DNA of 64,000 nucleotides from Phytohabitans rumicis (GTDB taxonomy: Bacteria; Actinomycetota; Actinomycetes; Mycobacteriales; Micromonosporaceae), in NCBI RefSeq assembly GCF_011764445.1, contig NZ_BLPG01000001.1:7271001-7335000 (forward strand), written 5' to 3'. Position numbers and translations under genes: made by a program. Below the pieces are notes generated by a model. It searched no databases. It was not told the DNA's origin and was given only the letters and a program-made list of their open reading frames with translations. Of this stretch, positions 1 through 64,000 are shown piece by piece; position 1 is the stretch's first letter, and every line of letters starts with the position of its first letter.

Positions 1-2
1 GG

Positions 3-110
3 GCCGAGGTCCTCGGCGCGGAACATCCGCATACGTTGGCCACCGGCGCGTTCCTGGCTCAAACGCGAGACGCGATGACCCGCCGGACACCCAGCGTCAC
101 GGACGGGTAA
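3..110 (+). CDS. C-terminal tail of a TPR-repeat protein (partial)
   Basis: Only the last 35 codons are inside the window. The frame beginning at base 3 reads AEVLGAEHPHTLATGAFLAQ and stops with TAA at 108-110. The LG-x-x-HP-x-T-L pattern is the signature of kinesin-light-chain-like TPR repeats (TPR_10/TPR_12) found in actinobacterial NB-ARC and FxSxx-COOH type signalling proteins. The 5' part, and with it any ATPase or effector domain, lies outside the window, so the function cannot be named. The short non-repeat tail after the last TPR is typical of such proteins. Confidence 0.6.
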   Translation, partial: AEVLGAEHPHTLATGAFLAQTRDAMTRRTPSVTDG

Positions 111-635
111 GGTCCCTCGTCAATCATCGGCGCCGGCCAGGCTAGCGAGATCCCGTGGCGAAGCTTGTCGTTGATCCGGAGCATTAGTCCGCGGCGCTGG
201 GGCGCGCGCAGGTGCGAATCCCGTCAACGGGCTCTCCAGGGTCATCGGAGTGCTTTGCGCCGGTGAGAAAACCCCTGGTCGGCGCAGAGACGCGGGGCAG
301 GCGCGCAGGCGTGGAGTGGAGGCGGGTCCCGTACAACATGGGAACGCGGCGCGACCGGTCCCGGGGTGACGTTTGCGCTGGTAGAAGGGGTGTGGGCGTT
401 GCCGCCGCGAGGGTGACCTGTTGTGGGCGGGCGAGTCGATCTTTCCGGTTGCTCCGGGCACGTCGGCCGCCCGCACGCTACACGCGTCTGGGTTCCTCAG
501 AACCGTAGCGCTGGCCGCCTATCCGAGGCGACCAGCCTCCGAGCGGCACCGTTGTCGGCGCATTTAGCTGCGCGTGCCTGTTCAGCCATGAAGCCTTCCT
601 CGACGCCGGGGCCGGGACTTCGTGGCCGACCAGCG
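111..635. other. Intergenic region without a convincing gene
   Basis: No reading frame here has recognisable protein content. It separates the TPR gene from the convergent end of the DUF262 operon. It contains one copy (273-326) of a 54-base sequence that recurs at 7211-7264. Confidence 0.5.
273..326. repeat. Direct repeat copy 1 (54 bp, partner at 7211-7264)
   Basis: The two copies are in the same orientation and differ at four of 54 positions. Both contain GACGCGGGGCAGGCGCGCAG and end in GTGGAGTGGAGGCGGG. In the second copy this end runs directly into a tRNA T-arm-like sequence on the minus strand; in this copy that continuation is lost. Such a pair can mark the ends of an inserted element or a local duplication. 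Confidence 0.6.
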
Positions 636-2876
636 TCACAGCCCGGCAGCGATGAGTTCCGTGAGTAGCTTGGCACCGCGCTCAACGCGGTCCTCGGTGT
701 CGAACGGCCGGCCCTCGCGTTGTACTTGCGGGATCCGAAGTAAGTGGTCCTTCCCGATTCCTAAAGCCTCGCAAACGGCGTCGAAGGCTTCTCGATCTGC
801 CACGCCGGGCGGCGGCATGAGCTGGAAGCCCTGTTTGACGCATCTGACCCTCGTGTTACTGGAACGTAGGTCCATCCATCGCGCGGCGGTTTCGTATCCC
901 ATGAACCACGGATCCTCGACAGCTTCCTTCTTATCGGTTGCTCTCTGAACAGCTAGCAGGAATGGGTCGCGATACCAGCTGTTCAACTGAGTCTTGTTCA
1001 GCATGCACAGCTGGAAGCCCATCGCCCCGCCAACGGTGAAGTAGATCCCGGACTTGCCCGAGCGCATGGCGTCGTACTTCACGAGGTAATACTGCCAGTC
1101 GAAGGCGTCCTGGTCGTCGATCCACTGTTGGCGGATCTCCCGCAGCACGTCGCGCAGGTCTCCGTCCGCCTCGGAGATGGCGTCGAGCAGTTCGGCAAGA
1201 ACCTTCGACGTGCGGCTCAGGTTCGAGCGTCTCGTGCCAGTGAGCAGACCGCGCCACCAGAGATCATCCTCAGGGGATCCGAATCTGAAGGAACGGGGAT
1301 TCGGGTGCCGGGAGTAGTCGCCATTCGCCAGTAGGGCACCTGTCAAGGCCGGCCAGAGACTCCGATCCGCCATGACCTTCGTGAAGGACGCTGCACGTGC
1401 GGCAAGTCGATCGGCGTTGAGATCGATGGCGACGAGGGATCCGCGTAGAAGCCGGTGATCTTCAAGGGCGAACACGACGCCGGTCAGCTCGGGATGCGCC
1501 GTCAGAAACGCGGCCTTCGCTTTTTCATCCTCGATCTGAGCTTCGTTGAACGTTGACAGACCTGCCAACGCCTCCTCCGGTGAGGCGCCCCGCACGAGGG
1601 TCGTGACCTCCCGGACGAGCGCGGGCATGTTCTCCAGGCGAAGCTCGTTGCCCGAAGCTTCGAGCAGGTTGCGCAGCACGCGGAGTCGGCGGGGAAAGTC
1701 GTCGGTCTGGTGGATGCGGTGGATGAGAACGGCGTAGAGCGTGAGCGTCTCCGCCCAGCCGAACATGCGGCTCCCGCCGAAGGCGTAGCTCTCGCAACAA
1801 GCTCGGAAGTGATCGATCGATTTGGAGCCGAACAGCAGGACCTTCTCCCCGCTCTGCGAGGCGCTGGTCGTGAGGAGATCGGCGAAGAAGGTGGCGACGT
1901 CCATGTCCCGCCACGCGTTGAACGCGTCGAAAAGGAAGTCGAGGTTCTGCGGTCCGTTCGGCCTGCCGGGGCCGAAGACTTCCTCCGCTCGTGTCTCCAG
2001 CCGTTCCCGGGAAATCGTTCCGTTCTGCCACTCGGCGATCTGTGTGACGAAGGTGAAGTAGCGGATGAGTTCGTCGTCGACGATGTCGTCCGTGCCGCGG
2101 TAGGCCCAGAAGACATCGGACCAGGTACCGTCGACACACTCGGCGAACTCCGCCGCACGTGGCGAGCCTTCCAGGGCTTTCTCGAACCTCGCCTTGAAGT
2201 TCTCGAACGGCGTGAGCGGTTTACCACGCGAGTTCATCTTGATGTAGAGCTCGTCGCCCGCCCCCATCTCCTCGATCGGGAGCAGGTGAAACGAGATCGC
2301 GGGGTCAGCCTCGTCGGTTAGCCGCAACCACGCCGCTTCCATGTCGAGGCCCCGGAAGCGGCTGTCGATGGCGTCGATCATGACGAGCATGGACTGAATC
2401 GTCGGATCGTGCCGCCACACGTGCAGGTACCAGAACTGATCCTTGATCCAGGCGGCCGGTGTCCCCACCGCGCACGGCGGCGGGTTCTCGGCGAGCCGTT
2501 CACAGAAGAGCCTCGCGCTGGCCCTGGTCGCGTACGAGAAGCGGGTCCAGTCCAGCCCGGCCTCGAGCCGACCCGTTCGAAATGCGAGGTACCAGTGGAG
2601 CAGGAACAGCGTCGTGAGCCGCTGCTGACCGTCCAACGGCCGCAGTGTTCCGCCCTGGACGTCGCCGTAGACGAAGTCCAATCCCACTCGGTTTTCCCCG
2701 ACGGCCGCCCCGAGCAGGACATCCAGGAAATCTGATCGTATGTCGGCGACCGCCTCGTCCACCCGCCCTTGGGCGTAGTCCCGTTGGATCAATGGGATCT
2801 CGATACGTTCGATGGTGGCGACCTCGTCACTGCGAGGACGGAAGAGACCGACGTAGCTCGTGACGATGCCGCTCAT
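636..2876 (-). CDS. DUF262 (GmrS-like) domain protein, second gene of pair
   Basis: This is a 746-residue protein. The N-terminal DUF262/ParB-like fold is shown by IPLIQRDYAQGR (about residues 28-38) and the diagnostic DGQQRLTTL at 82-90. DUF262 domains in GmrS-type proteins bind and hydrolyse nucleotides; in the GmrSD type IV restriction enzyme they pair with a DUF1524 HNH nuclease. I see no clear EHI-type DUF1524 motif in the C-terminal half here, so the nuclease function probably lies in the partner. Its ATG overlaps the stop codon of the upstream gene by 4 bp (ATGA at 2873-2876), so the two are translationally coupled. The likely role is anti-phage defence, inferred from family and arrangement. 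Confidence 0.8.
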   Translation of the reverse strand: MSGIVTSYVGLFRPRSDEVATIERIEIPLIQRDYAQGRVDEAVADIRSDFLDVLLGAAVGENRVGLDFVYGDVQGGTLRPLDGQQRLTTLFLLHWYLAFRTGRLEAGLDWTRFSYATRASARLFCERLAENPPPCAVGTPAAWIKDQFWYLHVWRHDPTIQSMLVMIDAIDSRFRGLDMEAAWLRLTDEADPAISFHLLPIEEMGAGDELYIKMNSRGKPLTPFENFKARFEKALEGSPRAAEFAECVDGTWSDVFWAYRGTDDIVDDELIRYFTFVTQIAEWQNGTISRERLETRAEEVFGPGRPNGPQNLDFLFDAFNAWRDMDVATFFADLLTTSASQSGEKVLLFGSKSIDHFRACCESYAFGGSRMFGWAETLTLYAVLIHRIHQTDDFPRRLRVLRNLLEASGNELRLENMPALVREVTTLVRGASPEEALAGLSTFNEAQIEDEKAKAAFLTAHPELTGVVFALEDHRLLRGSLVAIDLNADRLAARAASFTKVMADRSLWPALTGALLANGDYSRHPNPRSFRFGSPEDDLWWRGLLTGTRRSNLSRTSKVLAELLDAISEADGDLRDVLREIRQQWIDDQDAFDWQYYLVKYDAMRSGKSGIYFTVGGAMGFQLCMLNKTQLNSWYRDPFLLAVQRATDKKEAVEDPWFMGYETAARWMDLRSSNTRVRCVKQGFQLMPPPGVADREAFDAVCEALGIGKDHLLRIPQVQREGRPFDTEDRVERGAKLLTELIAAGL

Positions 2877-4582
2877 GCGGCGCTCGAAGCGGTGAGATAC
2901 GGGTCGAGCAGGCGGAGCATCTCGGTGAGGTAGCCTTCACGATCTTTGGTACCCCAGAAGTGGGTCTGCTGGGCGTGCGCGTCGGTGTAGTACTTCAGAA
3001 ACGCGTCGCGAGTGCACGCGGGGATGTAGGCACCGACCTTGTCCCGTCGGATGATCTCCTGCCGTTTCACCTCGAAAACGGAGTTGTTCAGGGCGCTGTT
3101 GTCGCCGCTTGCCAGCAGGGCGAGGTTCGAGATCGAGTGCATCTCGTCCTCTGTCTCGCCACCGGCCGAGAGGATACGGACAACGCGTTCCTCCAGCTCA
3201 CGGAACTTGTTCTCGGGTAGCGGGCTGGTCGCCAGTACGCCGTCAATGTCCGCGATCAGCATGTCGCGCTCAGCCTCGCTGTCCGTCGGGACGGCGGACA
3301 ACGCCTCGCGATGCAGCCGAAGCCATTCGGTCCATTGCTCGGCCCGGCGGAGGGGGTCTGCGTTCCGAGCGTGAATGTGTTCCAGCGACCATGCTCCTGA
3401 TGCGTGGGCCTGAAATGAGTACCGTTCGGAGGAGCCGGTGCGCCGGCGGATGGACTCCACGTTCATCAGGAGAAGAACCTCGGTGCATTTCTCGGAGGGG
3501 TAGGTCAGCTCTCTGATCTGGTCGGCTGTCCGAAGGAGTCGTGCGCGAATCCTTGCCGTGAGGATGGCCTCGAGTTCGGACCTTGCCCGGCCTCGGGCGA
3601 GGTTCACAACGTTCTCGAAAAGCTCACCCATCGCCACTAGAAAACCGATCCGATGGTAGAGATCTCGGTCCTCGTACCAGCCGAGGAGCAGGGAGTGCAT
3701 GTCTTGGATGTCGTTCCACACCGAGCGCGCTGACTCCTCGATGCGCGGGCGCAAGGTCTCAAAGGTATGGAAGAGGGGTCGCGATCCCCGGACCGGCGGC
3801 TTCGAAACGGCGTCTGCGAGCGTGTCGAGGATCAGGCGGATGTGGGTCGCCTCTCCGTGGGCCTTCTTGGTGACGAACGCCCAGACCTCGGGTGCGCGCA
3901 GGTCCCGTTCGATTACATCCCACTGGGCCGCCACTTCGTGCGCTTGGTCGGTCTGTCCGGGGGTGTCCCGTACCCTCGCGAGGAGAAGTGCCTTAACCAG
4001 CTCGGCGTCGGTCAGCGGAATACGTCCGACATTGAGTCGCCGGAAAAGCTCCTTCGAGTCCGTCTGCGTGGGCGCCTCGTACCAGATAACCTGGACGGAC
4101 TTGGACATGGCGGTGTAGAAGTCGATCGCTGCCTGAAGCTCGTTGCCTTGACGGTTGAACCACTCACGAATACACGCATAAGCTTTGTAGATGTGGAAGA
4201 AGTCAATGTTGCGAGTGTGGTCGTCGGGGTTCAGTTCCGACAAATAGGCTTGGCTGTCGGGCCTTGTCTCATATTCCAGTGAATAACGTGGATGCGCGGT
4301 CGGAAGGGCGTTGAGCCGGATGTACTGGAGGATGAGAAAGAGCGTCGTCAGGCGCTGTTGCCCGTCGACGAGCTCCCACCTGCCGTCGGCCAGCCGCTTC
4401 ACCACGATGGGCTGAAGATAATACGGCTCGTTGCCGCTCTGCTGAATGTCGTCGAGCAGTCGACCGACCTCGTGCTCGCCCCACCGATAGCCGCGCTGGT
4501 ATCCGGGGACGAAGAAGTGGCCATCGAGGTCGCCGACGAAGCGTCGCTGGAGTGTTGCCTCATCGAAGGTCGGCTCAGGCAT
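2873..4582 (-). CDS. DUF262 plus DUF1524 (GmrSD-like) protein, first gene of pair
   Basis: The 569-residue protein has YQRGYRW at 28-34 and DGQQRLTTL at 73-81, which identify the DUF262 domain. Near residue 400 the sequence SLEHIHARN, and later NLALLASGDNSALNNSVF, match the DUF1524 HNH-like nuclease pattern (histidine before a late N-L-x-L-L block). It is therefore a complete GmrSD-like single-chain protein: nucleotide-dependent sensing in the N-terminus and DNA cleavage in the C-terminus. GmrSD-family enzymes cut modified phage DNA, but the target of this one is unknown. It is the first gene of a two-gene operon; the second DUF262 protein starts within its stop codon. A transposase relic lies just upstream. 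Confidence 0.82.
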   Translation of the reverse strand: MPEPTFDEATLQRRFVGDLDGHFFVPGYQRGYRWGEHEVGRLLDDIQQSGNEPYYLQPIVVKRLADGRWELVDGQQRLTTLFLILQYIRLNALPTAHPRYSLEYETRPDSQAYLSELNPDDHTRNIDFFHIYKAYACIREWFNRQGNELQAAIDFYTAMSKSVQVIWYEAPTQTDSKELFRRLNVGRIPLTDAELVKALLLARVRDTPGQTDQAHEVAAQWDVIERDLRAPEVWAFVTKKAHGEATHIRLILDTLADAVSKPPVRGSRPLFHTFETLRPRIEESARSVWNDIQDMHSLLLGWYEDRDLYHRIGFLVAMGELFENVVNLARGRARSELEAILTARIRARLLRTADQIRELTYPSEKCTEVLLLMNVESIRRRTGSSERYSFQAHASGAWSLEHIHARNADPLRRAEQWTEWLRLHREALSAVPTDSEAERDMLIADIDGVLATSPLPENKFRELEERVVRILSAGGETEDEMHSISNLALLASGDNSALNNSVFEVKRQEIIRRDKVGAYIPACTRDAFLKYYTDAHAQQTHFWGTKDREGYLTEMLRLLDPYLTASSAA

Positions 4583-4739
4583 GGCAATGAATCTAGTACC
4601 CCAGCAGAAGATCTGTTTCGGGGCTCGGCGATGGCTTGCCAGGCGTAGTGGATGGTTCTGCTTGGTCTTGGTGTCGACGCTGGTAGGTGGACCAGGTGAT
4701 GACGCGGCGACTCGCCGGATGGAGTCGATGACCAGGGCA

Positions 4740-5040
4740 TGGACCCGCCGACGGAGTTCGTTGCGATGTCGCGATCGGGTCGTCCGGGTTGGTGGTGCTG
4801 GCCGCGATCATCAGCGCGGACCCAGCTGCGCAGCGTCTCCCGGTTGACTCCGAGATCGTCGGCGATCTGCGCGATCGTCGCGCCCGAGCGCGGACACCCA
4901 CGAGCGCCATCATCCGGGGCACCCTGCCCAAGCTCAGGTCCTCGCAGACCTGGTCCTGGACCAAGCCGGCCGAGTCGCCCGACCTCACCGTCATCTCCCC
5001 GCGCGGACGGGATTGGACCTGGTAGGGCCGGGCACGTCCA
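4740..5040 (-). pseudogene. IS3-family OrfA-like transposase relic
   Basis: On the minus strand the translation contains IAQIADDLGVNRETLRSWV, the helix-turn-helix of IS3-family OrfA proteins. It continues as coding-like sequence only after changes of reading frame (the frames at 4399-5052 and 4593-4994 each hold part). No DDE-bearing OrfB follows and the frame runs into unrelated sequence. It is a dead fragment next to the defence pair. Confidence 0.6.
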
Positions 5041-5041
5041 C

Positions 5042-5074
5042 TTCGATGTCAACTACGGCGGAGTTGACATCGAA
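5042..5074. promoter_or_regulatory. Perfect 12-bp inverted repeat
   Basis: TTCGATGTCAAC (5042-5053) is repeated as GTTGACATCGAA (5063-5074) with a 9-base loop. It could be an operator, a terminator of the IS relic, or an element end. No T-tract follows, so an operator or element end is more likely than an intrinsic terminator. Confidence 0.5.
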
Positions 5075-5212
5075 TACCATCCGTGGGATCGTTCCAGGAC
5101 ACGAGAACCCATCATATGCTCTAGTTGATAGTCCAATCTGATCTCCGAGCCAGGGGGGCACTGTGCGCGCTAACCCCAGCCGTGATCATGGCGCGGTGCA
5201 TCCAGCACGGCC

Positions 5213-5470
5213 GTGGCGAGCGAGACCGCCGAGCTCGTGGGTAGCTTGACCCCAGTTTGGATCGGACTTCTTGCGCTTGCCGCAACGAGTTCGCTGGTCT
5301 GGCTCGCCGGACTGGTTGTAGTTACGCGTGGCACCAAACCGAGCGAACGCCCGGAGATACTGCGGGCATATGGTGCATCGCAGGGCGGCCTTCGGGCGCG
5401 CCTGAGGCTGCCTGGAAGGTACGGACCGGACTCGCACGACGAAGGAGCGCGTCACGACATCGCCAACTAG
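5213..5470 (+). CDS. Small single-pass membrane protein (hypothetical)
   Basis: An 85-residue frame starts at GTG 5213. Residues about 12-37 form a strong hydrophobic helix (LTPVWIGLLALAATSSLVWL onward) followed by basic RGTKPSERPEILRAYG. This layout, one membrane helix with a short charged cytosolic tail, is common for small actinobacterial membrane proteins. No function can be assigned, and no clear ribosome binding site is seen. Confidence 0.4.
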   Translation: MASETAELVGSLTPVWIGLLALAATSSLVWLAGLVVVTRGTKPSERPEILRAYGASQGGLRARLRLPGRYGPDSHDEGARHDIAN

Positions 5471-5597
5471 CCAGCTGCGGACTGACCTGAACCATCTTCG
5501 AAAAGGGCGGGCTGTTCGGTCCGAAGCTCTTCCAGGGGCCATTGGCCCGAGCCTTTCGAGCATCGCTGGAATTCATCGGGATGACACGGCGTCTTCG

Positions 5598-6620
5598 ATG
5601 CGAACGAAGCTGCACGGTGTTCTGCTTCCGGCGTGTAATTCGCTCGCTGCGATTGAAAGCGTGGCGGCAAAGGCGGCCTTCGGCCTCGACCCCGCTCCAG
5701 ACGGACTTCTCCGCGACCGTGTCGGCTGGCTAGCGAAGCGGCTGCAACGTACTGATCGGACGGCTCGACGGTTGATGGACCGGGCAGTCGAAAGCGTCGT
5801 CGATATCTTGAACCATCAACTGCAGGCGTCGAGGATCGGCAATCCGCCTGTCGCGGAGGCGTCGCGCGAGCTGGACGTTGAGCTTGAACCGCCGGTAGCC
5901 CGCCCTGGGTCAAGCCCGGTTGTCGACCTAAGGCGGGAAGCAGACCTCGAAATCCCCCAGGCGAGCTTCATCGGCCGACTCGCGACGACAACCAGTCACG
6001 ACCTACTTGCCCGGGGCGCGCGCCGTATTTTTACTCCTGGCGATCAGCTTGTCCGACCGGGCACGCGGTCGACACACATCGATGTAATCCTCAGTGGATT
6101 TGTGAAGGTAGTAGCCGTCGACGTCGCTGCGCGAATCGAAGTTCTTCTGGCGGTTCGTGCTCCAGGCGATGTTGTCGGCCATCTGGCGGAGGGCGGCCAT
6201 CTAAGTGATGTCTCGGTAATGGCGTGCACGAAGGTTGTCGTCAATACGGTTTCCGGCACCGACTTTCAGCACTTCCTTGGGATCCATCCAGACGCGGCCG
6301 TCGCCCTTGTCGAGACCGTCGGCGACCGCCTGCGCTGGGCCGACCGCAGGCGGGCAGAATTTGTCACACATGCAGCAGACGTACGCCTCGCCCGGCTGTT
6401 AGCGGACATCGCGCAATCGTTTGGGCGTCCAACCAAAGATGGTATCGAAATTGTTATTCCGCTTAGCCAACCCGAGCTTGCCTCGATGGTTGGTCTGGGC
6501 GAAGCCTCGCTTCAAAGGGCCTTCCGTAAGCTCCGTGACGCGGGCGCGATCAGAACCGCGTACCGTCGGATTACGGTGAGCGATGATGCTGCGCTTAGGC
6601 GCATCGCCGACCTAACCTAA
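5598..6620 (+). CDS. Crp/Fnr-family transcription regulator with long N-terminal extension
   Basis: Residues about 130-240 form a cyclic-nucleotide-binding-type beta roll (RIFTPGDQLVRPGTRSTHIDVILSG pattern, with GDVVGHLA in the phosphate-binding-cassette position). Residues about 270-335 form the Crp-type winged helix (LSQPELASMVGLGEASLQRAFRKLRDAGAI). The cassette lacks the conserved R-x-A-x-x region of true cAMP binders, so the ligand is uncertain. About 110 residues precede the sensor domain, more than usual; the true start may be a later codon (for example ATG 5775). The gene is monocistronic, followed by a small unrelated gene. Confidence 0.75.
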   Translation: MRTKLHGVLLPACNSLAAIESVAAKAAFGLDPAPDGLLRDRVGWLAKRLQRTDRTARRLMDRAVESVVDILNHQLQASRIGNPPVAEASRELDVELEPPVARPGSSPVVDLRREADLEIPQASFIGRLATTTSHDLLARGARRIFTPGDQLVRPGTRSTHIDVILSGFVKVVAVDVAARIEVLLAVRAPGDVVGHLAEGGHLSDVSVMACTKVVVNTVSGTDFQHFLGIHPDAAVALVETVGDRLRWADRRRAEFVTHAADVRLARLLADIAQSFGRPTKDGIEIVIPLSQPELASMVGLGEASLQRAFRKLRDAGAIRTAYRRITVSDDAALRRIADLT

Positions 6621-6709
6621 GAAGATCAGCAATACGCAACGAGAACTGAGTACTGACTGGCGTTGCCTGTAGGGTTTCCACATTCGACACGGCTGGAGAA
6701 GGGGTCAAC

Positions 6710-7096
6710 GTGTGTGACATCGTCGCGATCTGCGACATCTGCAAAGCCTCGATCGACGATTTCAGAGGGCTTCTCTACGTCGATATGGACGACGTAAGGC
6801 GGGTTGAGGACGCCTGGACCGCGCATGAGAAGGCCAATCCGCACGGAAGCGAAATTCGCGAGTTGGCATCGTTGCCTGACCGCGCAAAGTGGTACGCACT
6901 GCACGACGCCTGTGGCGTCGCTCGGGAACATGACATCTATCCGATAGAACTTGGGGCATTGACAAACATGCGCCAGTTGGTCAGTTGGACTGCCCACCTT
7001 CTTGAAAAGACCTGGCTCAACTCCACCAACTGGGATGATGTGCTCCGCAGCGTGGCACAGGAGGGCGTCGAAGGACCGTTGCGCGTCTCCAACTGA
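6710..7096 (+). CDS. Hypothetical protein, 128 aa
   Basis: It starts at GTG 6710 with a good ribosome binding site (GGAGAAGGGG) a few bases before. The protein begins MCDIVAICDICKAS, with three cysteines in a C-x6-C-x2-C arrangement that could bind metal, then an acidic helical region and a tryptophan-rich C-terminus. It resembles no family I know. It stands alone between the Crp-type regulator and the repeat-bearing spacer. Confidence 0.6.
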   Translation: MCDIVAICDICKASIDDFRGLLYVDMDDVRRVEDAWTAHEKANPHGSEIRELASLPDRAKWYALHDACGVAREHDIYPIELGALTNMRQLVSWTAHLLEKTWLNSTNWDDVLRSVAQEGVEGPLRVSN

Positions 7097-7512
7097 CGAG
7101 GCGTGGAACGCAAATCTCCACGGAGAGTACGTGCTCGCGCGAAAGCCCGGCCCGGGAGATTCACCGGTCGGTCAGGCGCGGCTGGGAGTGCTTCGGGGTG
7201 TCGAAGAACTCCCTGGTCAGCGGACAGACGCGGGGCAGGCGCGCAGGTGTGGAGTGGAGGCGGGATTCGAACCTGCGCTGCCAGCCCAGCATCGGCGAGC
7301 CAACCGCGCTCGTCCCGCGCGTAACCCGTACGAGGAGCGGCGCGGAGAGTGCTGTCCAGATAGGATGGCCTACAGAGAAACTGATCGGTCCCGTCGTCGG
7401 CTGACAGGCGTTACGGCAGCGCCAGTTCCTGGCGAAGGACGATCATGTACTCAGAGGCTAACTCGGGCCCCGCCGCTAAACTCCAGGGCCGGCTCATCGA
7501 GGATCGAGAGTT
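7097..7512. other. Spacer with repeat copy 2; no convincing gene
   Basis: No open frame shows protein-like content. It contains the second copy of the 54-bp repeat (7211-7264) followed by a tRNA T-arm-like stretch. Confidence 0.4.
7211..7290 (-). repeat. Direct repeat copy 2 joined to a tRNA T-arm-like sequence
   Basis: Bases 7211-7264 repeat 273-326. On the minus strand 7290-7250 reads through GGTTCGAATCCCGCC and then CTCCACTCCA, which looks like the T-arm and acceptor 3' end of a tRNA. The upstream part does not fold as a tRNA, so this is a 3' fragment such as integrative elements leave at attachment sites, not a gene. Confidence 0.45.
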
Positions 7513-8980
7513 TCACCGGGCCACCTCGAACAACGTGAGTTCACCCTCGGTCTCATTCGGACCGTCGACGTCGTCAAGGTCGTCCGACGCGATCTCGTCG
7601 TGCTCGGTAGCCTTCCGCGGGTCGGCGAGCCAGGCTTTGTCATCAATGGACCGGTCGCCCTCGAACGTCATCAGATGGCCGTAGGTAAGGATCGTGTTCC
7701 TGAAGTCCAGGGTGTCATCGCCGCCCTGGAGGTAGTGCGCCCACATCCGGGTCTGGTGGTAGACAGCGGGGTTGCGATCCAGACGTTTGATACCGGCGAG
7801 GTACTCAGATGTCGTGTGGAGTCTCAGACAGGTACAGCGAGTCGCAGTAGCCGTCGTGGGTGTAGTGGTAGGTCGGAACGAGGGCGCAGAACCACTCGCC
7901 GTCGATGTCCAGGAACTGCCATTCCAGGGCGGCGTGGAGGCAATAGCTGATCTTGTCGGGCGCAGTCTTCTTGTACTTCGGCGTGAAGACCTGCCAGGTT
8001 CGCCCGCTGACGCTTCGAATGCTCTGGGCGGACAGGTCTGCCGTCGGGCGCCAGTAGATGATCTTCCGCCCGCCGTGCCACTCGCAATCGGCCGCGACAT
8101 CGGATCGGAACGCATTGTTGAGGAGTTGCACCAGCCAACGCTGCCTCACCAGGTCGGCCCGGATCGTTCCACATACGCGCAGCCATCTGGTCCGTCTTGC
8201 CCCTAACGAGAGTGCCGAGGGCGGACTGCTCGGGGCGGATGCCAGGTGTAGACACGGTTGCTGCGAATGATGAAGTCCTCGCGCACCGGCAGGTTCGTGT
8301 CGAGTTCGCGTTGACGCCGCAGGAGTTCGCGGGGGTCCTGGATGTCGATGGCGGCGTGGTAGATCGTCGGCGGGATTGCCACGTGCAGAAGGTTGCTGGT
8401 CAGGGTCTCACTGCGGTGTTCTGCGGCGGGGGTATGCGCTTGACCGTGGGGGTCCGCGAGGTTGAGCAGGCGATGCCCGGCAGCGGCGTCGAACTTCTGC
8501 GTGCTCTTGTCGAAGTCGATGCGGCCGGACGCCCGATGGGCCGGGTCGGCGAACCAGCCCTGGACGTGCGTCCACCACGCCTCCCCGGTCTTGGGGTGTG
8601 AGCAGATCAGCAAGACCGGTAATGACGCGCTCATCCAGTAATCGACGTCCGCGTCTGTGCGCAGGAAGTGAAAGGTCCGCTCGTTCTCGCCGGGGACTGG
8701 GCGGTCTCTCGCCTTGCTCTGGGCGAACAAGACCCGATTGGCAACCTCACCGGTGGTGGGGTCTCGCAGCTCGATCTCCCCGTCGATGCCCGCGTCGATC
8801 TTCCGCTCGTGCCAAGACGAGGCCTATCGCGTTGACGAGCCGGTGGATCAGGGCGATCCCGCTGTCGCCGATGTGCGCGCTCGCGTCGACCTTCTTCACC
8901 CGGGCGTCTCCGTCCCTCTGCTCGTGCTGCCTCAGCCGAACTCGGGCGGGCCGGCGCCGACCGGTCCGCTCCGAGGGCAC
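7513..8980 (-). pseudogene. DUF4365-domain protein, split by several frameshifts
   Basis: Four consecutive minus-strand frames join into one protein. HIGDSGIALIHRLVNAIGLV (about 8890-8820), then GIDGEIELRD...FAQSKARDR and DVDYWMSASLPVLLIC (8810-8230), then a linker (8250-8150), then WYRPTAD-type and HYTHDGYCDSLYL sequence (8149-7805), then KRLDRNPAVYHQTRMWAHYL to the stop at 7513. The first half is DUF4365, a PD-(D/E)XK-like nuclease-fold domain common in defence islands (D, E, and Q-x-K positions are intact). The shifts sit near 8812, 8240, 8150 and 7805. Conservation within the pieces is good, so the damage is recent or due to sequencing errors. Confidence 0.65.
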
Positions 8981-9175
8981 AGGTCACGCTACGCCGGGGG
9001 TACGACAGAAAGACGGCAGCTGGAGCCGCATCCGAAGGTGGTCATCGCCTCGCCGCGGCCGTAGCGGCGGTTCGCGACTCGCGACAGCAGGCGCCAAAGC
9101 AGTCTGTTGATGATGTGATGAACTCCAAGATCATCCACAGGATCTTGGGACCGGTCGCCGCTGTCGCAGCATTCA

Positions 9176-9985
9176 TCATCGTTCCCTGTTGGTCGCAATA
9201 TTTCGAAGCGCCTCGGCCGCATCCGGGCCAAGCAATTGATTCTCTGGCAAGGTCACCTCCCAGCCATCACTTCTTGAGGTGGTATTTGACGGTGAGATGT
9301 GCACCCAATATGCCTTATTGCTATCGGGGTTCACAAGGACTGTTACTACGGGCAAAGCGTAGCCCAGTAGGTATTTGAGCTGATCGGGCCGGGGAGAACG
9401 GAGCACCCAACCTTGACCCCGCCGGTTCCTGAAATAGGGTAGGCCGGTCTTAATTATGACGGCGATCAGTTGACCGGTAGGCTCATGATCGGAGTTGACG
9501 ATTTCGATGTGCGCGTCGACTCCGTAGTCGAAGACCTGTTCCTGGAAGTGCCAGCCCATCTCACTGATCGCGCGATAGACAATCAATGTCCCAATGCGGC
9601 CAATTATCTCTGGACGTGGCGCCGTATGCGATTGCCGCGACGAAAATGTCGGCGCCGCATCCTTGGGTGTGGTGGAAGCCGGCGGATGTTCTCTACTCGC
9701 CGCCAGCCAGAGAACGTGGAAGCGTCTGACCTCGTCGTTCGTCTCGGGGCCACCTGGCACCCGGCTCGCCAACTCTTCCACTAGAAGCTCGATCAGGCCC
9801 CACACCGGGAGGCGCGGCTCAGTAAACGCCTCATGTATGCGGCTCCGACTGGCTACGCCCTTACCGAGGGCTCGTTTCAAGTCGCTCAGCGAAGGAAGCC
9901 CCGCACTCTCGTGAAGGTCATGCAGTGCGGTGCTGAACTGCGCGACGGCCGGAGTCATTGGGCCTGGACGCTTCATCCTGGCCAA
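9176..9985 (-). CDS. DUF4365-domain protein with N-terminal helical domain
   Basis: This 269-residue protein has an N-terminal helical domain (about 10-75, SLSDLKRALGKGVASRSRIH) of the kind placed before effector domains in actinobacteria. A DUF4365-like domain follows (about 125-260) with GRIGTLIVYRAISEMGWHF, GVDAHIEIV and LIAVIIKTG. These supply the D, E and K expected of a PD-(D/E)XK-type nuclease core. It is intact, unlike the other DUF4365 gene just downstream on the same strand. The likely role is in defence or DNA processing, inferred only from family and neighbourhood. Confidence 0.6.
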   Translation of the reverse strand: MARMKRPGPMTPAVAQFSTALHDLHESAGLPSLSDLKRALGKGVASRSRIHEAFTEPRLPVWGLIELLVEELASRVPGGPETNDEVRRFHVLWLAASREHPPASTTPKDAAPTFSSRQSHTAPRPEIIGRIGTLIVYRAISEMGWHFQEQVFDYGVDAHIEIVNSDHEPTGQLIAVIIKTGLPYFRNRRGQGWVLRSPRPDQLKYLLGYALPVVTVLVNPDSNKAYWVHISPSNTTSRSDGWEVTLPENQLLGPDAAEALRNIATNRER

Positions 9986-10122
9986 CGGCTCGCTCCTCCT
10001 TCTGCTGTCCGACTTTGTCTGCCATCATCCGGGCTCGTCTGCTGCTGTCCGCTCCCGTCCGCGAGCGGATTTGCGGGATCAACGTGGAAGGAGGTGATCG
10101 CGGACCGGCCGGGGAGGTCGAG

Positions 10123-10329
10123 ATGGACGGCATCGAGTTGATGCTACGTACGATCTTGGAGGGAGTGCTCCGTCAAGTGCCGGCGACCATAGTAGCCAGC
10201 GCGTTGCTAGGAGCGTGGGGCGCGGTGGGGAGAAGGACGCGCCGCTCGCACCGAGCCGGAGCTTCGGACCCTCGGGAACGGTCGCGTTTCAGGCATCGCT
10301 GCGTCCCAAGGCGTCGACCGATGAGATGA
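10123..10329 (+). CDS. Small hypothetical protein with a membrane-like segment
   Basis: ATG 10123 follows a purine-rich site (GGGGAGG) by 7 bases. The 68-residue product begins MDGIELMLRTILEGVLRQV, with a hydrophobic stretch VPATIVASALLGAWGAVG, and ends arginine-rich. It reads divergently from the intact DUF4365 gene. There is no family match; it could be chance. Confidence 0.35.
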   Translation: MDGIELMLRTILEGVLRQVPATIVASALLGAWGAVGRRTRRSHRAGASDPRERSRFRHRCVPRRRPMR

Positions 10330-10479
10330 TCATGGCTTCGTTACCGTCCGCTAACGTTAGTCGCAGGATCGCACGACTGCCGATGCGAGCGGGACAGCAC
10401 ACCGATCTGGCGGAGCGCGGTGGCCCGCATCGTCATGGTTCTCCGTTGCCAAGCGTGGCGAGCCTCTACGGCAGCGGGT

Positions 10480-10830
10480 TCATTCGCATGATGAACCTTG
10501 CGTTCCGGAATCGGTGGCGTTGTCGGAGGCGCCGGGATCGCTGTGGTCGAGTGCCCATGGATATGTTGGGAGGCACGCCAGGCCACGTACCTGGTGCGGG
10601 AGGGCTCTCTCGTTGAGCTTGGCGAACATCACCGTAGAGGCTTGCAGTTCGTCGCGCTCTCCGAGGAACTCGGCAGCTGCGACTGCGACGACGGGGTTCC
10701 TGTGTCTGAGCGCCTGCCGAACGGCCTCGATCAGCCCGGAGGAGAGGCTACCGCACTTCGCAAGGTCGGCCGTTCGCCTCCAGCGACCGCCCGGCCGATG
10801 GTCACCGACGCGATGTACCACCGGGCGCAC
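10480..10830 (-). pseudogene. Unidentified coding fragment
   Basis: The minus strand has a coding-like stretch (SSGLIEAVRQALRHRNPVVAVAAAEFLGERDEL...) of about 90 residues with helical-repeat character and no obvious start. It lies downstream of the PglZ-like relic in the same orientation and may be another remnant of the same lost operon. I do not recognise the family. Confidence 0.3.
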
Positions 10831-10857
10831 GGTACCTGGCCAGGAGCGGACCGCAAC

Positions 10858-11931
10858 TCATGTATGCACGAATCGGGTGCACTCTCTGAGCGCGGTGGCG
10901 GCGTTTGGTAGGTCTGCTAGTCCTGCGGCCAGGGTGGCCTCGGCGAGCCGATTGGGCAGTGGGGCGTTGAACTTCAGCCCGGCCAGGGCTTCGTCGCTCA
11001 CTTCGGGGAGGCAGAGGCGTTCGCCGGCGCCGTCATTGAGCCGTCCTTCCGTATCCCGAACTGCTGTTGCAGCAGCGTCAGATCCAGTCGCACGGTGCGG
11101 CCCTCGTCGATCACCGACGCCACCGGGTAGTTGTCGACGTTGAAGATGCTCTGCCGGACGAGCGGGGCGACGACGCGGGTGAGCAGAGTTTCCACGGTGC
11201 GCAGGTCGCCGGGCGGGGTGCCGGCCGACGTCCACGCCGCGAGCCGCTCTGCGAAGGCGCGGTCAAGCTCGCGGCGACGGTCTCGAACCCGGTTATGGAC
11301 CGCGCGAAAGGTGTCCTTCAGCCCGGCGTGGACGTCCTCGCCGGCCCATACGTGGGCGAGCGGGCGGTCCACCCAGGCCCCATTGGTCGATCTGCCGTTC
11401 GATGCCGTCGGCCACGGTCACGGGCGGCTCGTCCGCCCGGGCGAGAAAGCGCACCGGGCGCAGGGCCATGCGGGTCTGCTCCACCCGATGCGGCTGGGTG
11501 CCGGCCAGCGTGTGCCCGGCGAGCGCGGCGATGGCCGCGTCGGCGGTAGCAAGCCGTTCGGGCGTCTGCCGGGCCAGGGCCGATGACAGCGCCTGCGCGG
11601 CCGCGCCCACCGCGTGCTCGAAGCCGGAGCGCAGGATGCCGCTGTGCCTGGCGGCGGCGCCAGCGCAGAACTGGACCAGCAGTTCTTCGGCACGGTCCAG
11701 CACGGTGTACGCGAGCTGCCGGGCAGGGACAGCGTCGCCATTACGCCCCAGGCGCAGCAGGTCGGCGACGACTTCGGCCGCCGTGCCGGCGTACGCCCGG
11801 ATGGTCGCCGCGTTGTTTATCTCTTGATGCGTGGCGCGCTCTCGGTGAAATGTGGGTGCCAATCGAGATAGCTTGGTATGGTCTTGATCAAGATTGGCCG
11901 CTCTGACTAAGCGGAGGCGAGCATGAGTCAC
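10858..11931 (-). pseudogene. BREX-2-type PglZ relic fused to an unknown C-terminal fragment
   Basis: From about 11830 leftwards the frame reads YTVLDRAEELLVQFCAGAAA, then HRVEQTRMALRPVRFLARA. After a frame change near 11370 it reads DRPLAHVWAGEDVHAGLKDT and RRRELDRAFAERLAAWTSAG up to VVAPLV. This is the region preceding the phosphatase domain of BREX-2 PglZ proteins as I know them. The phosphatase core (expected VLLLVVDGMS) is missing. Instead the sequence becomes IFNVDNYPVASVIDEGRTV and, in a third frame, LPEVSDEALAGLKFNAPLP to the end. That tail may be the end of another defence gene. No other BREX gene is present. Confidence 0.5.
11882..11893. promoter_or_regulatory. 12-bp palindrome upstream of 11923 gene
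   Basis: TCTTGATCAAGA is a perfect palindrome 30 bp before the ATG at 11923. It is suitably placed for an operator of the gene that follows. It is short, so chance is possible. Confidence 0.3.
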
Positions 11932-12690
11932 GACATTGGTAACATTCGCGAGACGGTCTCGCCTGGTGACCGCCGTCGCCGACGTCGACGCGACCGAGAT
12001 CTAAAGACAAAAGCTGCTGAAGTGGCTCTTCGGGGAGTCGCCGTTGAGGTCGTCTTCGCGCGGGGGAGCAAAGGGTCGAAATCGGTCGCGGGGACGCTAC
12101 GTCAGCTTGGGATCGACGGCAAGAAAGGCGCCGTCGCTCGACGCCCTTTGACTAACGCGTACATGGGAGCCGTCAGTAAAGTCGCCAACCTTGTCGACGC
12201 GCGGATCGTCTTGAAGAGTGGGACAGTTCGAGAATCCTCGCCACAAGAGGTTGTCAACCTCCTGAGGAATTGGGTGGAACCGGCTGTAACAGCATACGAC
12301 GTCGACGGCCGGCCAGCGCGGTTCATCACCTGCGGGGCAGCCGACGAAGCAATTGTCGAGCGATATGCGGACTTTTGTCTTGTGTCATGGTCGTCTCGTG
12401 CGACGCCTATATCTGCATACCGGATCCTCCAACACATTGCGGAACCCGACGCTCAAATGCTGGTCGTGTCGGTTGATGGTTTGCTGTTTCCGAGGCCAGC
12501 GGACCCTCTCCCTAGGGAGTTGGAATCGGTGTCCCACCTCATCCGGTTACTGCGTGTCGAGAACGAGAAGGATACGCTAATCTGGGAGGTTCCGTTTAAT
12601 GGCTTCGGCGCTTTCAAAACCTCGCATTTGCGGCCCGTTTCCGGGGCCGCCTGGCGGGCGAGCCTCATTCTGCAATGTTCTCATACTTAG
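11923..12690 (+). CDS. Hypothetical protein, 255 aa
   Basis: ATG 11923 is preceded by GCGGAGG at 8-9 bases, a strong ribosome binding site. The first 30 residues are very arginine-rich (RRRRRRRDRD), then come a mixed alpha/beta region and a C-terminal part (DAQMLVVSVDGLLFPRP). I do not recognise a domain. The codon use is less GC-biased than that of the sugar-utilisation genes, and it heads a run of unknown same-strand genes (11.9-13.9 kb), a pattern common for transferred defence or phage genes. Confidence 0.65.
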   Translation: MSHDIGNIRETVSPGDRRRRRRRDRDLKTKAAEVALRGVAVEVVFARGSKGSKSVAGTLRQLGIDGKKGAVARRPLTNAYMGAVSKVANLVDARIVLKSGTVRESSPQEVVNLLRNWVEPAVTAYDVDGRPARFITCGAADEAIVERYADFCLVSWSSRATPISAYRILQHIAEPDAQMLVVSVDGLLFPRPADPLPRELESVSHLIRLLRVENEKDTLIWEVPFNGFGAFKTSHLRPVSGAAWRASLILQCSHT

Positions 12691-12808
12691 GTCCATCGCC
12701 GCCCGTAGAGTGGCTTCGAACGTTTATTGAGAAGACCGCTACCCCCGCAGTGTGCGTCGCGGTCGACCACATCCTTTATGCGACGCGCCAGGTCTCGGAG
12801 GAGGCGCT

Positions 12809-13317
12809 ATGAGTGGAGAATACTGCTGTGGCGCAGGTCCTTCAAAAGTTCCCTATCTGCCAATTTGGTTCTGGGTCGATATCGAGGGGCTAGTTGGAAA
12901 TGATCATCCTGGCACTATTACTGCCGCGGGGGGCCCATATCGACACGTAGTCCATATAGCTGCGAATGCAGGCGGAGGTGGAGGGCGTTACAAGGTCCGG
13001 ATCCAAGGGAGGTGCGAAATCCCCTTGGCTTTGAGGCCCCTGACGGGAGGTACAACTCTGACAGTTGGGAGGCAGTAGCGGAGACCAGGCCGCAACTCAA
13101 GAAGATAGGCGATTTGCGAAAGCTTAGGGTGATGCAAGGGTCTAGCCTGTCGCTCTCGTGGGGCCTGTCAGCGGGCCGTGATTTTCCTTCGTCCATGAGG
13201 AAGAACTATTACCTCGCCCGGATGGAGCTCGCTCCGGTGGGTCGGTGGAGTGGCAATTCTCTCAGGGAGGTCAAGTCGGCTACTCCTGCGGTACTCGATA
13301 CATATTGCCGGCTATGA
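12809..13317 (+). CDS. Hypothetical protein, probably frameshifted
   Basis: ATG 12809 has an excellent ribosome binding site (GGAGGAGG, ending about 5 bases before). The first frame (MSGEYCCGAG...YLPIWFWVDIEG) stops at 13078. A second frame from about 13012 (NPLGFEAPDGRYNSDSWEAV...RLRVMQGSSLSLSWGL) carries on to 13317 with protein-like content, so one gene with a shift around 13000-13010 is likely. The family is unknown. The next genes encode membrane proteins in the same direction. Confidence 0.45.
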
Positions 13318-13338
13318 CGGCGCTTCCGGCCGGTGGAC

Positions 13339-13578
13339 AAAATGTTTGAGAAGGTATCAGAACTCGCGGTGTGGTGGGATATCATGCCGTTCCTTGCGGC
13401 GGCCCTACTTGTGCTTGCGAGTCCGCTCGTCGACACTCTCACTTGGCGACTATCTTATCGTTCGTACTACACCGACGTAGAAAACAAGAATCTGCTAGGA
13501 ATTGTTTCGCCGGATCTTCTAGTGGCGGGGCAGGATGGGCGGTGGACAACGCACAGGTCGTCGGAGCCTTCTTCTTGA
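13339..13578 (+). CDS. Small membrane protein (hypothetical)
   Basis: An 80-residue frame starts at ATG 13339 (MFEKVSELAVWWDIMPFLAA). It has one membrane helix near the N-terminus (MPFLAAALLVLASPLVDTL) and a soluble part, YYTDVENKNLLG. It overlaps the next frame by 37 bp. The two may be one membrane protein split by a shift near 13550, or a coupled pair. Confidence 0.45.
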   Translation, partial: KMFEKVSELAVWWDIMPFLAAALLVLASPLVDTLTWRLSYRSYYTDVENKNLLGIVSPDLLVAGQDGRWTTHRSSEPSS

Positions 13579-13916
13579 CCGCCCTGGGCATTGCCCTCGT
13601 TTTGCAGGACGTCGACCCGCTCGTTATTGTCGTGGTTATCTTGGGGTTCAGCATGGCACCGCTTTTGCTGCTCGGCATTGTGCACAAGAGAAAGAATGTC
13701 GAGGGTCAAGAGAAGGAACTGCGAGTGGGTCCCTACTCGTGGGTGCAATTGTCGATTGTCGCAGTAAACCTTCTGTGTGTCATTTGTATTCTTACCGTTG
13801 TACCTCGGGGTGGCTCGGATTCGCCTTGCGACTCCCTGATACGTAAACAGGACGTAGCGGCAGTGGTTGTCGTAAAGAAGGGCGGCCCGCCAAAGCAATT
13901 CGAGTGCAACTCGTAG
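13542..13916 (+). CDS. Membrane protein (hypothetical)
   Basis: The 124-residue product from GTG 13542 has three hydrophobic segments: GAFFLTALGIALVLQ, PLVIVVVILGFSMAPLLLLG and LSIVAVNLLCVICILTVV. A short cysteine-containing C-terminal tail follows. No family is recognised. Together with the overlapping upstream frame it would give a four-helix membrane protein, which could be the membrane effector of the 11.9-13.9 kb gene group. Confidence 0.5.
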   Translation: MDNAQVVGAFFLTALGIALVLQDVDPLVIVVVILGFSMAPLLLLGIVHKRKNVEGQEKELRVGPYSWVQLSIVAVNLLCVICILTVVPRGGSDSPCDSLIRKQDVAAVVVVKKGGPPKQFECNS

Positions 13917-14875
13917 GTGCTAAGTCATTTGCGTGCCGAAGTTGTTCAGCGGCGCTCACGTCGATTGCTCAGGGAGCCTCGGGGCCTTGGTCGCGGCTGA
14001 AAATGAGCACCGGCCATGGAGTGGATGTGGGCGATCGGGCCGCAGCGTGACGACGAGTTGGCGAAGTAGGTCTGGGCAGAAATGGTTGACCAGTTCGTTT
14101 GCGGGCCGCTCCCGACCGGATCTTGTGTCGCCCCGCGTCAGTCGCAGCGGCATCGGCTGCACCATAAGCGGGCCCTCGGGCGGGGCCGCCAAGTCGCCGT
14201 CATCTGCGTGTGGTCCGGGTCGTGGCCCGGGGTGCCGGCGGCGCGGTGGACGCGGGCGGCGCGGGTTCTATTCGATCTCCCGCCAAGCCGACCGCGCCGC
14301 CCAATCACAGCGATGCTCGACCAATGTGCGTGCCCCGCGCTGTGCCGCCGAATGTGCGGAACGGGGACGAGCCGACCTGAGAACGTTGACAGTCGTGATC
14401 GCCCGGACGGTGCTAAACCTGCCGCCGTCCGGCGCGACCGCGACGCACGGCATCCCCGCAACCGCGGGTTGCCAAGCTGGGCAGCGGACTGGAACAACCT
14501 GCCCCGCATTTCTCCGGCCTACCGGCAGGCGGCCACCAGTTGGGCGACGGCTGCGATCAAGGCCGCAGACGCCCAGACCCAGCGCAAGCCCCACCTACTC
14601 CAGCCGCGGAACAACCGTGGCTTGCCGACCTCATGGCGGTTCGTTTGCACGGTGTAGCCCCACTCTCCGATCCAACTCAGCGGTTTGTTCCGGACAACAG
14701 GGGTTACACGACGGCGGCTCCATCGCAGTGGGGCCGCCGTCCCCTGTCTCTGCTCTTAACGAGCGAGGATGAAAGATGTCACGGTGAAAGATTTCGGCGT
14801 TCAGCGATGGGGCACGCACCACCTAGCCTCGACTTCGTAAGCCGGTCGGCGCCTGGTCATCGTGGGCCCAATACA
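13917..14875. other. Long stretch with no convincing gene
   Basis: Several long open frames exist on both strands but their translations are low-complexity and arginine/proline-rich, as expected of shadow frames in high-GC DNA. One strong hairpin is present at 14697-14747. Confidence 0.45.
14697..14747. terminator. Long bipartite hairpin
   Basis: ACAGGGG (14697-14703) and ACGGCGGC (14711-14718) pair with GCCGCCGT (14733-14740) and CCCCTGT (14741-14747), giving 15 paired bases with a one-sided 7-base bulge. A pyrimidine-rich tract follows. It may be a terminator or an element end. Confidence 0.45.
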
Positions 14876-14950
14876 GTGCGCTGAATAGCAGGGCTGTCCA
14901 CAGCGGACTCTTAATCCGCGGGTTCGGGGTTCGAGTCCCTGGCGGCGCAC
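14876..14950 (+). tRNA. tRNA-Lys(CTT)-like sequence, 3' half conserved, 5' half aberrant
   Basis: From 14901 to 14950 the sequence has a correct anticodon arm (GCGGA-CTCTTAA-TCCGC, anticodon CTT), variable loop, T-arm (CGGGG-TTCGAGT-CCCTG) and acceptor 3' strand GCGGCGC. The 5' half does not form a normal D-arm: bases 14883-14900 lack the G-G loop and the usual TAGCTC stem. The acceptor stem pairs only partly (GCGCTGA against GCGGCGC). No CCA is encoded. This is probably a tRNA-Lys 3' fragment at an integration site, not a working gene. Confidence 0.6.
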
Positions 14951-14961
14951 AATCAATCAAG

Positions 14962-14994
14962 GCTCTGACCTGGGTATCTGGCTCAGATCAGAGC
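14962..14994 (+). terminator. Intrinsic terminator after the tRNA-Lys sequence
   Basis: GCTCTGACCTGGG (14962-14974) pairs with CTCAGATCAGAGC (14982-14994), 13 bp with one mismatch and one wobble. TTCCTT follows. Its position 12 bases after the tRNA 3' end fits a native tRNA terminator. Confidence 0.7.
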
Positions 14995-15004
14995 TTCCTT
15001 CATG

Positions 15005-15021
15005 TCCACAGTGGTTGGACG
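15005..15021. promoter_or_regulatory. 17-bp box shared with the XRE regulator start (copy 1)
   Basis: TCCACAGTGGTTGGACG lies 40 bp before the start of the 15061 gene and matches 16156-16172 at 16 of 17 positions. The core CCACAGTGG is near-palindromic. It may be an operator of the adjacent XRE-type regulator. Confidence 0.4.
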
Positions 15022-15060
15022 TGTGCTCGTCGTGTGCTCCGGAGCCAACGGACGAGCAAC

Positions 15061-15387
15061 GTGAAGGCGAAGTGCACGGTGAAGTTCGACGACCTCGCGG
15101 TGCCGATGGACGTGACCGCGTCGATCGCCGACCAGTACATGACCTGGTCTGCAATTGCCTCGGTTGGCGTGGTGTCCCGAACGAATGTGGGCCGGCTGTG
15201 GAACAGCGAAGCTGTCAACAGCAATGCCCGGCTGGGCACCGCGATGTGCGACGCCGCGATGCCCGACCTGGCGGTGTTCCCCTTCGGCGCGACGCCGTTC
15301 TTCTGCTGGTACATCACCGCGGAAGGCGCCGTGGTGGAGAAGCAGGTGTCGGTCGGCCGGCGGGGCATCACCTTCGAGAAGGCCTGA
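15061..15387 (+). CDS. Hypothetical protein, about 108 aa
   Basis: GTG 15061 is preceded by a weak GGACGAG site; GTG 15034 is an alternative start in the same frame. The product begins KAKCTVKFDDLAVPMDVTAS and ends in a beta-rich stretch (VFPFGATPFFCWYITAEGA). I do not recognise the fold. It is convergent with the XRE regulator and both promoter regions share a 17-bp box, so the pair may be co-regulated. Confidence 0.5.
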   Translation: MKAKCTVKFDDLAVPMDVTASIADQYMTWSAIASVGVVSRTNVGRLWNSEAVNSNARLGTAMCDAAMPDLAVFPFGATPFFCWYITAEGAVVEKQVSVGRRGITFEKA

Positions 15388-15455
15388 CCGAGCCATGAGG
15401 AGGCATCGGCACGCCGCCGAAACGCTCGGCCACTGGCTCAACGCCCTCCGACCGA

Positions 15456-16160
15456 TCAGATACTCAAGGGCAGGCGAACCGGTGTCGTACTTCCAGTTGC
15501 CGCCAAGCCGTCGTCGAAGAGGACGTCGACGCTAGCGGTAAAGATCTGCCCTGAGCAGATCAACAAGCTCGACCAGTGATAATCGAACGCGTACGCGACG
15601 TGATAGACCTGTTCGGCGGCGTCGGACTGTCTCGTTACTCGAACGATGACTTCGACGTCATGGTTATACGTGGCGATATGGTCCAACCCAGAGTAGCCGG
15701 CGAAGCGGGCCCACACTGCTCGGTGCGGCGCCGAGTACCTCAACTCGACCTGCCCGATGATCAGCCGGCGAGCGGCCAACGCGATCTTTCGCGCGTGTGC
15801 GGTATGTGCCGTCGCTGAGCACCCGGCGGACTCTGGATCAGCCCCGTCGACAACAGGTTCTGGCGGCCACGGGGATGCGACACGTATCGCCTCGTCGTCC
15901 CGACCGAGCGCGGATCGGGTCTGCCTCCAGCGTCGCTCCCATTCGGTGGCGTCGCCGCCACAGGCGCGCACCAACGCCAAGGTGACGTCAAGCGTCGGGA
16001 AGGCGCGGCCGCTGACGGCCTGCGCCATCGTGGTCCGTGAATAGTGGGTCATCGACGCCAGCCTTCGGTAACTCGGATTTCCGGCGGTCGCGCGGAGTCT
16101 GCGAAGCGCGTGTGTGAACGCTTCGAGTTGTTCAGGTCCGGTCCGCTGATGGTTGTCCAT
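15456..16160 (-). CDS. XRE-type helix-turn-helix regulator
   Basis: The start is placed at ATG 16160 (MDNHQRTGPEQLEAFTHALR), the first position where protein-like content begins; the open frame extends further upstream without it. Residues about 9-70 form an actinobacterial XRE HTH (SYRRLASMTHYSRTTMAQAV) followed by a helical linker with WERRWRQT. The C-terminal 130 residues are beta-rich and of unknown type (VELRYSAPHRAVWARFAGYS). A 17-bp box covers the start codon, which suggests autoregulation. Confidence 0.65.
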   Translation of the reverse strand: MDNHQRTGPEQLEAFTHALRRLRATAGNPSYRRLASMTHYSRTTMAQAVSGRAFPTLDVTLALVRACGGDATEWERRWRQTRSALGRDDEAIRVASPWPPEPVVDGADPESAGCSATAHTAHARKIALAARRLIIGQVELRYSAPHRAVWARFAGYSGLDHIATYNHDVEVIVRVTRQSDAAEQVYHVAYAFDYHWSSLLICSGQIFTASVDVLFDDGLAATGSTTPVRLPLSI

Positions 16161-16172
16161 AGTGGTTGGACG
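16156..16172. promoter_or_regulatory. 17-bp box at the XRE regulator start (copy 2)
   Basis: TCCATAGTGGTTGGACG overlaps the ATG (16160-16158, minus strand) of the XRE regulator and nearly matches 15005-15021. Binding here would block translation start or early transcription, consistent with autorepression. Confidence 0.4.
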
Positions 16173-16315
16173 ATTATCCCACTGTGACCGGGCATGGCAA
16201 TGCCTTGTCAACTGACACTTGCCATCTGTATTTGATCGACGGGGCCGGTGATTCTGGATGCGGCGCAAGTGAAGTGGCTTGAACAACGTTTCAAGCCGAG
16301 CTAAGGAGGATGTCG

Positions 16316-16678
16316 ATGGATCGAGTGCTTCGTCGTGGCGGCTTGGTGGTCGCAGTGATAATGGGAGCCGCGGCGGCACCCGTCGCAGCCGCTCCGCCGG
16401 CCTCGGCGGCAGTATGCAACGTGACTCCCTCCACCAACGTCCCGCAGTCCGGCGCTTTCCTGTACGAGGGGGTCAATATCCGATCAGGCCCCGGCACCAA
16501 CTGCGTCTCGCATGGTCTGGGGTACAGCAGCCACTCTGTCACGTACCGCTGCTGGACCGTCGGCGACAACGTCGGCGGACACACGACCTGGACCTACCTG
16601 CGGAACAACACCACAGGTGTCACCGGATGGGTGTCCGACCAGTTCCTCAGCAGCTACGGAAGCGCGTATCACTGTTAG
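16316..16678 (+). CDS. Secreted SH3-like (bacterial SH3b) protein
   Basis: AAGGAGG at 16303-16309 touches the first ATG (16310) but is correctly spaced for ATG 16316, so the latter is chosen. A signal peptide (about 1-32, ending ASAA) precedes a mature domain of about 88 residues. GVNIRSGPGTNC and the late TGWVSDQFL are the hallmarks of SH3b domains, and four cysteines suggest disulfides. Such small secreted SH3 proteins probably bind the cell wall. It is monocistronic, divergent from the XRE regulator. Confidence 0.75.
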   Translation: MDRVLRRGGLVVAVIMGAAAAPVAAAPPASAAVCNVTPSTNVPQSGAFLYEGVNIRSGPGTNCVSHGLGYSSHSVTYRCWTVGDNVGGHTTWTYLRNNTTGVTGWVSDQFLSSYGSAYHC

Positions 16679-16840
16679 CCTCGATCATTCATCGGTCTGA
16701 TGGTTCGGGTCTGCCCGTCTGATTCCATCACTGTTTGTCGATGGGGTTGGTTGGTGGGCAGGTCGAAGGGCCGGCTGTCGCGTCGGCGGGCGTGGTCTCC
16801 TGGGGTTCCTCCGGTTGGCGGGACAGCGGCCGAAATGAGG

Positions 16841-18223
16841 TCAGCCGGGTGCGGGGATGGCCGCGATCCGGTCGAACGCGGCGGTGATCTGGGTGGCCCA
16901 GGGCCAGGTCGCTGGGATGCGTAGCCGGCGGCGGCGTTGCCCGTGCACGAGGCGGGCGGCGGTGTGCAGCACGCGGTAGCGCAGCCGTTTCGGCTCAGCC
17001 AGGGCGAGGTCGCCGGTCAGGCCGAGGAGCTGGAGCCAGCGGATGAGGTCGACGGCGATCGCGACGGTGGTGCACCAGGCTTGGTTGATCGCGAACTCGC
17101 GGGACGGTAGCCGACCAAGGCCGGTGTCCTTACTGGTGCGTATCCGGTCCTCCACGCGGGCGTGGGCGCGGTGGCGGGCCTCCAGCCACTGCAGCGCACC
17201 GATCTTCGTGCCGGTGACGAATGCGGTGTAGCGCCAGCCATCTTGTTCCTCGAACAGCGACAGTTGGGCGCCGGGGTGCGGGCGTTCGCGGCGCACGATC
17301 ACCCGCATCCCGTCCGGCCAGCTGTCGAGCTGGAGCAGGCCGGTCAGTTCGGCGACCTGCGCGCCTTCGCGGATGCCACCGTCGGCGTTGATCGCCGGCG
17401 ACCATGCTGAGGTGGGGATGCCGGCGATGGCAGTGCGTTCCGGCTCGCCGATCGCCCAGCCGATCGAGTACTCCACCCGCCGCCCGCGGCGTTTACCTTG
17501 CTCGACCAGCCAGTCCAGCACCGCATGGGTCGCGGCGGCCGAGTCGCCGCGCACCAGCAGATGCCTGCGGTGGGCGGCCGGGATCTGCGCGACCGCCTGT
17601 TCGAGGACCGCCAGATGATCCGTCGCGGTGTTGGCGCCGGCGTTGCCGGGCCGCAGCTTGATGGCGAGCAGTTCGCCGGTGTTGTCGCAGGTGACCAGGA
17701 TCGGATGAAACCCATAGGAATGCTTGTAGGTCGGTGCGGCGCCGTCCTTGTCGCTGTGCGCCAACACGATCGTGGAGTCGACGTCGAGCACGACCACCCC
17801 GTCGCCGATGTCCCGGCCCGCCGCCCGCGCGGCCGGTAGCTGCCCGAGCAGCGCCCAGACGCGGGCGCGGACCTGCGCGCGGGCCTTGCCGATCCGCCGC
17901 AACTGCATGTCGCCGATCTCGTCCAGGGCCCGCCAGCAGGTCGCCGCCGACGCGACCGGGCCGAACACCTCGCCCTGGTGGCGCAGCACGTCGATGTCGC
18001 AGATCGCCTCACCACCGTCGGCGATCATCACCGCCAGGTCGACCAGCACCCGACCCCGATCGTGGCCCGGCCAACAGTTCCGCCGCGCCAACCCTGCCGA
18101 GACCGCCTGCGTCAGGCCGGCCCGATCGGCCAACATCCGCAGCAGCACCGCACCCACGTGCGACACCACACCCGTACCGTCCGCGGTAACCCGCAGATCC
18201 CTCGACCACGCCGTAAACTGCAC
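16841..18223 (-). mobile_element. IS1380-family transposase
   Basis: The frame is an intact 460-residue DDE transposase. DVDSTIVLAHSDKDGAAPTYKHSYGFHPIL contains the first catalytic aspartate region, LLVRGDSAAATHAVLDWL the second, and RVEDRIRTSKDTGLGRLPSR the late conserved block of IS1380 proteins. The length is normal for the family. I could not find convincing terminal inverted repeats on both sides, so the element's edges are not given. Confidence 0.85.
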
Positions 18224-18667
18224 CTGCGAGGTGCCCCTTCCGCCAGAGAACCTGATCGATTCGACACCGTCAGTTTCCCTTGCAGGAGAGGCACTTTCGC
18301 TTATCTACACACCGACATACGGCCCATCTTCACGATCACCGTGAATCACCAGGGTTAGCGGATCACCGGCCTCGTAGATGGCCAACGACTGAATCGAGGT
18401 AGCTACCTTCTGACAGTCAACGCCCTTATCCGGTCTCCATCGCTGTTCTGATCGCCGCCGGGCGGCCCGGTGTGATGTGCGGCCGCCCGGCCTCGAGGCC
18501 CGCGTGGGTGATCTACCGCGCGGTTCGCTCGCGGTCTTCTCGTTGACCAGCTGCGGCTCGTGACAGCACTCCAGCCGAGAAGCGTCCGGAGCGCCGCCGT
18601 GTTTGCAGATCATCTCGAGGGACGGAGCTGTTGCTGACGCGGTTCTCGTGTTCATCCATCGCGGATG
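18224..18667. other. Spacer between IS1380 and HNH gene; no supported gene
   Basis: A minus-strand frame (18655-18305) ends in VATSIQSLAIYEAGDPLTLV but is low-complexity in its first half. I cannot support it as a gene. The right edge of the IS1380 element should lie near 18230-18300. Confidence 0.35.
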
Positions 18668-18719
18668 CTAGGCCCCGGCCATCCGCCGGGGCCTAGGTCG
18701 AAGGCCCGGTGGTGCCGGG

Positions 18720-19195
18720 TTAGCAGGTGCCGAGCATGGTGGTGAGCGCGGACTTTTCGGCGCTGTCGATGGTGAGGTTGTAGTACCACTTGACTTGGAT
18801 CCAGGCGTCTGTCGTCGTGCGGTGGTCCAGGCCCATGCTCCGGAGGCCCAGGCTTCGGACAGGGGCACCATGTGGTCGATGTCGACGTCGGCGGGGTTGG
18901 TCCAGGTGGCGCCGTCGTAGGGGCTGCGCCAGGAGCCGGAGGTGGGGTAGCAGGCGCTGTCGACGTTGACGCTGGTGCCGTCGCGTTTGAGGACCTGTTC
19001 GCGGGTGTTGCAGGAGCCGGTGATGGTGCCCCAGTGGGGGAACAGGTCGCGGTCGTAGGTGGACTGGTGGGATTCTGCGGCCACGGTGAGTGTGTTGAGC
19101 CGGCCGAGGGCGGTGGCGTACGAGGGGATGTTCGGCGGTGTTGCCTGCACCGGCGTCGCGATCAGGGCGAGGGGTACGACGGCGGCGGCGACCAC
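18720..19195 (-). pseudogene. Secreted HNH nuclease (DUF1524/GmrSD C-terminal type) with internal deletion
   Basis: GTG 19195 begins a signal-peptide-like VVAAAVVPLALIATPVQA. The mature part has YDRDLFPHW, CNTREQVLKRD, the cysteine in DSACYPTSGSWRSPYDG and the metal-site motif DIDHMVPLSEAW of secreted HNH nucleases. After AWAWTTARRQ the frame is lost, and the normal C-terminal end (WIQVKWYYNLTIDSAEKSAL) appears in another frame. The usual 30-40 residues with the asparagine and second histidine of the HNH site are missing, so the enzyme should be dead. Confidence 0.7.
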
Positions 19196-19610
19196 GGCGA
19201 CGGTGATCCTGAAGGCGGGTGCCTTGGTAGTCGACGGGGTTGCGGCGGCGCGCGGCGAGGAAGTGCGATAGCGGGCCGGCGGCGTACTCGGTGGCCGTGG
19301 TGATCCCTGAGGTGAGTTGGCCGGTGTGGTGGGCCTGTTCGAGCAGGCTGTTGCGGACTACCAGGGTGACCTTTGTCTTGAGGTCCAATGGGGTGTCGAG
19401 TGGTTTGTGGTCGAACACCTCCTCGACGAACGGGGTGATCAGCACGTCCTGGTCGTGCGGGGGCATGGGTGGCCAGCGCTTCGGCCCGGGCAGGATGTCC
19501 TGGCCGATGCGGGAGGCGAGGTCGCGGTCGACTCCGCAGGCGGTGGTCAGCATGTGGGGCAGCACGTCATCGCAGTATTCGATCATGTGGTCGGGGTTGG
19601 GACTGGTCAT
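19190..19610 (-). pseudogene. Unidentified gene 5' part running into the HNH gene
   Basis: From about ATG 19607 the frame reads MTSPNPDHMIEYCDDVLPHM through VTLVVRNSLLEQAHHTGQLT, which looks like a real helical protein of about 135 residues. It has no stop of its own and continues into the HNH gene in the wrong frame. Either its end is deleted or the two were fused by a deletion. No family is recognised; the place next to a recombinase suggests a mobile-element cargo gene. Confidence 0.4.
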
Positions 19611-19699
19611 CTGCTCCACCCGGGCCGTTCGGCATCAGTTGGTCAATGTCGTCCGAGGTGATCGTCGCTTGTGGAGCGGCCGTGGTGGTGGAGGCTCTG

Positions 19700-20590
19700 G
19701 ACCTTGCCCAAAGGCCCTGCGTCGCCACGCTTTCGGGGAGTTGCTGCCGCGGTCTGCGGCGGCTATCGTGGTGGCATGTGCACCCGTTTGGTGCACAAAT
19801 GCTACGCGTGGGGGTTCAACTCCCCCTCGGACACGTACCAAAACCCCACAGGAATCCGGGTCAGGGCTTGCCTCGACTCGGATTTCGTTGTTTCCGGGGT
19901 GGTAGGTGAGTGTGAGCCGGAGCTGCCGGTAGACCTCGCCCTTGGTTTCGGCTTCTGCCCGCCTGATCATGTCGCGGACCCGGTCGAACGTCCGTGTTAG
20001 CCGTTCGATGTCTGTTTCGCTGAGTCGGGTGATCTTGGTCGTTTCGACTTTGGGTGCCGGTCTGCGGGCGAGGGCCGCGGCGCGCTCGGCGTTGACCTCG
20101 GCGATCCATCCGGCGATGGTCGCGGGGTCGCCGCTGGCCTCTGCGATGGCGCGGTAGCGGGCGAGTTTCTCGTCGCAGGCCGCGATGACCGCCGCTGTGT
20201 CGTCCTCGACGGGCTTGACCTGTACGGCTTGCCGGGGTTGCGCTGTGTGGAGTTCGCGGACGGTGTCGGCGACGCGTTGTGGTGCGAAGGCTTGCGCGAG
20301 CCATTCGTCGAGTAGCGGTAGGAGGTCTTGTTCGCGCAGGTACACGTTGCGGGGATGTTGGACGTGGTTGGCCAACGCGTACTCGGCGGGGTAGCGGCAG
20401 CGGTAGTAGGCGGCGTCGTGGCTGTACTGGCCTTGCATCTTCCGGCCGCACAGACCGCACAGGAGGAGGCCGCGCAGCGTGTAGGCACGCCGTACGCGTA
20501 CGCGTTGGCGGGTCTTGCGGTCGCGTCCGTGCTGCGTGGCGATCCTTCTTTGCCGAATGGCCCGGCCGTACCCGCCGGTCGCGGTGGTGG
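19700..20590 (-). pseudogene. Large serine recombinase, C-terminal part only
   Basis: The minus strand encodes the recombinase zinc-ribbon (YTLRGLLLCGLCGRKMQGQ...YYRCRYP) and the long coiled-coil C-terminal region (DTAAVIAACDEKLARYRAIA). The N-terminal resolvase domain with the catalytic serine is absent: homology starts near 20590, where a small plus-strand gene begins. The extreme C-terminus reads GGVEPPRVAFVHQTG, the antisense translation of a tRNA-like T-arm. This is frequent where an integrase gene ends on its own attachment site. Confidence 0.7.
19774..19802. promoter_or_regulatory. Strong inverted repeat, possible attachment-site core
   Basis: GTGCACC (19778-19784) and GGTGCAC (19790-19796) form a perfect 7-bp inverted repeat around CGTTT. 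Outer arms GCAT/ATGC extend it. It overlaps the 3' end of the serine recombinase frame and is followed by a T-arm-like GGGGGTTCAACTCCCCC. Serine recombinase sites are imperfect inverted repeats, so an att role is plausible. Confidence 0.35.
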
Positions 20591-20784
20591 AGCACCTCGG
20601 GGGCCGGCTGATCCTGGAAGCAGATGCCGCCGACCGGTATGCGGCGGCGTTCGACAAGCTCACCGAAGTCGCTCTGGACCCGGCCCGATCCGCAGAGATG
20701 ATCGGTCAGGCCGCCGCCAAGCTCGCCGGCTCCCGCTCCGCCCAGCCGACCGATGAGCTGGCCGGGCAGGGGGTGGCGGCATGA
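20557..20784 (+). CDS. Small hypothetical protein
   Basis: From ATG 20557 the 75-residue product is MARPYPPVAVVEHLGGRLIL followed by helical DAADRYAAAFDKLTEVALDP. It overlaps by 4 bp (ATGA) with the next small gene, so the two are coupled. The pair sits on the broken 5' side of the serine recombinase. Function unknown; it resembles small accessory proteins of actinobacterial mobile elements in size and placement only. Confidence 0.5.
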   Translation: MARPYPPVAVVEHLGGRLILEADAADRYAAAFDKLTEVALDPARSAEMIGQAAAKLAGSRSAQPTDELAGQGVAA

Positions 20785-20993
20785 TGCCGGTGAACTCCGA
20801 CGCCGCGAAGGCGGCGGTGACGGTGGCGGCGCAGCGGATCGCTGCGTATGCGGACAGGAACAACATCCTGGTCGAGTCGTCCCAATGCGAGGAGTTGGCC
20901 GAGAGCCTGTTGCACGTCTATCAGGCGTACTTCACCGGGCTGGCCCAAGGTGCGGGGCAGCCGTACGCCGCTCCCACCGCGTCGACACCATAG
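20781..20993 (+). CDS. Small hypothetical protein, coupled to preceding gene
   Basis: The 70-residue product (MMPVNSDAAKAAVTVAAQRI, then LAESLLHVYQAYFTGLAQGA) is mostly helical. Its start codon overlaps the upstream stop codon. No known domain. Confidence 0.5.
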   Translation: MMPVNSDAAKAAVTVAAQRIAAYADRNNILVESSQCEELAESLLHVYQAYFTGLAQGAGQPYAAPTASTP

Positions 20994-21214
20994 CCGCCGA
21001 CGGATCTACCGGGGTCTGCCACGCTCCAGGTTGGTGGGAGCCAGCCCTGTTGGACGCGGCAGGTCCCGCCGTCCTCAATGATCTCGAAGGGTTGGCAGCC
21101 TGGGCGACGGATGGAGCCCACGCGTTTGTGGTTGACCGGCTCGCTGCCGTTGTCGGGTAGCTCGGCAGTGATCCTTGGGGGGCGCCATAGGTGCCGGCCG
21201 AGACGTTGTGCATG

Positions 21215-21384
21215 GCCTCGATGAAGGGCAGCTCCGATTGGGGCTGCGACAGGGCCTGCTGGCGCAGGTGGCTCTGGCGGACGAGATGCCTCGATGAAGG
21301 CAACTCCGATGGGAGCTGCGACGTGACTTCGCCGGCTTCTACGACGACGCGACCGCGCAGACGCCTCGATGAAGGGCAGCTCCG
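21215..21384 (-). CRISPR. Three-repeat CRISPR relic
   Basis: Repeats are at 21215-21250 (36 nt), 21288-21322 (35 nt) and 21363-21384 (22 nt, cut off), separated by spacers of 37 and 40 nt with unrelated sequence. Read on the minus strand each repeat ends CTTCATCGAGGC and begins GTCGCAGC, with an internal imperfect palindrome (GCAGCTCC/GGAGTTGC in repeat 2). A CTTCAT(T/C)GAGGC-like end is known from actinobacterial CRISPR repeats. The repeats have diverged from each other and no cas gene is nearby, so the array is a decaying orphan. Confidence 0.65.
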
Positions 21385-21549
21385 CAGGCGACCGGCCTGG
21401 ATGAGTGGTTGATCCGGGACGCGGACAACCGTGACTGGACACGCGGCTATCTGCGGCACCTTCTCGACACGCTCCCGCCACCTGTCATGTCACTGCTGGC
21501 GCACACCCGAGCCACGGTCGGCAACACCCTGGTCAGCCACCGCACCTAA
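21385..21549 (+). pseudogene. C-terminal coding fragment of unknown gene
   Basis: Directly after the cut repeat the plus strand reads LDEWLIRDADNRDWTRGYLR and on to a TAA at 21547, with natural codon use. There is no start. The broken junction with the CRISPR repeat suggests a deletion joined array and gene. Confidence 0.35.
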
Positions 21550-21600
21550 ACCCAAACCGGCCAACAACCCCCTCCTCCTTTCTGCATGTGGAGCCCTTTG

Positions 21601-22404
21601 ATGACTGCTATAGGCCCGCCGTCACGGCAGGTCAGCAACGTGTCCACGACCTTGGCCCGGAACCGGCTCGGGGTGGGGGCGGTGGTGTTCTGTGTGATGG
21701 CCGCCGCCGCCCCGTTGATCGTGGTGGCCGGGTCGGCGACGACCGGTTTCGCGGTGACCGAGTTCATCGGCATCCCGATCGCCTACCTCGCCGTCGCCGC
21801 CGTCCTGGCATTGTTCGCGGTCGGCTACATCGCGATGTCCCGCCGGGTCGTGAACGCGGGGGCGTTTTACAGCTACGTCGCGCACGGTTTGGGTCGGGTG
21901 CCCGGCGTCGGGGCCGCGAAGGTCGCCGTGCTGGCCTACAACGCGATGCAGATCAGCATCTACGGCGCGTTCGGGAAGGTCGCCGCCATCATCGTGGAGG
22001 CGACGTTCGGGTGGACGGTGGCGTGGTGGGTGTGTGCCCTGGCCGGCTGGCTGCTGGTGGCCGGGTTGGGGGTATGCCGGTTCGACGTCAACGGCTATCT
22101 ACTCGGTGGGCTGCTGCTGGCGGAGATCGCGGTCACGGTCGTGTTCGACATCGTCCTACTCGGGCATCCCGCCGACGGGCAGATCAGCTTGGACGCGCTC
22201 GCGCCGGGCCTGCTGCTCTCGGCCGGGGCGGTCGCGTTGCTGGTTGGTGGGATCGCCGGGTTCGCCGGGTTCGAGATGACCGCCGTGTTCTCCGAAGCAA
22301 GTAGCCGGTCATCCCCGGTGAGCCCGGCCGGTTCCGGACAGTGCCACTGGGCTGCTGGTTTATGTCAGCCGGGTCCCGGTGCGTCCCAGGGCCGGACGGG
22401 GTGA
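21601..22404 (+). pseudogene. APC-family amino acid permease, truncated after about 235 residues
   Basis: Start ATG 21601 follows a GGAG site. The first 235 residues are a normal APC permease N-terminal half: LGVGAVVFCVMAAAAPLIVV, then six to seven membrane helices up to GGIAGFAGFEMTAVFSEAS, which is the conserved helix 6 region (GFE). Beyond about 22300 the frame is unrelated sequence. A working transporter needs 10-12 helices, so the gene is non-functional. Confidence 0.75.
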
Positions 22405-22612
22405 TCCCGGATGGTTCCCTACCAAGATCCCTACCGTCCTGGGTCACCGCTGGCCCGTCGTTTGTGGCTGGGGTGTGGACGGTGGCGTAGGTTTGAATCA
22501 TGCACGGGAGGATCTCGATGGAGTGCCCTGCCCGGCTACCGGGGCCAGTTTGCCGTTCGTCACTGCGGGGAGCACGGTTCGAAGAGACTGCCATGTTCGT
22601 AAGGAAGCGCCG

Positions 22613-22960
22613 ATGCCGGTAGACGATGACCATTCTGCGCAGCTTGACGTAACTGCGTTGATGGAGATGACACACGAGACGATGATGGCGCGGTGGCAAC
22701 AGGGCCTGGTAACGCCCATGTCCCCAACGATCAGCACGTTCGCCAAGACCGACGGCAGTTGGTGGACGGCCAGCCAGGTCACCTGGCTTCGCGTTTCGCT
22801 TGCAGAGCGCAACGAGCGGCTCGACTTCCATCACGATCGCTTCGAAAGCATCGACCAAGCCAAAGGTCCAGCTACGACCGCCAGGACCAGCCCTTGGGAC
22901 AAACGACCACCGCAGTCCCTCTTCAATTCCCAGGCCCCACAGCTCCCCGGCATCTCCTAG
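22613..22960 (+). CDS. Hypothetical protein, 115 aa, with IS630 inserted at its stop codon
   Basis: ATG 22613 has AAGGAAG six bases before it. The product (MPVDDDHSAQLDVTALMEMT...FAKTDGSWWTASQVTWLRVS) is soluble with a short central domain and a polar tail. The TAG stop at 22958-22960 is also the left CTAG of the IS630 element. Because IS630 duplicates its target, the stop is the same with or without the insertion, so the protein should be intact. Family unknown. Confidence 0.55.
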   Translation: MPVDDDHSAQLDVTALMEMTHETMMARWQQGLVTPMSPTISTFAKTDGSWWTASQVTWLRVSLAERNERLDFHHDRFESIDQAKGPATTARTSPWDKRPPQSLFNSQAPQLPGIS

Positions 22961-24132
22961 TGTCTCGTGATTCTGTTGTCTTTACGTGATGTGGTTGTGG
23001 TTCGCTGTCCTGGTGGAGTTGACGTCGGACGAGCGGGCTGAGCTTGGGTCGCTGCTCAACAGTGGTGAGGTGTCGGCTGCGGTCGGGACGCGGGCGCGGA
23101 TCGTGTTGTGGCACGCCGAAGGCCGTCGCAAGAAGGACATCGCGGCGCTGGCGGGGGTGTCGCGGCCGACGGTGGATCTGTGGCTGGGCCGGTACGCCGC
23201 GGACGGCGCTGCCGGCCTGCTCAGCCAGCAACCTGGCGGGCCGCGGGAGCAGGTGCCGGCCCGGATTAGGGCTCGGGTCCTGGCGTTGACCCGGATGAGC
23301 CCGCCTTCGCAGACTGGTCTGTCGCACTGGTCCAGTCGGGAGATGGCCGCCTACGTCACCCGTACCGAGCAGGTGCCGGTCTCGCATCACTGGGTGGCCA
23401 AGCTGTGGCGCGAGCACGGCCTCAAACCGCACCGGTCCGGCACGTTCAAGCTCAGTAAGGATCCGGCGTTCGCGGCCAAGGTCTACGACATCGTCGGCTT
23501 GTATCTGGATCCGCCGGGTGGCGCGGTGGTTCTCAGCCTGGACGAGAAGACGCAGATCCAGGCGTTGGACCGCACTCAGCCGCTGCTACCGATCGAGTTC
23601 GACGCCACCGAGAAACGCACCCACGACTACGTCCGACACGGGACCACGAACCTGTTCGCCGCCTTCAACGTCGCCACGGGCGAGGTCGTCGGCGAATGCC
23701 GGCCGTCCCGGAACGGGGCGGCGTTCCTGGCCTTCCTGCGCAAGGCCGTTGCCCCGCACCGCGGCCGCGAGGTGCATGTGGTGTTGGACAACCTGTCCAC
23801 CCACACCACCCCCGACGTCCTGGCCTGGCTCGAAGCGAACCCGCACGTGCGCTTCCACTTCACCCCGAAAGGCTCCAGCTGGATGAACCAGATCGAGACC
23901 TGGTTCGGCATCGTCACCCGGCAGGCCATCCGGCGCGGCACCTTCTCCTCCGTGCAGGTCCTGATCCGGTCCATCCGGGACTACATCACCGCCTGGAACA
24001 CCGATCCCCGCCCGTTCCAATGGACCGCGACCGCCGACGAGATCCTCGCCAAGGTCCAACTTGTACAGACCAGCATCAAACAACTCGTCGACAACAACGC
24101 CAAGTAAACCCATCAGAATCACGGGACACTAG
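22957..24132 (+). mobile_element. Complete IS630-family insertion sequence
   Basis: Left end CTAGTGTCTCGTGATTCTG (22957-22975) and right end CAGAATCACGGGACACTAG (24114-24132) are inverted repeats with one mismatch in 19. The TA target duplication of the family is visible within CTAG at both ends. The element encodes one intact transposase. Confidence 0.85.
22986..24107 (+). CDS. IS630-family transposase
   Basis: The 373-residue protein has an N-terminal helix-turn-helix (KKDIAALAGVSRPTVDLWLG) and a DDE catalytic domain. The catalytic residues are the aspartate in VLSLDEKTQIQALD, the aspartate in VVLDNLSTHTTP and the glutamate in NQIETWFGIVTRQAI. Size and motif order are normal for IS630. The true start may be a few codons into the frame (VELTSDERAEL). 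The intact ends suggest the copy may be mobile. Confidence 0.9.
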   Translation: MMWLWFAVLVELTSDERAELGSLLNSGEVSAAVGTRARIVLWHAEGRRKKDIAALAGVSRPTVDLWLGRYAADGAAGLLSQQPGGPREQVPARIRARVLALTRMSPPSQTGLSHWSSREMAAYVTRTEQVPVSHHWVAKLWREHGLKPHRSGTFKLSKDPAFAAKVYDIVGLYLDPPGGAVVLSLDEKTQIQALDRTQPLLPIEFDATEKRTHDYVRHGTTNLFAAFNVATGEVVGECRPSRNGAAFLAFLRKAVAPHRGREVHVVLDNLSTHTTPDVLAWLEANPHVRFHFTPKGSSWMNQIETWFGIVTRQAIRRGTFSSVQVLIRSIRDYITAWNTDPRPFQWTATADEILAKVQLVQTSIKQLVDNNAK

Positions 24133-24451
24133 TACCGGCGGAAATTGAAAAGCGGCGCAAACTACCACCGCATTCCCGGTTGGGCTGCCGGCGAGCATTC
24201 CCCGGGTTGGCTCTTCAGCGATGGGCGCAAAAGGTAACCTCCACGCGGCGGCTGACGCGATCAGCGAGGAACTTCATCTACTCGTACGCACAGCCTGGCT
24301 GACACCGTGACTGTAACCCGTTCCTCCAATCCGAATTGCTGACCTGCCGAGCCGATCACGCTGGGCCTCGACGTCACACCGAGGCGATACTGGCCCCGCA
24401 CCGGCGGGCACGACGCCCACCTGGAAGGCCCTCGCCACCGACGGTCACTGG
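24133..24451. other. Spacer, no gene seen
   Basis: Nothing recognisable lies between the IS630 right end and the 24452 gene. It is presumably the original downstream flank of the 22613 gene. Confidence 0.4.
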
Positions 24452-24703
24452 TTAGGTGACATCCCAGGCGGTCCAGGAGATCGCCCAGTCCTGGTCCAGC
24501 AGAGGCGGTGGCTCGCCTTTGAGGACCGCGCCGATAGCGTCGGCGGCCTCACGCATGCCTTGCTCGGCGCGCCGCTCGTAGATCGCTGGGCATTCGACGT
24601 AGACGGTTCCGTTGATCGAGTGTGTCTGGACTGGGTGGCCCGTGCGCTGATGGATTAGCGCGCGGATGGTCTTTCGAAGCTGGTCTTGTTGGTCACCGGG
24701 CAC
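24452..24703 (-). CDS. Small hypothetical protein, 83 aa
   Basis: The product (MPGDQQDQLRKTIRALIHQR...YERRAEQGMREAADAIGAVL...DWAISWTAWDVT) is soluble and helical with a conserved-looking tryptophan end. It is divergent from the zinc-ribbon integrase relic. No family recognised. Confidence 0.45.
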   Translation of the reverse strand: MPGDQQDQLRKTIRALIHQRTGHPVQTHSINGTVYVECPAIYERRAEQGMREAADAIGAVLKGEPPPLLDQDWAISWTAWDVT

Positions 24704-24759
24704 GTCGTGGATCTCGGCGAAGCCGCGCTGGTCGACGCGGCGGCCCCGGTCAGGCAGCG

Positions 24760-25813
24760 ATGTGCAACGCGTGCTACCGAGGGCCGGTCATGACGTGCTC
24801 GCGGTGCGGGCGGACGCGGGCCTGTCCGAAACACCTCGACGGGGCACCGATCTGTCTGAGGTGCATGCCCCGACGCATTCAGACCTGCACCCGGTGCGCA
24901 GCGGAGCGGCCCGCCCACGCGATCTGGCCCATCGGACCGGTCTGCCGAAACTGCTACGACACCGCGCGGGCCAACCCCGGGCACTGCGCCGGATGCGAGC
25001 GGAACCGGGTCCTCGTCGCCGAGAACCACACCGGCCAACCGATCTGCGGTGCCTGCGCCGGCGTCGGCAACGACCACGCCTGCCAGCGGTGCGGCGCCTC
25101 CGGGAACCGCCACCGCCGGCTCGTTCGCCCGTTCGCCAAATGGGTGCTACTGCGCCGCGCTCGCCGCCGCGCCCAAACACGACCGATCACGCAGGGATCC
25201 GTGAACGGAATGCGATCCCGTGTCCTTATCGCGCTGCATTTCCTGGCCTGGCTGGAGACCATCGACCTCGCGCTGGCCGAGCTGACCCAGGCTCACGTCG
25301 ACCAGTGGCTCGATGACGGCACCACCTACCACTACTCGTTGCGGCCGTTTTTGGCCTGGGCCCGCAGCCGGCGTCTGACCGGCGACGTCGAGGTGCCGTC
25401 GCTGCCGGTCGGCACGCGCCGGAGGCCCGCTACCCCGAACAGGTCCAATGGCAGCAGCTACGCCGCTGCCTCAACGACACCGCGCTGCCGCTCGAGGTGC
25501 TGGCCGGCAGCCTTCTGCTGCTGTTTCGGCATCAGCGCCAGCAGACAGGTCCAGCTCAGCGCTGAGGCGATCGAACACATCGACACCACCACGCACCTAC
25601 GCGTCGCTCAGCACGCGCTTCTGCTGCCGCCGCGCCTGGCTGACCTCGCGATCCAACAGCGTGACCGCACCGACCTACGCTCGATCTTCGGCCGCACCGG
25701 CGTCACCTGCGTCCAATGGCTGTTCCCCGGCCTGCGCCCTCCCGGAGTCGTGCACCTACGAGCAGCTCGACGAGCCGGTCAACTTCGACCTGGCCGACGT
25801 GCTCGGCGCCTGA
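24760..25813 (+). pseudogene. Zinc-ribbon tyrosine-recombinase-like protein, frameshifted and truncated
   Basis: From ATG 24760 the protein starts with an unusual array of C-x2-C pairs (MCNACYRGPVMTCSRCGRTR, then ICLRCMPRR, CTRCAAERP, VCRNCYDTA, HCAGCERN, ICGACAG, CQRCGASG). A core-binding-like segment follows (SRVLIALHFLAWLETIDLAL). Near 25425 the frame changes to VQWQQLRRCLNDTALPLEVL and then back to HLRVAQHALLLPPRLADLAI. I expect a catalytic R/H-x-x-R/Y part after this, but it is missing. It is best read as a decayed integrase of the actinobacterial multi-zinc-finger type; the catalytic identity is inferred from the fold order. Confidence 0.5.
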
Positions 25814-25821
25814 CCGCGGGG

Positions 25822-25882
25822 GCGATCTTGGTATCGGGCTGCCCGCCCAGAGGCTGTTCTGACGCTCAAATACCAAGGTCGC
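25822..25882. repeat. 13-bp inverted repeat
   Basis: GCGATCTTGGTAT (25822-25834) and ATACCAAGGTCGC (25870-25882) are inverted with one mismatch and 35 bp between. They lie between two convergent genes, so a bidirectional terminator or element remnant is possible. Confidence 0.35.
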
Positions 25883-25896
25883 CATCCGCTACCGCA

Positions 25897-27129
25897 TCAG
25901 GGCCATGACTGGGTCATGTTGATGTCGTGGTTGAGCCACGCCTCGGTATAGACGTCCGTGAAGTAAAATAGCTGGCCACACTGGGTAGCATCGCCGGTAC
26001 ACGGGAGATTGGGGTCGATCTCTACGGCACTGATCATGCCGACAGCCGTGACGTTGTTGCCGTTCGGAATGAAGACCGGACCGCCGCTGTCCCCTCGGGC
26101 GGCTATCGACGTACCGTTATTGCTGGTGGCGACCCAGAGGTACGACCAGTAGCCGCCGATGTAGTACCACCCCTCGGCATAGATCGTCCCGTAGCATCGG
26201 GCCCCGCTGAAGGCGCCTGAGGTGCAGATCCTCGTCATGCTGGTATTTGGCTTCTGCATAGCCGTAACGTTTTTCAAGAATGGAGAACCGATCGGGCCGT
26301 CCCAGATTGCCGGAAGGACGGAGTCGGCGGTCCGTACATAGGCGATGTCATGGTTCATGTCGAGCACGGTCGCCCTGCCTACGTAGCTTCCGCCCGAAAC
26401 TCCATTCTTGTTCGTGGTCCAGATGCGGGGGTCGGCCAACCGGACACAGTGCCATGCGACGATCATGTAGCCCGCGCCGGTGCCAGCGCTGCGACCCGTA
26501 AAGCCGCTGGTGCATTCGCCTACGCCGGCTGAACTGATCGTGTGTGCCCCCGCTACGAACGGCCTCGCGTCGAAGTCCCGGTCCGCCCGTGTTGCCTTGA
26601 CGATGCCTTCCTCGACGGTGACGGTGCCAGGCCCGTACGTGCCGAACCGTGTGGCCAGGTTGCGCGCGTTGGAGTTCATGTGCTGGACCTGGATGGTGAC
26701 GGGGCCGCTGCCGGAGCTCCAAATCGCATTGACTTCGATGCCCTGCTTGGCGAGGGTGGTCGTTTGCGCCTTGATGCTGTGGATGAGCTGGTTGGTCTCG
26801 GTGCCCGACAGCGGAGCCGTTCGGTATTCCACGGCGACGTCCGCCGGCTTCGGTACCGACTGGTACCGGGATAGGGCCGCGCCGCCTTTCCGGTAGACGA
26901 CGACTTTCCGAGTCTCGGGGTCGATCTTGATCGTCGCGAAGTCGGCGTCTCCGGCCGAACTCCTCCACAGGCTCTCTGCGACGCCCTCCGCACTTGTGAT
27001 CCACGCGTTGGGCGTGGGGGTGGGACCCTCGCGTAGGTCGGCTCGCGCAGGCGTCGCGGACACGGCGAGCACCACGCCCACCGCGACCACGCCGCCGGTT
27101 CGGATCCGACTCGTCCACCGATGCCTCAT
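25897..27129 (-). CDS. Secreted trypsin-like serine protease (S1 family)
   Basis: The start is set at ATG 27129 because GAGGAGG lies six bases before it; an upstream ATG lacks a site. The 410-residue protein has a signal peptide (about 1-30, ending ARA), a propeptide-like region (31-195) and an S1 domain with AWHC (His227), NHDIAYV (Asp261) and GDSGGPVF (Ser348). Paired cysteines at 206/228 and 302/312 fit the fold. The long N-terminal region resembles the pro-regions of streptogrisin-type proteases, so it is probably secreted as a zymogen. It is divergent from a sigma factor. Confidence 0.8.
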   Translation of the reverse strand: MRHRWTSRIRTGGVVAVGVVLAVSATPARADLREGPTPTPNAWITSAEGVAESLWRSSAGDADFATIKIDPETRKVVVYRKGGAALSRYQSVPKPADVAVEYRTAPLSGTETNQLIHSIKAQTTTLAKQGIEVNAIWSSGSGPVTIQVQHMNSNARNLATRFGTYGPGTVTVEEGIVKATRADRDFDARPFVAGAHTISSAGVGECTSGFTGRSAGTGAGYMIVAWHCVRLADPRIWTTNKNGVSGGSYVGRATVLDMNHDIAYVRTADSVLPAIWDGPIGSPFLKNVTAMQKPNTSMTRICTSGAFSGARCYGTIYAEGWYYIGGYWSYLWVATSNNGTSIAARGDSGGPVFIPNGNNVTAVGMISAVEIDPNLPCTGDATQCGQLFYFTDVYTEAWLNHDINMTQSWP

Positions 27130-27341
27130 GGGCAGCCTCCTCATGGCCAAACTCGCTGGTGTTTCGTCTCAGCAGTACGACGACACGACCCTTTGGAATG
27201 TGAGGCGACGCGCCGACCTCACAATTCGGTGCGCTGTCTCGTCAAACTGGTGAGGGCAAATGCGACCGAGGGAGTCGTCGACACGTGAGCACCAAATCGG
27301 AGCCAAGAGGCGGCCGGCCCGATGCGGGCCGGAGCGCGATC

Positions 27342-28219
27342 ATGAGCGAGCGGCGTCGGCTGATCAATCTCGCGTACCGGCTCCTCGGCTCCCTGGCCGA
27401 TGCCGAGGACGTCGCACAAGAGACCTACGCCCGCTGGTACGCCATGCCCCAAGAGCAGCAGGAAGCCATCGACTCCCCGGCGGCTGGCTGACGACGGTCG
27501 CCAGCCGCATCTGCCTGGACCTGCTCGGCTCGGCACGGGCCCGGCGGGAGACCTACGTGGGCGAATGGATCCCCGAGCCGCTGCCCGATCGCACGGAGTG
27601 GACAAGCGGGCGCTCGGACGGCGCCATCGTCGACCCGGCCGACCGAGTCACCCTCGACGAGTCGATCAACATGGCCTTGCTCGTCGTGCTCGAATCGATG
27701 ACCCCGGCCGAACGCGTCGCGTTCATCCTTCACGATGTCTTCCGCTACTCTTTCGCCGAGGTGGCCGAGATCGTCGGCCGTACACCGGCGGCGTCTCGCC
27801 AGCTGGCCTCCTCAGCCCGCCGTCGCATTCGCGCGTCGCAGGCTCCCGCGACTCCGACAGCCCAGCAAGCCGGCATCGTCAGGGAATTCAAGCAGGCGTG
27901 GGAGGCCAAGGACATCGACGCCCTCGTCGGCCTCCTCGACCCCGACGCCGCAGCGATCGGCGACGGCGGCGGTATCGTCAGCGCCCTGCTCCACCCAATC
28001 GAAGGCGCCGAGCAAGTCGCGCGCTTCTTCGTCGATATCGCCCACGCGGCACCCAACCTGACGCTCCTGGAGCGCACGGTCAACGGTCGGCCCGGTTTGG
28101 TGGAACAGCAAGCTGGCATCACCATGACGGTTATTGCGTTCGACATCGCAGGCGACCGGATCAAGCACATCTGGGGAATACGGAACCCCGAGAAGCTCCG
28201 GCCTTGGACGACGGGTTGA
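27342..28219 (+). pseudogene. sigJ: ECF41/SigJ-type sigma factor with one frameshift
   Basis: From ATG 27342 the frame reads RRLINLAYRLLGSLADAEDV (sigma region 2) and ends after EAIDSPAAG. The continuation GGWLTTVASRICLDLLGSAR, region 4 (MTPAERVAFILHDVFRYSFA) and the SnoaL-like C-terminal domain of ECF41 factors (AGIVREFKQAWEAKDIDALV to IWGIRNPEKL) lie in another frame to 28219. A normal protein needs one more G in the run at 27477-27483 (SPGGWL). All domains are otherwise intact, so the shift is recent or a sequencing error. No carboxymuconolactone-decarboxylase or oxidoreductase partner, usual for ECF41, is adjacent. Confidence 0.75.
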
Positions 28220-28541
28220 CGCGCGTCGCCGTACCGACGGGTGTCATGCGTCAAGTTAGCCCTTTAGTAAGCGTGTCGGTTGGGTCGTGATGAGGAAGGG
28301 CCTTATCGTGCTGGGTTAGCGCTCGCAACGCAGTCCAGCAAGAGAAGGCCCTTTGTGGTGACGACCACCGCCCTGGAGCGCAATTTCGGTGGAATCCCGC
28401 GGTAAGCGGACGTTCGGCCGGTTGGCGGGGACTATCGGACACCGGCGCAGCATGCCTGCTGATCCGAGCCGAGGGGCTGTGGCCCGTCGGACGGTCTGAT
28501 CTTGCTGTTTCCCCGAAGTCCCATCCCCGGCTCGGCCGACG
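28220..28541. other. Spacer with inverted repeats, possible IS end remnant
   Basis: AAGGGCCTT (28296-28304) and AAGGCCCTT (28345-28353) form a perfect 9-bp inverted repeat. A short coding-like start (VVTTTALERNFGGIP) follows and stops at once. It looks like the leading edge of a lost insertion sequence. Confidence 0.3.
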
Positions 28542-29045
28542 ATGAGCGGCATGGGCTGGTCAGGCAAGCCGGCCGCTCCTCGTCCGGAGCGGCTGATCGG
28601 GGCGTTGGTTCCTCCGGCGATGCGCCGTTCCGCGCCCCCGATTCCGTTGACGGTGCCAGCGCTGCCGAGGCTGAGCCTGCCGGCCGACGCCCGGTCTGAG
28701 CCGTTGCTGCTGGACGTGGCGCGCCTGGATGCGTCTGGGCGGTTCTGCTCGCGCTCGTTGCTGGCGGCACTGGCGTGGGCGCCGGGGGAACGCGTCGACT
28801 TGCGCGTCGGCGTCGACGCCGTGGTGATCGCCTCTAGCGCGGCGGGCCGGCAGGCGGTGGGCAGCCGCGGCGAACTGACCCTGCCGGTCTCGACGCGGAT
28901 GCTGGCCGGGCTCACCATGGAGGCACAGGTCGTGCTGGTCGCGGTGCCCACCCGCGACCTGTTGATCGTGCACCCGCCGCCGTTGATCGCTCGCCTGCTG
29001 GCCGCGCACTATTGTCGCCAACCGGAGAACCAGGACGATGGCTGA
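28542..29045 (+). CDS. AbrB/SpoVT-like DNA-binding protein
   Basis: The 167-residue product has two half-repeats typical of double-swapped-hairpin AbrB proteins: ARLDASGRFCSRSLLAALAW (about 65-100) and GSRGELTLPVSTRMLAGLTM (about 107-140), each starting with a D/G-x-x-G-R/E-L turn. Its last codons overlap the start of the next gene, the recombinase, by 8 bp. It may regulate that gene or act with it as a directionality or addiction factor; the latter is inference. Confidence 0.5.
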   Translation: MSGMGWSGKPAAPRPERLIGALVPPAMRRSAPPIPLTVPALPRLSLPADARSEPLLLDVARLDASGRFCSRSLLAALAWAPGERVDLRVGVDAVVIASSAAGRQAVGSRGELTLPVSTRMLAGLTMEAQVVLVAVPTRDLLIVHPPPLIARLLAAHYCRQPENQDDG

Positions 29046-30071
29046 ACCGGAGCGGGTCGCGCAGGCGCGAAGGTTGCTGGCACAACTGGGTGTGACCGTC
29101 GCCGACCTGCAGGCCGCCGAGAGTGTCGGTGTCGAGATGCCCACCGTGGCGGAGTACCTGCCGCAGGTGGTCGCCGCGGCTGGGCCTGGCGCCGGGCGCA
29201 CTTACCGCAACTACTGGGCGCGGATGGCGGCGCTGTGGGGGGATCGACGGCTGGACGCGGTCTCCGCGACTGACGTTGAGGCGCTGCAGCGCGAAGCGGT
29301 CGCCAGGGCGGTGGCACGGCGCAACGGTCGCGGCGGCCGGCACGCCGGCGAGCATGTGATCGCGGCCGCGCGGGCCTTCTTTCTTCGGGCGATCGCCGAC
29401 GGGCTGATTGCCGCCTCGGCGAGCCCGGCGCATCAGATCGGCAAGCCGCGCCGGCTGCCCAACACTCGCCGTGCGTTGACATCCGGGAACTGGCCGAGAT
29501 CAACGAGGCGGCCCGGACCAGTGGTAACGACGCGATTCTCGATGCGCTGTTGCTGCGCCTGCACACCGAGACGGCCTGCCGGTGTGCCGGCGCGCTCGCG
29601 CTGCGCCGCATGGACCTCGACCCCGATCAGGGACTGGTGCGGATACGGGAGAAGGGCGAGACGCTGCGCTGGCAGCCGATCAGCCTCGACCTGGCCGCCC
29701 ATCTGGTCGACCACGCCGGCCACCGCGGCGCGGTCGCGCCCGCGGATCAGTTGCTGCGTTACCGCGACGGCCGGCCGCTGACCTCGCGGCGCTACGACCA
29801 TCTGTGGAAGCGGATCGGGGATCGGCTGCCGTGGGTGGCCGCGCAGGGCATTTCCACCCACTGGCTGCGGCACACCACGCTGACCTGGGTGGAGCGCAAC
29901 TTCGGCTACGGCATTGCCCGCGCCTACGCCGGGCACACCGACAAGACCGGCCCGGCCACCACCACGTACATCAAGGCCGACCTGCAAGCCGTCGCCACCG
30001 CCCTGGCCGCGCTGACCGGCCAACCGCATCCACTCGCGACCAGCCTGGAAGACCTCGGGATCCGCACCTGA
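29038..30071 (+). pseudogene. Tyrosine recombinase (phage-type integrase) with one frameshift
   Basis: ATG 29038 starts MAEPERVAQARRLLAQLGVT; residues 40-140 form a SAM-like core-binding domain (TYRNYWARMAALWGDRRLDA). At about 29483 the frame shifts, and one extra C would restore ELAEINEAARTSGNDAILDA. The catalytic domain is complete in the second frame: arginine in TETACRCAGALALRRMDLD, HWLRHTTLTWVERNFG, GHTDKTGPATTTYI. It is coupled to the AbrB-like gene. As annotated it is broken, but the lesion is a single base. Confidence 0.7.
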
Positions 30072-30299
30072 CAGCAACCGCATAGCGCTGGACGGCACGG
30101 GACGTCAGGCCGAGCGCAGCAACGCGGCTGCTGGGCCTTTCAGTGGGTCCAGGACGAGCCGCGAGAGGAGCTACGGCGGGCGCTGCTCGCCGTGCCTCGG
30201 CACCTGCGCGGCGTCCGGGGAGCGAGCCGGGTATCGCGGCGGTGCCCAGCGGGTATCGGGCGGGCGGGGTGGCGCGGGTTGCGGAATTGTTTCGGGCTC

Positions 30300-30342
30300 T
30301 TGACGGGCCGTGTCTGACTGCGCAAACATGACAGCGCAGTCA
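30300..30342 (+). promoter_or_regulatory. Promoter and tandem LacI operator of module 1
   Basis: TTGACG (30300-30305), 18 bp, AAACAT (30324-30329). TGACTGCGCAAACA (30315-30328) and TGACAGCGCAGTCA (30329-30342) are adjacent 14-bp boxes; the outer arms TGACTGCGC/GCGCAGTCA are a perfect inverted repeat. The same layout is found at 42487-42528 and 56334-56390. Confidence 0.65.
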
Positions 30343-30384
30343 GATGGCGAGCAGGCAGCAGTGGCCAGGGCATCGGGAGATACC

Positions 30385-31422
30385 ATGACGCGGATGGTGG
30401 GACGGGGCAGAAACGCTGCCATGCCGCGCAGCGCCGATGTCGCACGCGTGGCCGGCGTCTCGCAGAAGACCGTGTCCAGGGTCTTCAACGACGAGCCGTA
30501 CGTCTCCGCCGACGTGCGCCGGCGGGTCCTCGCCGCGGCGGAGGAGCTCGGCTACCGGATGAATCACGCGGCACGGGCGCTCGCCTCCGGCCGGACGCGT
30601 TCCATCGGCGTGGTGACCCTCGGCACGGCCCTGTACGGCCCGGCCTCGCTGCTCATGGGTGTCGAACGGGCCGTCCGCGACGCCGGTTACGCACTGCGCG
30701 TGGTCAACACGGTGGAGGGCGACCCGGCCGGCGTGACCGGTGCGGTCGAATCACTGATCGAGCAGGGCGTGGACGGCATCGTCATCTCCGAACCGATAGA
30801 CGAGGGAGCGGCCGCGGTCCGCGTCGACGTGCCGGTGCTCGTGCTCGGCGCGCCGCCAGCGTTCGCCGCGCCCCAGGTGCTGACCGTCGGGGTCGCCGCC
30901 GACGCGTTGGCTCGGGCGGCCACCGAACACCTGCTGGCGCTGGGCCACGCGACCGTCCATCACCTGGCTGGACCGCAGCGGTGGTACGCCGCCCGGGATC
31001 GCCTGGACGGCTGGCGATCCGCGTTGCGGGCGCACGGCCGGGCCGAACCGCCGGTCGTCGAAGGCGACTGGTCCGCCGTTTCCGGGTACGAGGCCGGCCG
31101 GAAACTGGCGGCGGACCGCGACGTGACCGCGGTATTCGCCGCCAACGACGACATGGCCGTCGGTCTGATCCGCGCCCTGCTGGAAGCCGGCCGCCGGGTG
31201 CCCGAAGACGTCAGCGTCGTCGGTTTCGACGACATCCCGCTCGCCGCGTACGTGACACCTCCGCTGACCACCGTGCGCCAGCCGTTCGATGCCGTGGCCC
31301 AAGAAGGACTCAAGCTTCTGGTGCAGGCCATCGAGAAACCGGACGCCGACCCGCCACCCGCGGTCGACCCACCGGTGGAGCTGATCGTCCGCACATCCAC
31401 CGCACCACCCACCGGTCGCTAG
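30385..31422 (+). CDS. LacI-family regulator, module 1
   Basis: The start is placed at ATG 30385 (MTRMVGRGRN), because the longer frame from 30310 would begin inside the operator and the chosen start has GGGAGA before it and matches the paralogues. The HTH ([20 protein letters not shown]) is followed by the hinge and a periplasmic-binding-protein-like effector domain (TRSIGVVTLG to [20 protein letters not shown]). It is probably a sugar-responsive repressor of the downstream ABC and hydrolase genes. It is a close paralogue of the regulators at 41282-42340 and 56434-57564. Confidence 0.88.
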   Translation: MTRMVGRGRNAAMPRSADVARVAGVSQKTVSRVFNDEPYVSADVRRRVLAAAEELGYRMNHAARALASGRTRSIGVVTLGTALYGPASLLMGVERAVRDAGYALRVVNTVEGDPAGVTGAVESLIEQGVDGIVISEPIDEGAAAVRVDVPVLVLGAPPAFAAPQVLTVGVAADALARAATEHLLALGHATVHHLAGPQRWYAARDRLDGWRSALRAHGRAEPPVVEGDWSAVSGYEAGRKLAADRDVTAVFAANDDMAVGLIRALLEAGRRVPEDVSVVGFDDIPLAAYVTPPLTTVRQPFDAVAQEGLKLLVQAIEKPDADPPPAVDPPVELIVRTSTAPPTGR

Positions 31423-31522
31423 TCAACGCCGTCCAGCCGCCTTCTGTCCACATAGCACTGTCTCCTGTGCGCGTTGTCCGCAGCGCGTTGATAACCCCTG
31501 CCCACATGACGGGAGTCTCACC

Positions 31523-32901
31523 ATGCCCAGATCCTTTCCCTTGGTTAGCCGCAGGACGTTGCTCGCGACGGCGGGAGCCGTGCCGCTCAGCGCGGCGCTG
31601 GCCGCCTGCGGGGGCGGCGGCGACGACAACAACGACACGGCGCCCACGGGGCCGGTCAGTCAGGCCGACATCGACAAGGCGATGTCGACGCCGACCGAGC
31701 TGACGTTCTGGACCTGGGTGCCGGACATCCAGCAGGAAGTGGACCTGTTCCTGAAGAAGTACCCGTCCATCAAGGTGAAAATCGTCAACGCCGGCCGGGG
31801 CACCGAGCAGTACACGAAGCTGCGCACCGCGCTCAAAGCCGGGACCGGCGCGCCGGACGTGGTGCAGATGGAGTTCCAGTACATCCCGACCTTCACCATC
31901 ACGGGTGACCTGCTCGACCTGCGGCCGTACGGCGCGGAGGCCCTCAAGGACCAGTTCGTCGACTGGACCTGGGGTCAGGTCACCGGCCGGAACGGCGAGG
32001 TCTGGGCGATCCCGCAGGACACCGGCCCGATGGGCATGCTGTACCGGCAGGACATCTTCGACAAGCATGGCATCGCGGTACCGAAGACCTGGGACGAGTT
32101 CGCCGCCGCGGCCCGCAAGCTGCACACGGCCGACCCGAACGTGTACCTGACCTGCCTGTCGGCGAACGAGGCCGCGGCCTGGCACGGCCTGCTCTGGCAG
32201 GCGGGCGCCGCGCCATACGCGGTGTCCGGCGCGAGCGACATCTCGCTGAAGGTGAACGACGAGGCCGCCAAGAACCTCGCGCGGTACTGGGGCGGGCTCG
32301 CGAAGGAGGGCGTCATCGGCACCGAGCCGAACTTCACCGACGCCTGGTTCAACGCGCTCAACCGGGGCAAGTACGCGACCTGGCTCACCGCCGCCTGGGG
32401 CCCGTCTTCCTCGCCGGCTCCGCCAAGTCGACGTCGGGCAAATGGCGGGCGGCGCCGCTGCCGCAGTGGGACGCGGCGAAGCCGACCTCCGGCAACTGGG
32501 GCGGCTCGACGAGCGCGGTCATCAAGACGACGAAGAACGCGATTGTGGCCGCCGAGTTCGCCAAGTTCATCAACAGCGACCCGGAAAGCGCGAAGCTGTT
32601 CGCCACCAAGCAGTTCTTCTTCCCGGCGACCAAGGCGTTGCAGGCCGACCCCAGCTACGTGGGCGACGCGCCCGCCTTCTACGGCGGTCAGAAGGTCAAC
32701 CAGGTCTTCGCGGACATCAACTCGACGATCAACCTGTCTTTCCAGTGGCCGCCGTTCCTGGACCGGGCGGTGACGGACTGGACCGAGACGGTCGGCAAGT
32801 CGCTTGCCGACAAGTCCGACACCGTCGTCGCGCTGGACCAGTGGCAGACGCGGTTGACGACCTTCGCCAAGAGCCAAGGCTTCACGGTCCAAGCGTCGTG
32901 A
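31523..32901 (+). pseudogene. ABC sugar solute-binding lipoprotein, one frameshift (module 1)
   Basis: ATG 31523 follows GACGGGAG. Signal: SRR at 9-11, then LAAC lipobox with Cys29, so lipoprotein with twin-arginine-like start. The extracellular-solute-binding family 1 domain covers the rest (ELTFWTWVPD, GAPDVVQMEF, WAIPQDTGPMGMLYRQDIFD, FPATKALQADPSYV). The frame is lost at about 32400: the text reads TGGGGCCCG where the paralogue at 57745 needs one more G, and resumes to the TGA at 32899. It binds oligosaccharides for the following permeases. Either a real pseudogene or a base-call error. Confidence 0.8.
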
Positions 32902-33773
32902 GGATCGCGCAACGCCGTGCGGCCGGACCGTTGTTCGTCGCGCCGTTCCTGCTGGTGTTCGTCCTGCTCTTCATCGGACCGCTGGCGTATGCCGCCTACC
33001 TGAGCCTGTTCCAGGACCGGCTCGTCGGCGGGACGTCGTTCGTGGGGTTGGACAACTACGTCACCGCTATCCAGGACCCGCAACTGATCCGCGGGATCGC
33101 CCGGGTCGCGACGTTCTTCGTGATCCAGGTGCCGGTGATGCTGGCGCTGGCACTGCTGTTCGCGCTCGCACTCGACAGTGGACTGTTGCGGCTGTCCCGC
33201 GTGGTGCGGCTGGGCATCTTCGTCCCGTACGCCGTGCCGAGCGTGGTCGCCGCGCTCATGTGGGGCTATCTCTACGGCCCGGACTACGGCCCGTTCGCCC
33301 AACTGGCCCGCACGCTGGACCTGCCGGCTCCGCGCTTCCTGTCCGACGGCTGGATGCTCGGCAGCCTGGCGAACATCGTCACCTGGGAGTTCGTCGGCTA
33401 CAACATGATCATCCTGTACGCCGCGCTGCGGGCGATCCCGCCGGGCCTGTACGAGGCGGCCGCGGTGGACGGGGCGGGCGCGTGGCGGATCGCCTGGTCC
33501 ATCAAGCTGCCCGCGCTGCGGCCGGCGCTCCTGCTGACCCTGGTGTTCTCGGTCATCGGCAGCTTCCAACTGTTCAACGAGCCGAGACTGCTCAAGGACA
33601 TCGCACCGAACGTCATCGACAGCGGGTACACGGCGAACCTGTACGCGTACTCGCTCGCCTTCACCAGCCAGCAAATCAACTACGCCGCCGCGGTGTCGTT
33701 CCTGCTCGGATTGGTCATCGTGATCGTCTCCTACGCCGTCCTGCTCACCGCCAACCGGGGGAGGAACGTATGA
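32898..33773 (+). CDS. ABC sugar transporter permease 1 (module 1)
   Basis: GTG 32898 overlaps the stop of the binding-protein gene (GTGA). The 291-residue protein has six membrane helices and the binding-protein-dependent permease EAA motif (YEAAAVDGAGAWRIAWSIKLPAL), as in MalF/UgpA-type proteins. It couples with the second permease, which overlaps it by 4 bp, and an ATPase not encoded here, probably a shared MsiK-type protein as in other actinomycetes (known for the group, not seen here). Confidence 0.88.
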   Translation: MRIAQRRAAGPLFVAPFLLVFVLLFIGPLAYAAYLSLFQDRLVGGTSFVGLDNYVTAIQDPQLIRGIARVATFFVIQVPVMLALALLFALALDSGLLRLSRVVRLGIFVPYAVPSVVAALMWGYLYGPDYGPFAQLARTLDLPAPRFLSDGWMLGSLANIVTWEFVGYNMIILYAALRAIPPGLYEAAAVDGAGAWRIAWSIKLPALRPALLLTLVFSVIGSFQLFNEPRLLKDIAPNVIDSGYTANLYAYSLAFTSQQINYAAAVSFLLGLVIVIVSYAVLLTANRGRNV

Positions 33774-34624
33774 CGGGCCGGCGCAGCACACCGTTGACGA
33801 TCGCGATGCTGGCGGCACTCGCGTACTTCCTGCTGCCGCTGTTCTGGCTGCTCGTGGCCTCGACGAAAGGCACCCAGGACCTGTTCACCACGTTCGGCCT
33901 GTGGTTCTCGGACAGCCCGCAACTGTGGGCCAACATCCGGGCGACCCTGACCCACGACGACGGGGTCTTCGTGCGCTGGCTGGTGAACACCGGCATCTAC
34001 GCCGTGAGTAGCGCGTTAGGGGCCGCATTGCTGGCCGCCGCTGGCGGGTACGGGTTCGCCAAGTTCCGCTTCCGGGGCGACCGGGTCGCGTTCAACCTGG
34101 TGCTGGGCGCCATCATGGTGCCGACCACCGCGCTGGCGATCCCGACCTACCTGCTGTTCGCAAAGGTGGGTCTGGTCAACACGCCGTGGGCGATCATCCT
34201 GCCATCGCTGGTCAGCCCGTTCGGCCTGTACCTGATGCGCGTCTACGCGCAGGACGCGGTGCCGGACAGCGTCCTCGAGGCCGCCCGCATCGACGGGGCC
34301 GGCGAGTTCCAGATCTTCGCCCGGATCGCCATGCGGCTGCTCGCCCCGGGGTTCGTGACCGTCGTGTTGTTCACCCTCGTCGCTACCTGGAACAACTACT
34401 TCCTGCCGCTGATCATGCTCAGCGACCCCAGCCTCTACCCCGTCACGGTGGGGCTCGCGTCCTGGGCAGCCCAGGCCGTCGGCGGCGGCTCCGGCGCGAA
34501 CAGCGACATGCTCGCGTACGTCGTCACCGGATCCCTGCTGTCGGTCATCCCGCTCGTCGTGGCTTTCCTGCTGCTGCAGCGCTACTGGCAGAGCGGCCTC
34601 GCCACCGGCGGCGTCAAGCAGTGA
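33770..34624 (+). CDS. ABC sugar transporter permease 2 (module 1)
   Basis: ATG 33770 overlaps the previous stop (ATGA). The 284-residue MalG/UgpE-type permease has an N-terminal helix (MLAALAYFLLPLFWLLVAS) and the EAA motif (LEAARIDGAGEFQIFARIAM). It forms the membrane channel with the 32898 product. The coding sequence is very similar to that of the 60136 gene of module 2. Confidence 0.88.
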   Translation: MTGRRSTPLTIAMLAALAYFLLPLFWLLVASTKGTQDLFTTFGLWFSDSPQLWANIRATLTHDDGVFVRWLVNTGIYAVSSALGAALLAAAGGYGFAKFRFRGDRVAFNLVLGAIMVPTTALAIPTYLLFAKVGLVNTPWAIILPSLVSPFGLYLMRVYAQDAVPDSVLEAARIDGAGEFQIFARIAMRLLAPGFVTVVLFTLVATWNNYFLPLIMLSDPSLYPVTVGLASWAAQAVGGGSGANSDMLAYVVTGSLLSVIPLVVAFLLLQRYWQSGLATGGVKQ

Positions 34625-34640
34625 CAACGGAGGTTCACTC

Positions 34641-37043
34641 GTGAGAAGACATCTGCTTGGACTCATCGTCGTGGCATCCGCGACGCTGATACTTCCTGAA
34701 ACCACCGCCCAGGCGTACAACCCGACGGGCGGCATCATGTACCAGCTCGGTGCCGAGCCGTGCCTGAAGGGCCGGGGCAACTGCGCGGTGTACCCGAAGT
34801 CGGCGCAGCTGCCCAGCGGGCGCCTGGTCGCCTCGTTCGAGAAAGCCACCGTCGTGCCCGCCACCGGCGGCGCCGACGGAGAGACCCTGCCCATCTATAA
34901 GAGCGACGACTACGGCACGACCTGGCAGCCGCTGTCGGAGGTCAAGGCGCCGGCGTACCTGTCCGGCGACCCGCGGTACGCCACGTACGTCAGCAACTGG
35001 ACGAACCCGTACCTGTACGCCCTTCCGCAGGACGTCGGAAGCCTGAAGGCGGGCACGCTGCTGCTGGCGAGCGTCGTGTCGGGTGAGGACCACTTCTACC
35101 AGGAGCAGAAGGCCGCCGATCCAAACTGGGCGCCGTCCAACGACGGAGACCGCAAGGACCTGGCGATCGCCCTGTTCTCCAGCACCGACGACGGCGTGAC
35201 CTGGAACGTCGTCAACGCCATCGCGGCCACCGGATGGCAGGGCGGCAGCGCGGGCGCGATCGGCCGCAACGTCGCCAACGCCAACACCTACCGGCAGGTC
35301 GATCCCCTGTGGGAGCCGTACCTGATGGTCCACGAGGGCAAACTTGTCTGCTACTACTCCGACGAGAGCGGCTACTTGGGCTTCGACCCGGTGACCGGCG
35401 TCGCCGCCCTGGATCCGGCCAACGACACCGCCACCGACTCGCACGGCCAGATCCTCGTACACAAGACGTGGGACGGCAGCGGTCCAGCGTGGAGCGACGC
35501 GGTCATCGACGTCGCCGGGCTGACCCAGGACATGGGCGGCGGCAAGACGGAGATCGGGGGTGGACGGCCGGGTATGACCAATGTCGTCCCGACGACGGAC
35601 GGCAAGTGGCTCATCACCTACGAGTACTGGGGCGGCGGCGCCAACGTCCGGTACAAGCTCGCCGACGACCCGCTGGCGTTCCACGCCGACAGTGACCCCG
35701 CCGGCACCGCCATCACCGCTTTGCCGGTCGACGCCGGCTCCCGCACCCTCGCGACCGGCGGCAGCCCGGTCCTCATCCGGCTGCCCGACGGGCGGCTGGT
35801 CTACAACGCCGCCGGCAGTGGCAACGTGTGGGTCAACGAGAGCGGGCGCAGCGATGGCGTCTGGACGGAGTACCAGACGACGCTAGGCCCCGGCTACAGC
35901 CGCAACCTCCAGTACGTCGAGGGCACCGGGCGCGTGGTGATCCTGCGCAACCAGGGCATCTCCACCATCGCGTACGCCGAGGTCGACCTCGGCCGCTCGG
36001 ACGGCGCCTACTACCAGCTCGTCAACCGCAAGACCGGCCAGGTGATCGGCACCGGAGGCAACAGCAACGACGCGAACATCGGCAATGGCGACGACCCCGA
36101 CGTCCGGCTGGAGGACGCCGGCTCGGTGTCCAACAAGGACACCCAGTACTGGCACCTGGTGACCAAGCCCGATGGCGCCCGAACGTTGCTGAACAAGGCC
36201 GGCGGGCGCGCGGCCGCCATCTGGACCGGCAACGCCACGGTCGGGCAGCGGATCGGCCAGTGGGTCGACGACACCCCAGCCGGCCTGTGGAACCTCGTCG
36301 CGACCGGCGACGGCTACGTCAAGCTCCAGGCCGCGAGGAACACCAACGTGTACCTGACCGGTGCGTCAGCGGGCGCCGCACTCACCTTGCAGAACGCGAC
36401 CGACGACGGCTCACAGGAGTGGCGGCTCGTGCAGCAGGCTCCGGTGCGGAAGGCGCTCACGCCGGCCACCGAGTCCGCGAGCCTGGTCGCGGCGAACCCG
36501 GTAGGGGAGAAGGCGACCCTGCCGCTGGACGCCACGGCGGCGGACCCCGCCGGCAACGCCACGCACGCGAACACGACCGGCCACGCCTACGCGTTCGCGA
36601 GCACCGGAGTGGTGACGGATCTGGGCGCGGTCTCCTTCGACGGCGCGCAGCAGGGCAGCGTCACGCTTCCGGACACGATCGCGGTCGGCACCAGATTCAA
36701 GCTCGCGGTGGTCTTCGACCACACGCCGCTGGTGTGGGACACGGTCACCGTCCGGCCGTCCACCGTGCCGTCCGCTCCCGAAGCGCCGGCCATCGCCGTC
36801 TTCGGCACCGACGTCACCGTCACCTGGCAGGCACCCGCCGACGGCGGATCGCCCATCACCGGCTACGAGGTCTTCCTCAAACACGCGTCCGGCGAGGTGC
36901 TGACCCAGACCGTCACCGCCACGCAAACCACGTTCGCCAATGTGGCGCCGGGCCGGTACACGGCGAAGGTCGTCGCCACCAACGCGGTCGGCAACTCCCG
37001 ACTGTCGGCTCCATCCGCCCCGATCAAAGTCATCAAGCCCTAA
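34641..37043 (+). CDS. Secreted GH93-type exo-arabinanase with ricin-type and FN3 domains
   Basis: GTG 34641 is preceded by GGAGG. A signal peptide (1-25, ending AQA) precedes a six-blade sialidase-fold domain (about 28-455) with Asp-box-like motifs KSDDYGTTW (87-95) and SSTDDGVTW (180-188) and the GH93 hallmark DPLWEPYL (221-228). GH93 enzymes release arabinobiose from the ends of alpha-1,5-arabinan. A ricin-B-like domain (about 450-600, YYQLVNRKTGQVIGTG to QEWRLVQ) and a C-terminal FN3 domain (about 710-800) follow. GH93 is preferred over sialidase because of the WEPYL signature and the arabinose-type neighbours; biochemical proof is lacking. Confidence 0.75.
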   Translation: MRRHLLGLIVVASATLILPETTAQAYNPTGGIMYQLGAEPCLKGRGNCAVYPKSAQLPSGRLVASFEKATVVPATGGADGETLPIYKSDDYGTTWQPLSEVKAPAYLSGDPRYATYVSNWTNPYLYALPQDVGSLKAGTLLLASVVSGEDHFYQEQKAADPNWAPSNDGDRKDLAIALFSSTDDGVTWNVVNAIAATGWQGGSAGAIGRNVANANTYRQVDPLWEPYLMVHEGKLVCYYSDESGYLGFDPVTGVAALDPANDTATDSHGQILVHKTWDGSGPAWSDAVIDVAGLTQDMGGGKTEIGGGRPGMTNVVPTTDGKWLITYEYWGGGANVRYKLADDPLAFHADSDPAGTAITALPVDAGSRTLATGGSPVLIRLPDGRLVYNAAGSGNVWVNESGRSDGVWTEYQTTLGPGYSRNLQYVEGTGRVVILRNQGISTIAYAEVDLGRSDGAYYQLVNRKTGQVIGTGGNSNDANIGNGDDPDVRLEDAGSVSNKDTQYWHLVTKPDGARTLLNKAGGRAAAIWTGNATVGQRIGQWVDDTPAGLWNLVATGDGYVKLQAARNTNVYLTGASAGAALTLQNATDDGSQEWRLVQQAPVRKALTPATESASLVAANPVGEKATLPLDATAADPAGNATHANTTGHAYAFASTGVVTDLGAVSFDGAQQGSVTLPDTIAVGTRFKLAVVFDHTPLVWDTVTVRPSTVPSAPEAPAIAVFGTDVTVTWQAPADGGSPITGYEVFLKHASGEVLTQTVTATQTTFANVAPGRYTAKVVATNAVGNSRLSAPSAPIKVIKP

Positions 37044-37058
37044 CACGGAGGTTCCTTC

Positions 37059-39161
37059 ATGGCGGTACTGCCCGCCCGAGTCCTGTTCGGCGCCGCGTAC
37101 TACCACGAGTACACGCCCGCCTACGACCCCGACCTGAGGGCTGACGAACGACTCAAGACCGACCTCGACCTGATGGTGGAGGCCAATTTCACCGTCATCC
37201 GGGTCGGCGAGTCGGTCTGGTCCACATGGGAGCCGGAGAACGGGCGGTTCGACCTCGACTGGCTACAGCCGGTCCTCGACGGCGCACACGAACGCGGGAT
37301 CTCCGTCATCGTCGGCACACCCACCTACGCCGTACCGCCGTGGTTGGCCCGCCAGTACCCGGAGATCACCGGCGAGCACGCTACCGGGCAGCGCATCGGT
37401 TGGGGCGGCCGCCAGGAGGTCGACTTCACCCATCCCGCCTTCCGGCACCACGCCGAGCGGGTCATCCGCAAGATCGTCGCCCGGTACGCCGATCACCCTG
37501 CCGTCATCGGCTGGCAGGTCGACAACGAACCCGGCCTGCACCTGTTTCACAACCGCGGCGTCTTCCAACGGTTCGTGGACCACCTGCGCGACAAGTACGG
37601 CGACGTCGAGACCCTCAACCGCGAGTGGGGCCTGGTCTACTGGTCGCACCGACTGTCCACCTGGGCCGACCTGTGGACACCGGACGGCAACGCCCAACCG
37701 CAGTACGACGTGGCGTGGCGGGAGTTCCAGGCCCGCCAGGTCACCGAGTTCATCGGCTGGCAGACCGGCATCGTCCGGGAGTACGCCGGCCGCGACCAGT
37801 TCGTCACCACCTGCATCTCCTACACCCGCCGCGGCGTGGCGGACGACGAACTGGCAGCCCCGCTCGACATCGCCTCCGGCAACCCCTACTACGACATGCA
37901 GGACGGGCTGGCGCTGCCCGACCCCACGCCGGACCACCACGAGCAGGTCTGGAAGACCACCGGGGTCTGGTCGATGTACCAGACCGCCGACTGGATGTAC
38001 TCCTCGCGCCAGGAGCCGTTTCTGGTCACCGAGACCAACGCACAGTCCATCGGCTTCCCGTGGGACAACCGGTCCGGCTACGACGGGCAATGGCGCCAGG
38101 CGGCGTGGGCGCACGTCGCCCGCGGCGCCCGCATGATCGAGTACTGGCAGTGGCAGACGCTGCGCTTCGGCGCGGAGACCTACTGGGGCGGCGTCCTGCC
38201 GCACAGCGGCCAGCCGGGTCGCACCTACGCGGAGCTGGCACGCCTGGGCGCCGAGTTCGACAAGGCCGGCGCGCTGGTCGCCGGCCTCGTCCCGGACGCC
38301 GACATCGCGATGGTGTACTCGACACCGAGCAAGTGGCTCATGCAGAAGTACCCGCCGCTGTCCACACCGGACGGAGAGCCGGATCCGGCCGCATACCACC
38401 GGATCTTCGACCCCTTCTACCGCGGCGCGTTCGACGCCGGCCGCCAGGTGCGGATCGTCCACGCGCGACAGTTGCCCGAGACAGCGCCGGATGAGGCCGC
38501 GCGGCGTCACCCGGTCCTCGTCGCCCCCGCGCTCTACATCGCCGACGACGCGACGATCAACTGGCTCGCGGCCTACGCCCACGCGGGCGGACACCTCGTC
38601 CTCGGCCCCCGCACCGCCTACGCGGACCACGAGGCCCGGGCACGGCACGAGCCGGCGCCCGCGCGCCTCGTCGAGGCCGCCGGCGTCTGGTACGAGGAGT
38701 TCAGCAACGTGAAGGAGATCCCGGTGGGCGGATCTCTCAACCTGCCAGAGGGCGCGGCGGCGACACAGTGGGTCGACGGCCTCACCGTCGTCGACGCCGA
38801 GGTGCTCGTCCAGTACGAGCATCCACACTTCGGGCGCTGGCCCGCCGTCACCACCCGCCGCCACGGCGAAGGCCGCGTCACCTACGTCGGCACCGTCCCC
38901 AACCGCGGCCTCGCCCAGGCGTTGGCCACGTGGCTTACGCCGGCGACGGTCAGCGGGTGGCGCGACCTTCCGCGCTCGGTCACCGCGACGAGCGGTACGG
39001 CACCGGACGGGCGGCGCGTCCACGTTGTACACAACTGGAGCTGGGAGCCCACCCACGTCCAGGCCCCGGCACACCTGACTGACGTCCTCGACGGCACCAC
39101 CACGCCCCGTGGCACGGCGCTGAACCTCGGCGCCTGGGACGTGCGGGTGCTGGTCGAGTGA
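37059..39161 (+). CDS. GH42 beta-galactosidase-type glycoside hydrolase (module 1)
   Basis: ATG 37059 follows ACGGAGG. The 700-residue protein lacks a signal peptide, so it acts in the cytoplasm on imported oligosaccharides. The GH42 TIM barrel starts LPARVLFGAAYYHEYTP; the acid/base is Glu157 in WQVDNEPGLH and the nucleophile Glu325 in FLVTETNAQS. The trimerisation domain (about 390-600, HPVLVAPALYIADDATINWL) and C-terminal beta domain follow. GH42 enzymes remove beta-galactosyl or, in some members, alpha-arabinopyranosyl residues; either fits arabinogalactan breakdown. Confidence 0.85.
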   Translation: MAVLPARVLFGAAYYHEYTPAYDPDLRADERLKTDLDLMVEANFTVIRVGESVWSTWEPENGRFDLDWLQPVLDGAHERGISVIVGTPTYAVPPWLARQYPEITGEHATGQRIGWGGRQEVDFTHPAFRHHAERVIRKIVARYADHPAVIGWQVDNEPGLHLFHNRGVFQRFVDHLRDKYGDVETLNREWGLVYWSHRLSTWADLWTPDGNAQPQYDVAWREFQARQVTEFIGWQTGIVREYAGRDQFVTTCISYTRRGVADDELAAPLDIASGNPYYDMQDGLALPDPTPDHHEQVWKTTGVWSMYQTADWMYSSRQEPFLVTETNAQSIGFPWDNRSGYDGQWRQAAWAHVARGARMIEYWQWQTLRFGAETYWGGVLPHSGQPGRTYAELARLGAEFDKAGALVAGLVPDADIAMVYSTPSKWLMQKYPPLSTPDGEPDPAAYHRIFDPFYRGAFDAGRQVRIVHARQLPETAPDEAARRHPVLVAPALYIADDATINWLAAYAHAGGHLVLGPRTAYADHEARARHEPAPARLVEAAGVWYEEFSNVKEIPVGGSLNLPEGAAATQWVDGLTVVDAEVLVQYEHPHFGRWPAVTTRRHGEGRVTYVGTVPNRGLAQALATWLTPATVSGWRDLPRSVTATSGTAPDGRRVHVVHNWSWEPTHVQAPAHLTDVLDGTTTPRGTALNLGAWDVRVLVE

Positions 39162-39186
39162 TCCCACCCCGCGAAAGGAGAAAGCC

Positions 39187-40454
39187 GTGAGAAGGTCGTG
39201 GCGGCGTTGCTCGTCGTGATCGTCACGCTGGGAGGGCTTGCCTTGTCCGCTCCCGCCCGCGCGTTCGGGCCCTCGGTGCTGTTCGCGCCGTCGGGCACCT
39301 GCAACCGCCCCTACTGCACCACCTACGCCAAGTCGACGCAGACCAACACCGGGCGGATCCTCGCCAGCTTCGAAGACAACAACCAGCCCGCCGCCGGACA
39401 GACACTCCCCATCTTCAGCAGCATCAACAACGGGCAGTCGTGGACGAAGATCGCCGCGGTCGCGGACACCTCGGCCCGGCGCTGGGGCAGCAACTGGACC
39501 AACCCGTACCTGTACGTGCTGCCGCAGGCGATCGGCAGCATGCCGGCCGGCACCATCCTGCTGGCCGGCATCGCCTCGCCGCCGGACCGGTCCGGGACGT
39601 CGATCCAGCTCTACCGCAGCAACGACGACGGTTTCACCTGGACCTGGGTCAGCGAGGTCGCGGTCGGCGGCGGCGAGTGGGCAGCGCCAACCCGACCCCG
39701 ATCTGGGAGCCGTACCTGCTGGTCGCGAACAACCGGCTCATCGTGTACTACTCCGACGAGCGCGACAAGGCCAACCACGACCAGAAAATCGTGCACCAGA
39801 CCTCGACCAACGGGGTCAACTGGGGGCCCGTGGTCGAGGACGTCGCGATGGCCGACCGCGCCCTGCGCCCGGGTATGCCGGTCGTCACCAGGATGGCCAA
39901 CGGCCAGTACCTCATGGTGTTCGAGATGGTCGGTCAGTCCAACACACCCAACAACTACAAGATCTCGGCGACCCCGGAGTCGTGGAACGCCGCCAGCGGT
40001 GGGACGACGATCGACTACGGCGGCAGCCCGTTCGTCTTCACGCTGCCCAACGGCCGGCTCGCCTACAACTCCTACGGCTCCGGCGACATCCGGATCAACA
40101 CCGGTAACGGCGCCGGCGCCTGGACGCCGGTGCGCACGACCATGCCGCGCGGCTACAGCCGGATGCTCCAGTACGTCCGGGGCACCGGGCGGGTGCTGAT
40201 CCTGTCGGTCGAAGGCTTCTGGGTCGACGCCCGCAACAGCGTCTACTACGGCGACGTCGAGCTCGGCAACTCCGCCGGCGCGTACTACAAACTCATCTAC
40301 CGGCGCAGCGGCAAGGCAATGGATGTGTACCAGGCCAACCTTCAGGACGGTGCGCAGCCGGTGCAGTGGGCCGACAACGGACGGTGCCCGAGTCGTCCAG
40401 TGGAGCGACACCGGCGCCCTCGACCAGCAGTGGCAACTCGTCCAGGTGTCCTGA
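39187..40454 (+). pseudogene. Secreted GH93-like/sialidase-fold enzyme with several frameshifts
   Basis: GTG 39187 after AAAGGAG would give MRR then, after one base, VVAALLVVIVTLGGLALSAP as signal peptide (frame from 39198). The catalytic part has SGTCNRPYCTTYAKSTQ, NNGQSWTK and NDDGFTWTW Asp-boxes. At about 39685 a G is missing and the frame changes to NPTPIWEPYLLVANNRL, the GH93-type signature. At about 40375 it shifts again, ending DQQWQLVQVS in a short ricin-type remnant. It is a smaller relative of the 34641 enzyme. Three shifts make it non-functional unless the sequence is faulty. Confidence 0.65.
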
Positions 40455-40461
40455 CCCATCC

Positions 40462-41075
40462 ATGAGTGCCCGGGAACGGCGGTCTGGCCCGTCGATGATC
40501 GACGTAGCCGCCCTCGCCGACGTATCGCACCAGACCGTCTCCCGGGTCCTCAATGGACACCACGGCGTACGGCCCGAGACCCGGACTCGGGTTCCTCGCC
40601 GCGATTGACGCCCTGGCCTACCGCCCCAACCTGGCGGCCCGGACACTGGTCACCGGACGGTCCCGGGTCATCGACGTCGTCACGCTCAGCCGCCGGCTGT
40701 TCGGACCGATGTCCATCCTCGCCGGCGTCGAGCGGGCCGCCCGCCCGCTGGACTACTCCGTACGGGTGGCAACCTGCCAAGGACCGTCCCCGAGCGAACT
40801 GCACGCCGCTGTCGAGCGGCTCGCCGGGCAGGGCGTCGAGGGCGTCATCGTCCTGGCTCCGGTGCACGATGCCGTCAACGACGTCGTTGACCTCGCCACG
40901 GAGGTACCGCTGGTCGTCGTCGGCGCGACGCCCGAGGCAGGCGTCACGGTCGTCGGAGCCGACCAGGCGCTCGGCGCGCGCGTTGCGACAGAGCACCTGC
41001 TCGGCCTCGGCCACCCGACCGTCTGGCACGTGGCCGGCCCAGCCAGCTGGTCGAGGTCAAGTACCGCGTGGCCGA
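40462..41075 (+). pseudogene. LacI-family regulator fragment (distinct subgroup)
   Basis: ATG 40462 begins [20 protein letters not shown] with an HTH ([17 protein letters not shown]). One surplus base near 40588 changes the frame, which continues [20 protein letters not shown] through [18 protein letters not shown]. After that the effector domain ends abruptly at about 41055 and the rest is unrelated. It starts 8 bp after the broken GH93 gene. It differs from the three main LacI paralogues in HTH and effector sequence. Confidence 0.65.
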
Positions 41076-41089
41076 TGTGACTGCTCTGG

Positions 41090-41280
41090 CGACTATTTCG
41101 AAGCGCGTGGCATCGTGCTGGGTGATCTGCGGATCCAGGACGATCAGGCGTACGCACCGAACGGCTGGTCGTACGTGGATAGCAAGCTGGGTGGTGCCGT
41201 TCGTACGGCTGCGGACGGATGCCACACGTTCACGTTGAAGCGTCCGGCCGAAGAACCGCAACGTCACCGCGCGAGCGGAC
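41090..41280 (+). pseudogene. C-terminal fragment of an unidentified protein
   Basis: A frame reads [20 protein letters not shown] then [20 protein letters not shown] up to KRPAEEPQ with protein-like composition but no start. It follows the cut LacI fragment. No family recognised. Confidence 0.3.
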
Positions 41281-41281
41281 G

Positions 41282-42340
41282 TCAGGTGCTGTCCAGATAT
41301 TGGGGTCGCGCGGGGGGCGGGGCGGTGGAGGCGCGGGCAACGACGTCGACGGGTGGGTCGGCCGCCGGTGGAATGTCCACGTCTGGCTCCTCGATGGCCC
41401 GGACGAGGAGCTTGAGTCCCTCCCGCGCGGCGGCCTCGAACGGTTGGCGCACCGTGGTCAGGGGTGGGGTCACGTACGCGGCCACGGGCATGTCGTCGAA
41501 GCCGATGACGCTGACGTCTTCGGGCACCCGCCGTCCGGCTTCTAGCAGCGCCCGGATCAGACCGATTGCCATCTCGTCGCCAGCGGCGAAGACTGCCGTC
41601 ACGCCGCTGTCACGAGCAAGCTCGCGGCCTGCCGCGTATCCGGACGCGGCGGACCAGTCGCCGTAGCTGACGGGCGGTGTACCGCGGCCGCGTTCTTCCA
41701 GTGCCTGCCGCCACCCCGCGAGGCGCTCTCGGGCGGCATACCATCGCTGGGGACCGGCGATGTGATGGACGGTCGTGTGTCCCAGGTCGAGCAGGTGGTC
41801 GGTTGCGGCCCGCGCGAGAAGGACGGCGCCGGTGCCTGCGGTCAGCGTTTGGGCGGCAGTGAATGCCGGCGGCGCGCCGAGGAAGAGGACCGGCACGTCG
41901 ACGCCGACGGAGGCTGCTCCCTCGTCGATCGGTTCGGAGATGACGATCCCGTCTACGCCCTGTTCGAGCAGGGATTGCACGCCGCCGGCTATGCCGGCTG
42001 GGTCGGCGTCCAGCGTGCTGACCAAGCGTAGGGCGTAGCCTGCGTCTCGAACGGCCCGTTCGATGCTCACCAGCAGCGAGGCGGGCCCGTATCCGGCGGT
42101 CCCGAGGGTCACCACACCGATGGTGTGGGTCCGCCCCGAGGCGAGCGCACGGGCGGCGTTGTTGCGCCGGTAGCCGAGTGTCTTCGCGGCGTCCAGAACT
42201 CGCTGGCGCACTGCGGGGGCCACGTACGGTTCATCGTTGAACACCCGGGACACGGTCTTCCGGGAGACCCCTGCCAGGCGGGCGACGTCGGCGCTTCGCG
42301 GCACGGTGGAAGGCGCGCTCGGTCCTGCTGGCCGCGTCAT
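41282..42340 (-). CDS. LacI-family regulator, divergent from third GH93 gene
   Basis: ATG 42340 has GGGAGACACG before it. The 352-residue protein starts [20 protein letters not shown]; its HTH ([20 protein letters not shown]) is nearly the same as that of the other two main regulators. The effector domain ([40 protein letters not shown]) is also closely similar. A 14-bp box lies at 42380-42393, 40 bp before its start, and two more precede the divergent GH93 gene, so it probably represses both. Confidence 0.88.
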
Positions 42341-42379
42341 CGTGTCTCCCGCTCGCGTGGCGTTCGCCAGTCAGCTGTA

Positions 42380-42393
42380 TGACCGCGCGATCA
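42380..42393. promoter_or_regulatory. LacI operator box near regulator start
   Basis: TGACCGCGCGATCA differs at one position from the palindrome TGACCGCGCGGTCA found twice at 56363-56390. It is positioned to control the divergent LacI gene (start 42340). Confidence 0.6.
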
Positions 42394-42486
42394 TGTCTAC
42401 CGGATCGCGCGGCGGGGGTCAAGAGCCCGAACGAAGCGCCCACGATGGCGAGGCCGAGGCAAACAATTCGGTTTTGTTTCCGGCTC

Positions 42487-42528
42487 TTGACGAATTCGTA
42501 TGACCGCGCAAACATGACCGCGTGGTCA
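42487..42528 (+). promoter_or_regulatory. Promoter and tandem LacI operator of the GH93 gene
   Basis: TTGACG (42487-42492), 17 bp, AAACAT (42510-42515). Boxes TGACCGCGCAAACA (42501-42514) and TGACCGCGTGGTCA (42515-42528) are adjacent. The layout copies 30300-30342, including the preceding GGCTCTTGAC. Confidence 0.65.
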
Positions 42529-42666
42529 TACGGGCCGGTTCGCAGCACAGGACTGGCAGAACCGTCTGCGCCGGACGGCTTGGGGGGCCGGCAGGGCAGG
42601 GCGGGCGCGACCTTCACACCACCACAACGCGCGCAGCGCACCACCCAGCCCATCGAAAGGACCCCC

Positions 42667-44877
42667 GTGACAGCGAAGAGACTGATCTCGATCGCGGTGA
42701 CCGCCGTGCTCGTGACCGGACTGTCGGCATTGCCGGCGAATCCAGTGCAGGCGTACAGCCCAACCCAAGGAACCATTTACCAGTTGCCCGCGAGCCAGCC
42801 GTGCCTGAAGGGCCGGGGGAACTGCGCGATCTATCCGAAGATCGCCGAGTTGCCGAGCGGCCGTCTCATCGCGTCGTGGGAGCAGGCGACGGTGCCGCCG
42901 TCCGGGAGCGCGGACGGCGAGACGCTGCCGATCTACAAGAGCGACGACAGCGGGACCACGTGGCAGAAGCTGGCGGACCTGCGGGCACCCGCGTACCTGT
43001 CGTCGAACCCGGCTTTCGCCAGGTACACCAGCAACTGGGGCAACCCTTTCCCGTACGTGCTGCCCCAGGCGGTGGGCGACCTGCCGGCCGGCACGCTGCT
43101 GATGGCGAGCATCGTCACGGGCGACGACTACTACTACCTCGAGCACAAGGCCGCGGACCCGAACTGGGTACCGACCAACGACGGTGACCGCCGCGACATG
43201 GCCCTGGCGTTGTTCTCCAGCACCGACTCGGGTGCGACGTGGAACGTCCTGAACATCATCACGACCGGCGGCTGGCAGGGTGGCAGCGCCGGCGCGATCG
43301 GCGTCAACGTCGCGAACGCGAACACGTACCGTCAGATCGACCCTGTGTGGGAGCCGTACCTGATGGTCTACAACAACCAACTCGTCGTGTACTACTCGGA
43401 CGAGAATGACTACATCGGCTACAACGCGACGACCGGTGTGCCGACGCTCGCGCCCGACAACGACACCCGCGCCGACTCGGGTGCGCAGATCCTCGCGCAC
43501 CGCACGTGGAACGGCCTGGCCTCCTCCACCTGGGGCACGCCCGTCCTCGATGTCGCCGGCACCACCTTCACCTCATCATCGGGTCAGACGCAGATCGGCG
43601 GCGGCCGCCCCGGCATGACGACCGTCGTGCCGACCTCGGACGGCAGGTGGCTGCTGACCTACGAGTACTGGGGCGGCGGCGACAACGTCCGCTACAAGAT
43701 CTCCGACAACCCGCTCAACTTCTACTCGGTCGGCGGCGCAGCCGGCACCGGGATCACCGCGCTACCGCTCGCGCCGGGCTCGCGCGCCCTGGCTCGCGGT
43801 GGCAGCCCGGTGCTCACGCGCACCCCGGACGGCCGGATCCTGTACAACGCCTCCGGTAGCGGCAATGTCTGGATCAACTCGGGCAGCAGCACGGGCGCCT
43901 GGACCGAATTCCAGACGACGCTGCCCGGAGGCTACAGCCGCAACCTGACATGGGTCTCCCGGACCGGGCGCGTCATCGTCGCCGGCAACGTCGGCACGTC
44001 GAACATCATCTGGGCGGACATCGACTTCGGTCGGGCGGCCGGACCGTACTACCGGATCGTCAACCGGTTGACCGGGCAGGTGATCGGCACCGGAAACCAC
44101 ATCAACGACGCGAACATCGGCAACGCCGACTCCCCGGACGTGCGGCTGGAGGCGTCCGGCTCGGCATCCAACGCCGAGACGCAGGCCTGGCGTACCCAGT
44201 ACAAGTCCAACGGTGCGATGACGCTGCTGAACAGGTCCGGCGGCCGCATGGCGGGCATTTGGACCGGCACCGCGACGGCGGGGCAGCGCATCGGCCAGTG
44301 GGTCGACAACACCACGCAGGGGCACTGGAGCCTCGTGCCGACGACCGGCGGCTACTACCGCCTGCAATCGGCGGCGAGCAGCGGCCTGTACCTCACCGGT
44401 GCGTCGGCCGGCGCCTCCCTGACCCTGCAGAACTCGACGACGGACGGCTCCCAGGAGTGGCAGTTCACGCAGGTGTCCGGGGTCTCCGGCACGCACGCGA
44501 TCGTCGGGTTGGGCTCCGGCCGGTGTATCGATGTCCCCAACCACTCGACCGCGCCATCGACGCGGGTCGCCCTGTGGGACTGCACCTCGGGCAACAACCA
44601 GCGGTGGACGCTGAACAGCGACGGCTCGGTTCAGGGCATCGAGTCCGGGCTCTGCCTGGACGTACGCAACAACGGCACGGCCAATGGCGCGATCGTGCAG
44701 ACCTACACCTGCAACGGCGGCAACAACCAGAAATGGACCCCCACGGTCGATGGCACGCTGCGCGGCGTCCAATCAGGACTGTGCCTCGACGCCGTGAGCG
44801 CAGGTACGGCCAACGGCACCCTCCTCCAGTTGTGGGCCTGCAACGGCGGCAACCACCAACGGTGGAACATCAGCTGA
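42667..44877 (+). CDS. Secreted GH93-type exo-arabinanase with two ricin-type domains
   Basis: GTG 42667 is chosen because GAAAGGA precedes it and a signal peptide follows at once (RLISIAVTAVLVTGLSALPA, ending VQA); the frame is open further upstream. The catalytic domain parallels the 34641 enzyme: KSDDSGTTW and SSTDSGATW Asp-boxes, DPVWEPYLMV. A ricin-like domain (YYRIVNRLTGQVIGTG to QEWQFTQ) follows. Instead of FN3 the C-terminus is a three-fold ricin B/CBM13 lectin with QxW motifs NNQRW, NNQKW, NHQRW. It probably binds and exo-cleaves arabinan outside the cell. Confidence 0.78.
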   Translation: MTAKRLISIAVTAVLVTGLSALPANPVQAYSPTQGTIYQLPASQPCLKGRGNCAIYPKIAELPSGRLIASWEQATVPPSGSADGETLPIYKSDDSGTTWQKLADLRAPAYLSSNPAFARYTSNWGNPFPYVLPQAVGDLPAGTLLMASIVTGDDYYYLEHKAADPNWVPTNDGDRRDMALALFSSTDSGATWNVLNIITTGGWQGGSAGAIGVNVANANTYRQIDPVWEPYLMVYNNQLVVYYSDENDYIGYNATTGVPTLAPDNDTRADSGAQILAHRTWNGLASSTWGTPVLDVAGTTFTSSSGQTQIGGGRPGMTTVVPTSDGRWLLTYEYWGGGDNVRYKISDNPLNFYSVGGAAGTGITALPLAPGSRALARGGSPVLTRTPDGRILYNASGSGNVWINSGSSTGAWTEFQTTLPGGYSRNLTWVSRTGRVIVAGNVGTSNIIWADIDFGRAAGPYYRIVNRLTGQVIGTGNHINDANIGNADSPDVRLEASGSASNAETQAWRTQYKSNGAMTLLNRSGGRMAGIWTGTATAGQRIGQWVDNTTQGHWSLVPTTGGYYRLQSAASSGLYLTGASAGASLTLQNSTTDGSQEWQFTQVSGVSGTHAIVGLGSGRCIDVPNHSTAPSTRVALWDCTSGNNQRWTLNSDGSVQGIESGLCLDVRNNGTANGAIVQTYTCNGGNNQKWTPTVDGTLRGVQSGLCLDAVSAGTANGTLLQLWACNGGNHQRWNIS

Positions 44878-44897
44878 CAACAGGCGCTTACGTGGCC

Positions 44898-44929
44898 GAC
44901 TGGGCCGGTGGGAAACCGCCGGCCCAGTC
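44898..44929 (+). terminator. Intrinsic terminator of the 42667 gene
   Basis: GACTGGGCCGG (44898-44908) and CCGGCCCAGTC (44919-44929) are perfectly inverted with a 10-base loop, 20 bp after the stop codon. The T-tract is weak, as is usual in high-GC actinomycetes. Confidence 0.7.
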
Positions 44930-45214
44930 TCCGTCAGCCGCCGGAGCGGCCGACGTCGATGCACCGCCGTCTTTCGCCAAGTGCTGGCCGACGAGGCACT
45001 CGCCGGACGTGGTGGCAGCGCCGCTCCACCCGCGCCGATCGCGCCGCACTCGTCGCTGCCGCACCGGCCAGGGGCCGCGTGGCGGCAGACCCGCGCCGGG
45101 TGTGTGGCGCTGCGAAGGGGTACACCGCAGAACTCAGGTTGCTTCGTACTCCTGACCGGCTGACCCCGTTCGTGCCGCGACGGACTCTGCCCGGCGCGGC
45201 GGTGCGAACGCGTC

Positions 45215-45712
45215 GTGCATCATCGAGGCGTGGAGATCTCGACGGCGAGGGATGCTGGGGAGCACGAGCTGATCCTGGCTTTCGGCCGGTTGCAGGGGGC
45301 GGCCAACCGGCTGGAGTACGTCCTGGGGCGGGCGATCGAACAGGAGTGCGGCATCAGCCACCTGATGTACGAGGTGCTGTTGATTCTGGGGCGGGCCGGC
45401 GATCCCGGGCTGTCGATGCGGGCGATCAGCCAGGAGCAGGTGCTCACCACCGGCGGCGTGACGCGGCTGATCGACCGGATGGAGGCCGCCGGGCTGGTGG
45501 AACGCACCGAGGCACCCGGCGACCGGCGGGGCCGGCTCGTGCGGCTCACCGCTCTGGGCGAGCAGACGGTCGTGCACGTCTCCCGCGTGCACCTAGAGAA
45601 CATCCAGCGGTACTTCCTCGAACCACTGCCCACTGGTGATAGAAAGCGATTCATGGAGGATCTGCGGATTCTCAGCCACGCGGCGCGAGACATGCTGCCG
45701 CGCCTCCGCTGA
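45215..45712 (+). CDS. MarR-family regulator
   Basis: The 165-residue protein has the winged helix of MarR proteins (SMRAISQEQVLTTGGVTRLI, then the wing RTEAPGDRRGRLVRLTALGE). The start is uncertain: GTG 45215 gives the longest frame and GTG 45230 is possible. It precedes, in the same direction, an MBL-fold hydrolase gene, with a perfect palindrome between them that is the likely binding site. Confidence 0.8.
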   Translation: MHHRGVEISTARDAGEHELILAFGRLQGAANRLEYVLGRAIEQECGISHLMYEVLLILGRAGDPGLSMRAISQEQVLTTGGVTRLIDRMEAAGLVERTEAPGDRRGRLVRLTALGEQTVVHVSRVHLENIQRYFLEPLPTGDRKRFMEDLRILSHAARDMLPRLR

Positions 45713-45754
45713 GGTCTGCGATCCAGGTCACTTGGTCCAGCGACGGCACGGAAA

Positions 45755-45772
45755 TATCTGACCAGTCAGATA
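45755..45772. promoter_or_regulatory. Probable MarR operator
   Basis: TATCTGACCAGTCAGATA is a perfect inverted repeat (8-bp arms, 2-bp centre), 40 bp before the MBL-fold gene. Size and symmetry match MarR-dimer sites. Confidence 0.6.
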
Positions 45773-45813
45773 CTGTTCCGTCAGATGGTTTCGACAAATC
45801 GCGAGGAGGACCC

Positions 45814-46620
45814 ATGAGCACGCTCGACTTCACCATCGTCGACCTGGACTTCCCGGTCGGCAGCAAGAACAAGACTGCCACCCTGGTCACCGGCGCCAGC
45901 GACGCGCTGCTGGTCGACGCCGGCTTCACCCGCGCCGACGGCCACCGGCTCGTCGCCCAGATCCTCGACTCCGGCAAGCAGTTGACCACCCTGTTCGTCA
46001 GCCACGGCGACCCCGACTTCTACTTTGGCGCGGAGGTCGTGGCCGACGCCTTCCCCGACGCCACGGTCGTCGCCACCCCGCAGACCATCGAGCACATCAA
46101 CCACTCATACGAGGGCAAGCTCAAGGCCTGGGCCGCGCTCGGCGCCAACCTGCCCACCCGCCTGGTCGACCTCACCCCGCTCACCGGCGATCTCACCCTC
46201 GAAGGCCACCGGTTCGAGCTGCGCGGCGGCCCAGCAGCGCTGCCCGACCGGCACTACCTGTGGCAGGCCGAGCACCGCGCCATCCTCGGCGGCGTCGCGC
46301 TGTTCCAGCGCGAGCACGTGTGGGTCGCCGACACCGCCAAGCCCGAGCAGCGCGCCGCCTGGATCGCCCTGCTCGACCAGATGGCCGCCCTCGACCCGCT
46401 GCTCGTCGTGCCCGGCCACCGGCTGCCCGACACACCCGCCGACGCCACCGCCATCACCGCCACCCGCGAGTACCTGACGGCCTTCGAGGAAGAACTCGGT
46501 AAGACCGCCGACGGCGCCGCGCTCACCGCAGCGCTCGTCGCGCGGTACCCCGAGCACGGCATGCGGATCGCCGCGCAGATCGGCGCCAAGGTCGCCAAGG
46601 GCGAGATGGCCTGGGGCTGA
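45814..46620 (+). CDS. Metallo-beta-lactamase-fold hydrolase
   Basis: ATG 45814 follows GAGGAGG. The 268-residue protein is related to cytoplasmic MBL-fold hydrolases (FTIVDLDFPVGSKNKTATLV, LLVDAGFTRADGHRLV). The usual H-x-H-x-D-H is altered to SHGDPDFYFG, so one or more zinc-binding histidines are missing; the late VVPGHRLPD is retained. Catalysis may differ from that of standard MBL enzymes. It is followed 3 bp later by a SnoaL-like gene and preceded by a MarR gene. Confidence 0.7.
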   Translation: MSTLDFTIVDLDFPVGSKNKTATLVTGASDALLVDAGFTRADGHRLVAQILDSGKQLTTLFVSHGDPDFYFGAEVVADAFPDATVVATPQTIEHINHSYEGKLKAWAALGANLPTRLVDLTPLTGDLTLEGHRFELRGGPAALPDRHYLWQAEHRAILGGVALFQREHVWVADTAKPEQRAAWIALLDQMAALDPLLVVPGHRLPDTPADATAITATREYLTAFEEELGKTADGAALTAALVARYPEHGMRIAAQIGAKVAKGEMAWG

Positions 46621-46623
46621 GCG

Positions 46624-47043
46624 ATGACCGACTTCGCCATCTCCACCGCCTCCGCCGACGTGGTACGCCGCCAGTACCTCGCCTCCGCGACCAGCGACCT
46701 GGCAGCCCTGCGTGCCACCCTCGCCCCCGACGTGGAGTGGACCGAGATGGCCGGCTTCCCCCTCGCCGGCACCTACCGCACACCGGACGGCGTCACCACC
46801 AACGTCATGGCGAAGCTCGCCGCCGACTGGGACGACTGGACCGCCCACGACGACACCTACATCGTCGACGGCGAAAACGTCGCCGTCCTGGCCAGATACA
46901 CCGCCACCAACAAGGCCACCGGCAAGGCCATCGACGTCCGCGTCGCTCACCACTTCGTCGTCCGCGGCGGCCAGATCGTGCGCTTCGAACAGTTCGTCGA
47001 CACCGCCAAGGTCCGCGAAGCCATGGGAGAGCATCTCTCGTAG
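46624..47043 (+). CDS. SnoaL/NTF2-like protein
   Basis: The 139-residue product has the NTF2-like pattern: helix VVRRQYLASATSDLAALRAT, the DVEWTEMAGFPLAGTYRTPD strand, and VRVAHHFVVRGGQIVRFEQF. Such proteins are small cone-shaped enzymes or binding proteins. It lies in an operon with the MBL-fold gene (3 bp apart). Confidence 0.75.
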   Translation: MTDFAISTASADVVRRQYLASATSDLAALRATLAPDVEWTEMAGFPLAGTYRTPDGVTTNVMAKLAADWDDWTAHDDTYIVDGENVAVLARYTATNKATGKAIDVRVAHHFVVRGGQIVRFEQFVDTAKVREAMGEHLS

Positions 47044-47094
47044 GCGCCTGCACGCCCGGCGGCTTCTCCTGCTTGCTCCTACGGAGTCACGGCG

Positions 47095-47255
47095 TCAGCC
47101 TGGCCGAGCGTGCCAGCGGCCCAGGTCCGCCACTGCATCGAGGGTGGCCACCGCCCGTTCGAGCCGGTCGGCGAAGAAGTCGCGAGCGGGGTGGAGCGGG
47201 TGCAGGGACTCCGCGAACAGCACAATGTAGAGGCGGATGAGTTCGCGACGTCGTG
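47095..47255 (-). pseudogene. TetR-family C-terminal fragment
   Basis: The minus strand reads RRELIRLYIVLFAESLHPLH followed by PARDFFADRLERAVATLDAV and stops at 47095. This matches the ligand-domain end of TetR-like regulators. No N-terminal part remains, and the sequence upstream is the LacI remnant on the opposite strand. Confidence 0.5.
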
Positions 47256-47292
47256 AGAGCGGCGCGTCCAACGTCCCAGGCTCCCTCGCCGC

Positions 47293-47498
47293 CGACCCCA
47301 GTGACCGGCATCTGCGCCTTCAACGACGACGTGGCCATGGCCGTCCTGGCGGGCCTACGGCACCTCGGCCGGCAGGCGCCCCACGACATGGCGGTCATCG
47401 GCGTCGACGGCTTCGACGTCTTCACGCCGCAGGCCGCGCTGTCCCAGGACTCCAAGGCCGCACGGCGCAATTGGCTACGCCGCATCCTCGGCGCGTGA
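47293..47498 (+). pseudogene. LacI-family effector-domain fragment
   Basis: TGICAFNDDVAMAVLAGLRH then DMAVIGVDGFDVFTPQ is the conserved sugar-binding-domain core of LacI/GalR proteins. No HTH is present and the frame decays after about 47440. It is joined head-on to a TetR fragment. Confidence 0.6.
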
Positions 47499-47767
47499 CA
47501 TCGGCCATGGTTAGCGATCGGCGGGCGGGGCGGCACTCCGCCGGACGGCGAGCGTGGTCGCCAAACCGAGTCCCGCCTGTGGTGCGCTCCCGCTGCGGCC
47601 AAGGGAGAAGTGCCAGCTCGGCCGCGGCCATCACGGTCAGTTGTCGTCAGTGGAGGGTCAATAAGCGCGGCGATCGCCTGGATCAGCTGCTGCCGCTGGA
47701 CCGGACGCTGCGATGCCTGGATCATTTCCGGGCACCACAGCGGTGTTCTACCTATTCAGCCGACTCG

Positions 47768-50347
47768 TCAGATGTTCGAGCACGGTACGCCGTTGAGGTA
47801 GAAGACTGTCGGGGTGGGATTCTGGCCGGTGTTGCCGCCTTGGAATCCGACGCTGGTCGTGCCGCCGTTGCCCGGGATCGAGCCGCTGGCGCCTCGGGTC
47901 ACAGTGACCTGCTGGCCGGTCTGGGTCCAGGTGGCGTCCCAGCCGTTCGTCACGGACTGCCCCGCGGCCGGCCAGGTGAAGGTGAGTCTCCAGTTGTCGA
48001 TCGGGGTCGCCGCACGGTTGGTCATTGTGATGGCGGCGATGAAGCCGCCCTGCCAACTGTTGCTGACTTCGTAGTGCGCGGCGCAGGAGGCGTCGACCGG
48101 TGGTGGGACCGTCACGGTGATCGGTGATGTCGGCAACGACTCGTAGCCGTGGCTGTCCACGGAACGCACCTCGTAGCGGTAGCTCTCGCCGATCGTCAGG
48201 CCGCTGAGGTCCAGTTGAGTACCGGTTGGGTTGGCGATCAACGTGCTGCCGGTGGTGGTGAGCCGGTAGACCTTGTAGTTCGCGACCGGGTAGGTGCCCG
48301 CCGTCCCTGCCGGCCAGCGGAGCGTCGCCTTCCCGGTGGTGTTGCCCGATGTGTTGGAGGACAGGTTCGACACGGTCGGCGGCCCGGGTGGTCCGGGAAC
48401 TGTCGCGACGGCTCCGCCGCTGCCCGGTATCTGCAGCACGGTCAGGCTGTAGCGGCCGACCGTGATCGAGGAGGCCGAACCCTGGGTCGTGGAGGTGATG
48501 GCGCTGGCGTTGTTGGCGAAGGTGTGGACGGTCGGCGCGCCCGATGGGGAGAAGCCGCTATAGGTCAGGTTCACCGTGCGCGCGTTCGACGGGTCCTCGT
48601 TGACGATCAGTACGTTGAGCCCACCGTCGGTGCGTCGCACGGCGTGGACCTTGAGCAGGGGGTTGTCGGACTGGGCGGTGACCATCTTGTCGCCCGGCGA
48701 GCCGAGTTTGGAGAGCATCGCGATGCCGTAGTACGGCGCGAACGGGGTGTTCAGCGGGGGCTCGGTGACACCGCTGCCGTTGGTGCCGCTGGAGAAGATG
48801 CCGCCGTCGCCGTAGTCCTGTGCGCCGTTGATGATGCTCGGGGTGCCTGGACCGTTGTGCTGGTTCCACCAGTCGACGTTCGTGACGCCGTTCTCGAACC
48901 AGGTCATGTACATGTCGGCGGCGAACAGGGCGTTGGGCTGCACGTCCACGGCGACGTTGGAGTTGGTCTCGGTGACCATGATCGGCACGTTCGCCGGGTT
49001 CAATCCCGTGTACTGATGGATCTGGGCCTTGGCGGCGGAGACCATGCCCGCGATCTGGTTGGGGTAGTTGAGCATCGCGGCGATGTCCGGGTTGGGCGGG
49101 AAGCCGGCCGGGTACCAGTGGATGATGACGCAGTCCGTCTTCGCGCCGATCGCGCTGAGCACGGTCTCGTTCCACGGCCGTGGGTTCTGCGCGTTGGTGA
49201 CGCCGTCCGGCCAGTGTCCGGGCGTGGTCATCTGGATGCACACGCGGATGCTGGGGTCGACGGCTTTCATCGCGGCGATGAACTGCAGGGCGTTGGCGGC
49301 GTAGACGCTCGGGCCGCAGTTGTACGTCTGGTTCGGGTAGGTGCCCTTCGGGATCGGAGCGCCGGAGGCGGCCGTGCAGCGGCTGTCGGCTTCCCAGTTC
49401 GCCCCGTAGGTGCCGTTGCCAACGGTCTCGTTGCCGATCTCCCAGTACTTGATGCCGTAGTTGTTGGTCACGTTCGCGTGCCTGACCCAGCCAGCGGCCA
49501 GCTCCGGCGTCCCGGTGCCGTAGTTGACCGTGATGATCGGGTCGGCTCCTGTCGCCCGTGCGGTGGCCATGAACTCGCTGAAGGTGGTGCCTCCGGCCAC
49601 GTATCCGCCGTCCGCGACGTGGGTCTGCCAGTTGTAGATGTCGGAGTACGAGCCGCCTGGGTAGCGCAACGCCTTGAACCCCGCCGCTCGCAAGAGCCCG
49701 GGCATGTCCGGGTGGTTCATGTTGGGGTCGTAGACGGCGGTGTTCAACCCGACGCCGTTCGACGGGATCGGTCCGAGCCCCGCGGTGGCGTTCACGGTCA
49801 CCCCGACCGAGCCGTTCCCCGGCGGGGGCGTCGTGGTGGCGGTGGGCGTCGGGGTGGCGGTCGTGGACGGCGTTGGGCTGGTCGTGGTCGTGGGCCGAGC
49901 CGTCGGCGAACCGGTCGGGGTGGTGACGGCGCCGGTGCAGGCGGTTCCGTTCAGGCTGAAGGAAGCCGGCACGGGGTTGGACTGCTCCCACGTGCCGTTG
50001 AACCCGAAGCCGGCGGAGGCGCCGGTGGCGATGACGGCGTTGTACGACTGGTTGCTGACGGTCACGGTCGCGCCGGACGTCGTGGCGGTCGCGTTCCAGA
50101 CCTGGCCGATTGTTTGCCCCGCGCCGAAGGTCCAGACCAGCCGCCACCCGTTCACGGGGTCGCCCAGGTTGGTCACGGACACGTCAGCCCCGAAGCCGCC
50201 GGGCCACTGTGACGTCACCCTGTAGTCCACGCGGCACCCCTCCGCCGCATACGCGGCGGGAATCACCGCGACCGCGGTGGCCGCGCCGACCGCGGAGATC
50301 ACGCTCATCGACAGCAACGCCCGCCAGGCTCGAGGCATCGATTTCAT
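47768..50347 (-). CDS. Secreted CBM2 - arabinofuranosidase-like GH - FN3 - CBM2 protein
   Basis: ATG 50347 is the start because AAGGAGC precedes it and a signal peptide follows (ending AAYAA). The 859-residue protein has an N-terminal CBM2 (CRVDYRVTSQWPGGFGADVS), a TP-rich linker, a clan GH-A catalytic domain (GVGLNTAVYDPNMNHPDMPG; acid/base in KYWEIGNETVG; nucleophile in IMVTETNSNVAV), an FN3 domain (GPPTVSNLSSNTSG) and a C-terminal CBM2 (HYEVSNSWQGGFIAAITMTN). The catalytic part most resembles GH51-type alpha-L-arabinofuranosidases, but the exact family needs a profile search. CBM2 modules would tether it to cellulose or xylan. Three GAAAG(T/C)TTTC boxes lie before the gene. Confidence 0.75.
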   Translation of the reverse strand: MKSMPRAWRALLSMSVISAVGAATAVAVIPAAYAAEGCRVDYRVTSQWPGGFGADVSVTNLGDPVNGWRLVWTFGAGQTIGQVWNATATTSGATVTVSNQSYNAVIATGASAGFGFNGTWEQSNPVPASFSLNGTACTGAVTTPTGSPTARPTTTTSPTPSTTATPTPTATTTPPPGNGSVGVTVNATAGLGPIPSNGVGLNTAVYDPNMNHPDMPGLLRAAGFKALRYPGGSYSDIYNWQTHVADGGYVAGGTTFSEFMATARATGADPIITVNYGTGTPELAAGWVRHANVTNNYGIKYWEIGNETVGNGTYGANWEADSRCTAASGAPIPKGTYPNQTYNCGPSVYAANALQFIAAMKAVDPSIRVCIQMTTPGHWPDGVTNAQNPRPWNETVLSAIGAKTDCVIIHWYPAGFPPNPDIAAMLNYPNQIAGMVSAAKAQIHQYTGLNPANVPIMVTETNSNVAVDVQPNALFAADMYMTWFENGVTNVDWWNQHNGPGTPSIINGAQDYGDGGIFSSGTNGSGVTEPPLNTPFAPYYGIAMLSKLGSPGDKMVTAQSDNPLLKVHAVRRTDGGLNVLIVNEDPSNARTVNLTYSGFSPSGAPTVHTFANNASAITSTTQGSASSITVGRYSLTVLQIPGSGGAVATVPGPPGPPTVSNLSSNTSGNTTGKATLRWPAGTAGTYPVANYKVYRLTTTGSTLIANPTGTQLDLSGLTIGESYRYEVRSVDSHGYESLPTSPITVTVPPPVDASCAAHYEVSNSWQGGFIAAITMTNRAATPIDNWRLTFTWPAAGQSVTNGWDATWTQTGQQVTVTRGASGSIPGNGGTTSVGFQGGNTGQNPTPTVFYLNGVPCSNI

Positions 50348-50403
50348 GGGTTGCTCCTTCGGGCGCCGAGGGGTAGCACCGGTCAGCGCGGATCCATCAC
50401 CAA

Positions 50404-50508
50404 GAAAGTTTCGAGATCTGAGCGAAAGCTTTCCGACGATATCGCCTTGATTGGCGTCGGTCAATGGGCGTGGTGCGACACATCATCCTATTTGCCTGGA
50501 AAGTTTCC
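50404..50508 (-). promoter_or_regulatory. Three GAAAGTTTC-type palindromes upstream of the CBM2 hydrolase
   Basis: GAAAGTTTC (50404-50412), GAAAGCTTTC (50424-50433) and GGAAAGTTTCC (50498-50508) are spaced over 105 bp before the gene. Similar GAAAGTTTC/CGAAACTTTCG sites bind LacI-type regulators of hemicellulase genes in streptomycetes (known group). The box differs from the TGACCGCGCGGTCA operator of the GH93 genes. Confidence 0.55.
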
Positions 50509-50819
50509 AAAAAGAACCCGTCGAATATCGGCGTTCTCCAGGGTTCCTAGGTGGAGCGCCTGCCCCGGGCTATCGGCGGCCACAGAGAGGCGGGCCCGGG
50601 GCGGCGGTGTCGCGGATGATCCTGGCGTTGGCTGGGCCAGCGGCGCGGCCGTGGTGTCGTTGGGTGGCGATGGTGGCTGGGTCAGCCGGCCGCGAGGGCG
50701 TCGCTCGTCGGCGCGCTCACGCGCAGAGTGTCGACCGACGAATACATCAACAGTGGCGCAAGCGACGAGGCGGTACGCGACAGCATCGAGTATCTCCTGA
50801 CTCGTCACCTGCTCTACGT

Positions 50820-50993
50820 CAACACGTCCCCGCCGCCATCGCCAGCCGATTCGGCACCTCCGTCCGGAAACTCCACCTGCTCTACGAAAACGCTCCGGCG
50901 ACTTTCAGCCAGACCGTGATGAGGCTGCGCGCGCTTTGCGCCGAGGACCTGCTCCCGAACCCAGGGCCCGTCTCAAGTAGATGCGCTGTGTAG
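50820..50993 (+). pseudogene. AraC-family HTH fragment
   Basis: QHVPAAIASRFGTSVRKLHL then LYENAPATFSQTVMRLRA resembles the second half of an AraC/XylS DNA-binding domain. No sensor domain or start is present; the upstream 300 bp give only broken frames. Confidence 0.4.
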
Positions 50994-51640
50994 ACGCGCG
51001 AGCCCTGCGTCAGAGCATCGACGAGACCGTGGGCCTGCCGGTGCGCACGCTGGTCAACACCCACTTCCACGGCGACCACACGTACGGCAACGCCCTGTTC
51101 CGCGACACGACGATCGTCGGTCACGAGCGCTGCCGTGCCGGCATGCTCGCCGACACCGTGCTGGCCAATACGCCGCCGATCTGGCAGCCGACCCCCGACT
51201 GGGGCGCCCTGACGATCACGCCGCCAACGCTCACCTTTCACCCACCAGCTCACGTTGTGGCTGGAGGACCGCCCGGTGCGGCTGGAGCACATCGGCGTTT
51301 CCGCCCACACCGACAGCGACGTCGTGGTGTGGCTGCCCGACCGTGGTGTTTTGTTCACCGGAGACCTGGTGTTCAACGGCGGCACCCCGATGCTGGTCAG
51401 CGGCTCAGTCACCGGCTACCTGCAGGCGCTCGAACGCATCGAGGCGTTCGGCGCCCAGGTGTTGGTGCCCGGGCACGGCGAGCCGTGTGACGCGCGGGTA
51501 CTCGACCCGCTGCGCCGCTATACCAGATTCGTCCTCGCCGCCGCGAAGCAAGGACACGCCGCCGAACTGAGCCCTCTGCAGCCGATCTCCAGGACCTGGG
51601 CGCTGGCTGGCGAGGTGCCGCCGAGGGGGCGCAGCCACCA
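50994..51640 (+). pseudogene. MBL-fold metallo-hydrolase, 5'-truncated and frameshifted
   Basis: The sequence starts inside the domain (VDARALRQSIDETVGLPVRT) with the zinc-binding THFHGDHTYG intact. At about 51232 one surplus base changes the frame; it goes on LTLWLEDRPVRLEHIGVSAH, VLFTGDLVFNGGTPMLVSGS and VLVPGHGEPCD. The first 40-50 residues of the fold are missing and replaced by the AraC fragment. The zinc-site residues are complete, so it was an active enzyme before decay. Confidence 0.65.
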
Positions 51641-51831
51641 CTGCGTTGGCCACGACGCTCGTGGTCGCACGCAGGTCAATGCCGGCCAGATGCACGGTGG
51701 TGAGGGCGGTGGCTGGGATGGGCGTGGCTTAGGGCTGTCCGCCTCCGGCGTTGGACGGTGAGGGCGACCAGCAGGGGATCCTTGTCGCTACGCGCAGCCG
51801 GCGCGTCCGGGTTGTTCGTTGCTGACCGCCG

Positions 51832-52002
51832 TCACGTTCCCTCCCTTTGTTCGCTGCAATGGCCCTGGGCGTCGCAGAACGCGCCCTCCGGAATACTGAT
51901 GAGCGTGAGGGCGGACGGCGGGTCCTCGGAGTTCCCCTCGCTGGTCGCGATGAGGATGTCGTCGTCGGCAGACTTGGTGTGATGTGTGGTGTGCGCAGTC
52001 AT
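51832..52002 (-). CDS. Small 56-aa protein coupled to the DsbA-like gene
   Basis: Its ATG (52002) overlaps the stop of the DsbA-family gene by 4 bp. The product begins MTAHTTHHTKSADDDILIAT and ends with a two-cysteine tail (FCDAQGHCSEQREGT). It has histidine-rich and acidic segments, no membrane helix and no known domain. Tight coupling to a thiol oxidoreductase and the paired cysteines suggest a substrate or partner, or a leader-type peptide; this is inference. Confidence 0.5.
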   Translation of the reverse strand: MTAHTTHHTKSADDDILIATSEGNSEDPPSALTLISIPEGAFCDAQGHCSEQREGT

Positions 52003-52679
52003 GCGGACACGCCGAGCGTCTGCGCGATGGCGGCGGCGTAACCTCGGACGCTGGTAGCGCCGGCAACGGCGTGGGTGCCGTTGAAGACGGCGAACGGCAC
52101 GCCGGTGATGCCGAGCGCCGCGCCTGTGGCCCGTTCGGCGCGGACGGCCTGTGCGTAGGCGTCCCCGGACAGCACCGCGCGGGTCTCCTGGGCCGGAACT
52201 CCGGCGTCGGCGGCAACCTGGATCAGCACGTCCTGGTCAAAGGGGTTGACCAGGCCGGCGAAGTAGCCGCGCTGCAAAGTCGAGAACATCGGTGTGGCGA
52301 CGCCATGAGTGCGAGCGAGATGCAGAACCCGGTGGACGTCGAAGGTGTTCGCGGCAGGGCGGTCCAGGCTGTACGGCAGGCCCTCAGCCTTGGCCAGTTC
52401 GGCCATCTGCGACTCCATCTGGCGGGCGTGCTCGGTCGTACCTCCGTGTTTGGCGACGAATACTTCTGGGACCGGCACCGGTGTTGCGGCCATGTCCGGG
52501 TCCAGTTGGAAGGAACGCAGGACAACCCGTACCTGTCCGACCGCAGCGGTAGTGATGGCCTGCTCGAGCCGGTGCTTGCCGAGGTAGCACCAAGGGCACC
52601 CCAAATCGGTCCACACCTCGATGACCAGAGCGCGGCCGGTGTCCCGTGTCGAGGATCCAGGCGAGGTGGAAGTGGTCAT
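51999..52679 (-). CDS. DsbA-family (FrnE-like) oxidoreductase
   Basis: The start at ATG 52679 (MTTSTSPGSSTRDTGRALVI) is preferred over the longer frame from 52730 because it leaves a normal 226-residue protein. The thioredoxin fold has the active-site CPWC in WTDLGCPWCYLGKHRLEQA; the helical insertion and the cis-proline loop GITGVPFAVFN are intact. FrnE-like proteins are cytoplasmic disulfide oxidoreductases/isomerases. It lies downstream of an azoreductase on the same strand, but a terminator-like hairpin separates them. Confidence 0.82.
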   Translation of the reverse strand: MTTSTSPGSSTRDTGRALVIEVWTDLGCPWCYLGKHRLEQAITTAAVGQVRVVLRSFQLDPDMAATPVPVPEVFVAKHGGTTEHARQMESQMAELAKAEGLPYSLDRPAANTFDVHRVLHLARTHGVATPMFSTLQRGYFAGLVNPFDQDVLIQVAADAGVPAQETRAVLSGDAYAQAVRAERATGAALGITGVPFAVFNGTHAVAGATSVRGYAAAIAQTLGVSA

Positions 52680-52768
52680 GAAAATCTCATTCCTGTTCCG
52701 GGGAGTCTCTCCTGATTTGGTGTGGTTCACGTACTCGGCCGGGGGGCGAGTGCCGCGAGCCGATCGGT

Positions 52769-52813
52769 AAAGGCCCTCCGCCGCACCGGATGGCGTGGCG
52801 GAGGGGACCTTTT
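52769..52813 (-). terminator. Intrinsic terminator of the azoreductase gene
   Basis: AAAGGCCCTCCGCC (52769-52782) pairs with GGCGGAGGGGACCTTT (52797-52812) with one small bulge. It lies directly after the azoreductase stop (52819, minus strand). Confidence 0.65.
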
Positions 52814-52818
52814 GGCCG

Positions 52819-53457
52819 CTACCGGCCGGCCTGGAAGGCTTCCGCGAGCTTGCGGGCCTGCTCGTGGGAGTCCGCCAGGGAGGCCTCGTGCAGGGGCATG
52901 AATTGGGACATGTAGGGGACGACGGGGGCGAGGGTGAGTTCGGGAGTCAGGACGCTCACGTCGAGTCCTAACGTCTGCCGATGCCCCAGGACGGTTTCCA
53001 AGGTGGGGACCACATGGTCCATGCCGTGGTTGGGAGTGCCCGGGCCGTAGCCGCCGCCACGGGCGGAGATCACCAAGGCCGGACGTCCGGCAGCCGGCGG
53101 GCCGTCGGGAAGGCCCATCGTGGCCCCCACGACCATGACCTGGTCCAGCCATGCCTTGAACACCGAGGGCATCGAGTAGTTGTACATCGGCACCGTGAAC
53201 AGGAAGGCGCTTGCGCCGAGGAACTCCCCGACCAGTTCTTGCTGCATCTCCGCGGCCGCGGCCTGCTCCGGGTTGCGTCCGGCCTCGTCCGAACGTCGCG
53301 CCGCGATGCCGGCGGCACTCAGGTGCGGCACCGGAACGACGGCGAGGTCCCGGTGGACGACCGGCCCCCGCCACGAATCCCGGAAAGTCTGGGCGACCTG
53401 CCGGGACACCGAGTCGGCGCCGAGGGAAGAGGAATCGATGTGCAGTAGGTAAGACAT
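52819..53457 (-). CDS. FMN-dependent NADH-azoreductase (AzoR-like)
   Basis: ATG 53457 has GGAG eight bases before it. The 212-residue flavodoxin-like protein begins MSYLLHIDSSSLGADSVSRQ (phosphate loop for FMN) and contains FTVPMYNYSMPSVFKAWLDQ, the typical PMYN-x-S motif of AzoR. Family members reduce quinones and azo compounds with NAD(P)H, using FMN. It is divergent from an HxlR regulator, the usual arrangement for quinone- or aldehyde-responsive reductase genes. Confidence 0.82.
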   Translation of the reverse strand: MSYLLHIDSSSLGADSVSRQVAQTFRDSWRGPVVHRDLAVVPVPHLSAAGIAARRSDEAGRNPEQAAAAEMQQELVGEFLGASAFLFTVPMYNYSMPSVFKAWLDQVMVVGATMGLPDGPPAAGRPALVISARGGGYGPGTPNHGMDHVVPTLETVLGHRQTLGLDVSVLTPELTLAPVVPYMSQFMPLHEASLADSHEQARKLAEAFQAGR

Positions 53458-53554
53458 GAGGTGGCTCCAAAACTTATCTCTTGTGCGTAACGCCATCATG
53501 CGACAGCATGGAGACCTCTACAAAAAGGCACATTCGTGTCCGTACCGAAAGGGC

Positions 53555-53992
53555 ATGTGCGCCATGGACGCCGCTGCTGTACCCGCGACCGCGATGCCGG
53601 TGGGGCCGTGCGCTCGAATCCCGGCAGAGCACTCCGGCTTCATCCGCGAGATCCTCGACCGCGTCGGCGACAAGTGGACCCTGCTCGTGATCGCCACGCT
53701 GCAACGCGGGGTGCGGCGCTACTCCGATCTGCAACAGACCGTGCCAGGCATCTCCCAACGCATGCTCACCCTCACACTGCGACAGCTGGTGCACGACGGC
53801 CTGGTCACCCGAACCGCGTACGCCGAGGTGCCGCCACGCGTCGAGTACGCCCTCACGCCTCTGGGCATCAGCCTGCTCGACATCGTCGGTTCCGTGATCG
53901 ACTGGGCCTCGGCCCACCATGACCAGATCCGCGAAAACCGCACTCGCTTCGGTCACGGTCACGGTCCAACGAAACCGGCACCGACAGGCTGA
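53555..53992 (+). CDS. HxlR-family regulator
   Basis: The frame is open from 53456, but the family domain begins only at about 53600, so ATG 53555 (MCAMDAAAVPATAMPVGPCA) is chosen; ATG 53564 is also possible. The winged helix is FIREILDRVGDKWTLLVIAT, then GISQRMLTLTLRQLVHDGLV and YALTPLGISLLDIV. The N-terminal cysteines (about residues 2 and 18) could sense electrophiles, as in HypR/YodB-type relatives. It is divergent from the azoreductase and probably controls it. Confidence 0.8.
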   Translation: MCAMDAAAVPATAMPVGPCARIPAEHSGFIREILDRVGDKWTLLVIATLQRGVRRYSDLQQTVPGISQRMLTLTLRQLVHDGLVTRTAYAEVPPRVEYALTPLGISLLDIVGSVIDWASAHHDQIRENRTRFGHGHGPTKPAPTG

Positions 53993-54280
53993 CCATCCCG
54001 AGTGCCCTCCTCTCGCCGGTGGACTCGTTCTGGCGCACGGTGTCGTTGACCCGCGTCTGCAGGTTCAGCGCCGCTGGGTCCGGGATCTCGTCCGCGGTGA
54101 CCACCCATGGGCCGAGCGGGGTGAAGGTCTCGAACGACTTGCGGGTCGAGCGGTCCTCGGTCGAGCGCACCGTCATGTCGAGCCCGCAGGTGTAACCGAA
54201 GACGTGGTCCAGAGCGTTCTCGACGCTGACGTGCCGGGCGGTACGGCCAATGACGACCGACCGCCACATCGAGGACCACT
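53990..54280 (-). pseudogene. Fumarylacetoacetate-hydrolase-family fragment
   Basis: The minus strand reads VVIGRTARHVSVENALDHVF then GYTCGLDMTVRSTEDRSTRK and LGPWVVTADEIPDPAALNLQ. These are core blocks of FAH-domain proteins of aromatic degradation. N- and C-terminal parts are missing and it adjoins a dioxygenase-reductase fragment on the same strand. Confidence 0.65.
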
Positions 54281-54556
54281 CCCGAGCGGCCGCAACTCGA
54301 CTTCGAAAGGTCGATCCCGAGCAGGGTCGACGGTCTGGTCCCCGGCGCTGAACCGCTCGACCCGCAGTGCCCCCGACGGCCAGGAGGCGCACCGCCACTC
54401 CACCGCGTCGAGCAGACCGGCAGGCCCGCAGCAGTACACCAGCGTGTCGGGCTCGGGATCGCCCAGGATCGCGGCGACGTCCAGCAGACCGCCATCGTCC
54501 TCCGGCGCGACCTGCACCTTCGCGCAGAAGTCGCGCAGCTCGTCCAGGAACGCCAT
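54281..54556 (-). pseudogene. Phthalate-dioxygenase-reductase-type fragment
   Basis: FLDELRDFCAKVQVAPEDDG followed by TLVYCCGPAGLLDAVEW (the NAD-binding CGP motif) and the start of the 2Fe-2S domain, FEVELRRSGVVLDV, identify a PDR-type oxygenase reductase. The FMN part and the iron-sulfur cysteines are gone. It joins the FAH fragment directly, as a chimera formed by deletion. Confidence 0.65.
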
Positions 54557-54715
54557 CGAACCCCTACGGGTTGGACGTGCCCGACCCGAGCACGTCAGCG
54601 TTGACCAGGCCCGCCACTGGGTCGGTGCCGCGCGTTGCGGGAGCTGTTTCGAGCTGCGCGGTTCGGCCGGGCCGGCTCTGCCATGCACCGCACCCGACCC
54701 GCTTACGGGCAGCGA

Positions 54716-55362
54716 CGCGGGGCCTGTCCATCGGCAAAGTGTTCGGCCGCAACGGCTTCTCCGTCGCACTCGTGTCGCGGACCCAGGACAGACTCGACCG
54801 CCTCGCCACCGAACTGAACGAGGCAGGCATCGACGCCGCCGGGTTCGCCGCCGACGTCATGGACCGGCAATCCCTGGCCGCCGCGTTCACCCGCATCAAC
54901 GACCGCTTCGGTAGCGTGGACGTGCTGGAGTACTCGCCTGCCCCGCACGACCCGGTGCCTGGCATCACCATGGCCGGCCCGCTGGAAGCCACCGTCGACA
55001 ACCTCCAACCCCAGCTGGACTACTACCTCTACGGCGGCATCACCGCGGCGCAACAGGTACTTCCCGACATGCTCAAACGCGACTCGGGCACGCTGCTGTA
55101 CACCACCGGCGGGTCCTCGATGGACCCTCTCGCCGCGCCACCCGAGTTCGCCACCGTCGCCGTCGCCACCGCCGCCCTGCGCGCCTGGGTGCTGAAACTG
55201 CACCAGGCAACCGCCGGCACCGGCGTATACGCCGCACACGTGCCGCTGTTCGTCTGGATCGGAACAGGCGGCCCGGAAACCCAGGCCGACACCATCGCCC
55301 AGCGCTACTGGGACATCTACACCAAGCGCGACGGCGCCGAACACTCCTACGCCGCCCCGTGA
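54716..55362 (+). pseudogene. Short-chain dehydrogenase without its N-terminal motif
   Basis: The frame shows LSIGKVFGRNGFSVALVSRT and continues to a stop at 55362 (LDYYLYGGITAAQQVLPDML, LLYTTGGSSMDPLA). The preceding glycine-rich start of the Rossmann fold (TGxxxGxG) is missing: the upstream DNA is unrelated and no start codon with a ribosome site exists. The YxxxK catalytic pair is not evident, which also occurs in atypical SDRs. Probably a 5'-deleted remnant. Confidence 0.6.
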
Positions 55363-55477
55363 CGCATCCATACATCGGGGCGTGAGCCGCCTACGCAGCT
55401 CAGACGCCACCGACTCGATTCGTCGACGCCGTCGCCGCTCACGGCCCCGCCCGCGGCAGCGGCGCCAGGACCGCCGC

Positions 55478-55519
55478 TGAGGAGCAGCCAACCCCGTACC
55501 ATCGGGCGGCTGCTCCTCA
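55478..55519 (+). terminator. Intrinsic terminator after the SDR remnant
   Basis: TGAGGAGCAGCC (55478-55489) and GGCTGCTCCTCA (55508-55519) are a perfect 12-bp inverted repeat followed by ATATT. Confidence 0.65.
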
Positions 55520-55550
55520 ATATTCCGAACATCGAGCGAAGCGAGGAGTC

Positions 55551-55706
55551 ATGCCCCAGGCATACCTGCCGCGGCTCGGCTCACCGACGACCGAGGCCCT
55601 CGCGATGCTGCTGAGCTGGGTTGCCAACCGGCCCGACGCGGCCGGCCAGGATGTCCCCGCCACAGCGTCGGAGTCCGGCGGGGAAACGAGATCGGCAACC
55701 GCCTGA
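55551..55706 (+). CDS. Short 51-aa open frame with a good ribosome site
   Basis: ATG 55551 follows GAGGAGTC. The product (MPQAYLPRLGSPTTEALAML onward, ending GGETRSATA) has no known domain. It lies right after the terminator, and may be the 5' remnant of a deleted gene. Confidence 0.35.
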   Translation: MPQAYLPRLGSPTTEALAMLLSWVANRPDAAGQDVPATASESGGETRSATA

Positions 55707-55763
55707 GCGTCCTTGTAGTAGACGCCGGTATGGCGGCTGCGACTGCCATAGATGCTCTAATCG

Positions 55764-56078
55764 TCAGTTGCTGATGGCCGGCGCGGCGTTGTGGAACCGG
55801 TCGTCGGTGAGCTGGGCAGCGGTGAAGGCGGCGATGTCGGCGCGGGTCACAGCCATGCCGATCTTGTCGGTGCCGTAGAACCCGTAGCGGTTGACGCCGC
55901 GTGCCGGGCCGTCCTTTGGTGGCCTCAGACAGGATCAACGCGAGGCCACCGAGCAACTCGGCCACGCCGATGAGCCGCACCGTCCCGGCGGAGAAGTCCT
56001 CCACCCGGGGAGCTTGGGCGTGAGCTTCTCCCTCGGCTGCGAGCCGCCGTCGAACACGTGGGTCAGGCGGGTGGACAT
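55764..56078 (-). pseudogene. DoxX fragment joined to an NmrA-like C-terminal fragment
   Basis: From ATG 56078 the minus strand reads MSTRLTHVFDGGSQPREKLT, and after a frame change VEDFSAGTVRLIGVAELLGG, which is DoxX-family membrane protein sequence up to LALILSEATK. It then changes to GVNRYGFYGTDKIGMAVTRA...RFHNAAPAISN, the end of an NmrA-like NAD-binding protein, with a stop at 55764. Two genes have been fused by deletion; neither is functional. Confidence 0.6.
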
Positions 56079-56333
56079 GAGACTCACCTCGTCGAAGACG
56101 TCCACGGCCCAGCGCACCGCGTGGTCCGAACTCCCGTCGCGGGTCACCACGGAGAAGACGGTAGGGCTGCTCTCCGTGCGAGCCAGTCGTCACCTGGCGG
56201 GAAAGGACCTTGGCGCGGCCGTGACTGAGCTTCCGCCCGGGACCGGACACCAGGGCTTCTCACGCTGCGGGGGAGTGGTCGTGACGATGATGCAGCGTCA
56301 CCGATGTGTTACGAGCCGATGTAGTACGGCCTC

Positions 56334-56390
56334 TTGACAGGCGGCTTCTGGTCGCGCAACCATGACCGCGCGGTCATGACCGCGCGGTCA
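56334..56390 (+). promoter_or_regulatory. Promoter and tandem LacI operator of module 2
   Basis: TTGACA (56334-56339) is followed after 18 bp by AACCAT (56358-56363). Two perfect copies of the palindrome TGACCGCGCGGTCA (56363-56376, 56377-56390) abut one another. This is the best match among the three operators. Confidence 0.7.
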
Positions 56391-56433
56391 CATAGGCTGA
56401 CCTCGGGATTCGGCGGTCTCTAAGGAGATATCC

Positions 56434-57564
56434 ATGGTGCAACTGGTGGGAGGGGACGAAAGTCACCCAGCGCCACGCAGTGCGGATGTGGCCCGCGTGG
56501 CGGGGGTCTCCCGAAAAACGGTGTCTAGGGTCTTCAACGGCGAGCCGTACGTGTCAGCCGAGGTGCGCCGGCGCGTGCTCGACGCGGCTGAGCAGCTTGG
56601 TTACCGGCTGAACAACGCGGCCCGTGCGCTCGCCTCCGGACGGACTCGTTCCATCGGTGTGGTGACGCTCGGGACGGCCGGGTATGGTCCTGCCTCGCTG
56701 CTCGTGGGCGTTGAGCGAGCCGTCCGGGATACGGGTTATGCGCTGCGTGTGGTCAGCACTGTGGAAGGCGACCCGGCGGGTGTCGCCGGCGCCGTGGAGT
56801 CGCTGCTAGGGCAGGGCGTGGACGGCATCGTGATCTCCGAGCCGGTCGATGACGGAGAAGTCTCTGTCCGCGTCGACGTGCCGGTCCTCTTCCTCGGTGC
56901 GCCGCCGGCTTTCGCCGGCCGCCGGACGTTGACCGCAGGGGTCGGCTCTGACCTGTTGGCGCGTGCGGCCACTGAGCATCTCCTGGATCTGGGACATGCC
57001 ACGGTCCATCACCTCGCCGGTCCGCGGCGGTGGTATGCCGCCAGAGATCGTCTTCAGGGATGGCGGGCGGTGTTGGCAGCTCGCGGCCGGAGCGCGCCTG
57101 CTGCCATTGAGGGGGACTGGTCGGCCGCCTCCGGGTATGCGGCAGGCCGCGGGCTGGCTTACGACAGCGACGTGACCGCCGTGTTCGCCGCGGGCGACGA
57201 CATGGCCATCGGGCTGATCCGCGCGCTCACCGAAGCCGGCCGGCACGTGCCGGACGATGTCAGCGTCGTCGGTTTCGACGACATGCCGGTCGCCGCCTAT
57301 GTAACTCCTCCTTTGACCACGGTGCGTCAGCCGTTCGACGCCGCGGCGAAGGAGGGACTCAAGCTCCTTGTGCATGCCATCGAGAAACCGGAAGTAGATC
57401 TTCCACCGGCACCTGACCCACCGGTCGAGCTCGTAGTCCGTGCCTCGACAGCGCCCCCGCCGTCCCGGACGACCCCGGGGACGTGGGCGTCGTGCGACCC
57501 CTCTCCGCGTGGTGGCCTTCACGGTCCCTCGATCTCGGACGGAGGGCTGCCCGCCCAACGCTGA
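56434..57564 (+). CDS. LacI-family regulator, module 2
   Basis: ATG 56434 follows AAGGAGATATCC. The 376-residue protein has the HTH ([20 protein letters not shown]) and effector domain ([40 protein letters not shown]) of the other two main regulators. A longer C-terminal tail (about 30 residues, from TTPGTWAS) is extra and probably not part of the fold. It lies 44 bp downstream of the double palindrome and likely autoregulates and controls the module. Confidence 0.88.
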   Translation: MVQLVGGDESHPAPRSADVARVAGVSRKTVSRVFNGEPYVSAEVRRRVLDAAEQLGYRLNNAARALASGRTRSIGVVTLGTAGYGPASLLVGVERAVRDTGYALRVVSTVEGDPAGVAGAVESLLGQGVDGIVISEPVDDGEVSVRVDVPVLFLGAPPAFAGRRTLTAGVGSDLLARAATEHLLDLGHATVHHLAGPRRWYAARDRLQGWRAVLAARGRSAPAAIEGDWSAASGYAAGRGLAYDSDVTAVFAAGDDMAIGLIRALTEAGRHVPDDVSVVGFDDMPVAAYVTPPLTTVRQPFDAAAKEGLKLLVHAIEKPEVDLPPAPDPPVELVVRASTAPPPSRTTPGTWASCDPSPRGGLHGPSISDGGLPAQR

Positions 57565-57744
57565 TCAGCGCCGATCGCCACCTGAGATCGGCCGCGGTTA
57601 GGCGCGCGATCCCCAAGCGCGTTGCCGCACTGACCTCTGCTTCGCCTTGTGTCCCCACCCCCAACGCATTCGCTTCCTCCACACCTGGCGTACACGCGTC
57701 GCCCGGTGTGTCGATCACCCCCACCGATGTGACAGGAGTCCACC

Positions 57745-59133
57745 ATGCCCGAATCCTTCGCCAACCCGTTCCCGGTGAGCCGCCGAACGCTTCTCACCAC
57801 GGCGGGAGCGGTGTCGCTGACCGCAGCGCTGGCCGCGTGCGGCGACAGCGGCGACACCGGCGACACGTCGCCGGCCGCCGCGCCGGTCAGCCAGGCAGAC
57901 ATCGACAAGGCGATGTCCACCCCCACCGAGCTGACGTTCTGGACCTGGGTCCCGGACATCGACCAGGAGGTCGCGCTCTTCCAGAAGAAGTACCCCGCCA
58001 TCAAGGTCAACGTCGTCAACGCCGGCCAGGGCGTGCAGCACTACACGAAGCTGCGTACGGCGCTGCAGGCCGGCACCGGCGCTCCGGACGTGGTGCAGAT
58101 CGAGTTCCAGGCCATCCCGACATTCACGATCACCGACAGCCTGCTGGACCTGCGGCCCTACGGCGCGTCGGCGCTGAAGGACATGTTCGTCGAGTCGACG
58201 TGGGCGCAGGTCAGCGGCAGCAACGGCGAGGTGTGGGCGATCCCGCAGGACACCGGCCCGATGGGGATGCTGTACCGGCAGGACATCTTCGACCGGTACG
58301 GCATCGAGGTGCCGAAGACCTGGGACGAGTTCGCCGCCGCGGCGCGCAAGCTGCACACCGCGGCCCCGGACATCTACCTGACCAACCTCGCCTCGAACGA
58401 GGCCGCGGCATGGCACGGCCTGCTCTGGCAGGCCGGCGCCAAGCCGTACGCGACCGTCAACAAGAGCGACATCTCCATCAACGTCAACGACGCGACCTCC
58501 AAGAAGCTCGCCGCCTACTGGGGCGGACTCGCGAAGGAGGGCGTCATCGGCGTCGAACCCGACTTCACCGACCCGTGGTTCTCCGCGCTCAACAGGGGCA
58601 AGTACGCCACCTGGCTCACCGCGGCCTGGGGGCCGAGCTTCCTTGCCGGTGCGGCCAAGTCGACCGCGGGCAAGTGGCGGGCCGCTCCGCTGCCGCAGTG
58701 GGACGCGTCCACGACGAGCTCGGGCAACTGGGGCGGCTCCACGAGCGCGGTCACCAAGACGACGAAGAACCCGATCGCCGCGGCGCAGTTCGCGCAGTTC
58801 CTCAACACCGACCCCGAGAGCTCGAAGCTGTTCACCACCCTGCAGTTCTTCTTCCCGGCGACGAAGGCGCTGCTCGCGGACCCCGGCTTCGCCAGCCAGG
58901 CTCCTGCCTTCTACGGCGGCCAGCAGGTCAACACGGTGTTCGCCGGCATCGGCACCACGATCAGCCCCTCGTTCCAGTGGCCGCCGTTCCTCGACCGGGC
59001 GGTGACGGACTGGACCGAGACGGTCGGCAAGTCCCTCGCCGGCAAGGCGGACACCGTCGTCGCGCTCGACGAGTGGCAGACGCGGCTCACCACGTACGCC
59101 AAGAGCCAGGGCTTCACCGTCAAGGGCCAGTGA
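57745..59133 (+). CDS. ABC sugar solute-binding lipoprotein (module 2)
   Basis: ATG 57745 follows GACAGGAG. The 462-residue family 1 binding protein has a twin-arginine-like start (SRR at 12-14) and the lipobox LAAC with Cys32. The rest matches the module 1 protein closely, including the invariant runs WAIPQDTGPMGMLYRQDIFD and KTWDEFAAAARKLHT. It is intact, unlike the module 1 copy. It probably delivers arabino- or galacto-oligosaccharides to the two permeases that follow. Confidence 0.9.
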   Translation: MPESFANPFPVSRRTLLTTAGAVSLTAALAACGDSGDTGDTSPAAAPVSQADIDKAMSTPTELTFWTWVPDIDQEVALFQKKYPAIKVNVVNAGQGVQHYTKLRTALQAGTGAPDVVQIEFQAIPTFTITDSLLDLRPYGASALKDMFVESTWAQVSGSNGEVWAIPQDTGPMGMLYRQDIFDRYGIEVPKTWDEFAAAARKLHTAAPDIYLTNLASNEAAAWHGLLWQAGAKPYATVNKSDISINVNDATSKKLAAYWGGLAKEGVIGVEPDFTDPWFSALNRGKYATWLTAAWGPSFLAGAAKSTAGKWRAAPLPQWDASTTSSGNWGGSTSAVTKTTKNPIAAAQFAQFLNTDPESSKLFTTLQFFFPATKALLADPGFASQAPAFYGGQQVNTVFAGIGTTISPSFQWPPFLDRAVTDWTETVGKSLAGKADTVVALDEWQTRLTTYAKSQGFTVKGQ

Positions 59134-59206
59134 CGACCGGCGGGTCCCGCGCTCCGCGAGGGCGCGGGGCCCGCGCCGGTACACCCCTACCGCAGAAGGG
59201 CCTGGC

Positions 59207-60139
59207 ATGACCGCCACCACCGCAGCCCCGTACGAGGTCTCGCAGCGAGCACGGTCGACACGTCGCCGACCGGTGCGACACCGCGCGGCAGGGCCGCTGT
59301 TCGTCGCCCCGTTTCTCGTGCTCTTCGTCCTGCTCTTCCTCGCTCCGCTCGCCTACGCCGCCTACCTCAGCCTGTTCCAGCATCGGCTCATCGGCGGGAC
59401 GACGTTCGTCGGCCTGGACAACTACGTCACCGCCGTGTCGGACCCACTGCTGATCCGAGGTGTACTGCGGGTCGCGACGTTCCTGGTGATCCAAGTGCCC
59501 GTGATGCTGCTGCTGGCACTGCTCTTCGCGCTCGCGCTCGACAGCGGCCTGCTGCGGCTCGCGCGCGTCGTGCGGCTGGGCATCTTCGTCCCGTACGCCG
59601 TCCCGAGCGTGGTCGCCGCGCTCATGTGGGGCTACCTCTACGGGCCGGACTACGGCCCGTTCGCTCAGCTGAGCAAGGCGTTCGGCCTGGCAATGCCGCG
59701 GTTCCTTACCGACGGGTGGATGCTCGGCAGCCTGGCGAACATCGTCACGTGGGAGTGGGTCGGCTACAACATGATCATCCTGTATGTCGCCCTGCGGGCC
59801 ATTCCGCACGATCTCTACGAGGCGGCCGCGATGGACGGGGCCGGCGCCTGGCGGATCGCCTGGTCCGTCAAGCTTCCCGCGCTTCGGCCGGCGCTCCTGC
59901 TCACCATGGTGTTCTCGGTGATCGGCAGCTTCCAACTGTTCAACGAGCCGAACCTGCTGCAGCGCATCGCCCCGGACGTGATCGACAGCGCCTACACCGC
60001 GAACCTCTACGCCTACTCCCTCGCCTTCACCAGCCAGCAGGTCAACTACGCGGCCGCGGTCTCCTTCCTCCTAGGGATAGTCATCGTGATCGTGTCCTAC
60101 GCCCTGCTGCTGACCGCGAACCGCAGGAGGTCCTCATGA
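59207..60139 (+). CDS. ABC sugar transporter permease 1 (module 2)
   Basis: ATG 59207 is 73 bp after the binding-protein gene. The 310-residue protein has a basic N-terminal tail, six membrane helices and the EAA loop (YEAAAMDGAGAWRIAWSVKL). It corresponds to the 32898 gene of module 1. It overlaps the next permease gene by 4 bp. Confidence 0.9.
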   Translation: MTATTAAPYEVSQRARSTRRRPVRHRAAGPLFVAPFLVLFVLLFLAPLAYAAYLSLFQHRLIGGTTFVGLDNYVTAVSDPLLIRGVLRVATFLVIQVPVMLLLALLFALALDSGLLRLARVVRLGIFVPYAVPSVVAALMWGYLYGPDYGPFAQLSKAFGLAMPRFLTDGWMLGSLANIVTWEWVGYNMIILYVALRAIPHDLYEAAAMDGAGAWRIAWSVKLPALRPALLLTMVFSVIGSFQLFNEPNLLQRIAPDVIDSAYTANLYAYSLAFTSQQVNYAAAVSFLLGIVIVIVSYALLLTANRRRSS

Positions 60140-61068
60140 CCACCGCCACCATGACGAGCCGCGGCACCGCGACGGCCGACCGGGCACCGCGGCCCGCGGG
60201 CCGGCGCCGGTCGGCGGTGAACCGGCGCAGCATCCCGCTGACCATCGCCATGCTGGCCGCTCTGGCCTACTTCCTGCTGCCGCTGTTCTGGCTGCTGGTC
60301 GCCTCGACCAAGAGCACCCAGGACCTGTTCACGACGTTCGGACTGTGGCTATCGGACAGCCCGCAGCTGCTGACGAACATCTGGGCGACCCTGACCCACG
60401 ACGACGGCGTCTTCGTACGCTGGCTGGTGAACACCCTCATCTACGCCGTCGCCAGTTCGCTGGGTGCCGCGCTGCTGGCCGCCGCCGCCGGTTACGGGTT
60501 CGCCAAGTTCCGGTTCCGCGGCGACCGTGCCGCCTTCAACCTGGTGCTCGGCGCCGTCATGGTGCCGACCACCGCCCTGGCGATCCCGACGTACCTGCTC
60601 TTCGCGAAGGTGGAACTGGTCAACACCCCCTGGGCCATCATCCTGCCCTCGCTCGTCAGCCCCTTCGGCCTGTACCTCATGCGCATCTACGCGCAGGACG
60701 CCGTCCCGGACAGCGTCATCGAGGCAGCCCGCATCGACGGGGCCGGGGAGCTCCAGATCTTCTTCCGGATCGCCATGCGGCTGCTGGCACCGGGGCTGGT
60801 CACCGTCGTGCTCTTCACGCTCGTCGCGACCTGGAACAACTACTTCCTGCCCCTCATCATGCTCAACGACCCGCGCCTGTACCCCATCACGGTCGGGCTT
60901 GCCTCCTGGGCGTCCCAGGCCGTCGGCGGCGGATCCGGTGCCAACAGCGACATGCTCGCGCTCGTCGTGACCGGGTCCATGCTCTCGATCGTCCCGCTCG
61001 TCGTGGCTTTCCTACTGCTGCAGCGCTACTGGCAGAGCGGCCTGGCCACCGGCGGCGTCAAACAGTGA
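60136..61068 (+). CDS. ABC sugar transporter permease 2 (module 2)
   Basis: ATG 60136 overlaps the preceding stop and follows AGGAGGTCCTC. The 310-residue MalG-type permease has a 30-residue basic N-terminal extension, the helix LTIAMLAALAYFLLPLFWLL and the EAA motif (IEAARIDGAGELQIFFRIAM). It corresponds to the 33770 gene. No ATPase gene is present in either module. Confidence 0.9.
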   Translation: MTTATMTSRGTATADRAPRPAGRRRSAVNRRSIPLTIAMLAALAYFLLPLFWLLVASTKSTQDLFTTFGLWLSDSPQLLTNIWATLTHDDGVFVRWLVNTLIYAVASSLGAALLAAAAGYGFAKFRFRGDRAAFNLVLGAVMVPTTALAIPTYLLFAKVELVNTPWAIILPSLVSPFGLYLMRIYAQDAVPDSVIEAARIDGAGELQIFFRIAMRLLAPGLVTVVLFTLVATWNNYFLPLIMLNDPRLYPITVGLASWASQAVGGGSGANSDMLALVVTGSMLSIVPLVVAFLLLQRYWQSGLATGGVKQ

Positions 61069-61156
61069 CAGGCCGACGGCACGCGCAACCCTCACCACAA
61101 ACGCGCTCCGCGTCTACAGAAAGTGATACACAGTGGAACCTGCCGGAAGTGGCCCG

Positions 61157-63195
61157 ATGACCACCGTGCTCCGCGTGCCGGGCATCGCCTACGGCGGCGA
61201 CTACAACCCCGAGCAGTGGCCCGAGGATGTCTGGATCGAAGACATGCGCCTGATGCGCGAGGCCGGGGTGACCATGGTCAGTGTCGGCGTCTTCTCGTGG
61301 GCGCTGCTGGAGCCCGCCGAGGGCCGGTACGACTTTTCGCGCATGGACCGGATCCTCGATCTGTTGCACGACAACGGCATCGCGGCCGACCTGGCCACCC
61401 CCACGGCCGCGCCGCCCGCCTGGTTTTTCCGCGCCTACCCCGAGGCCCTGCCGGTCGACCGGGACGGACGTACCCTGTGGCCAGGCAGCCGCCAGACGTT
61501 CTGCCCCAGCAACCCCGCCTACCGGTCAGCAGCCCTACGCATCGCCGGAGCGCTCGGCGAACGGTACGCCGACCACCCTGCCCTCGCCATGTGGCACGTG
61601 CACAACGAATACGGCTGCCACAACGCCGCCTGCTACTGCGACACCAGCGCCGCCGCCTTCCGCACCTGGCTGCGCACCCGCTACGACGACGACCTGCGCA
61701 CCCTCAACCAGGCATGGGGGCCACCGTTTGGAGCCAGTGGTACTACTCGTGGGAGGAGATCCTGCCGCCCCGCGCCACGGGCGCCGACCCCAATCCCATG
61801 CACCGCTTGGACTGGCGGCGCTTCTGCTCCGACGAACTGCTCTCGCTGTACACCGCCGAACGCGACGTGCTGCGCCGCATCGCCCCGGACATTCCCGCCA
61901 CCACCAACTTCATGGTCGTGCGCAACTTCGACGCCCTCGACTATTGGCGCTGGGCTCCCGGAGTGGACGTCGTCTCCAACGACCACTACCTGATGTCCGA
62001 CGACCCGGAGCCCGAAGTCGACATCGCCCTCAGCGGCGACCTGGTGCGCTCGCTAGGCGGCGGCCGGCCCTGGCTGGTCATGGAGCACTCCACCGGTGCG
62101 GTCAACTGGCAACACGTCAACCGTGCCAAGCGGCCGGGGGAGATGCACCGCAACGCGCTGGCCCACGTCGCCCACGGCGCCGACGGTATCGCCTTCTTTC
62201 AATGGCGAGCGGCAACAAACGGCGCCGAGCAATGGCACTCGGCAATGCTTCCCCACGCGGGCACCGACAGCCGCATCTGGGACGACGTCGTCCGCCTCGG
62301 CGCGGACCTGAAGGCACTCGCGGAGGTACGGGGCAGCGAGAGCGCCGCGCGGGTCGCCATCGTCTGGGACTGGGACGCCCGCTGGGCCCTCGAACTGCCC
62401 TCCCAGCCCAGCGGCGAACTGCGCTACCAGGACCTGGTGCGGGACTGGTACGCGCCGCTGTGGCGAGCGGGCGTCGCCGTTGACTTCGTCAGCCCCGGCA
62501 GCCCCAACCTCGACCGCTACCGACTGGTGCTCGTCCCCAGCCTTTACCTGGTCGACGACGCTGGCGCGGCGAACCTCACGAACTTCGCCGAGCGCGGCGG
62601 CACCCTGGTTGTCGGCTTCCACAGCGGCGCCGTCGACGAAAACTGCCACATCCGCCTGGGCGGTTACCCGGGCGCCTTCCGGGACGTCCTCGGTGTGCGC
62701 ACCGACGAGTTGTTTCCCTTGCTGCCTGGCGAAAGAGTCGGCCTCACCGGCGACGTGCCGGCGGGGGCGACGGCTGGTCTGTGGTCGGAGCGGCTCCGGC
62801 TCGCCGGCGCTGAAGCCGTCGCCACGTACGCCGACGGTCCGGTGGCCGGCATCCCAGCCGTTACCCGCCGCACTCGCGGCAGCGGAGCTGCCTGGTACCT
62901 GGCGACCCACCCCGACTCCACCACACTGGCGGCCGTGCTCGACCGCATCCGACGGGAGGCGGGCGTACAGCCGGAGCGTGCGGCGCCGGCCGGGATCGAG
63001 GTGGTCCGGCGTTGCGGTGCGGACGCGGACTATCTGTTCCTGATCGACCACGCTGGAGTCGGCGCCGAGGTCACCGCTGATGGCGTCGAACTCCTCACTG
63101 GCAAGACGGTCTGCGGCTCCGTCACCGTCCCTGCTGGAGGCGTCGCGGTCGTCCGAGAGCCGCACCGACCGGCACCCAGAAACTGGCGAGGCTGA
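61157..63195 (+). pseudogene. GH42 beta-galactosidase-type hydrolase with one frameshift (module 2)
   Basis: ATG 61157 starts MTTVLRVPGIAYGGDYNPEQ, a typical GH42 beginning. The acid/base is Glu151 in MWHVHNEYGCH, with the zinc-type cysteines (FCPSNP, GCH, CYC) conserved. At about 61718 one G is missing from a five-G run; the frame then continues TVWSQWYYSWEEILPPRATG with nucleophile region WLVMEHSTGA and the trimerisation and C-terminal domains to 63195. It is more like classical bacterial GH42 than the module 1 enzyme. Its substrate would be beta-galactosides from arabinogalactan. Confidence 0.8.
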
Positions 63196-63200
63196 TCAAC

Positions 63201-64000
63201 ATGGCGTACGTGGCAAGCCCGAAACGATACGACGACATGGTCTACCGGCGCAGCGGCCGCAGCGGGTTGAAGCTGCCCGCGATCTCCCTGGGACTGTGGC
63301 ACAACTTCGGCCACGACCGCCCCGCCGAGCGCCAGCGCGAGATCGTGCGGCGCGCGTTCGACCTCGGCGTGACCCACTTCGACCTGGCCAACAACTACGG
63401 CCCGCCGTATGGCGCGGCTGAGGAGAACTTCGGCCGGATACTGGCCGCGGACCTGAAGCCGTACCGCGACGAGCTGGTCATCGCGACGAAGGCCGGCTAC
63501 GACATGTGGCCCGGCCCGTACGGTGACTGGGGTTCGCGCAAATACCTGACCGCGTCGCTGGACCAGTCGCTGCGGCGGATGGGCCTGGACTACGTCGACG
63601 TCTTCTACTCGCACCGCTTCGACCCGGACACGCCGATCGAGGAGACGATGGGCGCGCTGGACGCGGCCGTGCGCGCGGGCAAGGCGCTGTACGCCGGCAT
63701 CTCGTCGTACACGTCGGCGCAGACGCGCCGGGCCGCGGCGATCCTGAGGGACCTGGGCACGCCGCTGCTGATCCACCAGCCGTCGTACTCGATGTTCAAT
63801 CGCTGGACCGAACGCGACCAGCTGCTGGACACGCTGGCCGACGTCGGCGCGGGCTGCATCGCGTTCTCGCCGCTGGCGCAGGGCCTGCTCACCGACCGCT
63901 ACCTCAACGGGGTGCCGGACGACTCGCGCATGCGCAGCAGCCGGTTCCTCGACGAGGACGCGCTGACCCTGGGCAAGCGGGTGAAGGTCGAGGGGCTCAA
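63201..64000 (+). CDS. Aldo-keto reductase (YghZ/MgrA-like), runs off the window
   Basis: ATG 63201 is 5 bp after the GH42 stop. The first 266 residues are inside. MVYRRSGRSGLKLPAISLGL is the AKR start; the catalytic tetrad is seen in FDLANNYGPP (Asp and Tyr), ATKAGYD (Lys) and FYSHRFDP (His). The group reduces glyceraldehyde phosphate and related aldehydes with NADPH. Its place in the hydrolase operon suggests a role in pentose or galactose metabolism, or in removing reactive aldehydes. Confidence 0.82.
   Translation, partial: MAYVASPKRYDDMVYRRSGRSGLKLPAISLGLWHNFGHDRPAERQREIVRRAFDLGVTHFDLANNYGPPYGAAEENFGRILAADLKPYRDELVIATKAGYDMWPGPYGDWGSRKYLTASLDQSLRRMGLDYVDVFYSHRFDPDTPIEETMGALDAAVRAGKALYAGISSYTSAQTRRAAAILRDLGTPLLIHQPSYSMFNRWTERDQLLDTLADVGAGCIAFSPLAQGLLTDRYLNGVPDDSRMRSSRFLDEDALTLGKRVKVEGL

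What the first reader, a model, noticed from the sequence alone, without database searches (positions are those of the whole stretch)
636..4582. Overlapping DUF262-DUF1524 and large DUF262-only pair: candidate two-component type IV-like defence system
The upstream gene is a complete GmrSD-like protein, but the 4-bp-overlapping second gene is a 746-aa DUF262 protein that I cannot assign a nuclease. A pair made of one full enzyme and one nuclease-free, extra-long DUF262 protein implies hetero-complex formation, with the large one perhaps sensing or regulating.
Basis: partly seen in the sequence, partly recalled or inferred. Interest (0 to 1): 0.58.

Follow-up and report, generated by a model that had tools for sequence, protein, structure and literature searches.

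The report
Two-gene GrwAB-like phage DNA restriction system
Two overlapping bacterial genes encode a matched pair of proteins, one with a DNA-cutting domain and one long partner without a recognisable one, that closely resembles a recently described anti-phage system (GrwAB) known to attack viruses with chemically modified DNA, so this is a good new example of a known kind rather than a new system.

Summary
On the minus strand, gene A (4582-2873, 569 aa; DUF262 plus His-Me/DUF1524 nuclease) overlaps by 4 bp gene B (2876-636, 746 aa; DUF262 only). Pfam finds GmrSD_N and nothing else in 29 B-type proteins. The genes travel together: every B-type gene found follows an A-type gene (six phyla; 16 of 16 plasmid records, one with a transposase gene between; 13 of 13 viral contigs). 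Among 394 genomes of the class, full-length A and B profile hits fall in the same 4. Unexplained is B's C-terminal 300 residues: a confident model (pLDDT 90.8) without a convincing structural match. Verdict: new member of a known kind. V. cholerae GrwA/GrwB sequences were not at hand, so direct homology was not tested.

The parts
2873..4582 (-). Gene A (GrwA-like), 569 aa: DUF262/GmrSD_N (residues 21-201; motifs Q29-R30, DGQQR 73-77, F180xxxN184), linker, His-Me/DUF1524 nuclease (E401-H402, N486, N495)
   Evidence: Pfam; motif positions; E401, H402, N486 and N495 in 25 of 25 aligned relatives; GmrSD_C detected in 11 of 14 A-type proteins; dN/dS 0.13
636..2876 (-). Gene B (GrwB-like), 746 aa: DUF262/GmrSD_N (23-231; Q31-R32, DGQQR 82-86, Y211xxxN215), GmrSD-type helical region to about residue 449, then a C-terminal module without a recognised fold
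   Evidence: Pfam; GmrSD_N only in 17 of 17 and 16 of 16 members (four proteins are in both sets); DGQQR in 25 of 25; AlphaFold2 model pLDDT 84.8; matches to SspE, DndI and BrxU end near residues 443-486
2873..2876 (-). 4-bp ATGA overlap: stop of A inside start of B, as expected for translational coupling
   Evidence: sequence; a -4 gap in 12 of the 31 distinct pairs in the table
639..1544 (-). C-terminal module of B, residues 445-746 (mainly helical to about residue 605, then an alpha/beta domain of about 140 residues); holds the least conserved stretch of B (651-725)
   Evidence: AlphaFold2 of this part alone: pLDDT 90.8, pTM 0.89; no Foldseek match at E <= 0.001 in PDB or BFVD, best VIA Z 3.9; conservation 0.20-0.24 in residues 651-725

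Best explanation
[quoted passage not shown] Most likely mechanism: A and B form a complex. The DUF262 domains of both proteins bind NTP through DGQQR and jointly read a hypermodified base in invading phage DNA. B's long C-terminal module, which sits where single-chain GmrSD enzymes carry the nuclease, takes part in recognition or in gating. NTP hydrolysis then licenses the His-Me nuclease of A (H402/N486/N495) to cut or nick the phage DNA. Shown here: gene structure, domains, conserved catalytic residues, purifying selection, strict pairing, and no recognisable nuclease in B. Carried over from published work on GrwAB, TgvAB and GmrSD_ECOR17: need for both proteins and dependence on modified DNA. 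Inferred: complex formation and the division of labour. Unknown: which modification this pair recognises, and what B's C-terminal module does.
For: Order, architecture and motifs equal those published for GrwAB: GrwA (DUF262 + DUF1524; R81, H431, N521, N530) and, encoded by the second gene, GrwB (DUF262 + 'multiple domains of unknown function'; R86) (PMC12137116 section 11). In the window: A R77, H402, N486, N495 (N-to-N spacing 9 in both) and B R86. Pairing: 3 of 3 genome-contig loci, 16 of 16 plasmid records, standing for 12 distinct copies, and 13 of 13 viral-contig loci with a B-type gene. In 394 class genomes (own genome included) 5 have a B match, 4 of them full length; 122 have an A match, 4 of them full length (583.7-781.5 bits), in the same 4 genomes; the next A score is 92.6 bits. 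A and B distance matrices correlate at r = 0.94 for 25 pairs; the highest of 2000 shuffles is 0.41. B matches SspE, DndI and BrxU structures over residues 1 to 443-486. The pair is absent from 5 of 5 same-genus genomes and occurs on plasmids, as expected of mobile defence genes.
Against: V. cholerae GrwA and GrwB sequences were not at hand, so homology to them outside DUF262 was not tested. H-to-N spacing in A is 84 against 90 in GrwA. GmrSD_C in A is only just over its cut-off (24.6 against 23), and in a six-frame search at E <= 0.001 the model did not report gene A in the own genome or any match in G387, and reported the A genes of L001-L003 at only 21.7-23.5 bits. B's third motif is YxxxN (F in 1 of 25), and it lies in the least confident stretch of the full model (205-220). 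Structural matches of full-length B have low TM-scores (0.16-0.25 by query length) and large rmsd (8.7-21.1). PADLOC-DB (2023) has no model of this pair: best hits are HEC-06 for A (E 6.4e-25) and Orf5 for B (E 1.6e-5, residues 18-93). Linked genes give correlated trees without physical contact, so r = 0.94 is no evidence of a complex. No phage or biochemical data exist for this pair.
Confidence: 0.82

Rival explanations
1. The pair belongs to the TgvAB / GmrSD_ECOR17 type: a DUF262-only protein encoded first and a DUF262-nuclease protein second.
For: Both types pair a DUF262-only with a DUF262-nuclease protein and need both (PMC11411939 section 9; PMC12373910 section 9).
Against: Gene order is reversed. 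Two viral-contig loci with the TgvAB order (L047, L049; 441 and 434 aa first, 595 and 593 aa second) have DUF7834 in the first protein; no B-type member has it (0 of 17, 0 of 16). The GrwAB authors state that GrwB and TgvA are distinct outside DUF262. TgvA's own sequence was not examined here.
Confidence: 0.05
2. A and B are two independent enzymes that merely sit side by side: A is a single-chain GmrSD and B a separate defence protein.
For: A alone has the domain set of single-chain GmrSD enzymes.
Against: No B without A was found, and full-length A hits occur only in genomes with B (4 of 394 for both; the first look scored only two or three candidates per genome). Order and close spacing are conserved across phyla. 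In TgvAB, GmrSD_ECOR17 and GrwAB both genes are needed.
Confidence: 0.05
3. The pair is a phosphorothioate-sensing effector like SspE or DndI, restricting DNA according to the host's own backbone modification.
For: The best structural and sequence matches of both proteins include SspE and DndI.
Against: No DndC-family match in the own genome (TIGR03183, 0 matches; none of the 14 control genomes passed the cut-off, so this search had no positive control above it). No modification genes among the 10 neighbouring open frames scanned with Pfam. SspB/SspC-type genes were not searched for by name.
Confidence: 0.05
4. B brings a second, unrecognised catalytic activity (for example a divergent nuclease or DNA glycosylase) in its C-terminal module.
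For: The module is confidently modelled, has no convincing relative in the structure searches, and holds residues kept in 23-25 of 25 (E451, K454, E472, G479, W594).
Against: No evident conserved set of nuclease-like residues: D473 is kept in 14 of 25 and H474 in 19 of 25. Mutating A's nuclease alone abolishes GrwAB defence, which does not exclude a second activity.
Confidence: 0.08

Closest known systems
[quoted passage not shown] cholerae VSP-II; Adams et al. 2025, PMC12137116)
   Same: Two-gene operon, DUF262-DUF1524 protein first and DUF262-only protein with an extended C-terminus second; QR and DGQQR motifs and an FxxxN-type motif in both; DGQQR arginine at residue 86 in B; His-Me H/N/N residues in A with the same 9-residue N-N spacing; homologues widespread (authors: 471 hits, about 1% of the genomes examined; 45,725 genomes searched).
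   Different: Host not named, closest copy found is in Micromonospora; sequence identity to V. cholerae GrwA/GrwB not measured; no phage data; B's third motif is YxxxN, not FxxxN; H-to-N spacing in A is 84, not 90.
TgvAB (V. cholerae VPI-2; Vizzarro et al. 2024, PMC11411939) and GmrSD_ECOR17 (PMC12373910)
   Same: Pair of a DUF262-only and a DUF262-nuclease protein, both needed, acting on T-even phages.
   Different: DUF262-only protein encoded first; two TgvAB-ordered loci found here have a first protein of 434-441 aa with DUF7834, absent from B-type proteins.
Single-chain GmrSD family: Eco94GmrSD, BrxU, SspE, DndI
   Same: Gene A has their DUF262-linker-DUF1524 layout; B shares DUF262 and the helical region.
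   Different: Described as single-protein nucleases; B has a module of unrecognised fold in place of the nuclease.

Membership tests
GrwAB | Two-gene operon, nuclease protein first, DUF262-only protein second | tested here: met
   conserved in relatives
GrwAB | GrwA: DUF262 with QR, DGQQR, FxxxN plus DUF1524 with His-Me H/N/N | tested here: met
   Q29-R30, 73-77, F180-N184, H402, N486, N495
GrwAB | GrwB: N-terminal DUF262 with QR, DGQQR (R86), FxxxN | tested here: met
   Q31-R32, 82-86, Y211-N215; third motif starts with Y, not F
GrwAB | GrwB: extended C-terminus of unknown domains, no DUF1524 | tested here: met
GrwAB | Sequence homology to V. cholerae GrwA and GrwB beyond DUF262 | not tested
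GrwAB | Both genes needed; restriction of phages with modified DNA | not testable with these tools
   published for GrwAB only
TgvAB | DUF262-only gene first, DUF262-DUF1524 gene second | tested here: not met
   order reversed
TgvAB | DUF262-only partner related to TgvA beyond DUF262 | tested here: inconclusive
   DUF7834 in 2 of 2 first proteins of TgvAB-ordered loci examined, in 0 of 17 and 0 of 16 B-type proteins; TgvA itself not examined
Single-chain GmrSD / BrxU | One protein with DUF262 and DUF1524 acting without a DUF262-only partner | tested here: inconclusive
   A has the domains; strict pairing with B argues against solo action; no experiment
SspE / DndI (phosphorothioate sensing) | Host phosphorothioate modification genes | tested here: inconclusive
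   no DndC match in own genome; SspB/C not searched

The most novel reading that the evidence does not exclude
The C-terminal module of B (residues 445-746) is a previously undescribed DNA-modification reader or nuclease-gating domain with a fold not yet represented among solved structures; its fast-changing stretch (residues 651-725) would set which modified base each GrwAB system attacks, so that two-protein type IV enzymes separate reading (B) from cutting (A).
Probability: 0.3. Interest if true: 0.55.

Novelty: new member of a known kind. Interest (0 to 1): 0.33.

Why it matters
It adds an example, closest to one in Micromonospora, and a set of diverse pairs from six phyla to the two-protein GmrSD-like restriction systems, whose need for two proteins their discoverers leave unexplained. 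It pins the open question to one module: a confidently modelled 300-residue part of the partner that occupies the place of the nuclease and has no convincing relative in the structure searches.

Tried and rejected
Hidden nuclease in B: Pfam at E up to 1, PADLOC, NCBIfam, PHROGs, profiles against PDB sequences, hhalign against the A family, Foldseek and VIA on the full model and on the C-terminal module gave nothing convincing. The VIA list is a second look at Foldseek's own matches and does not exclude a known fold; its rows for the module have Z 3.9 or less over 51-117 residues and are treated as chance.

Phage collection: tblastn of B against 50,697 phage records gave no match. Viral-contig scans with the Chryseobacterium and Hymenobacter proteins gave no relative; the Peptoclostridium one found one locus already held. 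A paper search for DUF262 structures gave nothing; a search for VC1767 and VC1766 gave the two papers already known.

Other genomes: the B profile in 398 genomes of the Cupriavidus phylum gave 3 genomes with a match: the Cupriavidus genome used as centre (full length) and weak partial hits in G650 and G697. The first look scored only two candidates per genome, so some may be missed. Relatives: 1 of 61 genomes, the own one. The own genome has 2 GmrSD_N matches, these two genes.

Rows dropped: the weak partial B-profile hits in G311 (L008), G650 (L032) and G697 (L033) are not counted as B-type. L008 and L032 hold pairs of other DUF262 proteins; L033 was not followed. Two of the 15 viral loci (L047, L049) are TgvAB-ordered and not counted as B-type. 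The mirror test (25 pairs) leaves out L005, L006, L007 (gene A cut by the end of the fetched stretch), L011 and L020 (damaged B-type gene), L040 (short B-type frame, 522 aa), L043 (B-type gene cut by the contig end) and the repeat records L081-L084. L010's A-type gene lies in two frames; only its longer open frame was used, and that row causes the 24 of 25 counts at A residues 29-30 and 73-77. L011 and L020 are not in the B alignments, L010 and L011 not in A2; L040 and L048 are not in A6.

GmrSD_C was sought in seven carriers: the own genome's two matches (C1:4656435, C2:172578) lie elsewhere and were not followed; gene A itself was not reported there at E <= 0.001.

Papers whose passages were seen but which are not used as evidence: PMC10952713 and PMC8544851. 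Gomez and Waters 2024 on TgvAB was not read; it is known only through PMC11411939 and PMC12409362.
Full report
What is there. The minus strand carries two overlapping genes. Gene A (4582-2873, 569 aa) comes first in transcription order; gene B (2876-636, 746 aa) starts inside A's stop codon with the sequence ATGA. A has GmrSD_N (DUF262) at residues 21-201 and GmrSD_C (DUF1524) at 478-510; B has GmrSD_N at 23-231 and nothing else in Pfam up to E 1. Both have the codon-position bias of real genes in a GC-rich genome. Against the nearest copy found, in Micromonospora globispora (L001, 94% and 92% protein identity), dN/dS is 0.13 for A and 0.20 for B. The two genes are somewhat poorer in GC (0.62, 0.63) than the window (0.67).

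Relatives. B has relatives in three genome contigs (38-92% identity), in 16 plasmid records (27-52% identity over the matched part; five phyla beside repeats of the same plasmid) and in 13 of the 15 viral-contig loci found. The named records come from six phyla: Actinomycetota, Pseudomonadota, Bacillota, Bacteroidota, Campylobacterota and Spirochaetota. Among the 31 distinct pairs the gap is -4 bases in 12; leaving out L011, L006 and L007 it runs from -56 to +100. In L006 and L007 the table shows larger overlaps because the longest open frame was taken; the profile matches there lie 32 and 77 bases apart.

Pairing measured against a background. In 394 genomes of the window's class (own genome included), 5 have a match to the B profile, 4 of them full length. 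122 have a match to the A profile, 4 of them full length (583.7-781.5 bits), in the same 4 genomes, while the next A score is 92.6 bits. For 25 pairs the A and B distance matrices correlate at r = 0.94, against at most 0.41 in 2000 shuffles: the two genes move as one cassette without visible partner exchange. This does not by itself show physical contact. None of 5 other genomes of the same genus has the B gene, so the cassette is probably mobile.

Active-site anatomy. In A the DUF262 motifs Q29-R30, D73-R77 and F180-N184 and the nuclease residues E401, H402, N486, N495 are conserved (nuclease residues 25 of 25; QR and DGQQR 24 of 25, the exception being a gene in two frames). GmrSD_C is recognised by Pfam in 11 of 14 A-type proteins, weakly in the window's own. 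In B, Q31-R32, D82-R86 and N215 are 25 of 25 and Y211 is 24 of 25. No B-type protein has GmrSD_C at E <= 0.01 (0 of 17 and 0 of 16; four proteins are in both sets, so 29 in all). hhalign joins the A and B families over DUF262 and the start of the linker (B residues 22-324, probability 98.4%) but not over B's C-terminal part.

Structure. The AlphaFold2 model of B (16 sequences, mean pLDDT 84.8, pTM 0.68, weakest at residues 205-220) matches DndI, SspE and BrxU (Foldseek E 1.3e-4, 1.8e-3, 7.7e-2 with low TM-scores; VIA Z 11.6, 12.9, 5.8 over model residues 1 to 449, 486, 449, rmsd 8.7, 21.1, 17.1). The large rmsd means that the arrangement of the parts differs; the tool warns that Z under about 13 can be common for helical models, but these three stand well above the unrelated rows (3.9 and less). 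BrxU and SspE carry DUF1524 after DUF262 and a helical linker (PMC11411939 section 9); B has another module there instead. Folded alone (residues 445-746, 14 sequences) this module gives pLDDT 90.8 and pTM 0.89. Foldseek finds no match with E <= 0.001 in PDB or among viral models, and the second look by VIA gives Z 3.9 at best. It may be a new fold or a known one too diverged to see.

Comparison with what is known. GrwAB of V. cholerae WASA strains (PMC12137116; [quoted passage not shown] Both are required. Variants GrwA R81A, H431A, N521A, N530A and GrwB R86A abolish defence. The system restricts Queuovirinae and Tevenvirinae and some Markadamsvirinae, and escape mutants of one phage map to dpdA. 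The window pair has the same order, architecture and motifs, with B's arginine at the same number, 86. TgvAB (PMC11411939; sections 9 and 10 in full and passages) and GmrSD_ECOR17 (PMC12373910; section 9 in full and passages) are further two-protein systems, but with the DUF262-only gene first. Viral contigs L047 and L049 show that order with a first protein of 441 and 434 aa that has DUF7834, a domain absent from B-type proteins. So the window pair is of the GrwAB type. A review (PMC12409362, passages) notes that GrwB differs from TgvA by its extended C-terminus and that the need for two proteins awaits study. The limit of this filing is that V. cholerae GrwA and GrwB sequences were not at hand.

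Mechanism. Most likely A and B form a complex in which both DUF262 domains use NTP, the modified base is recognised, and A's His-Me nuclease cuts. What is shown is anatomy and co-occurrence; the rest is carried over from GrwAB, TgvAB, BrxU and SspE. The role of B's C-terminal module (reader, gate or scaffold) is open; the low conservation of residues 651-725 (0.20-0.24; residues 326-350 of the helical part are equally low, 0.24) would suit a part that adapts to changing targets, which is inference. A phosphorothioate-sensing role like that of SspE/DndI is unlikely because no DndC match exists in the own genome, though SspB/SspC were not sought.

Verdict. It is a new member of a known kind of moderate to low interest; the unexplained C-terminal module of B is the part worth work.

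Noticed in passing
window 8203-8730 and 7805-8149, minus strand: Two neighbouring open frames: the first matches residues 58-215 of the PADLOC model Aga_REase-PNTD1-PNTD2 (429 positions, E 1.3e-47) and part of DUF4365; it looks like a remnant of an Argonaute-associated protein (meaning of the PADLOC name recalled). The second has no Pfam match; that it belongs to the same gene is a guess.
   Followed up: partly
window 9176-9985, minus strand: A second DUF4365 protein (269 aa, Pfam E 1.6e-26). A DUF4365 gene also lies next to the GrwAB-like pair on the Entomospira plasmid (L015 2584-3090), so this family may be a companion of such loci.
   Followed up: partly
L080 10238-13111 (own genome C1, ends near window position 110), plus strand: 957-aa NB-ARC protein with tetratricopeptide repeats that converges on the pair; no PADLOC match at E 0.001.
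   Followed up: partly
L013 (Hymenobacter), L016 (Bartonella), L018 (Chryseobacterium), L019 (Prevotella), all plasmids: A WYL-domain gene lies upstream of the pair in L013, L016 and L019; a 3'-5' exonuclease gene directly precedes gene A in L018 and L019. This suggests regulated cassettes with an accessory nuclease.
   Followed up: no
L011 4001-6287, L020 4001-7548 (Paenarthrobacter plasmids); L010 2273-4004 (Paraburkholderia plasmid): Damaged copies: the B-type gene is in pieces in L011 and L020, with an IS3-family transposase gene at different places in the two; the A-type gene lies in two frames in L010.
   Followed up: partly
L047 3917-7033, L049 2633-5719 (viral contigs): TgvAB-ordered pairs; the first protein carries DUF7834 and the second GmrSD_C, so DUF7834 may be a mark of TgvA-type partners. 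L008 and L032 hold further pairs of DUF262 proteins whose other domains were not tested.
   Followed up: partly
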